Positions 1-64,000 of a DNA stretch of 64,000 bases are shown piece by piece. This stretch comes from Caprimulgus europaeus (lineage: Eukaryota; Chordata; Aves; Caprimulgiformes; Caprimulgidae): contig OU015524.1 of NCBI GenBank assembly GCA_907165065.1, positions 30,814,795 through 30,878,794 on the forward strand, in the 5' to 3' direction. The notes under the pieces were generated by a model that saw only the letters and a list, made by a program, of their open reading frames with translations, made no database searches and was not told the origin of the DNA. Each line of letters opens with the position of its first letter. Positions within the stretch are counted from its first letter, which is position 1. Made by a program: the position numbers and the translations under genes.

Positions 1-992
1 TACCTCTAGTGCCGGGGCGAAACCCTAGTTCCACAACAGAAGTCCCTGGAGATACCCCTGCTACCGGGGCGGCACCCTAGTTCCACACCGAAAGTCCCTA
101 AGAGGAACCCTAGTTCCGGGGCGGAACCCTAGATCTATACCAAAAGTCCCTGGAGGTAGCCCTACTTCCGGGGTAGAACCGTAACTGCACACCGAAAGTC
201 CCTAGGGGTACCCCTGGTTCCGGGGCGGAACCCTAATTCCAGGCCGTACGTTTGTAGGGGTAGCCCTAGTTCCATAGCTGAACCCAAGTTCCACACTGGA
301 AGTTTGTAGAGATACCCCTACTTCTTGGGCAAACCCTTGTTCCAAACCAGAAGTCCCCAGGGGTGCCCCTAGTCCCGAGCGGAACCCTTGTTGCACAATG
401 GAAGTCCCTAGGGGTACCCCTAGTTCTGGGGCTGAACCCTAGTTTCATACCGGAAGTCCCTGGGCGTACCCCTACTTCTGTGGCCGAACCCTAGTTCCAC
501 ACAAAAAGTCCCTAGGTGTCCCCTACTTCTGGAGCAGAACCCTAGTTCCACACTGGAAATCCCTAGTGGTACCCCTACTTGTGGACTGGAACCCTAGTTC
601 TATACCGGAAGACCCTAGGGGTACCCCTACTGCCGGGGCAGAACCCTAGTTCCACACGGGAAGTCTGTAGGGGTACCCCTAATTCCGGGGCGGAACCCTA
701 ATTCCACACCGAAAGTCCTTAGGGGTACTCCTACTTCCAAAGCAAAACCCTGGTTCCACACCAGAAGTCCCTGGGGGTACCCCTTCTTGCGGGTCGGAAC
801 TCTGGTTCCACACTGCATGTCCCTGGGGGTACCCCTAGTTCCGGGGCGGAACCCCGGTTCCAGACTGGAAGTCCTTAGGGGTGGCCCTAGTTCCGGGGCA
901 GCACCCTAGTTCCACACCATAAGTCCCCAGAGACACACCTGGGGTACACCTACTTTGGGATTGAGCCCTAATTCCACACCAGGAAGTCCCCT
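1..992 (+). repeat. Array domain F1, forward-oriented 52-bp units
   Basis: All units read in the orientation CCCTAGTTCCACACC then GGAAGTCCC then TACCCCTA. The domain matches the later forward domain: position 1 corresponds to 6323, and TTCTGGGGCTGAACCC at 424 corresponds to 7111. The offset grows from 6322 to about 6427 to about 6687. The second copy therefore holds about 105 and then about 260 extra bases, close to two and five whole units. The domain ends in the palindromic junction centred at 992/993. Confidence 0.9.
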
Positions 993-1018
993 AGGGGACT
1001 TCCGGTGTGGAATTAGGG
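966..1018. repeat. Near-perfect palindrome at the F1-to-R1 flip
   Basis: Left arm 966-992 and right arm 993-1018 are inverted complements apart from one extra A in the left arm. The centre is CCCCTAGGGG, so there is no unpaired loop. The arms begin and end at CCCTAATTCC/GGAATTAGGG. Unit orientation changes exactly here. The same flip occurs at 7653-7707. Confidence 0.9.
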
Positions 1019-1996
1019 TTCTGCATTGGAAGGAAGGGTCCCCTCGGGACTTTATGTGTGGAAATGGGGTTCCGCTCCACAACTATGTGTACCCCTAGGG
1101 ACTTCCGCTGTGGAACTAGGATTTTGCTCCGGAAGTAGGGGTACCCTTGGGACTTCCGGTTTGGAACTAGGGTTCCACCTGGGAAGAAGGGGTACCCCTA
1201 CAAACTTCCGGTGTGGAAATAGGGTTTTGACCCCGAAGTAGGGGTTCCCCAAGAGACTTTTGATATAGAAGTAGGGTTTCGCCCCGGTAGTAGGGGTACC
1301 CCTACGGACTTCCGGTGTTGACCTTGGGTTCCCACCCAGAACTAGGGTTCCCCCTACGGACTTCCGGTGTGGAACTGGGGTTCCAGCCTGGAAGTAGGGG
1401 TACCCCCATGGACTTTTGGTGTGCAGCTAGGGTTCCGCCCCAGAACTAGGGGTACCTGTGGGGACTTCCAGTGTGGAACTATGGTTCCACTCCAGAACTA
1501 AGGTTACCACTACGGACTTCCGGTGTGGAATTAGGGTTCCGCTCCAGAACTAAGGGTACCACTACGGACTTCCGGTGTGGAATTACGGTTCCACTCAAGA
1601 AGTAGTGGTACCCCTAGGGACTTCTGGTGTTCAACTATGGTTTCCACCCCGAAAATAGAGGTACCCCTAGGGACTTTTTGTGTGCAAGTAGGGTTCCACC
1701 CAGGAACTAGGGGTCCTTATAGGGACTTCTGGTGTGGATCTAGGGTTCCGCTCTGGAAGTAGGGGTACCCCTACGGATTTCCAAAGTGCAATTAGGGTTC
1801 TGCCCAGGAAGTAGGCGTACCCCTACGGACTTCCGGTGGGGAACTAGGGTTCCTCCGTGGAAGTAGGGGTACGCTCAGGTACTTCCAATGTAGAAATAGG
1901 GTCCTGATCCCGAACTAGGGGTATCCCTATATATTTCGGTGTGGATCTAGGGTTTTGCTAGGGAAGTAGTGGTACCCCTAGGGTCTTCCGGTGTGG
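993..1996 (-). repeat. Array domain R1, reverse-oriented units
   Basis: Units read as the complement: GGACTTCCGGTGTGGAACTA, then GGGTTCCGCCCC, then GAAGTAGGGGTACCCC. The last ~590 bp (from GACTTTTGGTGTGCAGCT at 1411) is a diverged copy of the ends of R2 (from 4774) and R3 (from 9867). This copy has an extra unit near 1500-1560. Confidence 0.88.
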
Positions 1997-2175
1997 GGAA
2001 CCGCTACTTCCAGGGTGGAGCCCGAGTTGCACACTGGAAATTTGTAGGGGTACCATTAGTTCCGGAGCAGAATCCTAGTTTCACACCGGAAGTCCCCAAA
2101 GGTACCCTTACTTCCGGGAAGGAACCCTAGTTCCACACCAGAAGTCCCTAGTGGTACCCCTAGTTCTGGGGTGGA
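1997..2175 (+). repeat. Array domain F2, short forward block of about three units
   Basis: Starts at GGAACCGCTACTTCC, where the reverse run ends in CTTCCGGTGTGG. It carries TTTGTAGGGGTACCATTAG and CCCAAAGGTACCCTTACTTCC. The same block starts at 5286 and 10,401. It flips back to reverse at about 2175, in GGTGGAATTCCCGTGTGG; that flip is not shared with the other two copies. Confidence 0.85.
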
Positions 2176-5100
2176 ATTCCCGTGTGGAACTTGGGTTCTG
2201 CCCCAGAAGTAGGGGTACCCCTAGGGACTTCTGATGTTCAACTAGGGTTCCGCCCTGGAAGTAGGCGTACCTGTGGGGACTTCTGGTGTGGAACTAGGGT
2301 TCCGCTCCAGAAATAGGGGTACCCCTACGAGCTTCGGGTGTGGAACCAGGATGCTGCCCCAGTAGTAGGGGTACCTCTATGGACTTCCAGTGTTCAACTT
2401 GGGTTCCCCCCCAGATCTAGGGTTCCCCCTATAGACTTCTGGTGTGGAACTAGGTTTCTGCCCCGGAAGTGGGGGTACCCCTACGGATTTCTGAAGTGGA
2501 ATTAGAGTTCTGCCCAGGAAGTAGGGATACAGATATGGACTTCCAGTGTGGAACTAGGGTTCCGACCTGGGAGTAGGGTTCCCCCTAGAAACTTCCAGTG
2601 TGGAACTAGGGTTCTGCCCCAGAACTAGGGGTACCCCTAGGAAATTCCTGTGTGGAACTTGGGCTCTGCCCCGGAAGTAGGGGTACATCTAGATACTTCC
2701 AATGTGGAAGTAGGATTCTGCCCCGGCAGTAGGGGCACCCATTCATACTTCCGCTGTGGAATTAGCGTTCCACCCAAGAAGTATGGGTACCCCTAGGGAT
2801 GTTTGTTGTGGAACTGATGTTCTGCCCCGGAAGTAGAGGTACCCCTTCGGACTTCCGGAGTGGAAATAGGGTTCTGCCTTGGTAGTATCGGTACCTCTGG
2901 GGACTTCCGGTGTGGAACTAGAGTTTCGCCCAAGAAGCAGTGGTACCCCTAGGGACTTCTGGTGTTCAACTAGGGTTCTGCCCCAGAACTAGGGGTACCT
3001 CTAGGGAATTCCCGTGTGGAATTTGGGTTCCGCCCCAGAAGGAGGGATACCCCTATGGACATTTAGTGTGCAAGTAATGTTCTGCCCCGGCAGTAGGGGC
3101 ACCCTTTCCGGCTTCCGCTGTGGAATTAGCGTTCCGCCCGAGAAGTAGGGGTACCTCTATGGACTTCTGCTGTGGAACTAGGGTTCCACTCAAGAAGTAT
3201 GGATACGCCTAGGGATGTTCAGTGTGCAATTAGGGTTCTGCCCCGGAAGTAGCAGTACCTCTGGGGACTTTTGGTGTGCAACTAGGGTTCTGCCCCGGAA
3301 CTAAGGGTACCACTAGGGACTTCCGGTGTGGATCTAGGGTTCCGCTCTGGAAGTAGGGGTACCCCTACGGATTTCTGAAGTGGAAGTAGGGTTCTGCTCA
3401 GGAAGTACGCGTACCCCTACGTACTTCCAATGAGGAACGAGGGTTCCTCCGCGGAAGTAGGGGTACCACCAGGTACTTCCAATGTGTAAATAGGGTTCTG
3501 ACCCGGAACTAGTGGTATCCCTGTAACTTCCGGTGTGGATCTAGGGTTTTGCTAGGGAAGGAGTGTTCCCCCTACAGACTTCTGGTGTGGAACTAGGGTT
3601 CTGCCCCAGCAGTAGGGGTACCCCTACGGACTTCCGGTGCGGAACTGGGGTTTTGCCCAAGAAGTAGTGGTACCCCTAGGGACTTCTGATGTTCAACTAG
3701 GGTTCCGCCCTGGAACTAGGGGTATCTGTAAGGGACTTCCGGTGTGGAACTAGGGGTCCGCTCCAGAACTAGGGGTACCCCTACGGGCTTCCGATGTGGA
3801 ACCAGGGTTCTGTCCCGGTAATAGAGGTACCCTTAAGGACTTCCAGTGTTCAACCTGGGTTCCCCCCCAGAACTAGGGTTCCCCCTATAGACTTCTGGTG
3901 TGGAACTAGGTTTCTGCCCCAGAAGTAGGGGTACCCCCAGGGTCTTCCGATATAGAACTAGGCTTTCAGCCGGGAGTATGGGTACCTCTGGGAGCTTCCG
4001 GTGTGGAACTGCTGTTCAGTTCTGGAAGTAGGGCACCCCTGCAGATTTCCGATGTGGAACTAGGGTTCCTCTCCAGAAGTAAAGGTACCTGTGGGTACTT
4101 CCGGTATAGAACTAGCGTTCCGCCCTGGGAGTAGGGGTGCCCCCAGGGACTTTCAGTGTGGAACAAGAGGGTTCTGCCCCACAAGTAGGGGTACCCCTAG
4201 GGACTTCCGGTGTGGATCTAGGGTTCTGCAGTGAAAATAAGGGTACCCCTACTGACATCTGGTGTGAAACTAGGGTTCTGGTTTGGAAGTAGGGATACAC
4301 ATAAGGACTTCCGGTGTGGAACCAGGGTTCCGACCCGGGAGTAGGGTTCCCCCTAGAAACTTTCGGTGCGGAACTATGGTTCTGCCCCAGAACAAGGGGT
4401 ACCCATAGGGAATTCCCGTGTGGAACTTGGGTTCTGCCCCGGAAGGAGGGATACCCCTATGGACGTTTAGTGTGCAAGTAGTGTTCTTCCCCGGCAGTAG
4501 GGGCACCCTTTCAGGCTTCTGCTGTGGAATTAGCGTTCTGCCCAAGAAGTAGGGGTACCTCTATGGACTTCTGCTGTGGAACTAGGGTTCCACCTAAGAA
4601 ATATGGGTACGCCTAGGGTTGTTTGGTGTGGAACTAGGGTTCTGCCCCGGCAGTAGGGTTACCCCTACGGACTTCCGGTGCGGAACTGGGGTTTCACCCA
4701 AGAAGTAGTGGTACCCCTAGGGACTTCTGGTGTTCAACTAGGGTTGCGCCCTGAAAGTAGGGGTACCCCCAGGGACTTTTGGTGTGCAGCTGGGGTTCCG
4801 CCCCAGAACTAGGGGTACCTGTGGGGACTTCCAGTGTGGAACTAGGGTTCCGCTCCAGAACTAATGGTACCACTACGGACTTCCGGTGTGGAATTAGGGT
4901 TCCGCTCAAGAAGTAGTGGTACCCCTAGGAACTTCTGGTGTTCAACTATGGTTTCCACCCCGAAAATAGAGGTACCCCTAGGGACTTTTTGTGTGCAAGT
5001 AGGGTTCCACCCAGGAACTAGGGATCCTTATAGGGACTTCTGGTGTGGATCTAGGGTTCCGCTCTGGAAGTAGGGGTACCCCTACGGATTTCCAAAGTGC

Positions 5101-5285
5101 AATTAGGGTTCTGCCCAGGAAGTAGGCGTACCCCTACGGACTTCCGGTGGGGAACTAGGGTTCCTCCGCGGAAGTAGGGGTACGCTCAGGTACTTCCAAT
5201 ATATATAGGGTATCCCTATATGTTTCAGTGTGGATCTAGGTTTTTGCTAGGGAAGTAGTGGTACCCCTAGGGTCTTCCGGTGTGG
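2176..5285 (-). repeat. Array domain R2, reverse-oriented units
   Basis: About 3.1 kb of units all reading in the reverse orientation. It aligns with R3 at an offset near 5.1 kb: GGTTTGGAAGTAGGGATACA near 4275 matches the one near 9370, and both are followed by CCGACCCGGGAGTAG. The last ~510 bp is the shared higher-order end block. Confidence 0.87.
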
Positions 5286-7680
5286 GGAACCGCTACTTCC
5301 GGGGTGGAGCCCAAGTTGCACACTGGAAATTTGTAGGGGTACCATTAGTTCCAGAGCAGAATCCTAGTTTCACACCGGAAGTCCCCAAAGGTACCCTTAC
5401 TTCCGGGAAGGAACCCTAGTTCCACACCAGAAGTCCCTAGTGGTACCCCTAGTTCTGGGGTGGAACGCTGGTTCCACATTGGAACTCCCTAGGGGTACCC
5501 GTAGGGGTAGGGGTCCCTACTCCGTAAGGGTACCCCTAATTCCGGGGTGGAACCCTAGTTCCACACCAAACGTCCCCAGAGGTACTCCTACTTCTGGGAA
5601 GGAACCCTGGTCCCACATGAGAAGTCGCTAGGGGTACCCCTAGTTCTGAGGCTGAACCCTAGTTTCATACCGGAAGTCCCTGAGCGTACCCCTACTTCTG
5701 GAGCAGCACCCTGGTTCCACAGTGGAAATCCCTAGTGGTACCCCTACTTGTGGACTGGAACCCTAGTTCTATACTGGAAGACCCTAGGGGTACCCCTACT
5801 GCCGGGGCAGAACCCTAGTTCCACACCGAAAGTGCTTAGGGGCACTCCTACTTCCAAAGCAAAACCCTGGTTCCACACCAGAAGTCCCTGGGGGTACCCC
5901 TACTTGCGGGTCAGAACTCTAGTTCCACACTGCATGTCCCTGGGAGTACCCTTAGTTCCGGGGCGGAACCCCCCAGTTCCAGACCGGAAGTCCTTAGGGG
6001 TACCCCTAGTTCTGGGGCAGCACCCTAGTTCCACACCACAAGTCCCCAGAGGTACACCTGGGGTACACCTACTTCGGGATTGAGCTCTAGTTCCACACCG
6101 GAAGTCCCTGGGGGTACACCTCATTTCAGAGCGAAACCCTAGTTCCACACTAAAAGTCCCCAGGGGTACTCCTACTTCCAGGAAGGAACCCTAGTCCCAC
6201 ACGGGGAGTCCCTAGGGGTACCCCTAGTTCTGGGGCGGAACGCTAATTCCACTCCAAAAGTCCCTGGGTGGATCCCTAGTTCCAGAGCGGAACCCTAGTT
6301 CCACACCGAAAGTCCTTAGGGGTACCTCTAGTGCCGGGGCGAAACCCTAGTTCCACAACAGAAGTCCCTGGAGATACCCCTGCTACCGGGGCGGCACCCT
6401 AGTTCCACACCGAAAGTCCCTAAGAGGAACCCTAGTTCCGGGGCGGAACCCTAGATCTATACCAAAAGTCCCTGGAGGTAGCCCTACTTCCGGGGTAGAA
6501 CCGTAACTGCACACCGAAAGTCCCTAGGGGTACCCCTGGTTCCGGAGCGGAACCCTAATTCCAGGCCGTACGTTTGTAGGGGTAGCCCTAGTTCCGTAGC
6601 TGAACCCAAGTTCCACACTGGAAGTTTGTAGAGATACCCCTACTTCTTGGGCAAACCCTTGTTCCAAACCGGAAGTCAGTAGGGACACCCCTAGTTCTGG
6701 GGCAAAACCCTTGTTCCACACCGGAAGTCCCCAGGGTAATCCCTAGTTCTGGGGCGGAACACTAGTTTCACACCAAAAGTCCCTAGGGGTACCCCTAGTC
6801 CCGAGCGGAACCCTTGTTGCACAATGGAAGTCCCTAGATGTACCCCTACTTCCGGAGCGGAACCCTATTTCCACACCAGAAGTCTCTAGGGGTACGGCTA
6901 ACTTCTGGGGAGGAACCCTATTTCTCTACCGGAAGTCCCTAGGGGTACCCCTAGTTCTGGGGCAGAACACTGGTTCCACACCGGAACTCCCTAGGGGTAC
7001 CCCTACTTTTGGAGCGGAACCCTAGTTCCACACCAAAAGTCCCCAGAGGTACTCCTACTTCCGGGAAGGAACCCTGATCCCACATGAGAAGTCGCTAGGG
7101 GTACCCCTAGTTCTGGGGCTGAACCCTAGTTTCATACTGGAAGTCCCTGGGCGTACCCCTACTTCTGTGGCCGAACCCTAGTTCCACACAAAAAGTCCCT
7201 AAGTGTCCCCTACTTCTGGAGCAGCACCCTAGTTCCACACTGGAAATCCCTAGTGGTACCCCTACTTGTGGACTGGAACCCTAGTTCTATACCGGAAGAT
7301 CCTAGGGGTACCCCTACTGCCAGGGCAGAACCCTAGTTCCACACGGGAAGTCCGTAGGGGTACCCCTAATTCCGGGGCGGAACCCTAATTCCACACCGAA
7401 AGTCCTTAGGGGTACTCCTACTTCCAAAGCAAAACCCTGGTTCCACACCAGAAGTCCCTGGAGGTACCCCTACTTGCGGGTCGGAACTCTGGTTCCACAC
7501 TGCATGTCCCTGGGGGTACCCCTAGTTCCGGGGCGGAACCTCGGTTCCAGACCGGAAGTACTTAGGGGTGGCCCTAGTTCCGGGGCAGCACCCTAGTTCC
7601 ACACCATAAGTCCCCAGAGACACACCTGGGGTACACCTACTTCGGGATTGAGCCCTAATTCCACACCAGGAAGTCCCCCT
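5286..7680 (+). repeat. Array domain F3, forward-oriented units
   Basis: Starts with the same block as F2 but continues forward for 2.4 kb. It contains two copies of the sub-block that begins TTCTG(A/G)GGCTGAACCC, at 5644 and 7111; F1 has it at 424. Each sub-block ends with CACCTGGGGTACACCTACTT (near 932, 6054 and 7622). In the copies at 932 and 7622 the palindromic flip follows at once. In the copy at 6054 the forward array simply continues. Around 5490-5535 there is an irregular stretch rich in TAGGGG. Confidence 0.87.
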
Positions 7681-7707
7681 CGGGGACTTCCTGGTGTGGA
7701 ATTAGGG
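7653..7707. repeat. Perfect 26-bp inverted repeat with 3-nt loop at the F3-to-R3 flip
   Basis: The left arm 7653-7678 begins CCCTAATTCCACACC and ends GAAGTCCCC. The right arm 7682-7707 is its exact reverse complement. The spacer is CTC (7679-7681). This is the duplicated counterpart of the palindrome at 966-1018. It could extrude as a stable hairpin or cruciform. Confidence 0.95.
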
Positions 7708-10400
7708 TTCTGCTTTGGAAGGAAGGGTCCCCTCGGGACTTTATGTGTGGAAATGGGGTTCCGCTCCACAACTATGTGTACCCCTAGGGACTTCCGCTGT
7801 GGAACTAGGATTTTGCTCCGGAAGTAGGGGTACCCTTGGGACTTCCGGTTTGGAACTAGGGTTCCACCTGGGAAGAAGGGGTACCCCTATAAACTTCCGG
7901 TGTGGAAATAGGGTTTTGACCCCGAAGTAGGGGTTCCCCAAGAGACTTTCGATATAGAAGTAGGGTTTTGCCCCGGTAGTAGGGGTACCCCTACGGACTT
8001 CCGGTGTGGAACCAGATTGCCGCCCCGGTAGTAGGGGTACCCTTACGGGCTTCCGGTGTTGACCTTGGGTTCCCACCCAGAACTAGTGTTCCCCCTACGG
8101 ACTTCCGGTGTGGAACTAGGGTTCTGCCCCGGAACTAGGGGTATCTGTAAGGGACTTCCGGTGTGGAACTAGGGTTCTGCTCTGGAAATATGGGTACCCC
8201 TACGAGCTTCAGGTGTGGAACCAGGGTACCGCCCCGGTAGTAGGGGTACCCCTAGGGACTTCCAGTGTTCAACTTGGGTTCCCACCCAGAACTAGGGTTC
8301 CCCTACAGACTTCTGATGTTGAACTAGGTTTTCACCCCAGAAGAAGGGGTACCCCTACGGATTTCTGAAGTGGAATTAGGGTTCTGCCCAGGAAGTAGGG
8401 ATACAGATATGGACTTCCGATGTGGAACTAGGGTTCTGACCCGGGAGTAGGGTTCCCCCTAGAAACTTCCGGTGCGGAACTAGGGTTCTGCCCCAGAACT
8501 AGGGGTACCCCTAGGGAATTCCCGTGTGGAACTTGGGTTCTGCCCTGGAAGTAGGGGTACATCTAGGTACTTCCAATGTGGAAGTAGGGTTCTGCCCCGG
8601 CAGTAGGGGTGCCCATTCATACTTCCGCTGTGGAATTAGCGTTCCACCCAAGAAGTATGGGTACCCCTAGGGATATTTGTTGTGGAACTAATGTTCTGCC
8701 CCAGAAGTAGGGATACCCCTTCGGACTTCCGCAGTGGAAATAGGGTTCTGCCTTGGTAGTATAGGTACCTCTGGGGACTTCCGGTATGGAATTAGCGTTC
8801 TGCCCGAGAAGTAGGGGTACCTCTATGGACTTCTGCTGTGGAACTAGGGTTCCACTTAAGAAGTATGGGTACCCCTAGGGATGTTCAGTGTGCAATTAGG
8901 GTTCTGCCCCAGAAGTAGCAATACCTCTGGGGACTTCCAGTGTGCAACTAGGGTTCCACCCCGGAACTAGGGGTACCTGTGGGGACTTGCGGTGTGCAGC
9001 TAGGGTTCCGCTCCAGAACTAAGGGTAACACTACGGACTTCCGGTGTGGAATTAGAGTTCCACCCAAGAAGTAGTGGTACCTCTAGGGACTTCTGGTGTG
9101 CATCTAGGGTTCCGCTCTGGAAGTAGGGGTACGCCTACGGATTTCTGAAGTGGAATTAGGGTTCTGCCCAGGAAGTAAGCGTACCCCTACGGACTTCCCA
9201 TGAGGAATTAGGGTTCCGCTACGGAAGTAGGGGTACCGTCAGGTACTTCCAATGTGGAAATAGGGTTCTGATCCCAAACTAGGGGTATCCCTATAACTTC
9301 CGGTGTGGATCTAGGGTTTTGCTAGGGAAGGAGTGTTCCCCCTACAGACTTCTGGTGTGGAACTAGGGTTCTGGTTTGGAAGTAGGGATACACATACGGA
9401 CTTCCGGTGTGGAACTAGGGTTCCGACCCGGGAGTAGAGTTCCCCATAGAAACGTCCGGTGCGGAACTAGGGTTCTGCCCTAGAACTAGGGGTACCCCTA
9501 GGGAATTCCCGTGTGGAATTTGGGTTCTGCCCCGGAAGGAGGGATACCCCTGTGGACGTTTAGTGTGCAAGTAGTGTTCTGCCCCAGCAGTAGGGGCACC
9601 CTTTCAGGCATCCACTGTGGAATTAGTGTTCTGCCTGAGAAGTAGGGGTACCTCTATGGACTTCTGCTGTGGAACTAGGGTTCCACCTAAGAAGTATGGG
9701 TATGCCTAGGGTTGTTTGGTGTGGGACTAGGGTTCTGCCCCGGCAGTAGGGTTACCCCTATGGACTTCCGGTGCGGAACTGGTGTTTCACCCAAGAAGTA
9801 GTGGTACCCCTAGGGACTTCTGGTGTTCAACTAGGGTTCCGCCCTGGAAGTAGGGGTACCCCCAGGGACTTTTGGTGTGCAGCTAGGGTTCCGCCCCAGA
9901 ACTAGGGGTACCTGTGGGGACTTCCAGTGTGGAACTAGGGTTCCACTCCAGAACTAAGGGTACCACTACGGACTTCCGGTGTGGAATTAGGGTTCCACTC
10001 AAGAAGTAGTGGTACCCCTAGGGACTTCTGGTGTTCAACTATGGTTTCCACCCCGAAAATAGAGGTACCCCTAGGGACTTTTTGTGTGCAAGTAGGGTTC
10101 CACCCAGGAACTAGGGATCCTTATAGGGACTTCTGGTGTGGATCTAGGGTTCCGCTCTGGAAGTAGGGGTACCCCTACGGATTTCCAAAGTGCAATTAGG
10201 GTTCTGCCCAGGAAGTAGGCGTACCCTTACGGACTTCCGGTGGGGAACTAGGGTTCCTCCACGGAAGTAGGGATACGCTCAGGTACTTCCAATGTGGAAA
10301 TAGGGTTCTGATCCCGAACTAGGGGTATCCCTATATATTTCGGTGTGGATCTAGGGTTTTGCTAGGGAAGTAGTGGTACCCCTAGGGTCTTCCGGTGTGG
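7681..10400 (-). repeat. Array domain R3, reverse-oriented units
   Basis: The first part copies R1: 1026-1240 matches 7715-7930 nearly base for base, at offset 6689. The rest follows R2, so R3 looks like a composite of an R1-like start and an R2-like end. The final ~530 bp is the third copy of the shared end block. Confidence 0.87.
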
Positions 10401-10596
10401 GGAACCGCTACTTCCAGGGTGGAGCCCGAGTTGCACACTGGAAATTTGTAGGGGTACCATTAGTTCCGGAGCAGAATCCTAGTTTCACACCGGAAGTCCC
10501 CAAAGGTACCCTTACTTCCGGGAAGGAACCCTAGTTCCACACCAGAAGTCCCTAGTGGTACCCTTACGTCGGGGGCGTAGCCCTGGTTCCACACCG
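10401..10596 (+). repeat. Array domain F4, short forward block
   Basis: Third copy of the block starting GGAACCGCTACTTCC. It is nearly identical to 1997-2160 up to CCCTAGTGGTACCC, after which it diverges (CTTACGTCGGGGGCG). Confidence 0.83.
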
Positions 10597-10660
10597 AGTA
10601 GCGTTCCCCCTAGAGACATCCGGTGTGGAACTAGGGGTCTGCCCTGGAAGTACGGGTACT
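10597..10660 (-). repeat. Terminal reverse unit and array edge
   Basis: One last unit in reverse orientation (ACATCCGGTGTGGAACTAGG, then CCCTGGAAGTACGGGTAC). The sequence then changes within a few bases to unrelated AT-rich DNA (GGGGCCCTTTGTGG and on). The edge position is accurate to about 10 bp. Confidence 0.75.
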
Positions 10661-11484
10661 GTGGGGCCCTTTGTGGAAACAAAGGAGCATAATTTTCACA
10701 TTAATAGAGTAATTTATCATATAAGGAGCTGCTTTATGTCCATAGTTCATCTAATTTGTTTGGTATTTTATAGATAAATATACTGTGGTCTGTTTCCATT
10801 TTCTACTGACATTTCTTGCTCAGTTTTTTATATATGTGTACTGAGAATTGAATGTCACAATTAAAATGCATCTCACTGTCGTTAGGAAAAGTGTGCATTT
10901 GTCCTGAGTGTAATTAGGGAGATAATTGTTATCTGGAGACATGAGTGACCTGTTGTTATCTGTTCTGGAGATATTTCTTCCTAGCTGCATTTGATGCTCC
11001 CCTGCTCTTGTTTTGGCAAAGGTGATCAGCAGAGTTAGGGGCTGAGTCATTTTGATTAAGTAGACAGTCGTACTACTTCTGTGATGCTGAGAATATTTTT
11101 CTTTATCACAGCTACTACTTAAATACTTAAAGGGAATCTTTAAGAAATTGCTTTTGTATGAACATGAATTTCAGCAGATAATGTTAGCAAAATTATTTCT
11201 AACTGTTCTTTGACAAACAAAACAACTGAAGCTATTTTTGAAGTTTTTTTTCTTGAAGTATATATATACATTGAGTTCATTACTTTAAAGTATTATTTTA
11301 AGTTTTTTTATGGTATCAGATATGTTTAGTATTTATATTGATTACACATAATTTCTGTATGTAAAACCTGCTTCAAGAGAGGGTTATTTTAAGGTTTTGA
11401 TACAAGTATTGACTATAGTTTTTAATCACATTGTGTCTGTGTGATCCTAGGTCGGTGTAGCTTCCAAGTTATATTATAGTAAAT
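10661..11484. other. AT-rich single-copy DNA, no gene seen
   Basis: Composition drops sharply from the GC-rich array. It contains TATATATATA near 11,260 and T-rich runs. No exon, repeat family or RNA gene is recognisable. Confidence 0.6.
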
Positions 11485-11826
11485 AGCAGCCTTGCAGTAC
11501 CTGAAGGGGCCTAAAGGAAAGCCCTGGGGAAGGACTCCCTTACAAGGGCAGGGAGTGATAGAACAAGGGGCAATGGCTTCAAACTGGAAGAGGGGAGGTT
11601 TAGATTAGACATTAGGAAGAAATTATTTCCTGTGAGGCTGGTGAGACACTGGAACAGGTTGCCCAGAGAAGCTGTGGATGCCCCCTCCCTGGAAATGTTC
11701 AAGGCCAGGTTGGATGAGGCTTTGAGCAGCCTGGTCTAGTGGAAAGGTGTCCCTGCTCATGGCAGGGGGGTTGGAACTGCATGATCTTCAGGGTCCCTTC
11801 CAACCCAAACTGTTCTACAATTCTGA
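11485..11826 (+). mobile_element. CR1 LINE 3' fragment, plus strand
   Basis: Carries the usual CR1 3' landmarks in order: GCAGCCTTGCAGTACCTGAA, ATTAGGAAGAAATT, CACTGGAACAGGTTGCCCAG, GAAGCTGTGGATGCCCC, GGGGGGTTGGAACTGCATGA, and CCCTTCCAACCC followed by a decayed tail ending near TTCTGAT. It is heavily 5' truncated, as most CR1 copies are. It encodes remnants of the C-terminus of the CR1 reverse-transcriptase ORF2 and is not functional. Confidence 0.93.
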
Positions 11827-14800
11827 TAGTAAAACGCATAGAAATAGAAAAATAAAACCCAACATCGCAGATTAAAGTAGTTAATATCCTATGTATGCCT
11901 TGTCCTCCAAACCTGAGAAGCCACGAGCCGTGTTATTAGGACCATTTGTGGCAGATGCCAATGCAGAGGTGAGCTCTTGGCATTTTAGAAAGAGGGAGAT
12001 AGAGCACCCGAAGCAAATGTATGAGAGCAAGCAGGCTCCTGGTTTCTTTTCCCAAGCTGAGCACGGTTTCATGATTTTTATCCAAACACTTCAGGCCAGG
12101 GCTTTGCTACTGTTGTGCAACAGGGTGGGTCCTTCCTCTTCCAGAGGGCAAAGAAATGCAGGGCAGTCATTTTCCATTGAAGGCAATTCACTGAAGAGGG
12201 CTGGAGCGGAGGTGGAGCCCTGGCTCTTGCCATCCCCCCACCGCCAGCTCCCCGCAGCTCTCGGCTGCGATCATCTGTCACACTTCACTCTAAACCTCTG
12301 TATAACAGGGATGAAGCTACTAATCTACTTCATCTGGGGTTTGTGGAGCTTAATTAATATCGGCGTGTACTTTCAGATGACAGGCGCTCTGTAAAAGCAA
12401 AATCTTATTTATTCTAATTATATATCTTGATTCCTACGGTGTTTTATTCCTCTGGGCTTTTGGACCACAAATTATTTTGGGCAAAGTACTGAGACTGTTC
12501 AGCACAAATGATGTGCTTTACAGCTCTGAGTACCCTTATGTCCCTAAATGTAAGTAGTGATGAAAACATTATTGCAGTGGGAGTGGGATTTAGGAGGCAG
12601 ATCTGTGAACTATTTCTCCCTCTCACAAGGATTTGTTTTCATTAGAGGAGTCTGTATGTTGTGCCTTGCCCTCCATTGTATTGATAAATTGTTACAGCAG
12701 TGCTGTGAAGGGCAGAGTAAACAGAAACGAATGTGAATCTGACAACTTTCTAGCACAGCCCTCTTCCCTTCCTGGGGATAAGATATGACAACGCCTGCAA
12801 AAAATAGCTTTTTGCAGGGGGGGGCGGTGTGTGCTTCCTCTCTCTGACAGTGAATGTATCCTCCTGCTCTGCAAATTCAGTGCAAGCAGAACGTCTTTGT
12901 ACCAGTACAGTTCTGCGGCTTCCCCTGGTGAGAGGGGGTTTGCATTTTTAAGAAAGATGACAGACCTAAAGGTAGAAAAAGCATTTGAGTAGACAGGTAT
13001 TACAAACTTTCCCAAAAATGGAGCAACCTTGAACAAAATGCCTCCCGCCCCCCTTCTTAATTAAATAATAGTGACAGTCAACAGGAGATTCTAGCAACCT
13101 AGAGGAAGACCAGTGACGTCTTCTGTGATGCAGCTGGGAGAGCTGCAGACTCTGGGACTCTTTTAGGTCTACCTAATATGGAGTGTACAAGAAAACACTG
13201 GAAGGGTGAATTTGCTAAGTCCTAGTCTCCAGCAGGATATTTTTGGACTACTCTGATAGTCCAAAACCTTTAAACAGTTTAGCCCACCCCATAAGTTTTC
13301 CCTCAATGTGGGGAAATCCCTATAATGCTGTTAACAATTTTTCTCACTATTTTTTTTTTCTGTTCAATGCACTGCATTTCTCTAGTACATTTGGAGAACA
13401 GACAAATGGTAATATATAGGTGTATAAGAGAAAAGGGGAGGGGAAAGAAGTGGCAGGGACATAGAAGAGACAGTGAAAAGCACAGATTGCTGCATATTTT
13501 AAAATACCAAAGTAAAGCATTGACCACTCAGACTGTTAAAATAACTTCTTTTCTCTTCCATTAGCCATTCAACAAGTTGTTTCTTCCTTTTCTGTCCCTC
13601 TCTGCCTTGCGGATTTCTGCAGGAGATGAGCCCAACCTTCATTTGCCCCAGAAGGCTCTTTCAATACTATTTATTTGCTATTTTATCCAAGAAAGGTAAA
13701 ATTCACTACAAAGAATCTAAAGCTAGGTCACCACCTTCAGTAGGAAGGAGTGTCTGAAAACAACAGAACAAATAATCCAGGACCAAGAAATTGGGAGGAA
13801 CTCCTTGGCACTTTGGAAAATTCTACTTCTAAGGCAGGAACTTAATACACATTTCCTGTTTGTTTTCTGTGACATCTAAACTAGTGCATTTTCTACATGC
13901 TGAAAACACTCCTCTTGTTCCTTTCCTCTTGTTCTTCCCCATGCTTCTATAAAGCTCCAGTCTATCAATGAGCAGCTGTTTAATATTGCTAATGTGATTT
14001 TTGTCTATGCTTTTGTGAAAGTGCTCGAGAGAGAAGCCCTGGCTGGAAAAAGAGCAGAGGAAATAACCCCAAACTGCCTGTGACGGTCAGGGATGTGCAA
14101 GAGAGAGCTTGACATGTCAGGGTAGCAAAACAAAGACTGGAAAGGGACAGATTTACTCTCTGCAGGTACACATGGAAACAAATAGTAAATGCTGTGTGGA
14201 GAGTAAAGCTGAACTGACTAAAGGATGCCACTTTACCTGCCATAAATCAGCACTGGAGATTGAAGAGAGTTCCCAGCCCTCGGTGCCAGTCTGCCAGGAT
14301 GAGATGTGGGAAGAACAACCTGACCCCACTGATAATGGAGTCTGATCATTTTACGAGGGAGGGAGGGGGCAGCCCCAAAGACCCCTGTAAGTGGGACTTA
14401 ACCAAACCCAAACCAGTGCGTTCCCATTCAGGCATGCAGGCTGCCCTGCCCAGACCACCAGTGGCCAAATTCATACTGTCCTTGCATGTGACCTGAAAAC
14501 CAGAGTGTCCAGCTGAAAATGTCTTGCAGGCCCACCTCCTGTTCTTTTTCCTATTTCCTTTTTCTATTGAAAAACTTCTATTCCTACAAACACTTTTTAA
14601 TTATTTTGAGTTTTTTAAATTTGAGGTGGAGTTTGAAAGTTAGTAGGGCTTCCCTGGAACACAGCCCTGACCTCCATTTTTAATAGGTATTTTTAATGAC
14701 TTGTCAAGTGGCTTGTGTGTATCGTTGAATGGAATGATGAATGTAGCTGGACTCAGGAGAGTTACATTGAAATTCTCTTAAAAATAAGCAGCATTGTGGC

Positions 14801-16753
14801 AGCTCAGCTCTATTGACAATAACGTCAAGTCAGGTTTAATAGCGTAGTTCCTTATTGAATGAATACACCCTGTAGGAAACAGTATGACCTTCCTGTGTGT
14901 GCACAAGAAAAAAAAATCAATGTTAGTCCCTTGGGAGGAAAAATATAAGATTAATGGAACAGTTGAGTGATTCTAATGAGAATCAGATGGCAAGAATGTT
15001 AATTTGGAAAGAGATACTCCTATAAGCTGTCTGAAGGTACAACACGGTAGTTTCCATATATCATCAAATGCCATGTATTCTCCTCAGATACATATCTGCA
15101 AGACGTAATTTAATGGATTTGCAACTCTTCTGTATGGCTTCCTGACAGAACAACAGGGGATTTTCGAGCTAATCACCTTTCAGTGGGGAGATTTATGACC
15201 AGTATAGTTAGCTGAGCCTTTCCTCCATCAGGAAGGGCACAGACTGGAGACAGTCGTTGGGCGCAAGCATGCCAACTGGGAACTGCTTAATCAGAAACAG
15301 GCTTCAGCATCTCTGTCTTGCAGTTCCTCTCTGGAGTCATGCAGTTCACTGGCATTGTTGAATGTAATGTTTGCCTAAATTAGTCCTCATTACTAGTATT
15401 TTTGGAAGTCGGGCGGGTAGTAGTTTTTCTGTCATGCTTTACTTAATAGCTATTGGCTTTGTAAGGAATAAACAGTACAATGGGCTTTTATACTTCCTTT
15501 TAGCTTCTGAGAGTCTGAGGTGGCAATTCCATTTTAAGTGCTCTTTAAGTCATAGGTGAAAATTCACATTGCCTTGTTCTCAGTCTTTTGCTTAGGTAGA
15601 TGCATTGGTCACTCACTCCACCCACCTGTTGCCCAGAGAGAGGGAGTTCTCCCAGGTCAATGCAGAGCCCCTTTTGTTAGGCTCCTGTTCTGCAGGCTCT
15701 TTTGTTTGGCTGTTTTTCCGCTGAAGATCTAGGGAGACTGTGCAATTAAAGTGTGTGCCTATGTTTGTATAGATCACATACCTCTTTAAATTAGTCACGT
15801 GAGGCAGTTGAGTATCTGGTGCATGGCCTAAGGCAGGAAATGAGGTGAAATTACCTTGACTTGTTCCAGAGAAATTACTGCATTGATGTTTTCATATTTA
15901 GCCCAGTTCTCTCATTGCTTGCATTCACCTGTTCAGCATTCATTTTATGACAAAGGGTAGGCTCATAAAAACATCAGGTTTACGGTTGCATCACTTACCA
16001 GACTGTATCTGCTTTCCAAGATTGTCACCAGTATAAGAGACTGCAAATAAAAATCAACTGGAACACAAATGGCAGCATCTCAGTAGTGCCAAGCTGTACA
16101 GTGGAGATTATTTGTTTATGCTTTTATTTGCCAGCATTGACTAAACAAAGATAAGAACGTAAAGGCTGTAGCAGAGCTTTCCAAACAGGATTACGGGGGT
16201 GACAGGAGCTAGCACTTAGCATTACAATAATAGATGCCAATGTGGGAGAAACATCACTGCCCCCTGCCCCTCCTACATCCTAAGAGCAGAGGAATAAAAG
16301 AAGAGGCAGGTCTGTGGAGCTCTGTGTGAGGCTCTCTGCTTTATTCAGGAACACTAATCTTTTAGTGTTGGATTCATTAGGTTTGTACTGTGTGAGCTTT
16401 GCTTTGATTCTCCCAAAATCCAAATTGTGGTTAATGTGGCTCGGAAGGAGGGCCTTACTCTGTGAGCCTTAGTAAGTTTTACAACAAGCCAGGCAAGCTC
16501 AGTGTAAGCTCTGAATTGAGTGAGGAACAGGTCTACAAGTCAAATAATTTTGAATGTCAACATGCAATGGAACAAGGCTAATTGAGATACACAGAAACTG
16601 CCACGTGCCTTTTTAATTGCATTTAGACAAGATGTACAGTATTTGAGTCAGCTCGGCAGTGTTCCAGCTGATGAAAGTGTTGATGATATCTGACACCAGT
16701 GATGATATATTAAGTGCGCTTAATATCTTAGTGCACATGTCATGAGGCACATT
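11827..16753. other. Single-copy non-coding DNA between CR1 copies
   Basis: No exon could be supported. The longest open frame (11,891-12,394, plus, 167 codons) has no recognisable family and a length expected by chance. Short simple tracts are a G-rich stretch near 12,818 and a GAGGGAGGGAGGGGG stretch near 14,355. The stretch is likely intronic or intergenic relative to the TTC7 exon at 37.6 kb. Confidence 0.5.
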
Positions 16754-17500
16754 AGAATCATAGAAGAATTTAGGTGAGAAAGGACCTTTCCTCTGAAGCC
16801 TGTCTGGTCCCACCCACTGCTTACAGCAGGGCCAACTTCAAGTATACAGCAGGTTGCTCAGGGCCATGCCCAGCTGAGCTTTGAGTATTTCCAAGAACGG
16901 ATATTCCATCACCTCTCTGGGCCCGTGTTCTGATGCTGCACCACTCCTTATGAAGGATTTTTTCTTAATAGCTAATCAACCAGATTTCCCATTGCTGCAC
17001 CTGAATCTATTGCAACTGAGCAGCTCTGAGAAAAGTTTAGTCCCATCTTTTTTCCAGTCACCCATTAGGTAGCTGAAAATGACAGGTGGCTATCTCCTTA
17101 GCCTGGAGAGGGAAAAGATGAATAAATGTTCCTCTCTCAAACTCTTCATAATATCATGGTCTCCTCAGCCATCTCAGTGTCTATCCACCTGCCCTTCTCC
17201 AGTTTGTCATCATCTTTCTGGTACTGGGGAACCCAAAACTGGTGACAGCACTCCAGATCCTATTTCAGAAATGCCATATAGAAGGGAATAATTACTTCAG
17301 TCTGGTGTGGTGCATTACCTCATGCGACACTGCATGCCATTAGCCTTCAGCACTCCGTGGGCACCCTGCTGACTCTTGCTCAGTTGTTACCCACCAGCAT
17401 CCCCAGGTCCCTTGCTGCAGAGCTGCTTCTTCTCAGCTGGCATCCAGCCTGTACAGTTGCATGGGTTTATTCCATCCCAGGTGCAAGATGTCAGTGTTCA
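16754..17500 (-). mobile_element. CR1 LINE fragment, minus strand, old and the longest in the window
   Basis: Reads as antisense CR1. It starts at the inverted 3' tail (AGAATCATAGAAGAATT), followed by GAGAAAGGACC, CAGCAGGTTGCTCAGGGCCA, TCCATCACCTCTCTGGGC, CTGGGGAACCCAAAACTG, GACAGCACTCCAGAT, CCATTAGCCTTCAGCACTC and CCCAGGTCCCTTGCTGCAGA. These are the reverse complements of the 3' part of ORF2 and the 3' UTR, in the expected order. Many substitutions and small indels show an old insertion. The inner (CR1 5') end is uncertain by tens of bases. Confidence 0.85.
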
Positions 17501-20500
17501 GCAAATGTGATTTCTCTTAAAGCTCCAGCAAGACTGGCACACTGAAGTGACAAGCAAGACCTGCATCCTTAAGGGCCAGAGGCAAATCACACATAATGAT
17601 CACTTACAGCAAGTAAGACTTTTACACTCAGAATAAGTAAAAGATTAAGTTTGGTCAGTGTTTAAATAAAATATAGAGCTGCCATCTCTGAGTTATGCTG
17701 AGATTTTGGTATCAGCACTGAATTTTTTAGTAACCCACAGTGCCCTTTATACAGAAAGCCACACAGTGTTCAGTATTTTTTTCCACATTGTAGACAGTAA
17801 GGAATGGTATTGCCTAAGGCAACATGAACAAAAGCAGAGAAATGTGATAAAGTTAGGCCTGTTGGGAAATCACTAGTCATTGGAAAGCTGTTGGACAAGG
17901 CAGCTTTGGTAGGAAGGACAGTGGTGCGACCTCATGATTTTGTGCTTTCAGTGTTTGTTTGCAAACAGGCAAGCTGCTGAAATGGTTCTGGCATCCTCTG
18001 TGGCCTACAGCAGGGAAGGAATGTGTATGTGTGTGTACACGCATGTTGTGTACCTCAGAGCTACGAGAAATGTAAGTGTCAGCTGTAGATGGAAGGAACA
18101 TCTGCATCCCTTGAGCAATCTCTTCTGGTTGGGGTCTGGTGCTTTGGAAAGGGGACGGGTCCTCAAAACCATTTGATAAGTGGGCTGTACCCCAGGGTAG
18201 AGCAGAGTAAGAAAATGGAGAGCCAGATTCTCAAGAGGATTTTCCTTGCAGAACTAGCCAGGCCAGGGCAGGAGGAGTCTTAATTTGTTGAAAGAGTGTA
18301 AGCAGTTAGTGATCCTGAAGCGAGTAGAGCAGGAGGCTGAGTGAGGGCAATGCTGGATACCTGAAACGGAGAGACACTGGGAAACCACTTACTTGTGCTT
18401 TGGATCTTGTGTATCTGGAGCTGTTAGCCCTGGGAGTCATAAAAAGCTGCTACTCCATTTATTAGCACAGCAAACGTCATTGCTGTTCAGTGGTAAGCTT
18501 ATCCTTGTGGTCTCTGTCTCTCCTTGTGTTACAAGCAACAGCTCCCCCTTCTTCTCTGCAACCTGTCAAGCCAATCTGTGTAGTGCAGACTTTAACACCT
18601 GCAAGGAACATGACATGAACCAGCACTAAAGAGGCAGCGTACAGCTGAAATATAGCACTTGTTCAGCACATTTACGCATAACACAACCCGGCCAAACTTA
18701 ATGGGTAGCGAAGGATGAACTATGAACTGCATTGCAAATAAATTCTCAAGCAGCTCTGAGACTGTGATTATTTTTTTAAACATGGAGAAAAGTTAGCTTC
18801 ATCCTTCTGTAAATATTCCCCGGGGCAGTGTTCCCCAAAGCAGCTAATGGCGAGCAAGTTTGGCACTTCTATGGGATTGTATGGTTTTTAATGAGAGAGC
18901 AGTATTATTCTCTTGCATCTAAACAAAATCTCTAGAATTTCTGAACTTCTAGTTATGGTAATTTTTATGCCAGATTGGCAGGCGGTGATATTTTCTCTTT
19001 GAGGCTGTCAATTGCAGCTCAGCAGAGCACAGGAGTGACTAATACTGACAAATGAAGTTAGGTCAAATGAAACAAATGCCATACTAAAGCATTTCTAAAG
19101 TCATACGTGAACCTGTACTACATTGTGAGGCTCAAAGCTTGATGTTGTAGGAGAGTGTATAGACTTGTTAACATACAGCCAGACCCCACAGCTTTTAAAT
19201 CTTTTCTGGACTGAGATAATGTACTTGAGGATAGTTCAGGACAGGCTTCTGCAGGTGCAAGCAGATACAAGTTCTCCTTGTGCCTTCAGTTAGAGTTAGG
19301 GATTCTGCACATATTTCATGCACATTAAGAGCGAAATTGCCTGCAGTATCTTCAGCACCAGGCTCATGGACCATTTGGTATCCTGTTTGCCAGAAAAGGG
19401 TCTTACCTTGAGAGCAAGAAAAGTAAATACATGCAGAGAGACACTGATAAAACCCACAAGCCCTGGAGATTACCAGGCTTCAGGAGCAGAAACCCTCAGT
19501 TTAGGATTCCTTGCTGTTGTTCCTAGAATACCACAAACAGGTCAAACAAGCAAATTTGAAAGCTCAGAACTGCTTTTCACTAATGATAAATGATTGTGCA
19601 AGTATTTGAGATAAGTGCTAATTTCACATTTCTGCAGCTTTAAATTGTTTTTCTTTGAATATCACCATAGTCACTAGTGGTGAGAAGACTTTCTCAGCTC
19701 ATGGATTTTGTGTTCTCTGAGAAATTCTCTGTTAAATATTATTAGTTGGCTGACACAGCAAATGAGACTGGAAGCATGTACCATTTTTAACTAATCTCTT
19801 ACTTTGACTTGTGAATGTAGAACAATCAAAGGAAATGGTTTGGAAGTAACCCATTGTTTGAAAGCAGCTTTCCCAAACCAGCAAATATAAAATAGCACCA
19901 TCAAAAATAGCAGCATCACAAAGTAAAAATGGCATATATGTGGGATCCTTAAGCCAAAAGGCAGCCTATTTTTTATAAATTTATTTTTAGTTTGGTCAGC
20001 TGTACTAAGTGATTTTATCAATGTAGCTAGTCTCTGGAATAAGAATGCTCATAGAATGTAGTGTCAATGCAGGCAGCTATGTCTGCATTGTCATGATATA
20101 TACATGTAGCACACATCCTTTCAAATCAAATTCATCCAGCTGAAATTCTGTAAATGGATTAAATCTTGATAGTCTTGCACTATTCAATTTCACTCTTACA
20201 AGCTGGCATCAAACAGGGACAGAAGAGCAGCATTGTTGGAAGTGCAGCCCTGCTATTTTTGCATTCTTTGAACTAGACGCCTTGCAAACTTTTTCCATCT
20301 CAGTGGTCATAGAGCCTGTCACAGTTTGAGAAGAACCAGAGGGACTGTTTCTCTGCATCTCGTATTAGAAGAGAGCTCCCTTTAGAAGAGGCTTCCCTTG
20401 CTCAGATACCACAGAGCTGATGGTGAAAGGTGAAAACTTTCGAATTAAAAGGAATTACGATGGCTTTTAGGTATCTATGGCAGCGTATCCCAGCGCTTGG

Positions 20501-23500
20501 GGCAAGGAAGAAAAACCTATACTGTGCCTTTCACACTACCTAGGCTTGAGATGTGAGATAGGGTTTCTCAAGGAAGGAGATTGGGGAAGCAGCTGTGTAG
20601 GTGTGGATGCTACCCCCTTCCCCAGGTGGCTAGCACTACTACATATAACTTTGACAAGCCTAAGTAATCATACTTGAACATTACTGTCCCTCACTGCACG
20701 CGCTGCAAGAACCTGATGCTTCCACAGCTCCTCCAGGACGTTGGGAAATCAGCACTTCAAGACGTAAACCAGAGAGGAGGTAAAAGTAGCTATCCCAAAC
20801 AAAGTTTCTGTGCTTCCAGTAATCCTCATCCAAAGAAGAGACAAAGAAGACCTTGAAAGCAACTGTCTTTCTGTGATATTGTACATCTTAAGTGCTGCTT
20901 GTAGTGCTCTTACACTGGCTGAAGTTAACAAGGACAAAGTATTTGATAAGCAACAAGTCTAATGCCTTAAAAGAGGGTGAGGGAAGGGCATGGGAGGATT
21001 TTTGCAGTTTCAACACCCAGCCAGCATACAGACTTAAAAGCAAAACAGCTTCAACTGCAGTAAAGCAGGTGTAAAGTTAATTTAAACATAAAAGAGATTT
21101 TAAAAAAATGAAATGAAACTGTGCAGCAGGTACAATCTGAATGTGACCTGCTGTGGCTTCCTTCCTATGCATTGTGTATTTATTGGCAACAGAGCATGGG
21201 TTTGTATTCATCCTTACCCCTGTTATGCTCCATACCACCAGCACCCCTAAAGCAATACTTGCATCATGTATTTGGCACAAGCATTTTGTGCTAGCTCTGT
21301 CTAGAGTTATTTTGCCTTGCAAGTCATCTTGTCAATGAGTTTTCCCAGCCTTTAAAAACCAAACCACCAAGTATACCTTTGCAGAGTGTTTTTCAGCCTG
21401 AGCAAAGCTAGTGCTTAAGCAGGAGTGGAGAAGAAGAAAAAAGCCTATTTTCAGACTTTTCCTAAGTGCAGCAGTGTCACATCGATTTCTCCTTAAGGAA
21501 CTCCTGCTGCCATCCATCAGAGCTAGCCAGCAGCAAAGGCTGGAAGCAGAACAGGGGCTGGAGGAGGGATTTCAGTCTCATACTGGGCCAGATCCTCTGA
21601 ACAATACAGCCAAGTGGGTAAAAGAAAAAGACATGTTAACTGAAGCGAGCTGAACTGTTCCTTCGTCAGTGCCTGAGGCTCTCTTGCTTTACACTGCATT
21701 TAATTCTGTAATTTTGGGGCCCAGTCCTGCATTGATGATAGGAGGGTGACTTTCTCCACCTGTGCCTTAGTCTATCAAAAAAAATGAGACCTTAGCATTA
21801 TGAAAACCTAGCTACTCTGAATTTTCATTTAAACCAAGCCTGAATAAAGGTGTTATTATTTAACTTGAAGCTCCACTTTAAAAAATAATGAAAATCCAGT
21901 ATTGCACATGATAAACTCTAGATCCTAGTTAAGGTATACCCTAAAAACCACAAAATGGAGCTGGTGTTGAAAATCCTTAACCAGCCTCACCCCATTAAAG
22001 CTACTGAAGTTTTGACAACATGCCCTCACCAGAGACGTAGCCAAGGATTTTAGAGATCCATGTTTGTTTAAAATTGTCTCCAGACTACCTGAAACTAGAG
22101 GCCCAGGATCTCTGCAGAGCCATCGGGCATTGTTTTTATTTGTTTTCATCTGTGCATGAATTTCTTTGAAAATACCCAGCAGAGCAATAAGAAGGGATTG
22201 TTTTTAATCTTTAGAGATGATAGCATGCTGTTACGCATCAAGGACACTCAAAAACAAAGCATCAGATAAACTGTACCAGGAGATTTTATTTTTTTTTACC
22301 TCCAGGCTTTTCCAAAAATAAAACCCATTATTCTGCATAGAGCTTGCCGTTGATGAGACACGTATAGGTTCGGTTTGTCATACCAGAAGCATTAACACCA
22401 CCATGCTCAGCCAATTTACATGTATGCGTGTGTGTGTGAAAATGCAGCTGGATTCTGCCCGTGCTCAGCACCCCGAGGGAAGGCGGTCATTTTTGCTACG
22501 GGGACAGCTGGGACCTGGCCTTGGGCCAAGGCCTTGCCTAATGCAATCAGAAAATTTCGGTGTTAGAGAGTGGATTTTACATCCCCTTCTCTGGGAGAGG
22601 GCAGCTGAAGTCGGAGTTTTATTCCCTACTGCTGCCTGTGTTTAAAACTAGTCTGTGCATTTTTTGTGTTAGGCTGGACAGCACAGTGGACAAAAGAGTG
22701 CCTTCTGCCATCCAGGTTTCAGATCGCATTAACAACAATTATTTATGTAGCTGTAAATCTATTATTTCTCTTGCTTGAGATCTCTTCAGCAGTTATCTTT
22801 CCCTGCCTGAATGAACGAGGTTATAAAACACTGTAATTATAAATCTCATTGACTGCCTTGCGTTCAAGGGCGTGTTCCCCCTGAGCATTGCTGTGAAGCC
22901 CGTTACCCAGGAGACTGTCCTGTACAATCCAAAACAGAATTATTCTAACCCAGTGAGCTTGTTGGAGGGGAGAACATTTGGGATGCTGACCTGCTGCCAC
23001 AGCACAGTAAATGCATTTTTCTCATTTCACTGCAGGGCAATGCCACAGTACAAGGCCAATACATTCAAGTATTCTTTTGAGGCACGACTTGCATCTCACT
23101 GCCAAGTGCTGGCTCCCCAAAGATGCAGAAAGGGAGCCCAGGACAGGAGTCACAAACCAGAAGTCCGTACAATTTCAACACCTTTCTCTGAGGGTTTCAT
23201 TGTCTTAGACCTTTCCAGGCAAAACCATAAATACCTCAGACAATATAATGCAGTATCAATAAAGCCTCTTCTTAAGACGTTCAAGTCAGGCGGTGCTTGA
23301 AAGACAGGCTAAAAAGTGTTTAATAAGTGACAGCTGGCTGTTCTGCCATGCACTACTGACCATAGCATGCTTCAATACCATCCTTTTCCCATTGACCTGA
23401 CCGTAGTCAGGGTCTGTACGGGTACTTTCCTCAGTCCTGAGGGGTTTATTATCGGCATCAATCATGATGCCATACAGTCAGGAAACTATACAAAGCCCTG

Positions 23501-26500
23501 TCGATCCCCCACTTTCGCAAAAGGACTGTAAAACCTGGGCAGTCTTATGCTCTGGGGGGGGGGAAGAAATGAAGAGAAGAGGAAAGAAAGTGCTTCCTAG
23601 AACAGCAGCAAACACAAAACGCGGTGGTTGCCATCTATTTTCTCAATTACTGTCAGTGCACAGAAGGAACACAGTGCTATGTGTTAGCCTAGGCAGTTAC
23701 ATCCTCTTTGTGCTCAAGTAGGAGAGGGAGATGAGGTGCAGAGCAGTCACTCCCAGCAGGTGTGCAAACCAGTTGAGTTTAATTAGAAACATCCTGCTGA
23801 AAATGTAAATGTTTTACAAGTACATCATCCCCATCAGGCGCTGCTGCTGGAGCCTGTGTTTTGTTGAGGCTTTGACACAACAACAACTGAAGATGCCCCT
23901 CTGCCTCGCTTGCTGTCTCTGGCGCTCCCCAGACGCACGAGTGCTGGACTCATGTCACACACAGCGAGTCTTTTCCACATTGCTGCCTCCCTGGGCATTT
24001 CAGAGATGCAGGCTGGTTCATTTAACGCACCCATGCGCGTTCCTCCTAGCACAGAGGCAGACCAACCTCATTAAGGTGAAAGGGCTTTGCTCGGCTCAGG
24101 AATGGATGCAATGCTAGGGGTTGTACTGCTCCATAAATGTCCTCTTCACTCCATAAGGACTAAAAAGAATTCACAGTGTTCATGATTTTTTTTTTCCTTA
24201 GGTCTGTGGGCAGCACTAAAATGTATCTTATGTATATGTTTCTGTGTGATTGCAGGAGTTACCAAGTGCATTATATTTGGCAGTTTTTTCACTTCTTTTG
24301 CTGGAAATCATGAGAAATTTATTTTACTCTCTTTCTTGATGATCCAATATTTTTCCTCTGGCAGTTCTCAAGAAAATTCATTTTTCCCTCCTCCAAATAC
24401 AGTATCCATCATTAGACTATTGCCGAACTGTGTAATCAGCAAAATAACTGGTCTGTAGTGCAGGCAGCTCTGGTGCTGTCTAAACCAGAGATACTCTACA
24501 GAAGTTTTCAGTCAATTCAAAACCTGGTTCAGGTTACTAGGCATTAGAAGTCATCCCCTTACCTGTTGTCTCTGGAGAGGTCGCAGCTATTTTTTCCATT
24601 CTCCTCAATTAAGTGATGGGCTGATGACCCCATGCCTGCAAAGGAGGTATGCAGATGCTTTAGGAAATCATGTGTGTGGTTTCTATAGATGGCAGGCTGC
24701 CTAGAGTCAATCCTTTTATAAAAAGAGAATTAGCTATTCCTCCCCACACATGGTTTTAGACAGCACTGTTCTGCTTTAACATTGTTCAGAGCTCATGTAG
24801 AGCCATGTACCTGCCAAACTGACAGCTCCTATAGTGTTTTTGTAGGAGCAAGGACTTCTCTGAATGGTGAAGTGCAACTAGATAGTTCTGCTGCTGAACC
24901 AATTCTCTACAAATCCCATGTGCTTGCATTTATATGAGAATATCAGCACCTTTCCACAGTATACCTACATTGCTTCTAAAACTAAAATGCAAATATTAGA
25001 GTATAACGCTAAATACCTTACTCGCATGCCAACAAAAACAATTACTGACTGATATATTTTAGCTAAATATTTTGATCTCAAGTATCCATCTATAAAAGAG
25101 TATCGTATCACTTTGGAGTTTTAAACAGTTACAGGAATGCAGCCAGATCCAGACAAAATATGCTTGGTGCTTGGATGAGTAACAGTTTTTTTCATGCTTG
25201 ACTTCCAGAAAGATGACTGCTATGGAAGTGTCTGGTGTGGTTATTACATGACAATTAGCAGTTGTTTCTCTGCTGACAGATGTCCACATAAAAAATCACT
25301 CATTGTCTCTTTTGTTTGCGATTTTAGAGATACTATAATCAAGTAGCTTAGACCATCTCCAAGAGATATTGTCCTTTGCACCAAAAGTGCAGCCTCATTG
25401 CCTAGGTTCATGCTGGGGACAGTCAGATTGTGAAATATTATAGCAGATTATTTATGTGGAAGTTTAAGTCCTTTCTCCCCATACAGAATTAAAAATTGCC
25501 ATTATTTCTGTGGTTAGATCTCTTATCCAGGATAGATGAGCAAGCAATATTTCAGCATTTTGTTTACTAATGAACTGTTTCAACAATGAAGCGACATACA
25601 GTATGCACACATCACACTGGTGGCATTGCTCATCTGGGACTGCTAAGAAGCAATAGAAGGGTAGGGAAGAATTTGTAAAGAAGGAAAGAACGAGTCACAT
25701 GAACACGTTCTGGGGAACAAAGTTCACAAATTCTCTTACTGCACAGCTAGAGTACGGAACATGTCTAAAAAGAAAGCTTCTTAAAATGTCACAGGCAAAA
25801 TAGTATTATTCAGATTATTCAGGGGAAAAATAGCTGGTTTACATTAGTGCTGAAAAGAATGCAATGCAAACCATGACCTAAATAAGTATTTCTGCCTGTA
25901 ATCCAGAGGCCTGTCTTCTAGCCTTTCCCTCATGCAGCCCACTGAAGTTAAAAGGAGCCCTTGCAGTGATGGCTCTTGCCTGAGGCAGGATTGCAGAATG
26001 ATGCAGAATGCTGTGCCTGGCAGTGTGATTTTGAAACATTTGCTAACAGGCAAAGGTCTGTGGGAGCAGACATGAGACTGGCAGGTGGGATTTAATAGCA
26101 GAGATTTTGTGCAGCTGCCAAAAAATCACAACCCAGATGCTGGAGCTGAACACATGCTGCCTGATAGGAATGATGTTCTGGGGAAAAGAGTAAGCTGGCA
26201 AGTGTCTGTCAGAGAGAAGAATTTGCTTCCAAGTCCAGCACTGCCTTACCTTGTCCTTCTCCGGGGGTCAGACAAGTCACAGCACTGTAGCAGCCTGGGC
26301 ATGGAGCTGTACTGTATTTTTTCATTATGCTGCACCCAAAAAGCACCTCACCCTGGGTACAGACTCCTCTTTGCCTCTCCAGAAGCTTATTTAAATCCCC
26401 TGCTTACCATCTGCTTTTCCTTCTCTGTCTTTTCTCTGCATGAGCTATCTTCTCTGAGCTCCCTATTCCCCTCACACATTCATTCTGCAAGGTACATTTT

Positions 26501-27034
26501 TATTGCTGCTCCTCAGAGACCATATTCTTCCCAAGACATTGATCTTCCTTACTTTTTTCTCCACCTCTGCTCTGTTGGAGGTCAGTACCCTCTCTGAAAA
26601 GCACCAGCAAAGAGAGTGAGCAAGCGTTCATGCATTGAAACAAAGAAAACCACAGAGCAGACACGCCGTCTTTTACCCTTCCACACCCACTCTGATCGAG
26701 AGGTGACAAGGACTAGCACTGTATCCAGGCTCTAAGGGCATCCACAGACCGACGGGTGCCTAACCCGCTCCCACACCCTGCTATGAAAGATCTGGGCAAA
26801 GCCAGCAGCCTGCAAACCAGGCCAAGCACTTCACCCTTTCTGCCCAAAGGAGGAATTTCCTAAAAATACATGTCCTGACATACCGCTGAGCCACATGGCA
26901 CAGTGAGTGCAGTCCTATTTTCAGCCTGCTCTGCAGGGTGACATAACTAGTTACACCTCCTCCCAAAAATGGCACGTCAGCAGCGCAGCACTTGCTGGTG
27001 GGCCATCAGCGCAGCCTCCTGTGGGACAGTGCTC
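17501..27034. other. Single-copy non-coding DNA, no gene seen
   Basis: About 9.5 kb with no exon I can defend. Small simple tracts include a TG-rich stretch near 18,025-18,050, (TG)n near 22,425, T10 at 24,186-24,195 and G10 at 23,554-23,563. Open frames of 60-170 codons exist on both strands, without family similarity. Confidence 0.5.
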
Positions 27035-27140
27035 TCCACTGGAATTCCCCGTCGAGCGGCCGCACGCTCCTCGCGCCTGAGGCTGCGGGTGCAGGAAGCG
27101 TCCCCGGTCGTGCTGAGTGTGATCAGGACAGCTGCTTTCT
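27035..27140. other. CpG-dense patch with a NotI-type GCGGCCGC
   Basis: A short stretch with about a dozen CpG dinucleotides (GTCGAGCGGCCGCACGCTCC, then CTCGCGCCTGAGG, GCGTCCCCGGTCGTG) inside CpG-poor DNA. It is too short for a classical CpG island. It could be a cryptic promoter, an enhancer or an unmethylated element; the sequence alone does not decide. Confidence 0.35.
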
Positions 27141-30100
27141 GCCCGCTGGTACAGCAGTGGTGCTCTGCGAGTCCCGGATAGGTGGGTTATGGGCTGGGGA
27201 GGGGAGAGTCATCAAAACTCCTTCTAACCTAGCCCTCAGAGAAGCTCTCCCAATGGATATATATTATGCCTGTCTGGCATGCACTTTTTGCAGCTCCACC
27301 AAGCAAGACAGTGGTAAAGCAACAATGTTTGTCCTTTGGAGATGATTGGTAGCCTCCTTCTAAACCATGGCTGGTTATCAGATTCTGTTTTCCCAACTCT
27401 GACGCTTATTGCAGAATCCCAGGAATGTTCCTGCGCTTTAGATATCCCAAAATAACTGCTCTAAGCTCTCCTTGGGGAAAAGCAATCCTTAGAGCAGCCT
27501 CTTAACTCGAATTTTTGTGTTGAAGCAGCTGAGCTAGAGGGAGAGAACTTGTCTTTGCCTCTAGTCACTGGCTCCCACAGGAGAAACGAGGATTTTGGAT
27601 GCTCACATTAATAAGTTTGTCTGTCAGCTCACTCACTGTCCAAGGAATTGCAAACACTTTGTTCTCCTTGTCTCTGTTTGCTGCAGAAACCTCCCTCCCC
27701 CATTGCCATCCTCCCTTCAAATCCCCTAGTTATCTGGCAGCTTCAGTAGCCCAGCCATCAGAGCAAATCCCTGGCTGTGCAGCCAGATCCCGGCTCCTGA
27801 GCACCAGTCAGTTGACAGAGTTGTTTTGCAGGTTTGTTGCTCACTCTTTTCCTCTGCAGTTGCCAGGCTTCCTTCCTCCATCCAGAGGAGGTGGTGGAGC
27901 CATCACAAACAAGGTGATAAGTGATTCTCTGACACCAAAGCCATCGCTTAAACACTATGAGTGGCCATTTCCTCTCCTGGGAGAACTGCGCATTTCCCTC
28001 CTCAGTGAGAGACCAGACCTGCTCTGGTGTCTGGGGTCATTGGAGGGAGCAAATCTGATCCACTGCACAGCACAGAGATTTCAGTCCATTTGTGGGACTG
28101 CTGGGGTTCTGCTTCTCAGAGGTGGTTTATCCTGGTTTCCAGGGAATCTATAGCTCCTGTTTATCTGTGCCAATCACTTGTGTTCCTCTGTTGTGGTAAG
28201 TTATTCTCCATGTCCCTGAGGTGCTCATTACCACATTATTCAGGCTCTGTTTACGTAACTGTAGAAACCAAAATAAATTCCTGAAAGATAAAACTCTCCA
28301 GCTCTTCTCTGATCCCTTCTCTAAAGTGTATGTAACACCTTACAAGAGAAGAACCTGATACATTTCTTAAACCTCTCGAGTTCTGAGGTGGTTCAGTCGT
28401 CTCTGGAGAATAAAACTTGCATCCAGGTCTAAAGACATTGTCCTTGGCCTGATCTCTCCCTGCAGAAGATGCCTCTCCACTGAGCTCTAACCTGATCTTC
28501 CAGAAGATTACTAGCTTTAGTTGTGGTTTCCCATCCACAGTCCTTGAGATACCACTGCAGCTCTACTAATCAGTATTGTCCTTGTGCTGTGCTTTGCTCT
28601 GAGATCAAATTAAAGCCTAGAAATTGCAGTAGTCAAGTTCATCTACAGCTGAACTCATAAATGGTATTTCAGAAAGTGCTCAGAAGGGGAAAGGAGTGGA
28701 ATGACTATCCCCTTTATACTTCAGCCTTCAAATACTGCTTTTCACAAATGAGGAAACCAGTTACAATTAGTTTAAATTCTGTGCTACTTAGGCTGCCTAT
28801 TATTGCACCGAAGACGGGACAGAGTAATAGACTATGGCAATATAGTATTTAAAATAGTGTGTAGCACAATAACAGAATATGTTGCCTCCTGATACGTAAG
28901 ACACAGCTGCACAAACAAGCAGACTGGGAAACAGCAAGCAATTCCAGGTTTTCAGCAAGCTGTCCCAATACATTGAGCTGGCCACAGTCAAGTGAAGGAA
29001 GCAAAAGTCCCTCCTTGCCAAATAGGAACACATCACAGCTCTCCAGTGTTGCTGGAGCTTTCATTTACACTAATGTTATGTGCAGTATTTATCAGAAGTC
29101 CTTTATTATTCATCTCCTCAGTGAGTTTCTTCAGTCATTCTTTTTTGAGCATGTAACAGAAGATGCTATCTGTAACTCAGCAAAGTCTCTTTGTGCATGG
29201 AGGTTCATGATTTATAAGAGACTTTATGTTAAGAGACGGTAAGGAAGCATGCTCCTGGCGGGATCAGGGGCACTGAAGCAGAAGCTGGAGGCACTGGCTG
29301 AACCAGAGCAAGGCGTTCCTGCCCAGCTCCCTCCGTGTTTCCCAGCAGCTCAGCCAGCTTAGTGCTCAGCTGCAATACTGCCCTCTGAGGCTCCGGCTCT
29401 AGCTGTGTGGAGGATGTCATTAATAACGTGCTATCCCAGAGACTACCAGTAGTGGAAAACTAAGCAAATTAAGATTTTTAAAATATTTTGGCTCTCCTTT
29501 CAGAAGACATCTGCTGTAATCTACATTGGCATGCTATGTGCTTCTGTCAGACGTGTCTTTGCTGTGCTACGCCCTTCCTCAGAGACATACTAAATACGGC
29601 GCTTGCTCTGAGGATTAGTTCTGTGGGACTGAGGTTCATGGAGACCCTCTGCAGTGCTGAAGCTGTTATCTGGAAGAACCTGTTCATGACTCATACATTC
29701 AGACAAGATTTACTCTGTACAGAGAGGGAAAGATAACACCCATGGGAAATGTGCGCATCAGCCCCTCCTTTGTTGCAAAGCAGTGCATTAAAAATTGGGG
29801 AAAGATCCAGCATTGGCACTGAAGGAAACCTAAGCAGACAGAAATTCCCTGTTCATCAGCTGTAGCACACTGTGGGCACTCAGATTAACTGGATGTCCAA
29901 GTCTTAAGCCTAGACATTCCCCAGCTATGTGCAGCAGCATCTTGCTATGTGCAACAGAACGTGGGCACCTGCTTACTAACAAAATAGAGGCAGACAGCTG
30001 TTTCCCTCCCTGGGGGCAATGAGGGTGCTTAACTGCTGCCCTAACTTCTTAAAAATATTTGCTAGGAGTTGGCATGCATCCCTAGACACAAGAGAGGCAA

Positions 30101-33100
30101 GTTCTTAACCCACCTCAGCCTGAGAACACTTGAACCCAGAACTTCTGCCTCCCAAAGCTTGTCCCTTGACCCTGTCCCTGCTCTCCGAGTTGTTCCTGAC
30201 TAATGGCAGATATTCAATGTGAAATGCATTTGCAGCCAAGGAAGCACAGCAACTGCTTTCTAGTCAAGTGCTTTAGCCAGCAGGTTACCTCTTTTGCTGG
30301 TCTTCAGCATCCTGCATATATGTTGTGTGCCTTTTCTCTCGTTGCTGATGCTGATCAGTCTCAGTTCTGCACCTATTTTGAAACACTTGTATATATCTAG
30401 GCTGAATCTCACTAATTTCAAGAGGGCTTTCTGCCAGGGAAGCAGGTACAGTGCATAACAGAATTGGGACCTTAAATTATAAATAATGTATTCTAAATTA
30501 CTATTTATTATTCGTTTGAGACCTTCTCTTAGTGCATGTTTTTACAGATGATGCCATGAGCATGAGTCCTAGTTGAAGCTACCGTGCGCTCTACTGCAAC
30601 ATTACTATGACAACTGCAAAGCTCAGGGCTGGGAGAAGTCTTGCCTTCTCTAGGAGAAGAGAGTGCGAAACAAATACTGTATTTAGTTAGTCTTAGATGC
30701 GTGGTCAAGGCATCCTGTTAGGTTTCCCTGCTTGCTGCTTCACCTCCATGTAGGTCTCAGCAAAGGAAGACCTGGCGAATATTCAGCATGCAGCAAACAA
30801 TTCTGCTTTGAATGAAGCTGAAGTGACGACAATCCAACAAGGCAGAAAAACTCTTCATTCTCCCTAGGCTTGTATGAGCCTCCCTATGAAGAGATCAGAG
30901 CCTCCTGGTTTGAAATGCTGCCTTAGGGCTTGCTTTTTATGTCAATAAATGTTTTATCACATTTAAGCTTCAAACACGGTACAAACGTCCCTGCTAATAT
31001 TTGATGAACTCAAATAGAGACAGCAAGGCTGGGCAGAGGCAGTGTGCAGCACGGCATGGTGCTTCCCTTCTGCGGGGGGGGGGGGGGGGTTGCCTTGGCC
31101 TCACGGGGGGCTGGGCGAGACACTGCCTTTGCAATTATATACTGCCGGGAAAAACACATCGGCAAGCCGAGGAAGGGGATTTGCCTCTCTTTGGGTCTTC
31201 AGCACTTTTGATCTTTTCTGTCTTTTGCTTTCTCTCTCTGGCATAGCTTCCTTGATAGGGCTGGTAAAGCATATCTGTGTGCCCAGGTCTGTGGTGGGCT
31301 TAAGACGTCTCTGTCTTCATGCTCAGCTAGTCTGTCTCTCCTGGTACCTCCTTGCAGTCTCATTTCTTTTCTTACCTCGCCCTCAGCTGTAGCACACGGA
31401 GGTGCTGCAGTGAAGTTTAAGCAGATCTGCTGCTCTGCTGCCTTTGGTGCCTGCAGCACCAGAGCTGAAATCTCCAGGTTGAACCTACTGAGCTGAAACC
31501 CACAGGCAGTGCACAAGTGCTACACATGGTGATGCAAACTCGAGCTTTGCTTTTCCCAGCACTTGCCAGTTCCACCCCCTGGCCAGTGCTTTCCCTTTGT
31601 TTTTCCTTTCCCCATGCTGTGTTTCGCAGTGGCCCTGCCTGCTGTCCCTCTCCTCCCCTCTCCTTCCCGTCCTCTGCTTTATCAAATGCAGCACTTGCGT
31701 CACTGACTGACAGGGGATGTGGCGGCTTCAGCGGAGGAGTTGGAGAGGGGGAACGAAGAGAAGGAAAAGCTGCTCTCGACAAAGGAGGCAGCAGAAACAC
31801 TGAAAGATGAGCTTTCCTCCAAATGTGGATTCCAGTCAGACTTTGTTAGAGTAGCAAATTAAGACACAGTCTCTAATTCAGTGTATTTGGCAACTGCTCT
31901 GTGTATTCCTACAGTGTATTTTCAGAGAACAAAGCTCAGATGTATAGCTCAGGTTCGGCCACAACCTGGACTGAATCAGCAAAATGGATGATTAGCTACC
32001 CCGCACGCTGCCAGCCACTGCGTGGCTAAGTGACAGCACAACAAAAACTCACTTCTCTGCTCACAGCTTAAAAAAAATCCTGGCTCCTCAGAAATGCAAA
32101 GGACGTGAATGTAGGGGGAAAGAATCACAGAGCATCTAGCTAGTTACATGTCTGTTTTTGTTCTAGGAGACCTAAGATTTCCAGGGTTCATCTTTGCCGT
32201 TTTCTAAAAGGACTCTGATATTTCATGGTTTATGCAACAGATTTTGCTTATGACATATTCTGATTGCTAAATAATTACAGAACTGTGTGTTGCCCTGTAG
32301 CAATGCGGATTTTTCTGTTACATGAGACTCTTACCACCAAGTGCCAAATGCATCTCGAAAGGCTTTTTGTAGGGTTCTGCTGAATAAGCACACTTTTGAA
32401 CAAGCACTTTTCTACAGCATGCCCTGATCCTGCCAGCTGCAGACTACCCTCCTACTAACCACTAGTGACATGTCCATATTACAGATTGGAGTAGACAGTA
32501 AGGATACCCCATTTACCTTGACATTAATTAACTAATGCTCTAGCAGAAGGCCAACAGCAAAGTCTGCGAAGTCTAATTTATTCTGGAAATTTCTTGGGGT
32601 ATTTAGACAATAATGGGAAAAATACTCTGCTCAGTTGAGAAAAGCATCAGAGACAGCCTCACTTTGGAATTTTAGTCTCATTGAAACAAAGAGAGAACTT
32701 GCATTTAAGGTAATTATTAAAATTGATTTGTAAAGAATAGAGTCTAGCCCACCTATACAGATTCTCCAAGAATGAGATGACTATGCAAACAAAACAAAAA
32801 GCAGTTGTTCTTCTAGGAATTAAATAAAATGTTTTTCTGGACATGTCTTTCCAATGCAAACCCCAAAGGAAAGAACAAGTAAATCTGTGCCACCTGAGTG
32901 GAAGGAGACAAGAATACCAAGACTCAGGATAACTCCCTGCTGCTCATCAGGTGTTTGAACTAAACATTTGCAAAGGAAGTTTTGACTTTCATTACTAAAA
33001 ATAAACTCCAGCTTGCACGTGAGGCTTATTTTGTAGTCTTCCATAATGTCTTTTCTGCACTGTTTTCTGGGAATTTTATGAGCTAACAGTCTTTAAGGGG

Positions 33101-36100
33101 GTTTTGTTGGACTCTAAGGAAATAAAAGGCACAGATCCAAAATTTCATGACCTTCTGAAGTGGGACTTAAGCAAGGCTTGTGCTCACTTTCTTTATTAGT
33201 GGGAACTGAAAACAAGTCACTTTTTTGCTCATCTAACTTAAATTGAAATGTGTCTCCTATTCGAAAACAAAAATAGCCTCACTCAAGTATCAATTACTGA
33301 GTATCACATCACTGAAGGAAGGGAGTCCAACTCGGTGTCACTATAGAAGTGCTTTAGGTTTTGTTTGTTTCGCATGTGGACAAGATCAAAAATACCTTTG
33401 AAAAAGCTTCCCGTACGCACCCCCTGCCCCCTGAAATTAAAAACAATACATTCAGGAGTTCAGCTGCCAGTGTAAGGCACCCTAAATCAGCAAACCAAAT
33501 TCTCTATCTCCCCTGTGCCTTCCTGCGCTGCTAGGCTGTACCAGCTCCGCCGCGCTGCAGCCCTTCACCTCAAATGAATTTCTTCCAGTGCTTTCAGCAC
33601 CGTCTTTTACAGTCTGGCTTGAAAGCACAGCCCTCAGTACTCTGCCTCTGTTTACAAGATCTGAAGTACGTCTTCAGACCTAAAAAAGAAAATTAAATTA
33701 ATCTGCACAAGTTACCCTCAGCCGTCCTTGAGCGCATGAGTTAGCATCCAGGCGCCATACAGCTGCATGGCGGCAGCAGCACACGAAATGCCTGCGTGTG
33801 GCTGGCCCAGGGCTGGCGCGAGCCCTGGCGACGTGCTGCCCGCGGGAGCTCAAAAGCAATCGGATTCCCACACACCTTTTGAGTTGGTGTGGGGGTTTTT
33901 TGCTATTTATAATATGCTTGAGTTTAAAAAGAAGCCTGTCCCCATTACTCCTTAGGACTTGACTCAATACCAACACCACTGACCGAGAAGTCCATACCGA
34001 GAGGTTCTCGGCATCTTTAAGAGGAAATAACTGGGCACAACCAGAAGTGCCGGTGCCAGCCAGGAGGTGGCAGAGGAGCGAGGCCACCTTGTACACCGGT
34101 TTCTGCGTTAATTTGGCAAAAACACAAATACAAACCAAGGAAAGACAACAAAACCCAGCCTCACCCTCCATCTTCAGGAATAAGAGGATGAAGCCCTTAA
34201 TCACAATTCTGCTTGTATTTATACTAATTGCTCATCTTCCTGAGATGTGACTTTATGAAATTATGCATGTACACCAAGCAGATGAGTTTCCATAGAAACT
34301 CAGGAACTGAACTTTCATTAGAAATATCTTTTTTAAAAAAAATCTTCCAGATAAAAATGCAAATTGCCTGTCAGTGGGTGGCTTTCTGAATTTATATATA
34401 ATTTTTTTTCTTTTGCACTGTAGGCAGATTCCAGCTGGACCTACATAGCAACAACAGGCAGGCATTGTTTATAGCAAGCCAGACTCCATGGGGAAATAAG
34501 AAATTCAGTACCAAGGAGAAGCTCTCAAGTGCAGATACCTCAGGGAGACAAAAAACTGAAGTGCTCAGTGCCGTGTCTTCGTAAGGCTTGGGGATTGTGC
34601 AGTCTCCAGCTCTCACAAAATGCTTGTGGTTTGCAAGGAGCAGGATGGGGACAAGGGGAAAGAGGAAACCCACAGCAAAAAAACAGTTCTGCACACAGAA
34701 TTGATAATGTTCAACCTGTCCTTTAAACATCCAACAGCGTATTTCTGCCAGTTCAGTTAAGCCTCACTGGAAAGGCTGACACCATCTGTCGCGGCTCACT
34801 CTGGGTGAAGGAGGTCTCAGTGCTGGGGTTTGGGAACATTGGCAGGGCCTGGCTTGGAGAGCAGGTTGGCCGTACCCTGACCTCCATCTGGGCTGAGGCC
34901 TGAAGCACAGCGTCTTTTGCCCACACCACATGGACATCCAGGCACATGAGCTGTTCCTGGTAAGAACAAGAGGGAAGCAAGATGGTGGGCATGTCTGGGA
35001 AGGGCCATAGACCTCTGCAGCCTTTGGCACTAACAGTCATGCATGTAAGCAAGGAGGAGAGGGCAAATCTTCACCTCCTTTAGCAAACGTTTCCTCCTGT
35101 GTTTCTCCCCAAAAACATATAGCAGTTTTTCACTCATGCAGTATCCTGCAGCATCAACAGGAGGCTTTCCCCTGGCCTTGGGGAGCCTGAGATCACCCTT
35201 TCTGAGGGTTCACATGTGGTTTTTTAGCTAAATTGGCATGCTTGAAAGCACTGAATACTGACAAGCACATGTTCATGTGTGATGCACTTACTAGTGGGCA
35301 CCAGCTTCAGCATCTTCCCCAGGTGAACACAGTACCTGGGTTTGCATACAGCCTCCTCCCAGTGCTGCAGAACATCTGCAGGGAACTCAAGCACAGGCAA
35401 CATAAATGCAGCGGCTCCAACTGGGGAGCTGGGGAGAGGAGGCCATGCCAGCTGCTGGTCCGTGACCAGCAAGGGTGCTGGGGCAGACAAGGGAGCTGTG
35501 CTGCACGAGCGGTTTACGATGAGGTGGATTTCACTGCAGCATTGTTGAAAGGCGCGAGATGTCAGGCGGGGAGGGAATTCCCCTCCTCAGTGGAGCGGGA
35601 TGACAGGCAGCAGCTGCTCGGGCTTGCTGGCCTCTGTGCCTCTGGGGCCAGCGGCCCTCCAGGAGTGTCGAGAGGCTCGGTGCTGCTTAGTGTCAGGGTG
35701 AGGACAGCAATGGGTCCCCTGCCACCAGAGAGCACAATTGGCTCTGCTCGGTCGGCACAACAGGAAGAGTTTTTAGGAAGGGTGGTTTTGTGGTTGAGGA
35801 CAGACTTGAGCTGAGATAGCTCCTCTCTATTCTTGGCTCAGCAGCAGATTTGCTGTGGCCACACTACTTGCCCTTTCTGTGCCTCATTAACCCTGTCAAG
35901 TGGGTGACTCAAATTATAATTGCACAGATTCCTTCCAGTCTGTCCTTACGCGCCTGCAGTCATCTCTGGGCAGCTACCACCAGAGGAACCAGCCTCTCCC
36001 ACTGGGGTACCTCAGTGCCACCTGTGCCTGCTCGCAAGAGGACAGTAAGATTAGGCCCTGTTGCCTCAGCATTTTCTGATGGAGAGAGAAACCCAAAGAA

Positions 36101-37540
36101 AAAACATCCCCACTGCATCTTTAGGTGATCAGATTTGATACTGAGTTGATTATTCAGGTCAAGGCTATGGCCAAGAAAGAGGCAGTGAAACTTTTCGCAG
36201 TACCTCTGGTACATGATTAAATGGGTGTTTCTTAATTTTTTTCTCAGGCAAAGTAATGTATTTCTGTAGGTATTAGTGCCATCACTGGCTATAGGGTCTC
36301 AGTCATGCTGTGGCTAATGGCACTTTTGGAAAAGCAAACAAAACAAAACAAAGGACAAATCTTCACTACTTCCAAAAGCATCGCCGTTCTTTCCTCAGAA
36401 GTTTACTTGGGTTCTAGTTGCGAGAGATTTTAGGTTTCTTCTGTCTCATCAACTAAAGGCAATTAGGCACGCTAAAGATTAAGCTAATGTTTTCCTTTCT
36501 ATATATGCATTCACATACTGCATAGTCCCAGGAAAAGCGTGAAGTCAAGCTGTCATCTCGCTTTCTAACGTTTCCGCGGGCGAGTGCAGGCAGAGGCCAT
36601 GCAGAGCTTGGCAGGCGACATGAAAGCGTTGGCTGCTTCTTCCACAGGCCACACCTGGATGAAACTGGTGGCAGGTTCATCCTGGTGTGTGCATCTTCAG
36701 GAGGAAGCAGAAAAACGCCACTAATGCGTTGTGGCCTGCAAAGCCCACGTGACCATCTGGGCTCAGTGTGGTTGACTGCTGTATAATTAAAAGGGAGTCT
36801 GGCTCATTAGATGCTTTGTGGGTTCAGATGCATCCATGCAAGCCCTATAGGAAAACATGTTCTTCCTACCACCTCTTTCATCCTCCCCCTCCTGTTCCTT
36901 CCAGATGGTTACACCCACTTGTGTCTTTTCTTACCCTAAGGACAGCTTTTTAAACAAGGTTCCTCCATCCTTCTCCCCCACACTGCTTCAGGACCTACAT
37001 TGGAGTGCAAATAGCAGGAGGACAGAGGGCCCAGTGCTGGTACATACAGCCTGTCCCTAGAAGGCTGGAAGGGGGCCGTGTCCCTCTAGTCTCATTTGTG
37101 AAGAGGAGGAGTCTTTCTATATAGTCAAGATGTAGGAGCTGAGACACTTTACCTCAGCCTGAATGTTCCAGATGTGCAAAAGTTATTTAAATACTCGGTG
37201 CAATTGAACCTGTGTATTTTTTCCAAAGGATGAGAAGCCAGTGTAACCTATTGGAGGAGGGAGGGATGCTTAAAGGGCCTGTAGCCTTTCTCCAGTATAC
37301 ACTCTCCCAGTAACACGCAGCAGGAGCACTTGCAGAGCTGAATCAGTCCCTTAAAAAAATTATATTCACAGTTGTTTTTTTATAGTTACACATCACAATC
37401 AAAAAAGCAAATCTTAACAGCTGATTAGTACTCTTTTCCAGAAATAGGTGGAATCCCTCCCATAGGACTCATGCGCCTGCAGTCATCTGTCTGCCCCGCT
37501 TACTGGGAGCTCGGGCACACTCCATTTCTTCCTCTGTTTT
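27141..37540. other. Single-copy non-coding DNA upstream of the TTC7 exon, likely intronic
   Basis: No upstream TTC7 exon (TPR-coding, flanked by AG and GT) was recognised here. A G16 run lies at 31,074-31,089 and a CpG-richer stretch at about 33,760-33,850. Open frames up to 193 codons (35,233-35,814, plus, starting at TTG) look like chance. If the gene is intact, this region is part of its last intron or contains short exons that I missed. Confidence 0.45.
31074..31089 (+). repeat. Poly-G tract, 16 G
   Basis: Uninterrupted run of sixteen G after CTTCTGC and before TTGCCTTGGCC. Such tracts are length-variable and are difficult for sequencing, so the exact length is uncertain. Confidence 0.9.
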
Positions 37541-37549
37541 GTGCTGTTA

Positions 37550-37578
37550 TTAACTGCTCATCGCTTGTTTGTTGACAG
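37550..37578 (+). promoter_or_regulatory. 3' splice site (branch point, pyrimidine tract, AG) of the TTC7 terminal exon
   Basis: TTAAC at 37,550-37,554 fits the branch-site pattern yUnAy, with the A at 37,553, about 25 nt before the exon. A T-rich stretch (TCGCTTGTTTGTTGACAG) then ends in AG at 37,577-37,578. Cutting here gives a phase-0 intron and an exon that opens directly in the conserved reading frame. Confidence 0.8.
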
Positions 37579-37800
37579 GGCCTGGTGCTGAACAGACTTG
37601 GGCGGAGGGACCTGGCCCAGAAAGTCCTCAGAGATGCCATCCGGATCCAGACCACCAGTCACAGAGCCTGGAACAGCCTTGGAGAGGTCTTGCAAGCTCA
37701 GGGGAAAAACGAAGCAGCCATCGAATGCTTCCTCACCGCTCTGGACCTTGAATCCAGCAGTCCTGTCATCCCGTTCACTGTCATACCCAGGGAGCTCTGA
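37579..37800 (+). CDS. TTC7A: TTC7-family terminal coding exon, most likely TTC7A (TPR scaffold of the PI4KA complex)
   Basis: The exon encodes 73 residues and a TGA at 37,798-37,800. The peptide begins [20 protein letters not shown]. Next comes a typical tetratricopeptide repeat, with W at about residue 35, [11 protein letters not shown], then [10 protein letters not shown], and the end is [12 protein letters not shown]7 proteins bind FAM126 and EFR3 and hold phosphatidylinositol 4-kinase alpha at the plasma membrane; the C-terminal TPRs are part of that scaffold. The ending IPREL and the LAQKVLRDA segment fit TTC7A better than my recollection of TTC7B, which ends IPRVL. The paralogue choice is thus from memory, while the family is clear. 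No other exon of this gene was recognised in the window. Two longer overlapping frames at the same place (37,569 and 37,598 starts) are shadows. The acceptor AG at 37,577-37,578 sets the start. Confidence 0.88.
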
Positions 37801-38290
37801 AGCTTTGCCCTGCAGCTAAGCACCTTCAGTCCATGGACAGACATCAAAACCAAACAAATAAGCAAAGAAAAAGCCCAACAGAAAAGTGCCATTGTAACCT
37901 GGAACTGGGCAAAATAATTCCATGATGGGGCCCAGGTCCACACACTTAGCTGAAACAAGCCTAACTATAGAAGAATTTGCAACAGGCAGAAAGAGAATAC
38001 CTGTTTCTTCACAGGTGCCTGGCTCACCTCCTGTTCAAGTTAATAGCAAGGCTTATTTCAGAGTGTTGGTTCAAAGTTACGGTCTGTAGAACACAGGTCG
38101 TGGTAGGGTACAGCTGTTCTAAGCACTTGCACCTTTCAATTTTTATTAAAGATAAAGACCCCAATCCCTGAATTAAAGCCCAGGCATGCTCTAAACAGGA
38201 GTAAATGCACCAACTAAGTTGACCAACTTGTGCTTAAGCATGGGGCTGCCTCCACACCAATCTGACAGGTTATGAATGACAATTAAACTA
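37801..38290 (+). other. Probable TTC7 3' untranslated region with ATTAAA polyadenylation-signal candidates
   Basis: No AATAAA follows the stop codon in the next 2 kb. ATTAAA, the commonest variant signal, occurs at 38,145-38,150, 38,172-38,177 and 38,282-38,287. None has a clear GU-rich element that would single it out, so the true 3' end is undecided and may lie further downstream in the AT-rich DNA to about 38.8 kb. Confidence 0.4.
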
Positions 38291-38836
38291 TATAGGCATG
38301 CAGTATATGCCTTTTACAAAGTTATTTCAGCTATTTTGATAATCCTTTTTCCTGCCTTGCTTTTATATACTGTATATGCTCACTATATTTAGTGTGGTGT
38401 TTGCCTAGACCAATTTAAATTTAAAATATTTTTTAAAAGCTGCTATTGCAGTATGATTCACAAAAGCAGAAAGACCAAATAAGTTCACACTTGAACTAGT
38501 ATTAAAAATATATATGTATCACCAATTACATATTTATTGAAAAGCCTTACATGGAGTAGCTAATTATAAACTGAGCTTCATTCTTATAAATCACCTATTG
38601 CATCACTTTTAGTGAGGAATATAGTGATTACCAGTATATAGTGACTATGCTTTACGGCATTACTATTGCTGTCAGAAAACATTTTCATATCCATCTTTTC
38701 ATGATGTAAAAGATGGCAGCAGTCTTTTAAGGGAAAGTATGCTGAAGGCAGTATGTGTATATATGAATTACTTTCTTGGAACCAAATCTTTGGATTGTCT
38801 GTAGAAATGTCACATTAGAGGTACGGCATCGAGCCT
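38291..38836. other. AT-rich DNA, possible extended 3' UTR
   Basis: Contains TATATACTGTATATG near 38,365 and an ATATATATG stretch near 38,508. No open frame of note and no recognised repeat. Confidence 0.4.
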
Positions 38837-39118
38837 TCAGCGGAGCAGGATCATTTTGCATGTCATATCAGATGTGAGAGTGATCTCCAGAGCCATCTGA
38901 AGAGCTCCTAATCCGTGCAGCCTCCCCACGGCTGGCACGGCTGGGGCGGGGGACGCAGCTGGCGTGCCCTCTGCTAAGCTGCTCCTTAGCTGCGCTGCAC
39001 CTCCCTGGGGCCTCAGCGAGGTAGAGCTGTACCGGGCTGTCACAGAGCACGCAAGAGCCAGCACCGTCCAGACCAGTCCCAAGATGAAGATGATGCAGAA
39101 ATAAGCTGTGGGCATTAT
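38837..39118 (-). CDS. Candidate small single-pass membrane protein ORF, doubtful
   Basis: Reading the minus strand from an ATG at about 39,113-39,115 gives about 92 codons. The start MPTAYFCIIFILGLVWTVLA is followed by LACSVTARYSS. That is a 20-residue hydrophobic segment right after a short N-terminus, then a basic and Ala/Pro/Gly-rich tail. The open frame extends 10 codons upstream to a GTG preceded by AG. It lies convergent to the TTC7 exon. I recognise no family; the tail looks like low-complexity translation of GC-rich DNA. The length alone is within chance expectation, so only the membrane-like start makes it worth listing. Confidence 0.15.
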   Translation of the reverse strand: MMPTAYFCIIFILGLVWTVLALACSVTARYSSTSLRPQGGAAQLRSSLAEGTPAASPAPAVPAVGRLHGLGALQMALEITLTSDMTCKMILLR

Positions 39119-39978
39119 TCTATGCAAAAGGTTGGGGCTCAGCACCTGTTTCTGCCCAGAGAAGATTGTGACTATTTCATAAGTGAGTTTGCACTAAAAC
39201 ACACTTTGTACTATAATTCTACCCAGTATTGTGATAGTTGCAGACTAGTTAATTCTGGAAATAATAATATCCTCAGGCAATAGATGAGTAGGGGTTATTT
39301 CGTAAAGAGCCCGAGGCTCTGGCAGCAGACTTGAAGTCAGCGTTGTTTACAGTTATTTGGAACTCTGCAGGCCAAAGCAAAGGTGGGCTCCTTGCGCTGC
39401 TCCCAGACCGCACCATGGCAGAGCTCCCGCCCCAGCCTCCCTCCAGCCGCCCGTGCCGAGGGAAGTACGCTGCCCTCCCATTTCTCTCAGCAGCCCGTTG
39501 CACTTGCAGGCCAACAGATTATATTTTTTTTCCATTAAATCTGGTTGGTGCAATAGCCCATCTTATTCCTCTGTTCACCAGGGGGTCTGGAGGGAAAGCA
39601 GCCCAGCCTTGAGGGGTGCTCAGCCCAGGGGGAATCTGGCTTTCCAGTGCCACACAGGCAACAAACTGGGCTTTTTAGGCCAGAGGCAGGTTTCCAAGGA
39701 GACAGTGTTACCCAGCCACATTTCTCATTTGCAGTAGCATCAGCAGCAGAGGAAGGAGTAGGTGTTAATACCAGAATTAAATGGGTTTCATGAAGACAGA
39801 AAGATGCAGCAGAGACTCATTTTGTTGTGAAGGATGCTATGAAGTCGCCTTGCTCTGCACTGCAGGTGGGAGAGGGGGAAGGGGAGGGGGAGAGATGTTG
39901 TTGACATAATATGTAAATTGTTACCCAGGTGTTTTAAACCCAGTTCCACAGTCAGTCTCACAAAGAGACTTAAGTAGT
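39119..39978. other. Non-coding DNA, locally GC-rich
   Basis: GC-rich stretch near 39,380-39,480 (GAGCTCCCGCCCCAGCCTCC) and a G/A-rich tract at 39,866-39,893. Overlapping short frames on both strands are shadows of composition. Confidence 0.4.
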
Positions 39979-39985
39979 GATAGAC

Positions 39986-40023
<38 letters not shown>

Positions 40024-40042
40024 GTAGATAGATAGATAGATA
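39979..40042 (+). repeat. (GATA)n microsatellite, about 16 units
   Basis: Tetranucleotide GATA repeats, interrupted by GACA near the start and GGTA at about 40,022. Likely length-polymorphic. Confidence 0.95.
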
Positions 40043-43000
40043 TTATACCCTGGCACTTGTTCTGCTCCACAGTTCCCAGGGTGGGAATGAGCCTTCTGTG
40101 TAAGACAAAAAAAGAGTCAGTGTGGTTTGACATCACCACTTGCTTGTGCAACGTGTATCTGTAAAGCGCTGCCATAGCAACTTCTGTGTACCAGACAGCT
40201 GGCGTGAGTACAAGCTATGCATCCACCTCTGTGACAGGCTTTAAGAGGTCTGTAACATAGCTGGTCTGTGACCTGGCAGGAGGGTGCCTGTTTCCCAGCA
40301 GCAGCTGAGAAGCAAACACTCACGGACCCATTTACTCCTGTATGCACAGCTTGTAAACAGACACCAGCCCATCACATTTGTTGCCTTCAGGCGAACTTCA
40401 TGTCAGTGGTGATCAGACTTGCCACAGCAGTCACCTTCCCAGGAGGGACGCAAACGTGCATGAGTCCTTTGAATGCATCAACCAGTCAGATGTTGCCAGG
40501 GTGGTCCCATATTTGTCGTGGGCATGGAGTATTACTGGCAAAAGAACTACAGTCCTAAAAGTCTCTGCTTCAGGTGTGGCAAGGAAGACATACACGAGTA
40601 AATGCCCTCAGCTTCAACAGGAATTACATGCACCACCAGCACAGCACACCACAGCCCTTACATCCATTGCAAAGTGCTTGGCATGGAAACTGGGCTCGAT
40701 CCTTAGATTTGTTGTATGCTTCCCGAGGATACAAACCACCCATTGGCTGGAGGGGTGCTATATTGACCTGAAATGCTCTGTACCATGCAGGAAAGGGGGT
40801 GATGTTTTCAGAGTTGCAAGTATTTTGGGGGTAAATCCTCTAGCTACATCTGTTATTAGTGCTCACCAAAACATAAGCCTTCCCAAGCTTACATGCTACC
40901 TCTGTTCTTCAGCATCAATTTTGTTCATACTTCCAGGTACAGAAGAACAAAGGTGACTACTTCAGACAAGCCTATGTATTGTAGTATTTATTTAGATAGC
41001 AACGTTGATAAATCTAATGCTGAGCTCAGTAAGTAATACTTTGTATAGCAGGGAGCCTGTCATGCTTAATGCTCAGGGTTTGAGACTAAGATTTAAATCC
41101 CATCCCTCATATGCTTATTACAGATGATCTTAAGTAAGTTTGGGGAACGATAAGTGAAATACTAATTCTGTGAGTTTTCACACTGACGTGAGTCCAACAG
41201 AGTTTTCTCATTAGTTTGGAAAGAGAAAGATAAAAAAGGCATTGTTGCCTAAAGGGTCCAGGTATACCCAGGTTCCTCTCAATCCACCACAAGGTTATTT
41301 TCCTTTGTGTTGGCAGGGTGCATACAAAAGAAAAATAATTAGCTGCTATTTTTCTGTTGCACAGTAAAGGAGTAATATTTTCCCTCGCCTTTGACCAACA
41401 AAAAGGTTTGTATATTGTAACAAAAATTACTTTGCCTCCAGGGTAACAGAAGGAGAAGCCCAACAGGCCAGGGAACAATCCCCCTCCCTGCTTCACTCCA
41501 TGTAGACTGTCATTAGCTCCACTAGCGTTGTTGGTATTTATGAGCATTTCTTCCAGCTGAGGATCTGCCCACCACCGTCCTCATTCTGTACAGGGAGTAC
41601 AACAGAGCTGCCATATTCCTGTGCTGCACAAGTACCCCAGTCCGTTTCTATTGGTAACAGTTCATGCTACTGATTATCACAATGCTTCAGAAGTGCTAAT
41701 TATCTTTTCTTGGTAATGACTAATAAATCCAAATGGAGAACAGTCCTGGAGGGTGTTTACTTTAAAATTCACTGGCTGGGTACCAAAGTAGGCACAGCAC
41801 TGACTGCTGCAGTTTGAATTACAGTTATTTTATCCAAAAAATGTTCAATTTTCAGAGGGTATTGGTGAAGACGGAGTTTGGCTAGTTTATATTTTGTTTT
41901 AATGACAGCAGAGCAGGAAACAATCCTTTTTAGTGAAAAGACATCACTGCCATGATCTTTTTTGAGCCAAACCAACAGAGATTTGATAGTTGCAATTCGG
42001 CCTAGGAGAAGAAGGCTTCCCAGGGCAACCGCGCTGCAGCGATAATCGCCTCTGACGGAATTGTATTACAGGCACATTTGACAATTATGCAACGAGCACA
42101 TGGAGCTGAGATGTCTCTCCCTCCCCCAGCACATCACATATTTGGCTAAGGAGAGCTGCTTTATGCCCAAAGGGATAACTGCAGTGCCCATCTGGGTGCC
42201 CATCAGCACCACCCTGGTGCTGGCTCTCATCTGTCAGGTGGCTTCTGCCACCAGCTGCACGGTTGTGTTGGCCAGCAGCCCTTTGCTCGTGTTATCCAAC
42301 CCTCTGGCTGTTCCCTAAGCCTGGCTCCAGGCGACACTCTCCATACTGTTAAGTTGTTGTTTAGTGCTGCAGGATATCAGGGCATGGTGAGATAGAGAGT
42401 TATTTTCTTGGAAATGAGAAGCTGAAACATCCATCAGTTCGGTGATGTTGGCAGGAGGGGAGGTAACCACTGACCCAGCAGCTGCCAAGGTGGTTCCTCT
42501 GACTTTGCCTTTAATGAACTGGCTCGTGCCTTCAGCTCCAGCAAACCAAGTGGCTGGGTGCTAAAAGGTCCAGTTCATTTCCCCACAGAAACAGTCTGTA
42601 GGTAAAACCACTGATAGGGATGCGGCACCGCAATCTGTGATGATACAAGTAAGAACCTCCCCAAGCCAGTGCATGGAGAGATGCTCAGCTTTCACACAGG
42701 AGTGTTTCCTGCCCACCACTTGAATACTGTTAATGTGGTTATCAGAATTGCTTTTCCATGTAACAACTTCTTTTGTCATTGTAAGATGTTTTCACCAGGT
42801 GAATAAAATTGACCCTGTGGAAAACAAAAAATGCTCCTCATATTTCTTGCCAACTCATGCCACAGATACTTCAAGCTTATGAAAGGACCATTTGTTATAT
42901 TAACTGGAACCTAGTGTGCCTAGCAAGTTACCAGTTGCAAGGGGTATTTTGGCCTGCACCCTGTAGTTCATGGGAAAAATGAGAGTAAGCATGCAAGCAG

Positions 43001-43619
43001 CGTGCTCTCAGAGAGGAACAGAGCCAGGAAAAAGGAATAATGTAGCTTCAGATGTTTGGATTTATGGAGATTTAAGCGAGCATCGTGCTTTTCTTGTGCT
43101 TCTTCCAGCAAAAATAAACAAAGGTAGTGTGAGAAACTCTAACATCAAGGTAATATGCAAATACTATGCCATCAAGTTTAGGGACTCACCTTTTTTGGGC
43201 TACAATGCTATTAATCATCTTTTTGTTACAAACAGTTACTCCTGTGGTTATTTGGAAATAAAATGTCTTCATTGAAGAGCTTCTAGAGCATTCTTTGCAT
43301 TTACACATTAATATTTTGGGCAAGCTTCAAGAGGGCCTTCTTAAAAAGCCAGCTCCTTAGTTTCATACTCAAATGAGATTAAGGACAGGGTTTTTGAAGA
43401 GCATTTTTTTGAACTGTAGCTGCTTTAGTTTACAAGTATATTCAGTATAACTCAAGCAGAACAAGGTTCCTCTGCGGCAATAACAGAATTAAGCCCTTCA
43501 GCTCTTAGTACAAAGTCTTAAAAACTAGAAATCAAAGTGAACAAAATACTAGCTCTGACTTTTTCCCCCTCTTTTCCACAATACAGAGAAGAAGCGCAAC
43601 AGTGGTGTGGGGCTTTGTG

Positions 43620-43641
43620 GGGGCGGGAGGGAGGGAGGGAT
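43620..43641 (+). repeat. (GGGA)n G-rich tract
   Basis: GGGCGGGAGGGAGGGAGGGA: four or more G3 runs with short spacers on the plus strand, a possible G-quadruplex former. Confidence 0.7.
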
Positions 43642-46600
43642 GAAGAAGGCTGCCACAGCCCCTCCAAACAGGAGCCCAACTGGAGGCATACAACTGAACC
43701 CCAATGAAAACTGGAGAACCTCATTGTTCACTCTCCTCTGAGGGAGACCGCTCGTCTTTGTTTCCATCCTAGTGCTGGTACATTGCCTACTCTCTGCATC
43801 ACACAGGTGTTTAATATTCCCTTTCTGTTTAAATGGGAAGAAAATAAGCCTGTTTGCCCCTCATTTTTGCTGGGAGGAGCTCCAGCTGGTTCAGATACTC
43901 CCTACCCTTAACTCGGAACCACTTCTTCCCTTCAACAACCAAATTTTATTTCAGTGGTAAATTTGACATGATACTCTTGAAAGGTCATTAAGAATATTTT
44001 ATTTAATAATTGAATATACATTTTATATCATTTTTAATCAATAATTCCTACCTCTGCTTCTGTCTTTCTGCTGCAGAATGGGTAAAACCAACTCATATAC
44101 ATGGAGTATATTCCTGCCTCATGTGAAGCCCAGATATTTAGCAGTCCCATAAACAGCAAGGGAAGAGATGAGAAGCATCATTCTTGCCCCAGATACTCAC
44201 TTCCATGACAGCCTCTGGCTATCAGGTTTTTGTGGAGTCACCAAAGCAGCAGCATTGACTTTGTCTGTGTTTAGCCACATCCGTTGGGAGATGTCACTTC
44301 CCAGTCAGACACGCCTGAACCAGTCCTTGGAACAAAGGAAAAATGCACACATAAAGTACTGATCTTTAGAGACTGATGTTAGAGAAAGTAGACCTGGGTA
44401 TCACTGGCTTGTTCTGTTGCCATTAGCAGTCACTATAGCATTTAATGGTGCAGTGGTTGTCAAGCCAGTTTTCTCTGCTGTGTTGCCTCAAACAAAGAGC
44501 AACATCTCAGCCAAAAACATCCCTGTAGATCTACCAACTGAAGAACAAGATCCAAAGGTTTTCTCAGTGCTCCAAGTTAAGGAAGTGTGGAATTACAGAG
44601 GAAAAAAGCCTTACAGGTCATTCCCCTGAATGTGCTGAGCTGCCATTTTCAGATCTGATCCCATTTAGAGCTGATGTAGCTGCTGTGGTTGATGGAGGAA
44701 GAGAAGCAGGTACACAGAACATCTGAATTTTATACAGTAAAAATGGCAATCATTGTAACATGTCCTAAAAATGCAAAAGATCAACGAAAACTGTAAAATA
44801 GGAGACTTTTTTCCAACTGGAAAGCTCTCACAGAGGCAAAGCCCAGCTTCACTGGCTTTTCTGACAGAAACACATGAAAAACGCAGGCTGTGGGAGTAAG
44901 AGCAAATGTAAAGCAGACCCTCAATAGCCTCCTGATTGCAAAGGCCTCTCAACCTTAACTCTGCTTCTACCCTGCACCACAGCCAGAGACCCCAGTCCAG
45001 CCCCAGAGCCCGGGGCCCAGACCCTCCCACAGCGTGCTTACGGTTGACACTGTGCCCAGCTCCCATTGCCTCTCCAAGGACAGCATGGCCCTCGCTGCAA
45101 AAGGTTCATAGCACTGCGTATGACATCTCAGACATCTGTTTTATAATGCAGTTGTTTACAATATCATAATTAGGTCTGGAAACAAGGATGTTTGTAAATT
45201 AATCAGCAATAAGGATTCCTGTATTTTGTTGTCCTGTGAGAGGAGCTGATGTGCACAGCCCGAGTTTGCAGTGCTGGGTACTGTTTCAGAAGCCTGGGAG
45301 TTCACGGATATAACGATTTTCTGGTCAGTGGAGGTTAGAGGTGATTTTGTGCTCAGTGTAAATGGCAGTGTCTGGCAGAAACAATTAGCAAATGAAGTGC
45401 CACCTCACCAGAGGCTTTGCAGCCTTGGAGTGTCTTTTTCTAGGCTGACAACAAACAGAAATTTGAGATGATACCTCGGGTTTCCAAAACAGGAAGCTGC
45501 TAAATCCAGCAAGCAAGCAATTAATTTCCCTGTTATAATGATGCTGCTCTTATATCTCCTTGGAGGATACTGAAGTGTTCTTTGAAGGGTAGCAAGGGAG
45601 GCATTTCATCCCCATTTTTCACCAGATGGAAAACCAAGTCTGCCAGGGGTTGAGCCAAGAGAGGGGTGTTTTTTCTGCGGAGACCTGATAAAATTGCTAT
45701 GACTCGAGTTTTGTTCCTTTCTGCAGTTTGCCTCCCGCCCGTGGCTACCATGCCCTATTCACAGCATGGTGTGGCCCTCCTTCAACCCCTTTGTTTTACA
45801 GGTTTCTTCTGTGGAGGGGGAGCTAAGGGAAATTTCTACTCACTCATTACTACAAGGTACAGAAAGGTACAGGTACCTCTGTACAATTGGTCCAGGTCTG
45901 GCCTTGGGGTGTTGCTGTGTCATGGGGATGACTTATCACAATGAAAGCTTTTATTTATGATTTTTTTCTGTTTTCCCATTGGGTACTTGCAAAGCTCTTT
46001 CTCTTCAGCCAGCTAACCAAGAAGTAATAAGCTGAAAAAAAAAAAGATAAATGTTTCAAGCTGCATTCCAAAGGAAAACTTCAGAGATTTTAAACTAAAT
46101 AAAGAGCTTTAAAAAAACTTCCAATTAAACAAAATATTGTTCTGACAGGAGTCCTCAAGTAGTATCTTCAATAACTCAGATTTATATGACCAGAAGTTTT
46201 GAGAGAATTGCCAGAAGGGAGAGCATTTTGAAACAAAAATTCAAGATGTTTAATCCTGAAACAGTCTACACAGAACATTTACATTTTCCTTTTTGTCTTC
46301 CTGCCAAGAGCTATTCACCAAAGTTATCTCAAGTTTATATGTGGCTCCAGTTTTCTGGAACTTTGCTTCTCAGCAAATACCATACTTGAAAGAGTTTAGA
46401 AGTGTTTTCCAGTCCCACTTTTTGTTCTCATAGGTGGCTAATGCTGGAGCTCCCGGTGTGAAAGCGTTCTCAAGTGCTTCTGCACGACGTTACCAAACAT
46501 TGCACCCACAGTCCAGCAAGCACAAGTTGTTTCCTGGAGATTAGCACGAGCTGCTGAGTAAACACCAGCATACGCCGCTCCACACGCGTGCGCGCACAGG

Positions 46601-47343
46601 GTGAATCGTCCCCACTGAAATAAACACAGACCAATCCCAAGTTCTTTTGGAAATCCCACCCATGTGCGCATCCCCAGTTCAGGTGGTGGTGATTAAAGTC
46701 TGTGGATGGCTCAAACATACTCTGGGTAAAAGTGAGTTCTTAAATATTTTGGGTCTTGCTACCAGAACAAGTGTGCTTTTACCTATGGCAAGGCACTAGT
46801 GAAGTCCTGTCTGTAGTCAGAGCAGTGGCAGAGATCCCCTGCGCCACGGCGGAGCTTGAGCTGGCTGTGAGCAAGGCTGGGAGCCTCACACCAGCTGTAG
46901 CCGGAGCTTCACACACGGGCATTTCTGCGTGTGCCTGCTTCCAACTCACTGCTCCCTCTGTCACTACCCACTGCCCAACGGCAGCCTTCTACAGAGCTTT
47001 TTAAACTTCTTGTGATCCCTAGGAATTTTCCATGGGATGTCTACAACTGTCAGATCTCCTTATGCAGATTTCTGCGTAGGATATGACCTTTCCAAAAAGG
47101 ACATGTTCAGGGTCCTGTACTAGTTGGCCACAGACACCCCCGGGATCTGTAGCTCACAGCCTGAAGACCGGGGATTTAGAAGTTTTCTCCTAGATTCTAT
47201 TAGAGCTTCTTAATTAAAAGTCCTCTTTGGGGACCTGAATTGAATTGGAAACTATGGTGAACACTTAGGTCAATCAGCAGAGATGATTGCATTTGGGAGA
47301 GTGAGGTAGAAGATAAGAGTGTGTGCATGTTGAAGAATTCTAA

Positions 47344-47406
47344 GGGGAAAAAAACCCAAAAAAACAAACAACAAAACCAAACCCAAAAATCGCCCCAACC
47401 CCAAAC
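47344..47406. repeat. A/C-rich low-complexity tract
   Basis: About 60 bp made almost only of A and C (for example AAAACAAACAACAAAACC and CCCCAACCCCAAAC), possibly a decayed poly-A or simple repeat. Confidence 0.8.
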
Positions 47407-48470
47407 ATCTGTAAAAACAAGGAGCATGCATGTTTTGCAAAAGAATGGTTAGAAGATTCACCTTATAGGGCTCACCATTCACTATTGAATTAGAGACCAA
47501 CAGCTGTCTTACAGCATTGAAAATTGTCTTCAACGTTGATCTCTCTGGATGTTTGATCAATGGATTTGACAGTCTGTCCGCTCTCTCAAATCTGTGTATG
47601 CACATTTTCACTCATGCTGATAACTATACCAGGAAAACCAAAATGCTAACTAAGCAGCTGTGCTTCCAATCATACCAAATGAAAGATGTTGTCTCCAACC
47701 TACTATGAAAATAGAAATGTTCATCCATATAAAGTGGGTTCCATAACTTAATTATACAAAACCTACAATATAAAGAGATGCTCAGTATCTGGGAAGCATT
47801 TTTGCTCAAGACTTGAATTCTGCTGCTACAGTTAGGAAATACTAACTTGTGATCAGATAATGTTGATAAGATATACAAAGTTATGTTCTAGTTTCAACTT
47901 ACAAATCATTGGACTCTAGCTCCAGGACAATGGAATCTGTTTCAAAATCAAAACTCTTTTGGTTTCATTAGAAAGAACAGTTCTAAAATTCATGTTTTGT
48001 TTTTATAGAAATGGTTGACATATCACTAATCTACTTCAGTGTATCTTCTTCTCCTTTTCCTCTTACAGGAGAAAAATCTAAATAGGTACAAGGTATGTTC
48101 TTTTTGTAAGTCTCCACCAGAAATACATAACCTCGCTTCACTTGTCATTACAGCACTTAGATCAGGAGCTTTTACAGACAAGACACTTTAGTTGTTCAGC
48201 TCATGTGTGAACCACTTTGTATTGCTCTTGAGAAGCTTACAGGCTTTATATGCAGGGTTAACCTACTACAACCTCCAGAAATAAATAAGAACATTGATGC
48301 AATTCATAGGAGACTGAAGTTTGTTGATCCGTAACCTATCTAAATCAGAGGTTTCGTACAAGCCGCTTCCTTTTCTAAGGTAGAAGTGAAACACCAGAGC
48401 ACAGAGGTTGTAGGAATTACAATCTTCCTCTCTCCATCACCTGGATTCTTCCCCCTGCTCCCTTCCAGGT

Positions 48471-48840
48471 CTTTGGGGAGACCTCATTGCAGCCTTCCAG
48501 TATTTGAAGGGAGCTTATAAACAGCAGGGAGAGCAACTTTTTACATGGGCAGATCGCGATAGGACAAGGGGAAATGGTTTTAAACTAAAAAAGGGGAGAT
48601 TTAGGTTAGATATTAGGAGGAAACTTTTCACCCAGGGGGTGGTGAGGCACTGGAACAGGTTGCCCAGAGAAGTTGTGGATGCCCCATCCCTGGAGGCATT
48701 CAAGGCCAGGTTAGATGGGGCCCTGGGCAGCCCGATCTAGTGGTTGGCAACCCTGTCCACAGCAGGGGGTTGGAACTAGATGATCTTTAAGGTTCTTTCC
48801 AACCCAAACCATTCTATGACTCCATGATTCTACGATTCTA
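48471..48840 (+). mobile_element. CR1 LINE 3' fragment with ORF2 C-terminus still open
   Basis: 5' truncated CR1. From 48,504 to 48,740 one frame stays open for 78 codons and ends in a stop. It reads as the C-terminal end of the CR1 ORF2 (endonuclease and reverse transcriptase protein), with [29 protein letters not shown] and KARLDGALG. The 3' UTR follows (GGTTGGAACTAGATGATC, TTTCCAACCCAAACCATTC), then the octamer-type tail ATTCTATGACTCCATGATTC to 48,840. The intact frame and clear tail suggest a younger copy than the others in the window, but it cannot encode an active enzyme. Confidence 0.94.
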
Positions 48841-51800
48841 CTTACTTTACGGGCAGTATCTGCAAAACGCTCTATGCCAAATCCCCTGCCAGCAGTTATT
48901 CCAAACCAAATTCACAACATATAAAGGATAAAGCAGTAGATGATGCTGATGTGCAGAAGCAGCAAAAAATCAAGGTTTTTTCCACTTACTCTACAGTTAA
49001 GTAATTGTGATACTCAGACATGCTGCCAGCTAGAGCATACTCCCCTTCAGCCCACCCCCTCACCCCGGTGCCAGCTGAAGACAGTCAGTGCCAGAGCTGT
49101 GGACCTGTGTGAAGGCTGGAGTGTCAGTGAGGTTAATATGGCTTGTCAGTTCATTTCGGGATGAGATGGTTTGTACAATACATTTAATCATTCCAAGTAG
49201 CCCTTTGCTGAAGCTTTCCCCTATAGGTCAAAGTTTTATTCTATTATTGGTATTAATATCACCTGGAATGTGTCAGTGGAAGTCAATAACCTTTGCTCTC
49301 TGCTAACTTATTCTGCAGGGCTATAATTACAGCTATATAAGATGCAAGCACGATGCAGCATGCGTACAATGACACGTATTTTTCTAGCAAAGGTAGAAGC
49401 AACTCTGTGCCACAGAAGCAGTATCAAACCTCACAAATCCCAATGGATATTCAAGGAACATCAGTCTGCTCCAATACACATCAGAGTCACTGTCTGCTTT
49501 CAGTTCCATTACTGTGTTCCTGAAATAAGGCTACAGGCTTAAAACCTACTGAACCAAATTTTTCCATTGCCTTCAGTGCAGAGCCCCGTATGTCCACGCA
49601 GTCAGCAGCGTGGTGGCGAGTGAGTCACCCTGATATACACCTGCAACAGCTTCTCCTCGGTTACCCGGGTCACAGCTCTCCCAACAAACAGGAGAGGCCA
49701 CAGAACAAGTCAGAACTCACGTTACCGAGGTCACTTGAGATTTCCAGTGACTAATCACTAGCTTTTATTATCACAAAAACACTAAATAAAGCTTCAGAGA
49801 TGCTTTGCCACTGAAAATATCTTCCAGTGCAGGTCTCCGCTTCCTGCGGCAGCACAGTTCTGTGGGCGTGGCTCCGTGCCGAGCAGGCTATTCCTGATAC
49901 ATCCTGTTTTTACTACTTTCAAAACTACGAGAGTTGCTGTATTCCTGCTAGCCGTCTTCCTGACAGAAACATGTGCATGTTGAGCATTGTTTTTCTACCC
50001 GAAGTAGACCTTTTGCCAAAAAGTTAGTCTGCTATTTTCCCTCATCTCCATTTGCTGTTGGAGAAATATTTTCCACAGCAAGACATTAGCCACTGAGCCC
50101 TGTGGGTAAATCCTGATAAAGTCTATTCAGTGAAGCTTTCCGCTTGTAATCAACATTTGCCCATGGAAACCAAAGCCCTTTATTTTATTTTTTTTTCTTT
50201 TCCTCCTCCAAAGGAGTTTAGCCCTGCATCATTTGGTTCTGGTTTTGAAAGTCTTTGCACAAGGGAACACATCCTTATTCTTTTATACATGGATATGGGA
50301 GAGCAGAACGAGACCTCACTTTTTGCTTTCTATATAATGAGTGTGTTCAGTGAAACCTTAATGCTGTACATTAATTTTCAAATCTGGAGCATGTTTTCAG
50401 ATAACACAGAGAAATTACTTCAAAACAAAGCAAGGGCATTAATAAACACAGTACCAGGAAATCCACAAAGGTTAAGTGATTTTCTACAGAGTAATTCATT
50501 CTCCTAATGAGTTTACTGCAGACAATGCTCTCTGTGAGCAGTTATTGCGTATGTATCTTTAATTTGTATGTTTATATAATTCATGGTAGTGCAAAATAAA
50601 TTTCTGTGTAAAGTGTCCTAATAGATGAAGTGAGGCTACAATATTCTTCCAGAGCTTGTCCATTACAGTACACACTGGCACGGAGTCCAGAGGGAGAGGA
50701 AGCCATTCAACATTAAGCAAAACAATTGCTGTCACCCTCCAGAGGGACTGGCTTTGTAAATGCTTATGTTAACACTGTACAAAAGAGTGGAGTGTCCGGG
50801 TAAAATTAGAATGATAAAGGGAGGCAAGAACTTTGTCCTCATTTTCATGAGATTTGGTTGGATAACTAATGATATTTGGATCTTTGTCCTAGAAGAAGAG
50901 AGCTCACCCTCTCCCAGCCGCAGACTGGGCACCCCTGAGAGCTAATTGTCACCGGCAAATGGAAAAGACGAAACAAAAAAGAAAAAACATTTCCAGTGTT
51001 TTCTATCCACAAAGCTGAAACACTCCCCTGTGTGTTTTCAATTTAACTAAAATAGCTCACTGTGTGTAAACAGCCACTCTATCTGCATCATTCATATTTG
51101 ATGGACTAGTCAGTACAACAGATACTTTTATCCATCCTGTAAGTGACGAGAAACTAGACACTTCAGTGTCTTGTGCTCCTCTCAGTTAACATGAGTGGCA
51201 GCAGCTGTTATTCTAGGCTCCTTAACATGTAATGTTTGATGTCGAGACAGGAAAATTGGAGATGTATCTAGTGGAATTTGGTATAACAAAAGTAACTTCC
51301 AGGATCAAACCCTCCCGGGAGAATACACAGGAAAGATCTCACCGTGTTTGACAACAACAGCCCAGGCATTTGTGTTCTTGGGCTTTAGAGATTGTATGAT
51401 AATAGTATTCTTATCAGGTTAAGAAGTAACTTGCTGAAAAGGTAGGGCACGATCTCAAGATGCTTTAATTCACATTGGCAGCAAAGTGCAAAGGTGGTCC
51501 AGAGCTCTGTCACCAGAGTCTGTAAAGTACATAGTAAATAGATGAACTTGTGCTTCACTATTAGGTTTTGCACATACAACTTCATAGCCCTGTACGAAAC
51601 ACGTGAGCAAACTTTTATGCCTATTGAAAACCAAGAGGAGATATTGTCACCTCCTTCTGCTTGGAAGAGATGAGAGTAGGTAGTTGACATGGGAACAAAT
51701 GTAGCATCCCAGAAACAGCACACAAAGGAAGGCAATCCTTCCTTCTCTGAGCAGGTACCTGAAGGCAGGAACTCCTGGCCCGGCCCACAGAAGAGTATGC

Positions 51801-51844
51801 TGGTGGTGGTAGTGAAATACCAGAAATTCCATTTAAAAATGAAA
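48841..51844. other. Single-copy non-coding DNA, no gene seen
   Basis: No exon, RNA gene or repeat family recognised. Frames of 60-125 codons are of chance length. Confidence 0.5.
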
Positions 51845-52009
51845 CTAAACTTCTTTCAGTGAGGGTGATCAAGCACAGGAATTGGTTGCCCAGAGAGATT
51901 GTGGGGCATACACACTTCAAAATAGTCAAAGTCCCATCAGAACATGGGGGATTGGACTAGATGATCTTTCGAGGTCCCTTCCAATCCCTAATATTCTGTG
52001 ATTCTGTGA
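51845..52009 (+). mobile_element. CR1 LINE 3' fragment, internally deleted
   Basis: Shows TTCTTTCAGTGAGGGTGATC, AATTGGTTGCCCAGAGAGAT, GGGGATTGGACTAGATGATC and GGTCCCTTCCAATCCC, then the tail ATTCTGTGATTCTGTGAC. The part between the GTTGCCCAGAG motif and the TTGGACTAGATGATC motif is shorter than in the other copies, so sequence has been lost there. Confidence 0.88.
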
Positions 52010-52095
52010 CTGGTTGACCATGCTTGGAGAAGGGGATTGGATTGAGTGGTTTCCAGAGGTGCCTTCAAACCTCAACCAAGCTGTGATTCTGTGAA
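52010..52095 (+). mobile_element. Second, very short CR1 3' tail in tandem
   Basis: GACCATGCTTGGAGAAGGGG, ATTGGATTGAGTGGTTTCCA, GAGGTGCCTTCAAACCTCAA and CTGTGATTCTGTGAA repeat the last ~85 bp of a CR1 element directly after the tail of the preceding fragment, in the same orientation. Confidence 0.8.
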
Positions 52096-54580
52096 AGGGA
52101 AGCTGGCAAAGGAAGGCCATAGACAGAAAATGATGTCACCAGTATTTGGCAGTGGGCTTTGGAGGAGTCATGTAGATATACCAAAAGAAAAGAGCTTCCT
52201 TTCCTTCTTTCCAGTCTCTCCCACCCCAACACACACCTTCTGTGCTAGCACGTGGGGAGGGAGGAGATGAGAAGGTGACCCCACAGCCAGAGCTTCAGAG
52301 CTCTCAGACCTGGAAAGACCAAGTGAGAAGGAGGACCATTCTCCTGCTTTAGGACAGACTCCAGGGAGGCTCACTAGACCTCTCGCCAGCTGGCATTGCA
52401 GTGACCTACCCTGCAGACTAAGGGGTTAGCACCTCGTGAGCTAAAATGCAGTTGCTTCATCCATGGCCTCACTAGAGAGGGCAGCTGCAGCCCAGTTTTT
52501 AAGCCTCTGCTCTGAAGCAAGAGTCGATGGAAAGAAAACTGTAATTTCTGCCTTCTCCTCGGGGAAGAAGCTGGAGAAGGTTTGTGCGAAGGTCATTTTA
52601 ATATTAAGCCAAAGGTCCAAGAAGCAACAGAGAAACAGTTCTGTTTTTCCAAATAAAGAGTTAGTAACTACATGGATATAAAACTTTCTCCTCTCATTTT
52701 AGCCAGGCTGGTCCTTCCTTCTTCCCGAGGGAACAGAGTAATTTCTTGGGCATGTTTTTATATATGCCACTGAGAGCCGGGAACAGGAGACAGCATGTGC
52801 TCGCTCGTGGGTTTATGGTACGGGGCCGCTGCATGGAGCAGAGTCGCAGGGCCAGGCTAGCTGTGTGGAGCAGGGCCAGGGCCCTTACAAACCCAGGCTT
52901 TGAGGTCTTCTGGAGCCAGGACGGCCACCAGCTTCTGACAGCCTCTTCAGTGGGTGTTGCAACATGCCTACAGCTAAGGTGGGAAGATCACTTCTCTCTG
53001 TTACTAAGAATATAGTCAGGGAAACACTACCCCCCCGAATCGCTTTAATATGCATCACGCTGCCACTTATACTTTATGACTCTATTTGCACCCTCTGTGT
53101 CAGCTCAGCTCGAGCCCACCGCTGCTGCCAAGCTCCGGCAGCTTTTCCCTCACACGCACTGGAGAAGGGGGGAGAGCAGAAGAAAGCAAGCTTTCCATGA
53201 GACTTCTGCTGAGATGCGAGAATGGAGCTCACCTCCTGCCCTGCAGCATTGCTTGCATCCACCAAAGGCAGGAAGTAAAGCAGAGAAAACTGCTCAGGGG
53301 GCATGAATGGAAATAGGGTGACTTAAAGCTACAGGTCAGGTGGAGAATGCAGAAGCAGGTTCATTTTTAGATTAAATCAGCCCAGGTCTGTGATAGGACC
53401 CATGAGATGTAAGCAGCACAGAACCACCATCACAGGGTTCCCCTCTGCTTACCAAGTGACTCACTGGCTGATGGGCACAAGGCAACGTGGGTGACAGAAA
53501 TACTCCTGAGGTGACCTCTAGCTACAAGGGCCACACAGGTGCCATACACAGGAGCAGAAAGAGGGATAAGAGCTGAAAGACCCGGGCTCTCTCCCTGTCA
53601 TCTCCCTGTGCAAAAGTCTGCCATAAATAAAGGCTTAGGTAGAAGGAGTTGTCCTTCCTCTGTACCTTGTCACCTCAGATGGGGAGTACAGCTGGTTACG
53701 CAGCCGACCTGCTTATTCTGCTGTGCACTGCAGCTGGCTGCAGGAGGGAACATGCTGCAGATCCTTACAATGTAATGCTGTTCCCAGGCTAACAAATATT
53801 AACATTTCTTTTAGGTGTTCTGGACAAAAGCAGGACGCTGCTATAGCTCTCCTATGATTGCCTAAAGCCCTGAACATTGAGCATCTGGGGATTTGTATAT
53901 ATTCCTTATCTTAAACTATTGCTTAGCAACAGACTTTAACTAAGGACATATTTGTGAAACTGTCAGGCGTATCCACATCTGCTAAGTGTAAAGCAACAAA
54001 CACACCTTTCCAAATTATCTCTGCTATCTCACATATGTTGCAGATGATCAAACTAAGCAGAAGGTTATCAGCTGTATAGGCTCTTAGTATTTTTGCAATG
54101 CTAATAAAGTGATCCCAACCTGGGTGAATCAAAGCCTTTTCACTGCAGAAAAGGTATCTTTGCATACCAAGTAGGTTGCAGAGGGATGAACACCCAGCAG
54201 GACCCAGCATGATGCAGTTCTGTGGCCGCTCCTCCCACATGGAGAGGAGCAATGTACATGTTTATCTAGCAAGCATTAGGTGTTCCCCTGACACTCTGCT
54301 ACGTGTGTGCATACTAATGAAGAGCTCTGTTTTGGAAAAAGAAAACCTCACACTTTCTTAAATGAGACTTTAGATACCATCTTGGTTTCTATCAATCCAG
54401 CTATTCCATCAAGCAGTTAAGAGGGCAAAGCTTAACACTGGTATTGTACCTCGAACTGGATTGCAGCTGACAGTCCACGGTTACACTTCTCAGTTATGTT
54501 GCAGAGGAATCTTTCCCCTTCCAGTTACTAGGCTGTACTTTACCGCTATAAGCTACAATGTAAATATAACACACATCTAG
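52096..54580. other. Single-copy non-coding DNA, no gene seen
   Basis: Contains a stretch at 53,070-53,320 open in several overlapping frames on both strands, which reflects composition rather than a gene. Nothing else recognised. Confidence 0.5.
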
Positions 54581-54802
54581 GCAGATATAAGGAAGAAATT
54601 TTTTACAATGAGGGTGGTGAAGCACTGGAACAGGTTGCCCAGAGAGGTGGTAGAAGCCCCATCCCTGGAAACATTCAAGGTCAGGCTGGACGGGGCCTGA
54701 GCAACCCGATCTAGTTGAAGATGTCCCTGCTCAGTGCAGGGGGGTTGGGCTAGATGACCTTTAAAGGTCCCTTCCGACCCAAACCATTCTGTGATTCTAT
54801 GA
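54581..54802 (+). mobile_element. CR1 LINE 3' fragment, plus strand
   Basis: Motifs in order: GCAGATATAAGGAAGAAATT, GGTGAAGCACTGGAACAGGT, AGAAGCCCCATCCCTGGAAA, GGGGGGTTGGGCTAGATGAC and GTCCCTTCCGACCCAAACC, with the tail ATTCTGTGATTCTATGAG. The start is uncertain by about 20 bp. Confidence 0.92.
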
Positions 54803-54960
54803 GCTACATGCTAATTGGGCCTGGAATGGTGAATGAACACACACGCCCTTCTTGCCTCCTTGCATCCTTGAACCCCAGCAGCTGGTGCCTGTACTTCACC
54901 AGGACTGTCCTGTGGAACACCCACAGTGGACTTCTGCAGCTAAAGGGTCCCTTCCTCTGC

Positions 54961-55065
54961 AGAATCACAGGATTGCTTAGGTTGGAAAGGACCTCTAAAA
55001 TCATCGAGTCCAACTGTTAACCTAACACTGCCGAGTCCACCACTAAACCATGTCCCTAGGCGACA
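54961..55065 (-). mobile_element. Short CR1 LINE 3' fragment, minus strand
   Basis: Antisense CR1: AGAATCACAGGATTGCTTAG (inverted tail), then GTTGGAAAGGACCTCTAAAA, TCATCGAGTCCAACTG and CACCACTAAACCATGTCCCT. This is a CR1 subfamily 3' end different from that of the neighbouring copy at 54,581-54,802, and lies tail-to-tail with it. Confidence 0.9.
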
Positions 55066-58000
55066 CGTGCACTGCTGTGCTTCCCTCCACTGCACACACC
55101 CTGTCCTCTGTGCACCAGCATCACAGCCATGTGTGCACCTCGTAAAAGGGACAGAGTTTGAGAGGCAGGTTGTTCAGCACAGGTTTCTCCCCTTAGTTTC
55201 ACAAAAACTGCTGAACTATATTTTACAATGTTAGAAGAGCTTACATCGTCACTCCAAGGGCTTGGGGAGGCAGAAGGCAATCCCACATGATCCTTATCTT
55301 TGTTAGCACATGCTTGTAACACCATCATTAACAGAAAGGACAGGCACACTGATGCTCCGGCTGCTGTGGTGCCAGCTACTTCCAAAGACACAATAAAATT
55401 CCTAATGCCCGGTCAAAGCTACAGGAAAGGAAAAGAAGTCTTTCAGACTGGAGGAAATATGAAGCACCAAACAGTAATGAGCAGACAGCAAATTAAGGCA
55501 GTCCTTGTAGACAGCCCTATTGTAAATGGTATCATCTCAGTGCTGACTTAAAACTGAGCAGTGTACCAGACCTGCTGCAGCTTTTAAGGTTTTAATCCAG
55601 TTTTTAAACGATTCATTTGAGACCCTTCATGAGCACTTAAAACAGAAGCTGCAGTCAGGTCTGTATCGTCTTAAGACATGCTGACATTAATGGCCATGCT
55701 GGCAAGAGTGAAATCAGTGCTTAGTTCTGGGATGTGCTGGACACCTACATCTTGCACTGGAGTCAGAATTGTACATCCTCCATCTTTACTCGTTGTCTCA
55801 TCAGTTAAAAGAGGGAGTGGAGAAATAGAGAAAAGAAAAAGAGGAGAAAGAGCAGGATTCCCTATTAGATCTCACTGATTGTACCCTGTAGCCCAGAAAA
55901 GCAGATTCAGTCGAGTTTCCAAAACTTAGATATTCTCCTGGTATGCTCTCAGTCTGGGAACACCGAGTCCATCCCTGTTAAGGACAGGGGGGAAGAAGGA
56001 GAGATGGTCCTGTGCCAGCAGGATCAAGCCACTTTTGTCAGGGCTCCATGAGCAGGAGCAGCACAGGGGATTAAAATCCTTTCTGAAATTCTGACGACAA
56101 GAGGGAACACAGTTCTCCCATTATACTCCCGCAGATAAATATTTGAAAGCAACTATAAAGAAAACTCAGCCATGCGTCCCCTGCTACCTACCAGGCAGCC
56201 ACGTCTGCACAATGGGAGCCGTGCTCAGACAAACAGCAACACAAGGAGGTTGAATGTACCAAGCTCACAGGCACCAATCTCTATTGATTTCTGCTGAGCA
56301 CTACTATTTTATAGACATACCTGTTTATTTTAAAGCCATCTGAGGATGTATTTTTCACTACACAGTGGGAATACCAGTATCACAGACCTTGAGGTTTGTA
56401 TTCAAAGATGAGAAGAGGGAAGAGCAGAACCACCTCCCCTACTTGAATGGGACCCCCAGGGTTATACCAGCAGAAATACAATTGGTGGCAAAAAACCCCT
56501 ACAGATCAGGTTGCAGGTTTGAGTTATTCATCAGTCTTTTCCTTCCGTTCAGGGACTCATTAAATCAGGCACTGCAGATCCGTTCACAGTAAAGGTAACC
56601 TGAGAGCAAAGGCTAGCCCTTAACCTCACACAAGTCAAGAGCCTGTCTTTGGTGAACAATAACTGAAATGTTGGTGGTAAGGCAGAAGTACATAAGCTAC
56701 CGACTTCTCCACACTGGGGCAAGTTGGGGTGTGGGAGGGCTTCAGAATCAGGATCTTGTTCAGGACCTTTCCTAGAAAACTAAGTCAAGCCCAAGGGCAA
56801 TTAGCAGGAAGGACAGCAGCTCACTGGGCTGGATGTCCCACCAAGCAGCAGGCAGGGAGCGTGTGCTTGGGGCTCCTCTCCACTCTTATGCAGGCTCAGT
56901 AGTGGTAACACTGCTGACCACGGTGAAGGCACACCTAATTAACACCACTCCAAGCAAGGAAAGGATCAGGTTGGCTTCAGCATTCAGATTTAATTTCCTT
57001 TCCTGGATCAGCATTTCCAAAAGCTCTTCCAAGTCCTTTATGTGCTAGAGGAGGAAAAGCTCTAGACAGACCTGTCCCATCCATTGTCAGATCTGACATA
57101 GTACAGTCAGGCTAAGTCAAGAAACCTTTGTGCTTCCCAGCACTAAGGAGCACCATAGAATTTGTCTGCCCAGAAGGCCATGGAGGTATGATCAGACTCT
57201 TCTGCATGCATCTGCATGCATCCTAGTCATTTAGATGAAGCACAAAAAAATCTATTTCTTACAGGACTGACAAAAAATGCAGTGTTGGGCAATCTGCATG
57301 TTACAAGTGCTCACAACACAGAAGCAGATGGCCACCTAAACTCTCCCCTTCCTTTGGGTGCAAGTTTCTCCCAACCTCCACAGGAGCAGTGACCTTTAGA
57401 ATTATTCAAATTTCAAGAAAGTCCAAAGTCTGATCCGAGATCGGATTCCCTCTGAGCTGGGCACTGCAAAGCTGCAGGGGCCTTTCTCCCAGTGTTTGCA
57501 GCCTAAGCAGATAATGCCTGGGCCTGCTAACAGAGAACAGGAATGCAATTTATCCATGGACAAGCACCAGGGCACAGAGCAGGGGCTGAAATACAAGTTG
57601 TGTTTCCTTAGTACTAACGCAGAGCTGCAGGCAAGCCAGGAAGGATGCAGAGCCCAGCAGCAAGTCTTTTCCCTTGCCCCTTTAGGAACACTGTGATGCA
57701 AAAATGGCAAGCAGGACACAGGCAGAACTGGTTGATAGGCGCTAGACCACACTATTTCCAGTATCTAAATGGCTCCCCTGTCCTTAAGTGCAGTAAACCA
57801 CTCTATTTTATCTCATATCCTTAGCTAGTTACTGATTACCAGAGCTAATAAAACCACTACAAATAATTCACAGGCTGCAAAGACATTGTTCATCCCAGGG
57901 ACAGGAACATTTACCAATCCCACCTGATACTGGGGATAAGTCTGCTCTGGGTTGCCCCATCTCTTCTGAAGTCTTCCTCTAGCAAGAAGCACCAGGAGAT

Positions 58001-60710
58001 ATTACAGCTTTCTGCTTTGATGTGTCTCAGTCAAATAGAGATTTATGATGCCTGATAAGAGTGGCTCTCCCACCTCTACATTTGTTTCTCCTTTTGTCCT
58101 TACTCTCCTTTGAGGCAGCTACACCCATCTGCTCCACCCTCCTTCTGAGGGTGTCTTTCCATATGGACAGGAAACACACAATAACATTCATTTTCCCTGG
58201 GTGTATCAGGGGGACCCACCTCCGCTCCTGGCTGGGTGGAAAGGACCATGCCAGCCAAGAGGAACTTCACAGGCAAGAAGATTTAGGAAAGCTGTGAGAG
58301 ACAAATGAAATGGGGACAAGGCGTTTCTGTGATGCCATGCCTTGTTCATAGGGCTTCCCTGGGCGGGGTGGCAACCCCTGGCCATGCTCACCTGTCTGCT
58401 CCCCATGGCAGCTCACCAACCTCTAGTTAGTTTCCCGAGGACACGGCGTACCGCAGCCCCCAAATTTCTTTTCTTTCCATTTCACCCAGAGTACCAGGCA
58501 GGCCTTATACTGGCCCTTTTCACCACTGCTAAGGAAATAATGTAAAGCAACAGCTGAGACAAGAAGGGACTTGCCCTCTCTCAGCAGCTGGACACCTTCC
58601 TGGCATAGCACATCAATACAAGCACATCAGTATGGGCACATGCATTGCTAATGCGTCAGTAGATGCACGCAGGACACCAAAGCCACCATACAAATTTGAC
58701 TGCCAAATTAAGAGCAGAATTTTTTACTGCCTTTCAAAAGCAGTTCAATGTTTCCTGAATGAGTATCAGCCACAGCACTTTGTGGAAAGCTTTTCCTGCC
58801 TGAGGATCACCAGGAACCACATAAATAAAACACCTCCAGGAAGGTCTTGCTTGCCATTGCTCGTCATCAGCAGCGACATGCCCTGTCCTACCAATCTCTC
58901 TCCTGTTAATGCAAGGTTTTCCAAGACTGCTCAGCCTCACATAGAGAAGAATTACACAAATATAACAATTTACAATTTCAGCAAGAGCAATGCTGATGAA
59001 TTTAATACACCATGAGGTTACATAGTGCATTTTAGAAGCTTATTCTACAGTTTCCTTTGTATGTGTCCCACTTCTTTTGTAGTATTAAGGCCCAGTTATT
59101 TATTTCACTCATCTAAGCAGAAACCTAAATCTTCACCCACTCTGGGAACACAGCACACTCTATCATCTTGTGAACAATCCACTATGTGTTTTTAGGACTA
59201 CTTCAAGAAAATGGCAAAAACCAAAAAAGGTAAAAAAAAGAAAAATAAACTTTATATCCCTATGAAGTGTTTAGTCTTACAGGTCTCAGGAGAGGATTCG
59301 TGCACCTTGGAAGGCTGACCTCTAATTGAAAATAACTGTATGGATTAGAAAGCATTTCTGAAATATTTAAAGCCAGCACATGGAAATAAAGGCCATGCCT
59401 GATTTAAAATGGCTGAACTGGTTTCCCTCAAGCCCACATGCATGAAACCAGTTTCAAAAGGAAACCATCTGGAAGAGTTCAGCTCACTACATGAAGTTTC
59501 AGAAAGTTGTAAGCAGTTGTAAGTGCCAGAGAAGCAGCAAAAATAGAATTAAAACCACTTTAGCAACCCTAAGCAGCACAGAGAGCACCGCTCCCGCCAG
59601 AGCTCCTGGCTGCAACAGATGTGTAACACACGCAGAGCTCTCAGAGCACAAGTGTTCCCACTGAAGTCCTTTAAGTTATACACTGACCTAGGTACAATCC
59701 TGAAATTGGACCAGAAAATAAAACTTACAGAGTTTGCACCCTTTTTTATTACTATCAATAAGGACATTTGCTTATGTTTAGAGCCTTCTTTTCTATTAAC
59801 ATTTACCTAATCATGGTTTCTTGTCATCAGGTTTATTTCTACTTGTCCTGCCAGAGGGCTGTTCAGGTTTTTTAGAAAATTTTTTCAGTCGTCTTCCCCC
59901 CGCCACAGACCTGAATATTTTTTCTTCCCCTGAGCCTCATGGCCTGTGACTCTCTCTTCATTTGCAGTTACTTCCAAACCACTTCTCAGGTTCCCCCAAG
60001 TGAGAAATTGTATCTGTAGAGAGAGGCATTTTCTTCCCCCTTGTATTCCTGACACTGTTTTGCAAGTTGAAGATGCTGTGCTCCTGACCCAAGTTCATGG
60101 CTGCCTAGGAAACCACCTTGTAGGTGCAGAGCTTCCAGGCCCTGGTGTTGCCCACATAAATGGAAAACAAACAATATCAGATAAAGGAGGGAGGAACAAG
60201 CAGTAAACTCCCAGGGCTGTTAGACAAGGACTTCCTTTAGGAACCCTGTATTGCAAAAAGGTCTGAAACCTCCAAACAAGAGCCAAGCCTCATTTGTGCC
60301 CCATATTATTCAGTAGCAATTAATGCCTTTGAATAACTATTTTGACCCAGAGATCTCAAAAGTATTCTTCAAAGGGTGAGAATGTCGTTATCTCTATAGA
60401 TGGGTAGGGAAGGCAAAACACAGAAAGATGAAATTACTTGCCCATGTTCATCACATCTCTCCAGTCCCCCCTGAGTGCACTGCTGAGCCACATTGCTCCC
60501 AGTAACAGAAAGCCCAGAAAAAATGTCCAGGAGGATCCCCAGGTTTTACTCATTTACAAGCACATACTACCCAATTCTCCGTTCATTGGCTCATGCACTC
60601 AGAGAGAAGTACAGGCACAAATCTGTGCCAAATCAGGGGCTCAGAATGAGATGCAGGATGAGAGGGTACTAATTTAAAAGGCAAGCACCCATTTGTTACC
60701 TGCTTTGCAG
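55066..60710. other. Single-copy non-coding DNA, no gene seen
   Basis: About 5.6 kb without recognisable exons or repeat families. A short A-rich tract lies near 59,212-59,250. Open frames up to 127 codons have no family resemblance. Confidence 0.5.
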
Positions 60711-60820
60711 AGCCAGCGACCCGCCCACGGCACGTTGTGCGCTGAGGGTGGGCAGCAAGGGGCTCCCTGCGCGTCAGTCACGCACCAGTCTGGGATTCCC
60801 CGGCTCTCGGCGAACTCAGT
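60711..60820. other. CpG-dense patch
   Basis: About eleven CpG dinucleotides in 110 bp (GCGACCCGCCCACGGCACG, GCGCGTCAGTCACGC, CCCCGGCTCTCGGCGAAC) within CpG-poor DNA. Possible cryptic regulatory element; no TATA box, exon or ORF start is tied to it. Confidence 0.35.
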
Positions 60821-63800
60821 AAGGCCAGACTCTCATTGGAGTTACTTCCATTTTTAAACTTAACTTCTTTTAGTCTTTCCTCACTCTTGGCACTCAGTGG
60901 CAACAGGATTTAGTTCTTTGGCATCGCAAGGATTTCCAAGCCAGACCAGGGGTTTGCCAAGGCATCTGCTATGGTACCAGGGCCTCCACGTGAAGGAGTC
61001 TGTGATAGAGCCCAGGATCAATCAGCAGGCACCAGCAATTTAAACAAACTCCAAAAGAAATTCTATCTTCCAACAAAGAAATAAACTTTCTCCCCACAGG
61101 ATTTGTAACCACTTAACCACTGAAGAGCTATGCTGGTGCAGAGGGAGCCTGGAGAGAAATTCAGTGTGAAATAATAATAAACCATCTAATTTGTATTATC
61201 CCAGCTAAAAAATAATGCAAGTAAGCAAGCACAAATAAATGATACTGGATGTCTTTTTAAACTATTTGGCTTTAAATGTGCAAAGCCTTGCATAAAACAC
61301 TTCCATATCTATATAGGTATATAAGGATTTTTCATGTTATTTTGCATTTTATAGGATTGTAAAACAGAATGTAATTGGAATAGAACATTGAAATAAGATA
61401 ATGATCTCCTGCAGCTTCAGAAATTAAGAAGAAAACAGAGCTGCTGTGTATATATTTTCTTCTCCAAGGAAGAAATAAATGTACTGTGATGATTCTTGCC
61501 TCTGGAGAAAGAATCATTGTGTTGTGTTTTGTGGTTTTCTAAATAACATTCATCAAAGGAAAGGCTATTCAGAGATGTGGAGTACAGCACATTGCTAATT
61601 GGCCCCAGGGCTAGCTTGAATATCCAGACACCTGTGAGACTTCAAGTCGTAGCTGATAAGGAAGTCTTCATTATGCTTATAGTTGGATAAACTGAAAACA
61701 GTCTCATCCTTGTTCATATTTCCTTCTCACAATTGGCTAAGTAGACCCAAACCCATTGTCACCGAGGTTGATCATCTCTGGATGTATATCCCTATGGGCA
61801 TCCCATTAATCAAGTTGTTTGCTATTCAGATACTTTACGTAGAAGAAAAGTTACAACAGATAAGTGGTGATGGGTAGAAAGTAGAGGAAATAGAGATATT
61901 TTGTTCTCCAAATCTAGGCAGATGGGAGTGACAGATTATAGGACTTGCCAGTGCCAACTGGGTCATGTACTGCTCTTGAACTGAAATTCCATCATCCTAG
62001 TGGAGAATTCTTCATTCACTACACGCACTAAATGCTTTCTGGCAGACAGAAATTTCAAGGTACCATTTCAAGATGTTGTGATTTTTATAGACTTAAGCCA
62101 GTGAGGATCTGCCCACAAGGAACAAAGGCTGATGCCCTCTTGGCTTTTGCTGCTTATGATAGGTGTCATTTGCAATTTTGTCTCTCATAACAGCCTGCTG
62201 TATGTTTGAATTTTACCACTTCTTCAGCACTCTTCTTGTATATCTTTCCCAAATTAGTGATAGACCTGGAAGATATGTGATTGTTTCTTTTGACCAATAC
62301 AGGATCAGGATAAAAACAAACCAGATGCCTTTAAAGTGTTCTCAGATCCATTTTAGAGAGCTATTATCCCCATTTAGGAGACAACAAAACTGAAGTACAT
62401 AGAAGTTAAGCAGTTTCCTCACCTTTATGCATTTTACCAAGAGGAAAAATACAACCCACTACTCTAACTGATGATCTTATTTTCTGCCTTCTATATTCTG
62501 GTGTCAACTGACCTTGGCAATATGAAACAACATTTTCTCACACACGATACTGCTCTTTACTTTTTTTTTTTCCTTTTTGACATAGTCATTTACTTGAAGT
62601 GTTTGGTCTTAATTACAGTAAACATTTTTACATTTCTGTACAGATGGGAAATGCACTGGAATAGAACTGGATGGTTTAAGTTCATCATCTGTTCATCTCT
62701 TGATAGAGATCAATAAAGATTAGAGGTAAGTCTGTTTATCCATATTCATTTTCAAAATCCAGAGTGATATGCAACAGATTTATAATTAAGCAGAAGTGAT
62801 GATGTTTTTGTACAGCTCAGTTAAATGGATTTGCCACCATGCATTAGAGTAGAAGATATAAAAACAGACCAGATGTTGCATTCCCCCCCCACACACACTC
62901 TGTGCTGCATGAGAGTCCTACATCCTAAATAAAACTTGTGCTCGAAGTTTTCTAACCTTGGGATCCAATATTAGTCTTTTAAAACCATACTGGCTACCCA
63001 AATAGGGTGACTTAATTTACGAAGGTGATGAACAACCCCAGCTAGGAGTAAAATGTGAATTAAATTTACTCAGGGAATTATGTACCCGAACACAGTGGCA
63101 GCTTCCGGTTCCTAAGCCTACTGAACTCAGAGTTTCTCATGTAGCTCCCACCTTGTAGCCCTGGGCATTTAAATTTCTCCCATAAATAAAACCACCTGAG
63201 TCACAGCACTTCGAGGTCTATCTTACAAGTGAGCTGGAGCAGGAATCCTGCACTGGGTGTTGCTGAGCCGGATTCCTGTAAGCCATCCCAAGAGTCCTCA
63301 GCACACACAGCCTCCACTGCTCTACATGGGGAAGCCCGCTAGGCAAAACTTGGCACTTCTGCACAGCTCAGAGCAGTGGTTGCGAGATTTGCTTTCATAA
63401 TCCCATCCTGCTGGATGTGAAGTAAGGATTGGAGCTCCACTGACTTTGTGGAAACACTTGGTTGAAAGCAGGATTCAGCCTGAGGTATAAAAAAGACAGA
63501 TTGCAGAAGCCAACACAAAGCATCTGAGACTCAAAGACATAAGGAAGTACTTCTGTGTTCAAGACCAGTATCAGCTTGACTGGGAAGGGTTTCACTGTGC
63601 TCACTTAGTGAGGACATAAGAGGATCCTCATCTCTCAGTTGCTAGAGCTGGGCAGGAGAGACCTTGCAGGTGAGACCTTGTCCTCACTGCACACAATGCG
63701 TGTTTTACCACTCTCTTTGGTGGAGTCAGACTTTCACAATATTCCATGTTTCATTCACAGCGAAGTCACCGGGGTTATTCATGAGGCAGAGATAGGAAGA

Positions 63801-64000
63801 TATAGCCCTTACATCATGGAAAGGGGTAGGCTTGGGCAAGGACCTGTTAAAATCAACATTACACAACTGCTTCCATGGGGAGCTCCTTTTCTCCAATTAT
63901 CAGCCATGGTGATTAAGTGTGCTGAGTGACTCACGGACCTTAGGTTACCCATCAACAGCAAAAGCCATTTGGAATTAGATAAATGCCCTTAAAATATATC
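60821..64000. other. Single-copy non-coding DNA to the right window edge
   Basis: A C8 run followed by a short (CA)n lies at 62,883-62,899. No exon, RNA gene or mobile element recognised. Confidence 0.5.

What the first reader, a model, noticed from the sequence alone, without database searches (positions are those of the whole stretch)
1..10660. Satellite array whose 52-bp units switch strand in blocks
The unit orientation flips at about 992, 1997, 2175, 5285, 7680, 10,400 and 10,596, giving alternating forward and reverse domains from about 65 bp to 3.1 kb. Most tandem satellites are head-to-tail. Repeated inversion with homogenised domains suggests amplification through palindromic intermediates, fold-back replication or inverted duplication. 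I do not recognise the unit as a named avian satellite.
Basis: partly seen in the sequence, partly recalled or inferred. Interest (0 to 1): 0.72.

Follow-up and report, generated by a model that had tools for sequence, protein, structure and literature searches.

The report
Old bird satellite with inherited strand flips
A 13-kb block of 52-base repeats in what looks like a bird chromosome really does alternate in direction, but the flips look mostly like copies of a few older junctions, one of them shared with other chromosomes, rather than repeated new inversions.

Summary
The array starts 2,460 bp upstream of the window and is 13.1 kb long.

"Repeated inversion" is mostly not supported here. 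The blocks are copies of a larger repeat. The reverse-to-forward junction occurs three times in the window and, at the same base, on contigs C7, C73, C39 and C22; 0 of 150 chimeric controls reach its score at each. The forward-to-reverse junction occurs twice (97.8% over 601 bp). The flip at 2177 fits a deletion; 10597 is unexplained.

Near contig ends, related arrays form tandem macro-units of about 5.5-7.4 kb, each an inverted pair of 52-bp arrays around a spacer. The window looks like an older interstitial piece of this family.

Strand-mosaic satellites are known: PO41 in chicken and quail, human beta and HSat arrays. A Foldback-transposon reading fails. Fold-back amplification stays possible elsewhere in the family.

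The parts
1..987 (+). forward 52-bp array block (continues 2,460 bp upstream of the window)
988..1994 (-). reverse 52-bp array block; 401-1902 matches 7088-8590 at 89%, spanning the F-to-R junction
982..1003 (.). F-to-R junction, copy 1 (11-bp perfect arms)
1895..2095 (.). R-to-F junction, copy 1 (switch at 1995)
1995..2176 (+). short forward block; 1919-2176 matches 5208-5465 at 97.7%
2177..5283 (-). reverse block; 2177-3363 matches 8051-9237 at 85%, 4246-5200 matches 9339-10293 at 96%; the join at 2176/2177 is read as a deletion fusion
5184..5384 (.). R-to-F junction, copy 2 (switch at 5284)
5284..7675 (+). forward block (one ambiguous 14-bp reverse call at 5504-5517)
7653..7707 (.). F-to-R junction, copy 2: palindrome with 27-bp arms (one mismatch) centred at 7680
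7676..10398 (-). reverse block
10299..10499 (.). R-to-F junction, copy 3 (switch at 10399)
10399..10596 (+). short forward block at the array edge
10597..10659 (-). last reverse unit; right edge of the array; this switch is unexplained

Best explanation
The window holds an old, diverged interstitial block of a satellite family, probably of a bird, whose larger repeat unit consists of two 52-bp arrays in opposite orientation. An early strand switch or switches made two junctions: a palindromic F-to-R junction and an R-to-F junction. DNA containing the R-to-F junction was duplicated within this block and is present on at least four other contigs (shown). Local duplication plus internal deletion then gave most of today's seven flips (shown for five, inferred for 2177, open for 10597). 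Related macro-units with other junctions form tandem arrays near contig ends and are very similar between contigs, presumably through unequal exchange and ectopic recombination (inferred). How the first flip arose is inferred: most likely hairpin or template-switch synthesis, of which the palindrome at 7680 may be a trace. No function is shown; transcripts from both strands, as reported for PO41, are only a possibility.
For: The R-to-F junction is shared at the same base, without a gap at the switch, by 3 sites here and by C7, C73, C39 and C22. A 200-bp piece across it matches those four at 88.5-89.5% over its whole length (258-267 bits); 0 of 150 chimeric controls reach that at any of the four (control maxima 151-175 bits). 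The F-to-R junctions at 988 and 7676 are 97.8% identical over 601 bp. At 2177 the left side is identical over 60 of 60 bases to 5406-5465, where the forward block continues, and the right side matches 8051-9237 at 85%. Near-end stretches of C8, C14 and C11 alternate F-spacer-R; their 17 R-to-F and 17 F-to-R junctions cluster as one family each. Neighbouring units on C8 are 99.6% identical over 4,486 bp. Forward and reverse units share one consensus.
Against: The F-to-R junction is only suggestively shared with other contigs: its score is reached by 2 of 150 controls at C73, 11 of 150 at C22 and 54 of 150 at the C4 locus L018, and by 132-150 of 150 at the other eight loci. The R-to-F junction was not found in the one stretch tested from each of C5, C21, C8, C14 and C11 nor in the two from C4; C41 was not tested. 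So the tie between this block and the near-end arrays rests on the common 52-bp unit. In 8 kb of C41 the sampled unit (about 3.6 kb) is almost wholly in one orientation, although a 5-kb stretch of the same contig has a 1-kb reverse block. The first 124 bp right of 2177 match their proposed source at only 69% without gaps. The one answered genome search scored 40 of 1,582 first-look candidates and lists only part of 425 matches, so the genome-wide number of junctions is unknown.
Confidence: 0.75

Rival explanations
1. Recurrent independent inversions within the array, through palindromic intermediates or fold-back replication.
For: A palindrome with 27-bp arms sits at 7680. Inverted arms at C73 (99.3% over 807 bp) and C22 (98.9% over 816 bp) are much more alike than the best C73-C22 matches of the C73 arm (about 84%), which points to recent inverted duplication or arm-to-arm conversion there. 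Seven of 57 strand-switch calls stayed single in the clustering.
Against: In the window five of the seven flips are copies of two junctions and a sixth fits a deletion. Arms next to six window junctions are only 70-83% alike. The C22 forward arm also matches the C39 reverse block at 97.5%, so its likeness to its own partner (98.9%) is not much above that between contigs.
Confidence: 0.12
2. A Foldback-like transposon: long inverted terminal repeats made of short tandem units around a core, dispersed by transposition.
For: C21, C5, C8, C14 and C11 show forward array, non-52-bp spacer, reverse array.
Against: At the five interstitial loci with both edges in hand, direct flank matches do not exceed random pairs by local alignment (P 0.14 to 0.99, 300 pairs each); by longest exact word four of five also do not (P 0.44 to 0.92), the C2 locus being marginal with a 7-bp match (P 0.042). 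Array ends start at different points of the unit, and two loci (C7 and L017 on C4) begin in reverse orientation. No transposase search was run.
Confidence: 0.05
3. Assembly artefact: collapsed or mis-oriented repeat contigs.
For: Long tandem arrays are error-prone and reads were not available.
Against: No N in the window. Copies of the junctions differ from each other by 2-18% and the R-to-F junction recurs at other loci with the same breakpoint base.
Confidence: 0.05

Closest known systems
PO41, 41-bp subtelomeric satellite of chicken and Japanese quail (PMC4301066; passages and section 13 read)
   Same: Short-unit bird satellite at chromosome ends; that paper states that inverted copies appear within its arrays and that both strands are transcribed.
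   Different: 41-bp rather than 52-bp unit; I made no sequence comparison with PO41. The paper speaks of short inverted tracts; regular kilobase-scale inverted macro-units are not mentioned in what I read.
Human beta satellite and HSat arrays with 'a mosaic inversion structure' (PMC9186530; passages read)
   Same: Tandem satellite with blocks in both orientations.
   Different: Other host, and no sequence comparison made; the passage does not say how many ancestral junctions explain the pattern. A further paper on human centromeric satellites that I tried was not held.
Great-ape subterminal caps, satellite blocks with spacers (PMC12758386; passages read)
   Same: Satellite blocks interleaved with spacers at chromosome ends, with ectopic exchange and interstitial copies.
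   Different: 32-bp unit (abstract start) and shared spacer segments of 32-34 kb; the words 'inverted' and 'orientation' do not occur in that main text.
Foldback (FB) transposons of Drosophila (recalled, not looked up)
   Same: Inverted arms made of short tandem repeats.
   Different: No conserved ends and no convincing target-site duplications here.

Membership tests
Satellite DNA (tandem array of short units) | Many head-to-tail copies of a short unit | tested here: met
   197 units of 52 bp with at most 6 gaps extracted, head-to-tail within blocks; TRF period 52
Strand-mosaic satellite | Blocks of opposite orientation within one array | tested here: met
Subtelomeric satellite | Arrays at or near chromosome ends | tested here: inconclusive
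   Family: the C8 array runs to the contig end, and C11, C14 and C22 arrays lie within 100 kb of one. Contig ends were not shown to be telomeres: no TTAGGG x3 in the end pieces of C14, C11 and C22. The window's own block is interstitial (C2, 30.8 of 125.4 Mb).
PO41 | 41-bp unit | tested here: not met
   unit is 52 bp
PO41 | PO41 sequence | not tested
   no PO41 sequence was compared
Foldback transposon | Target-site duplications | tested here: not met
   5 of 5 loci no better than random by alignment (P 0.14-0.99); C2 marginal by longest word (P 0.042)
Foldback transposon | Conserved terminal sequence | tested here: not met
   Edges differ in unit phase and orientation (edges compared by eye)
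Foldback transposon | Associated transposase or autonomous partner | not tested
   no protein search was run
Centromeric satellite | CENP-A association or primary-constriction location | not testable with these tools
   no chromatin or cytogenetic data

The most novel reading that the evidence does not exclude
The family is a fold-back macrosatellite: near chromosome ends each unit of about 5.5-7.4 kb is an inverted pair of 52-bp arrays, and inverted copies are renewed by arm-to-arm exchange or inverted duplication, so that ends carry long inverted repeats that could form hairpins or give double-stranded RNA; the window is a fossil of an older version. For it: some inverted matches of 0.6-1.8 kb at 90-97% in near-end stretches and about 99% arms at C73 and C22. 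Against it: within 600 bp of six near-end R-to-F junctions the arms are only 73-77% alike, so the similar stretches are offset or lie in neighbouring units.
Probability: 0.15. Interest if true: 0.65.

Novelty: new variant of a known kind. Interest (0 to 1): 0.4.

Why it matters
If right, the strand pattern of a satellite can be read like a fossil: a junction shared at the same base by several chromosomes shows that large pieces containing the flip, not single monomers, were copied and dispersed. That makes the order of events (flip, amplify, disperse, decay) testable from junction sequences alone, in related species too.

Tried and rejected
Foldback transposon: rejected on edges and target-site duplications. 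Unit palindromicity as the cause of switching: the 52-bp consensus matches its own reverse complement at 28 of 52 positions, but 592 of 5,000 base shuffles and 685 of 5,000 two-base-block shuffles do as well, so it is not exceptional. Separate F and R subfamilies: the consensus sequences are identical and mean distances are FF 0.257, RR 0.270, FR 0.269; the small between-strand excess (0.0056, reached by 0 of 2,000 permutations) and the 182 of 197 nearest neighbours of the same orientation are what copied blocks give, since units are not independent. Rfam at gathering thresholds and bacterial-code ARAGORN: no match. One exact 32-base unit pattern in viral contigs: 0 matches. Five 13-base unit words in the paper library: 1 paper, on microRNA-21 in liver cancer by title. 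A search for a 52-bp inverted bird satellite gave 7 papers, none on bird satellites by title. Paper searches in all; I did not see this satellite named in those listings, but most subscription papers are not held. Read in passages only: the trogon satellitome (no '52 bp' in the main text), the chicken genome, a satellite review.

Short inverted matches between the outer flanks of the five interstitial arrays (P 0.007, 0.12, 0.04, 0.05, 0.14) may be decayed satellite at the edges; left unexplained.

Changed on checking: the number of stretches (19), the unit length range, the count of spacer singletons, and the probability of the novel case (0.2 to 0.15, because speaks against it).
Full report
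Observation. Tandem Repeats Finder finds the same period on alternating strands. The window lies at C2:30814795-30878794 of a 1.178-Gb assembly in 121 contigs. The array begins 2,460 bp upstream, so it runs 13.1 kb.

The blocks are copies. Self-comparison shows 401-1902 matching 7088-8590 at 89% across the forward-to-reverse junction, and 1343-2159 matching 9747-10563 at 94% and 1919-2176 matching 5208-5465 at 97.7% across the reverse-to-forward junction. Within 300 bp of the F-to-R switch the two copies are 97.8% identical. The switch at 2177 joins a left side identical over 60 of 60 bases to 5406-5465, where the forward block simply continues, to a right side that matches 8051-9237 at 85%. 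A deletion that removed an F-to-R junction explains it without a new inversion, but the first 124 bp of the right side match at only 69% without gaps, so the exact breakpoint is uncertain. The last switch, 10597, lies at the array edge and is unexplained; the clustering grouped it with 2177, which I did not check by eye.

One flip is shared with other contigs. The unit search reported 425 matches and scored 40 of 1,582 first-look candidates; the rows it lists fall on 12 contigs (C2, C4, C5, C7, C8, C11, C14, C21, C22, C39, C41, C73), and more were not listed. I fetched 27 stretches (20, 7), which touch all 12. The junction clustering used 19 stretches (the C2 array and L011-L028; the 7 came later). 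Of its 65 calls, 6 are same-strand gaps and 2 belong to the ambiguous 14-bp call. Of the other 57, 34 fall in two near-end families of 17 each, 7 in the R-to-F family of the window, 3 in an F-to-R family of C73, C22 and C4, 6 in three pairs, and 7 are single; three of the single ones are array-spacer-array junctions of C21, C73 and C5, and one (L024:9966) lies 34 bases from the end of its stretch. The window's R-to-F junction aligns at the same base with C7, C73, C39 and C22. A 200-bp piece across it scores 258-267 bits there at 88.5-89.5% identity, against maxima of 151-175 bits in 150 random R-F chimeras per locus. In the one stretch tested from each of C5, C21, C8, C14 and C11 and the two from C4 it is not found; C41 was not tested. 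The F-to-R junction is less certain: 2, 11 and 54 of 150 controls reach its score at C73, C22 and the C4 locus L018, and 132-150 of 150 at the other eight, although the reverse side shows shared differences by eye at C4 and C73.

Family architecture. On C8 (to the contig end), C14 and C11 the arrays alternate in tandem macro-units: forward array, spacer, reverse array. The spacer is an A- or T-rich stretch plus about 5.6 copies of a 55-bp repeat by Tandem Repeats Finder on C8 and C11, and reads alike by eye on C14, where the finder was not run; C8 and C11 show it in opposite orientations. Spacing between listed matches is about 5.3-5.6 kb on C8 and 5.9-7.4 kb on C14. Neighbouring units on C8 are 99.6% identical over 4,486 bp, and the best C8-C11 matches are 97-99% identical. 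C21 and C5 have a forward array, a spacer with 70-bp-type repeats (by finder on C21, by eye on C5) and a reverse array. C41 differs: in 8 kb a unit of about 3.6 kb is almost wholly in one orientation, and a 5-kb stretch of the same contig has a 1-kb reverse block. No run of three TTAGGG was found in the end pieces read from C14, C11 and C22 nor in the first 2 kb of C14; the first 2 kb of C8 reads as N, and the C8 array end was not scanned for it.

Palindromes. In the window the F-to-R junction is palindromic, with 27-bp arms (one mismatch) at 7680 and 11-bp arms at 993; an ungapped symmetric match of 142 bp per arm around 2186 is at about 81%, near the level of unrelated units. Within 600 bp of six window junctions arms match at 70-83%. 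At C73 and C22 inverted arms are 99.3% and 98.9% identical over about 0.8 kb. The best matches of the C73 arm on C22 are about 84%, but the C22 forward arm matches the C39 reverse block at 97.5%, close to its match with its own partner. Near-end stretches contain some inverted matches of 0.6-1.8 kb at 90-97%, yet directly beside six of their R-to-F junctions the arms are only 73-77% alike. Recent inverted duplication or arm-to-arm exchange is thus likely at some loci, but the picture is not a simple set of homogenised palindromes, and it does not apply to the present window.

Transposon test. Loci do not share termini by eye, and two of five interstitial loci with both edges start in reverse orientation. 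Direct flank matches are no better than random at 5 of 5 by local alignment; by longest exact word C2 is marginal (7 bp, P 0.042). Inverted flank matches are mildly enriched (P 0.007 to 0.14), possibly from decayed satellite at the edges.

Known relatives. PO41, the 41-bp subtelomeric satellite of chicken and quail, is reported to have inverted tracts within its arrays and transcripts from both strands (PMC4301066, passages and section 13). [quoted passage not shown]). Strand switching is therefore a known behaviour of satellites; the regular inverted macro-unit and the junction shared at one base by five contigs are what I did not see described in what I read. Function is untested.

Noticed in passing
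L013:3369-3951, L014:4018-4600, L015:6780-7362: A 583-bp insertion-like spacer clusters as one family at the same place in the satellite on three contigs; the L013 copy, the only one I read, looks LTR-like. These copies were probably duplicated after it inserted.
   Followed up: partly
L013:914-1852: The 939-bp spacer between a forward and a reverse array is itself an inverted-repeat element by eye; the inverted match 738-1144 x 2030-1624 covers its ends.
   Followed up: partly
L011:8480-9938 with L013, L014, L015: A match at about 82-83% between C21 and C73, C39 and C22 runs from the satellite about 850 bp into non-satellite flank.
   Followed up: no
L013:7736-10000: A 156-bp (3 x 52) higher-order array with 96% matches between copies.
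   Followed up: no
L029 and L030 (C14 end, C11 start): Another tandem repeat, period 290 bp at the C14 end; a GC-rich stretch of it is visible in inverse orientation at the C11 piece.
   Followed up: no
L010:7527-7536 and window 10666-10675: A 10-bp inverted match (CACAAAGGGC) lies just outside both edges of the array.
   Followed up: partly
window 39979-40042: GATA microsatellite, 16 copies.
   Followed up: no
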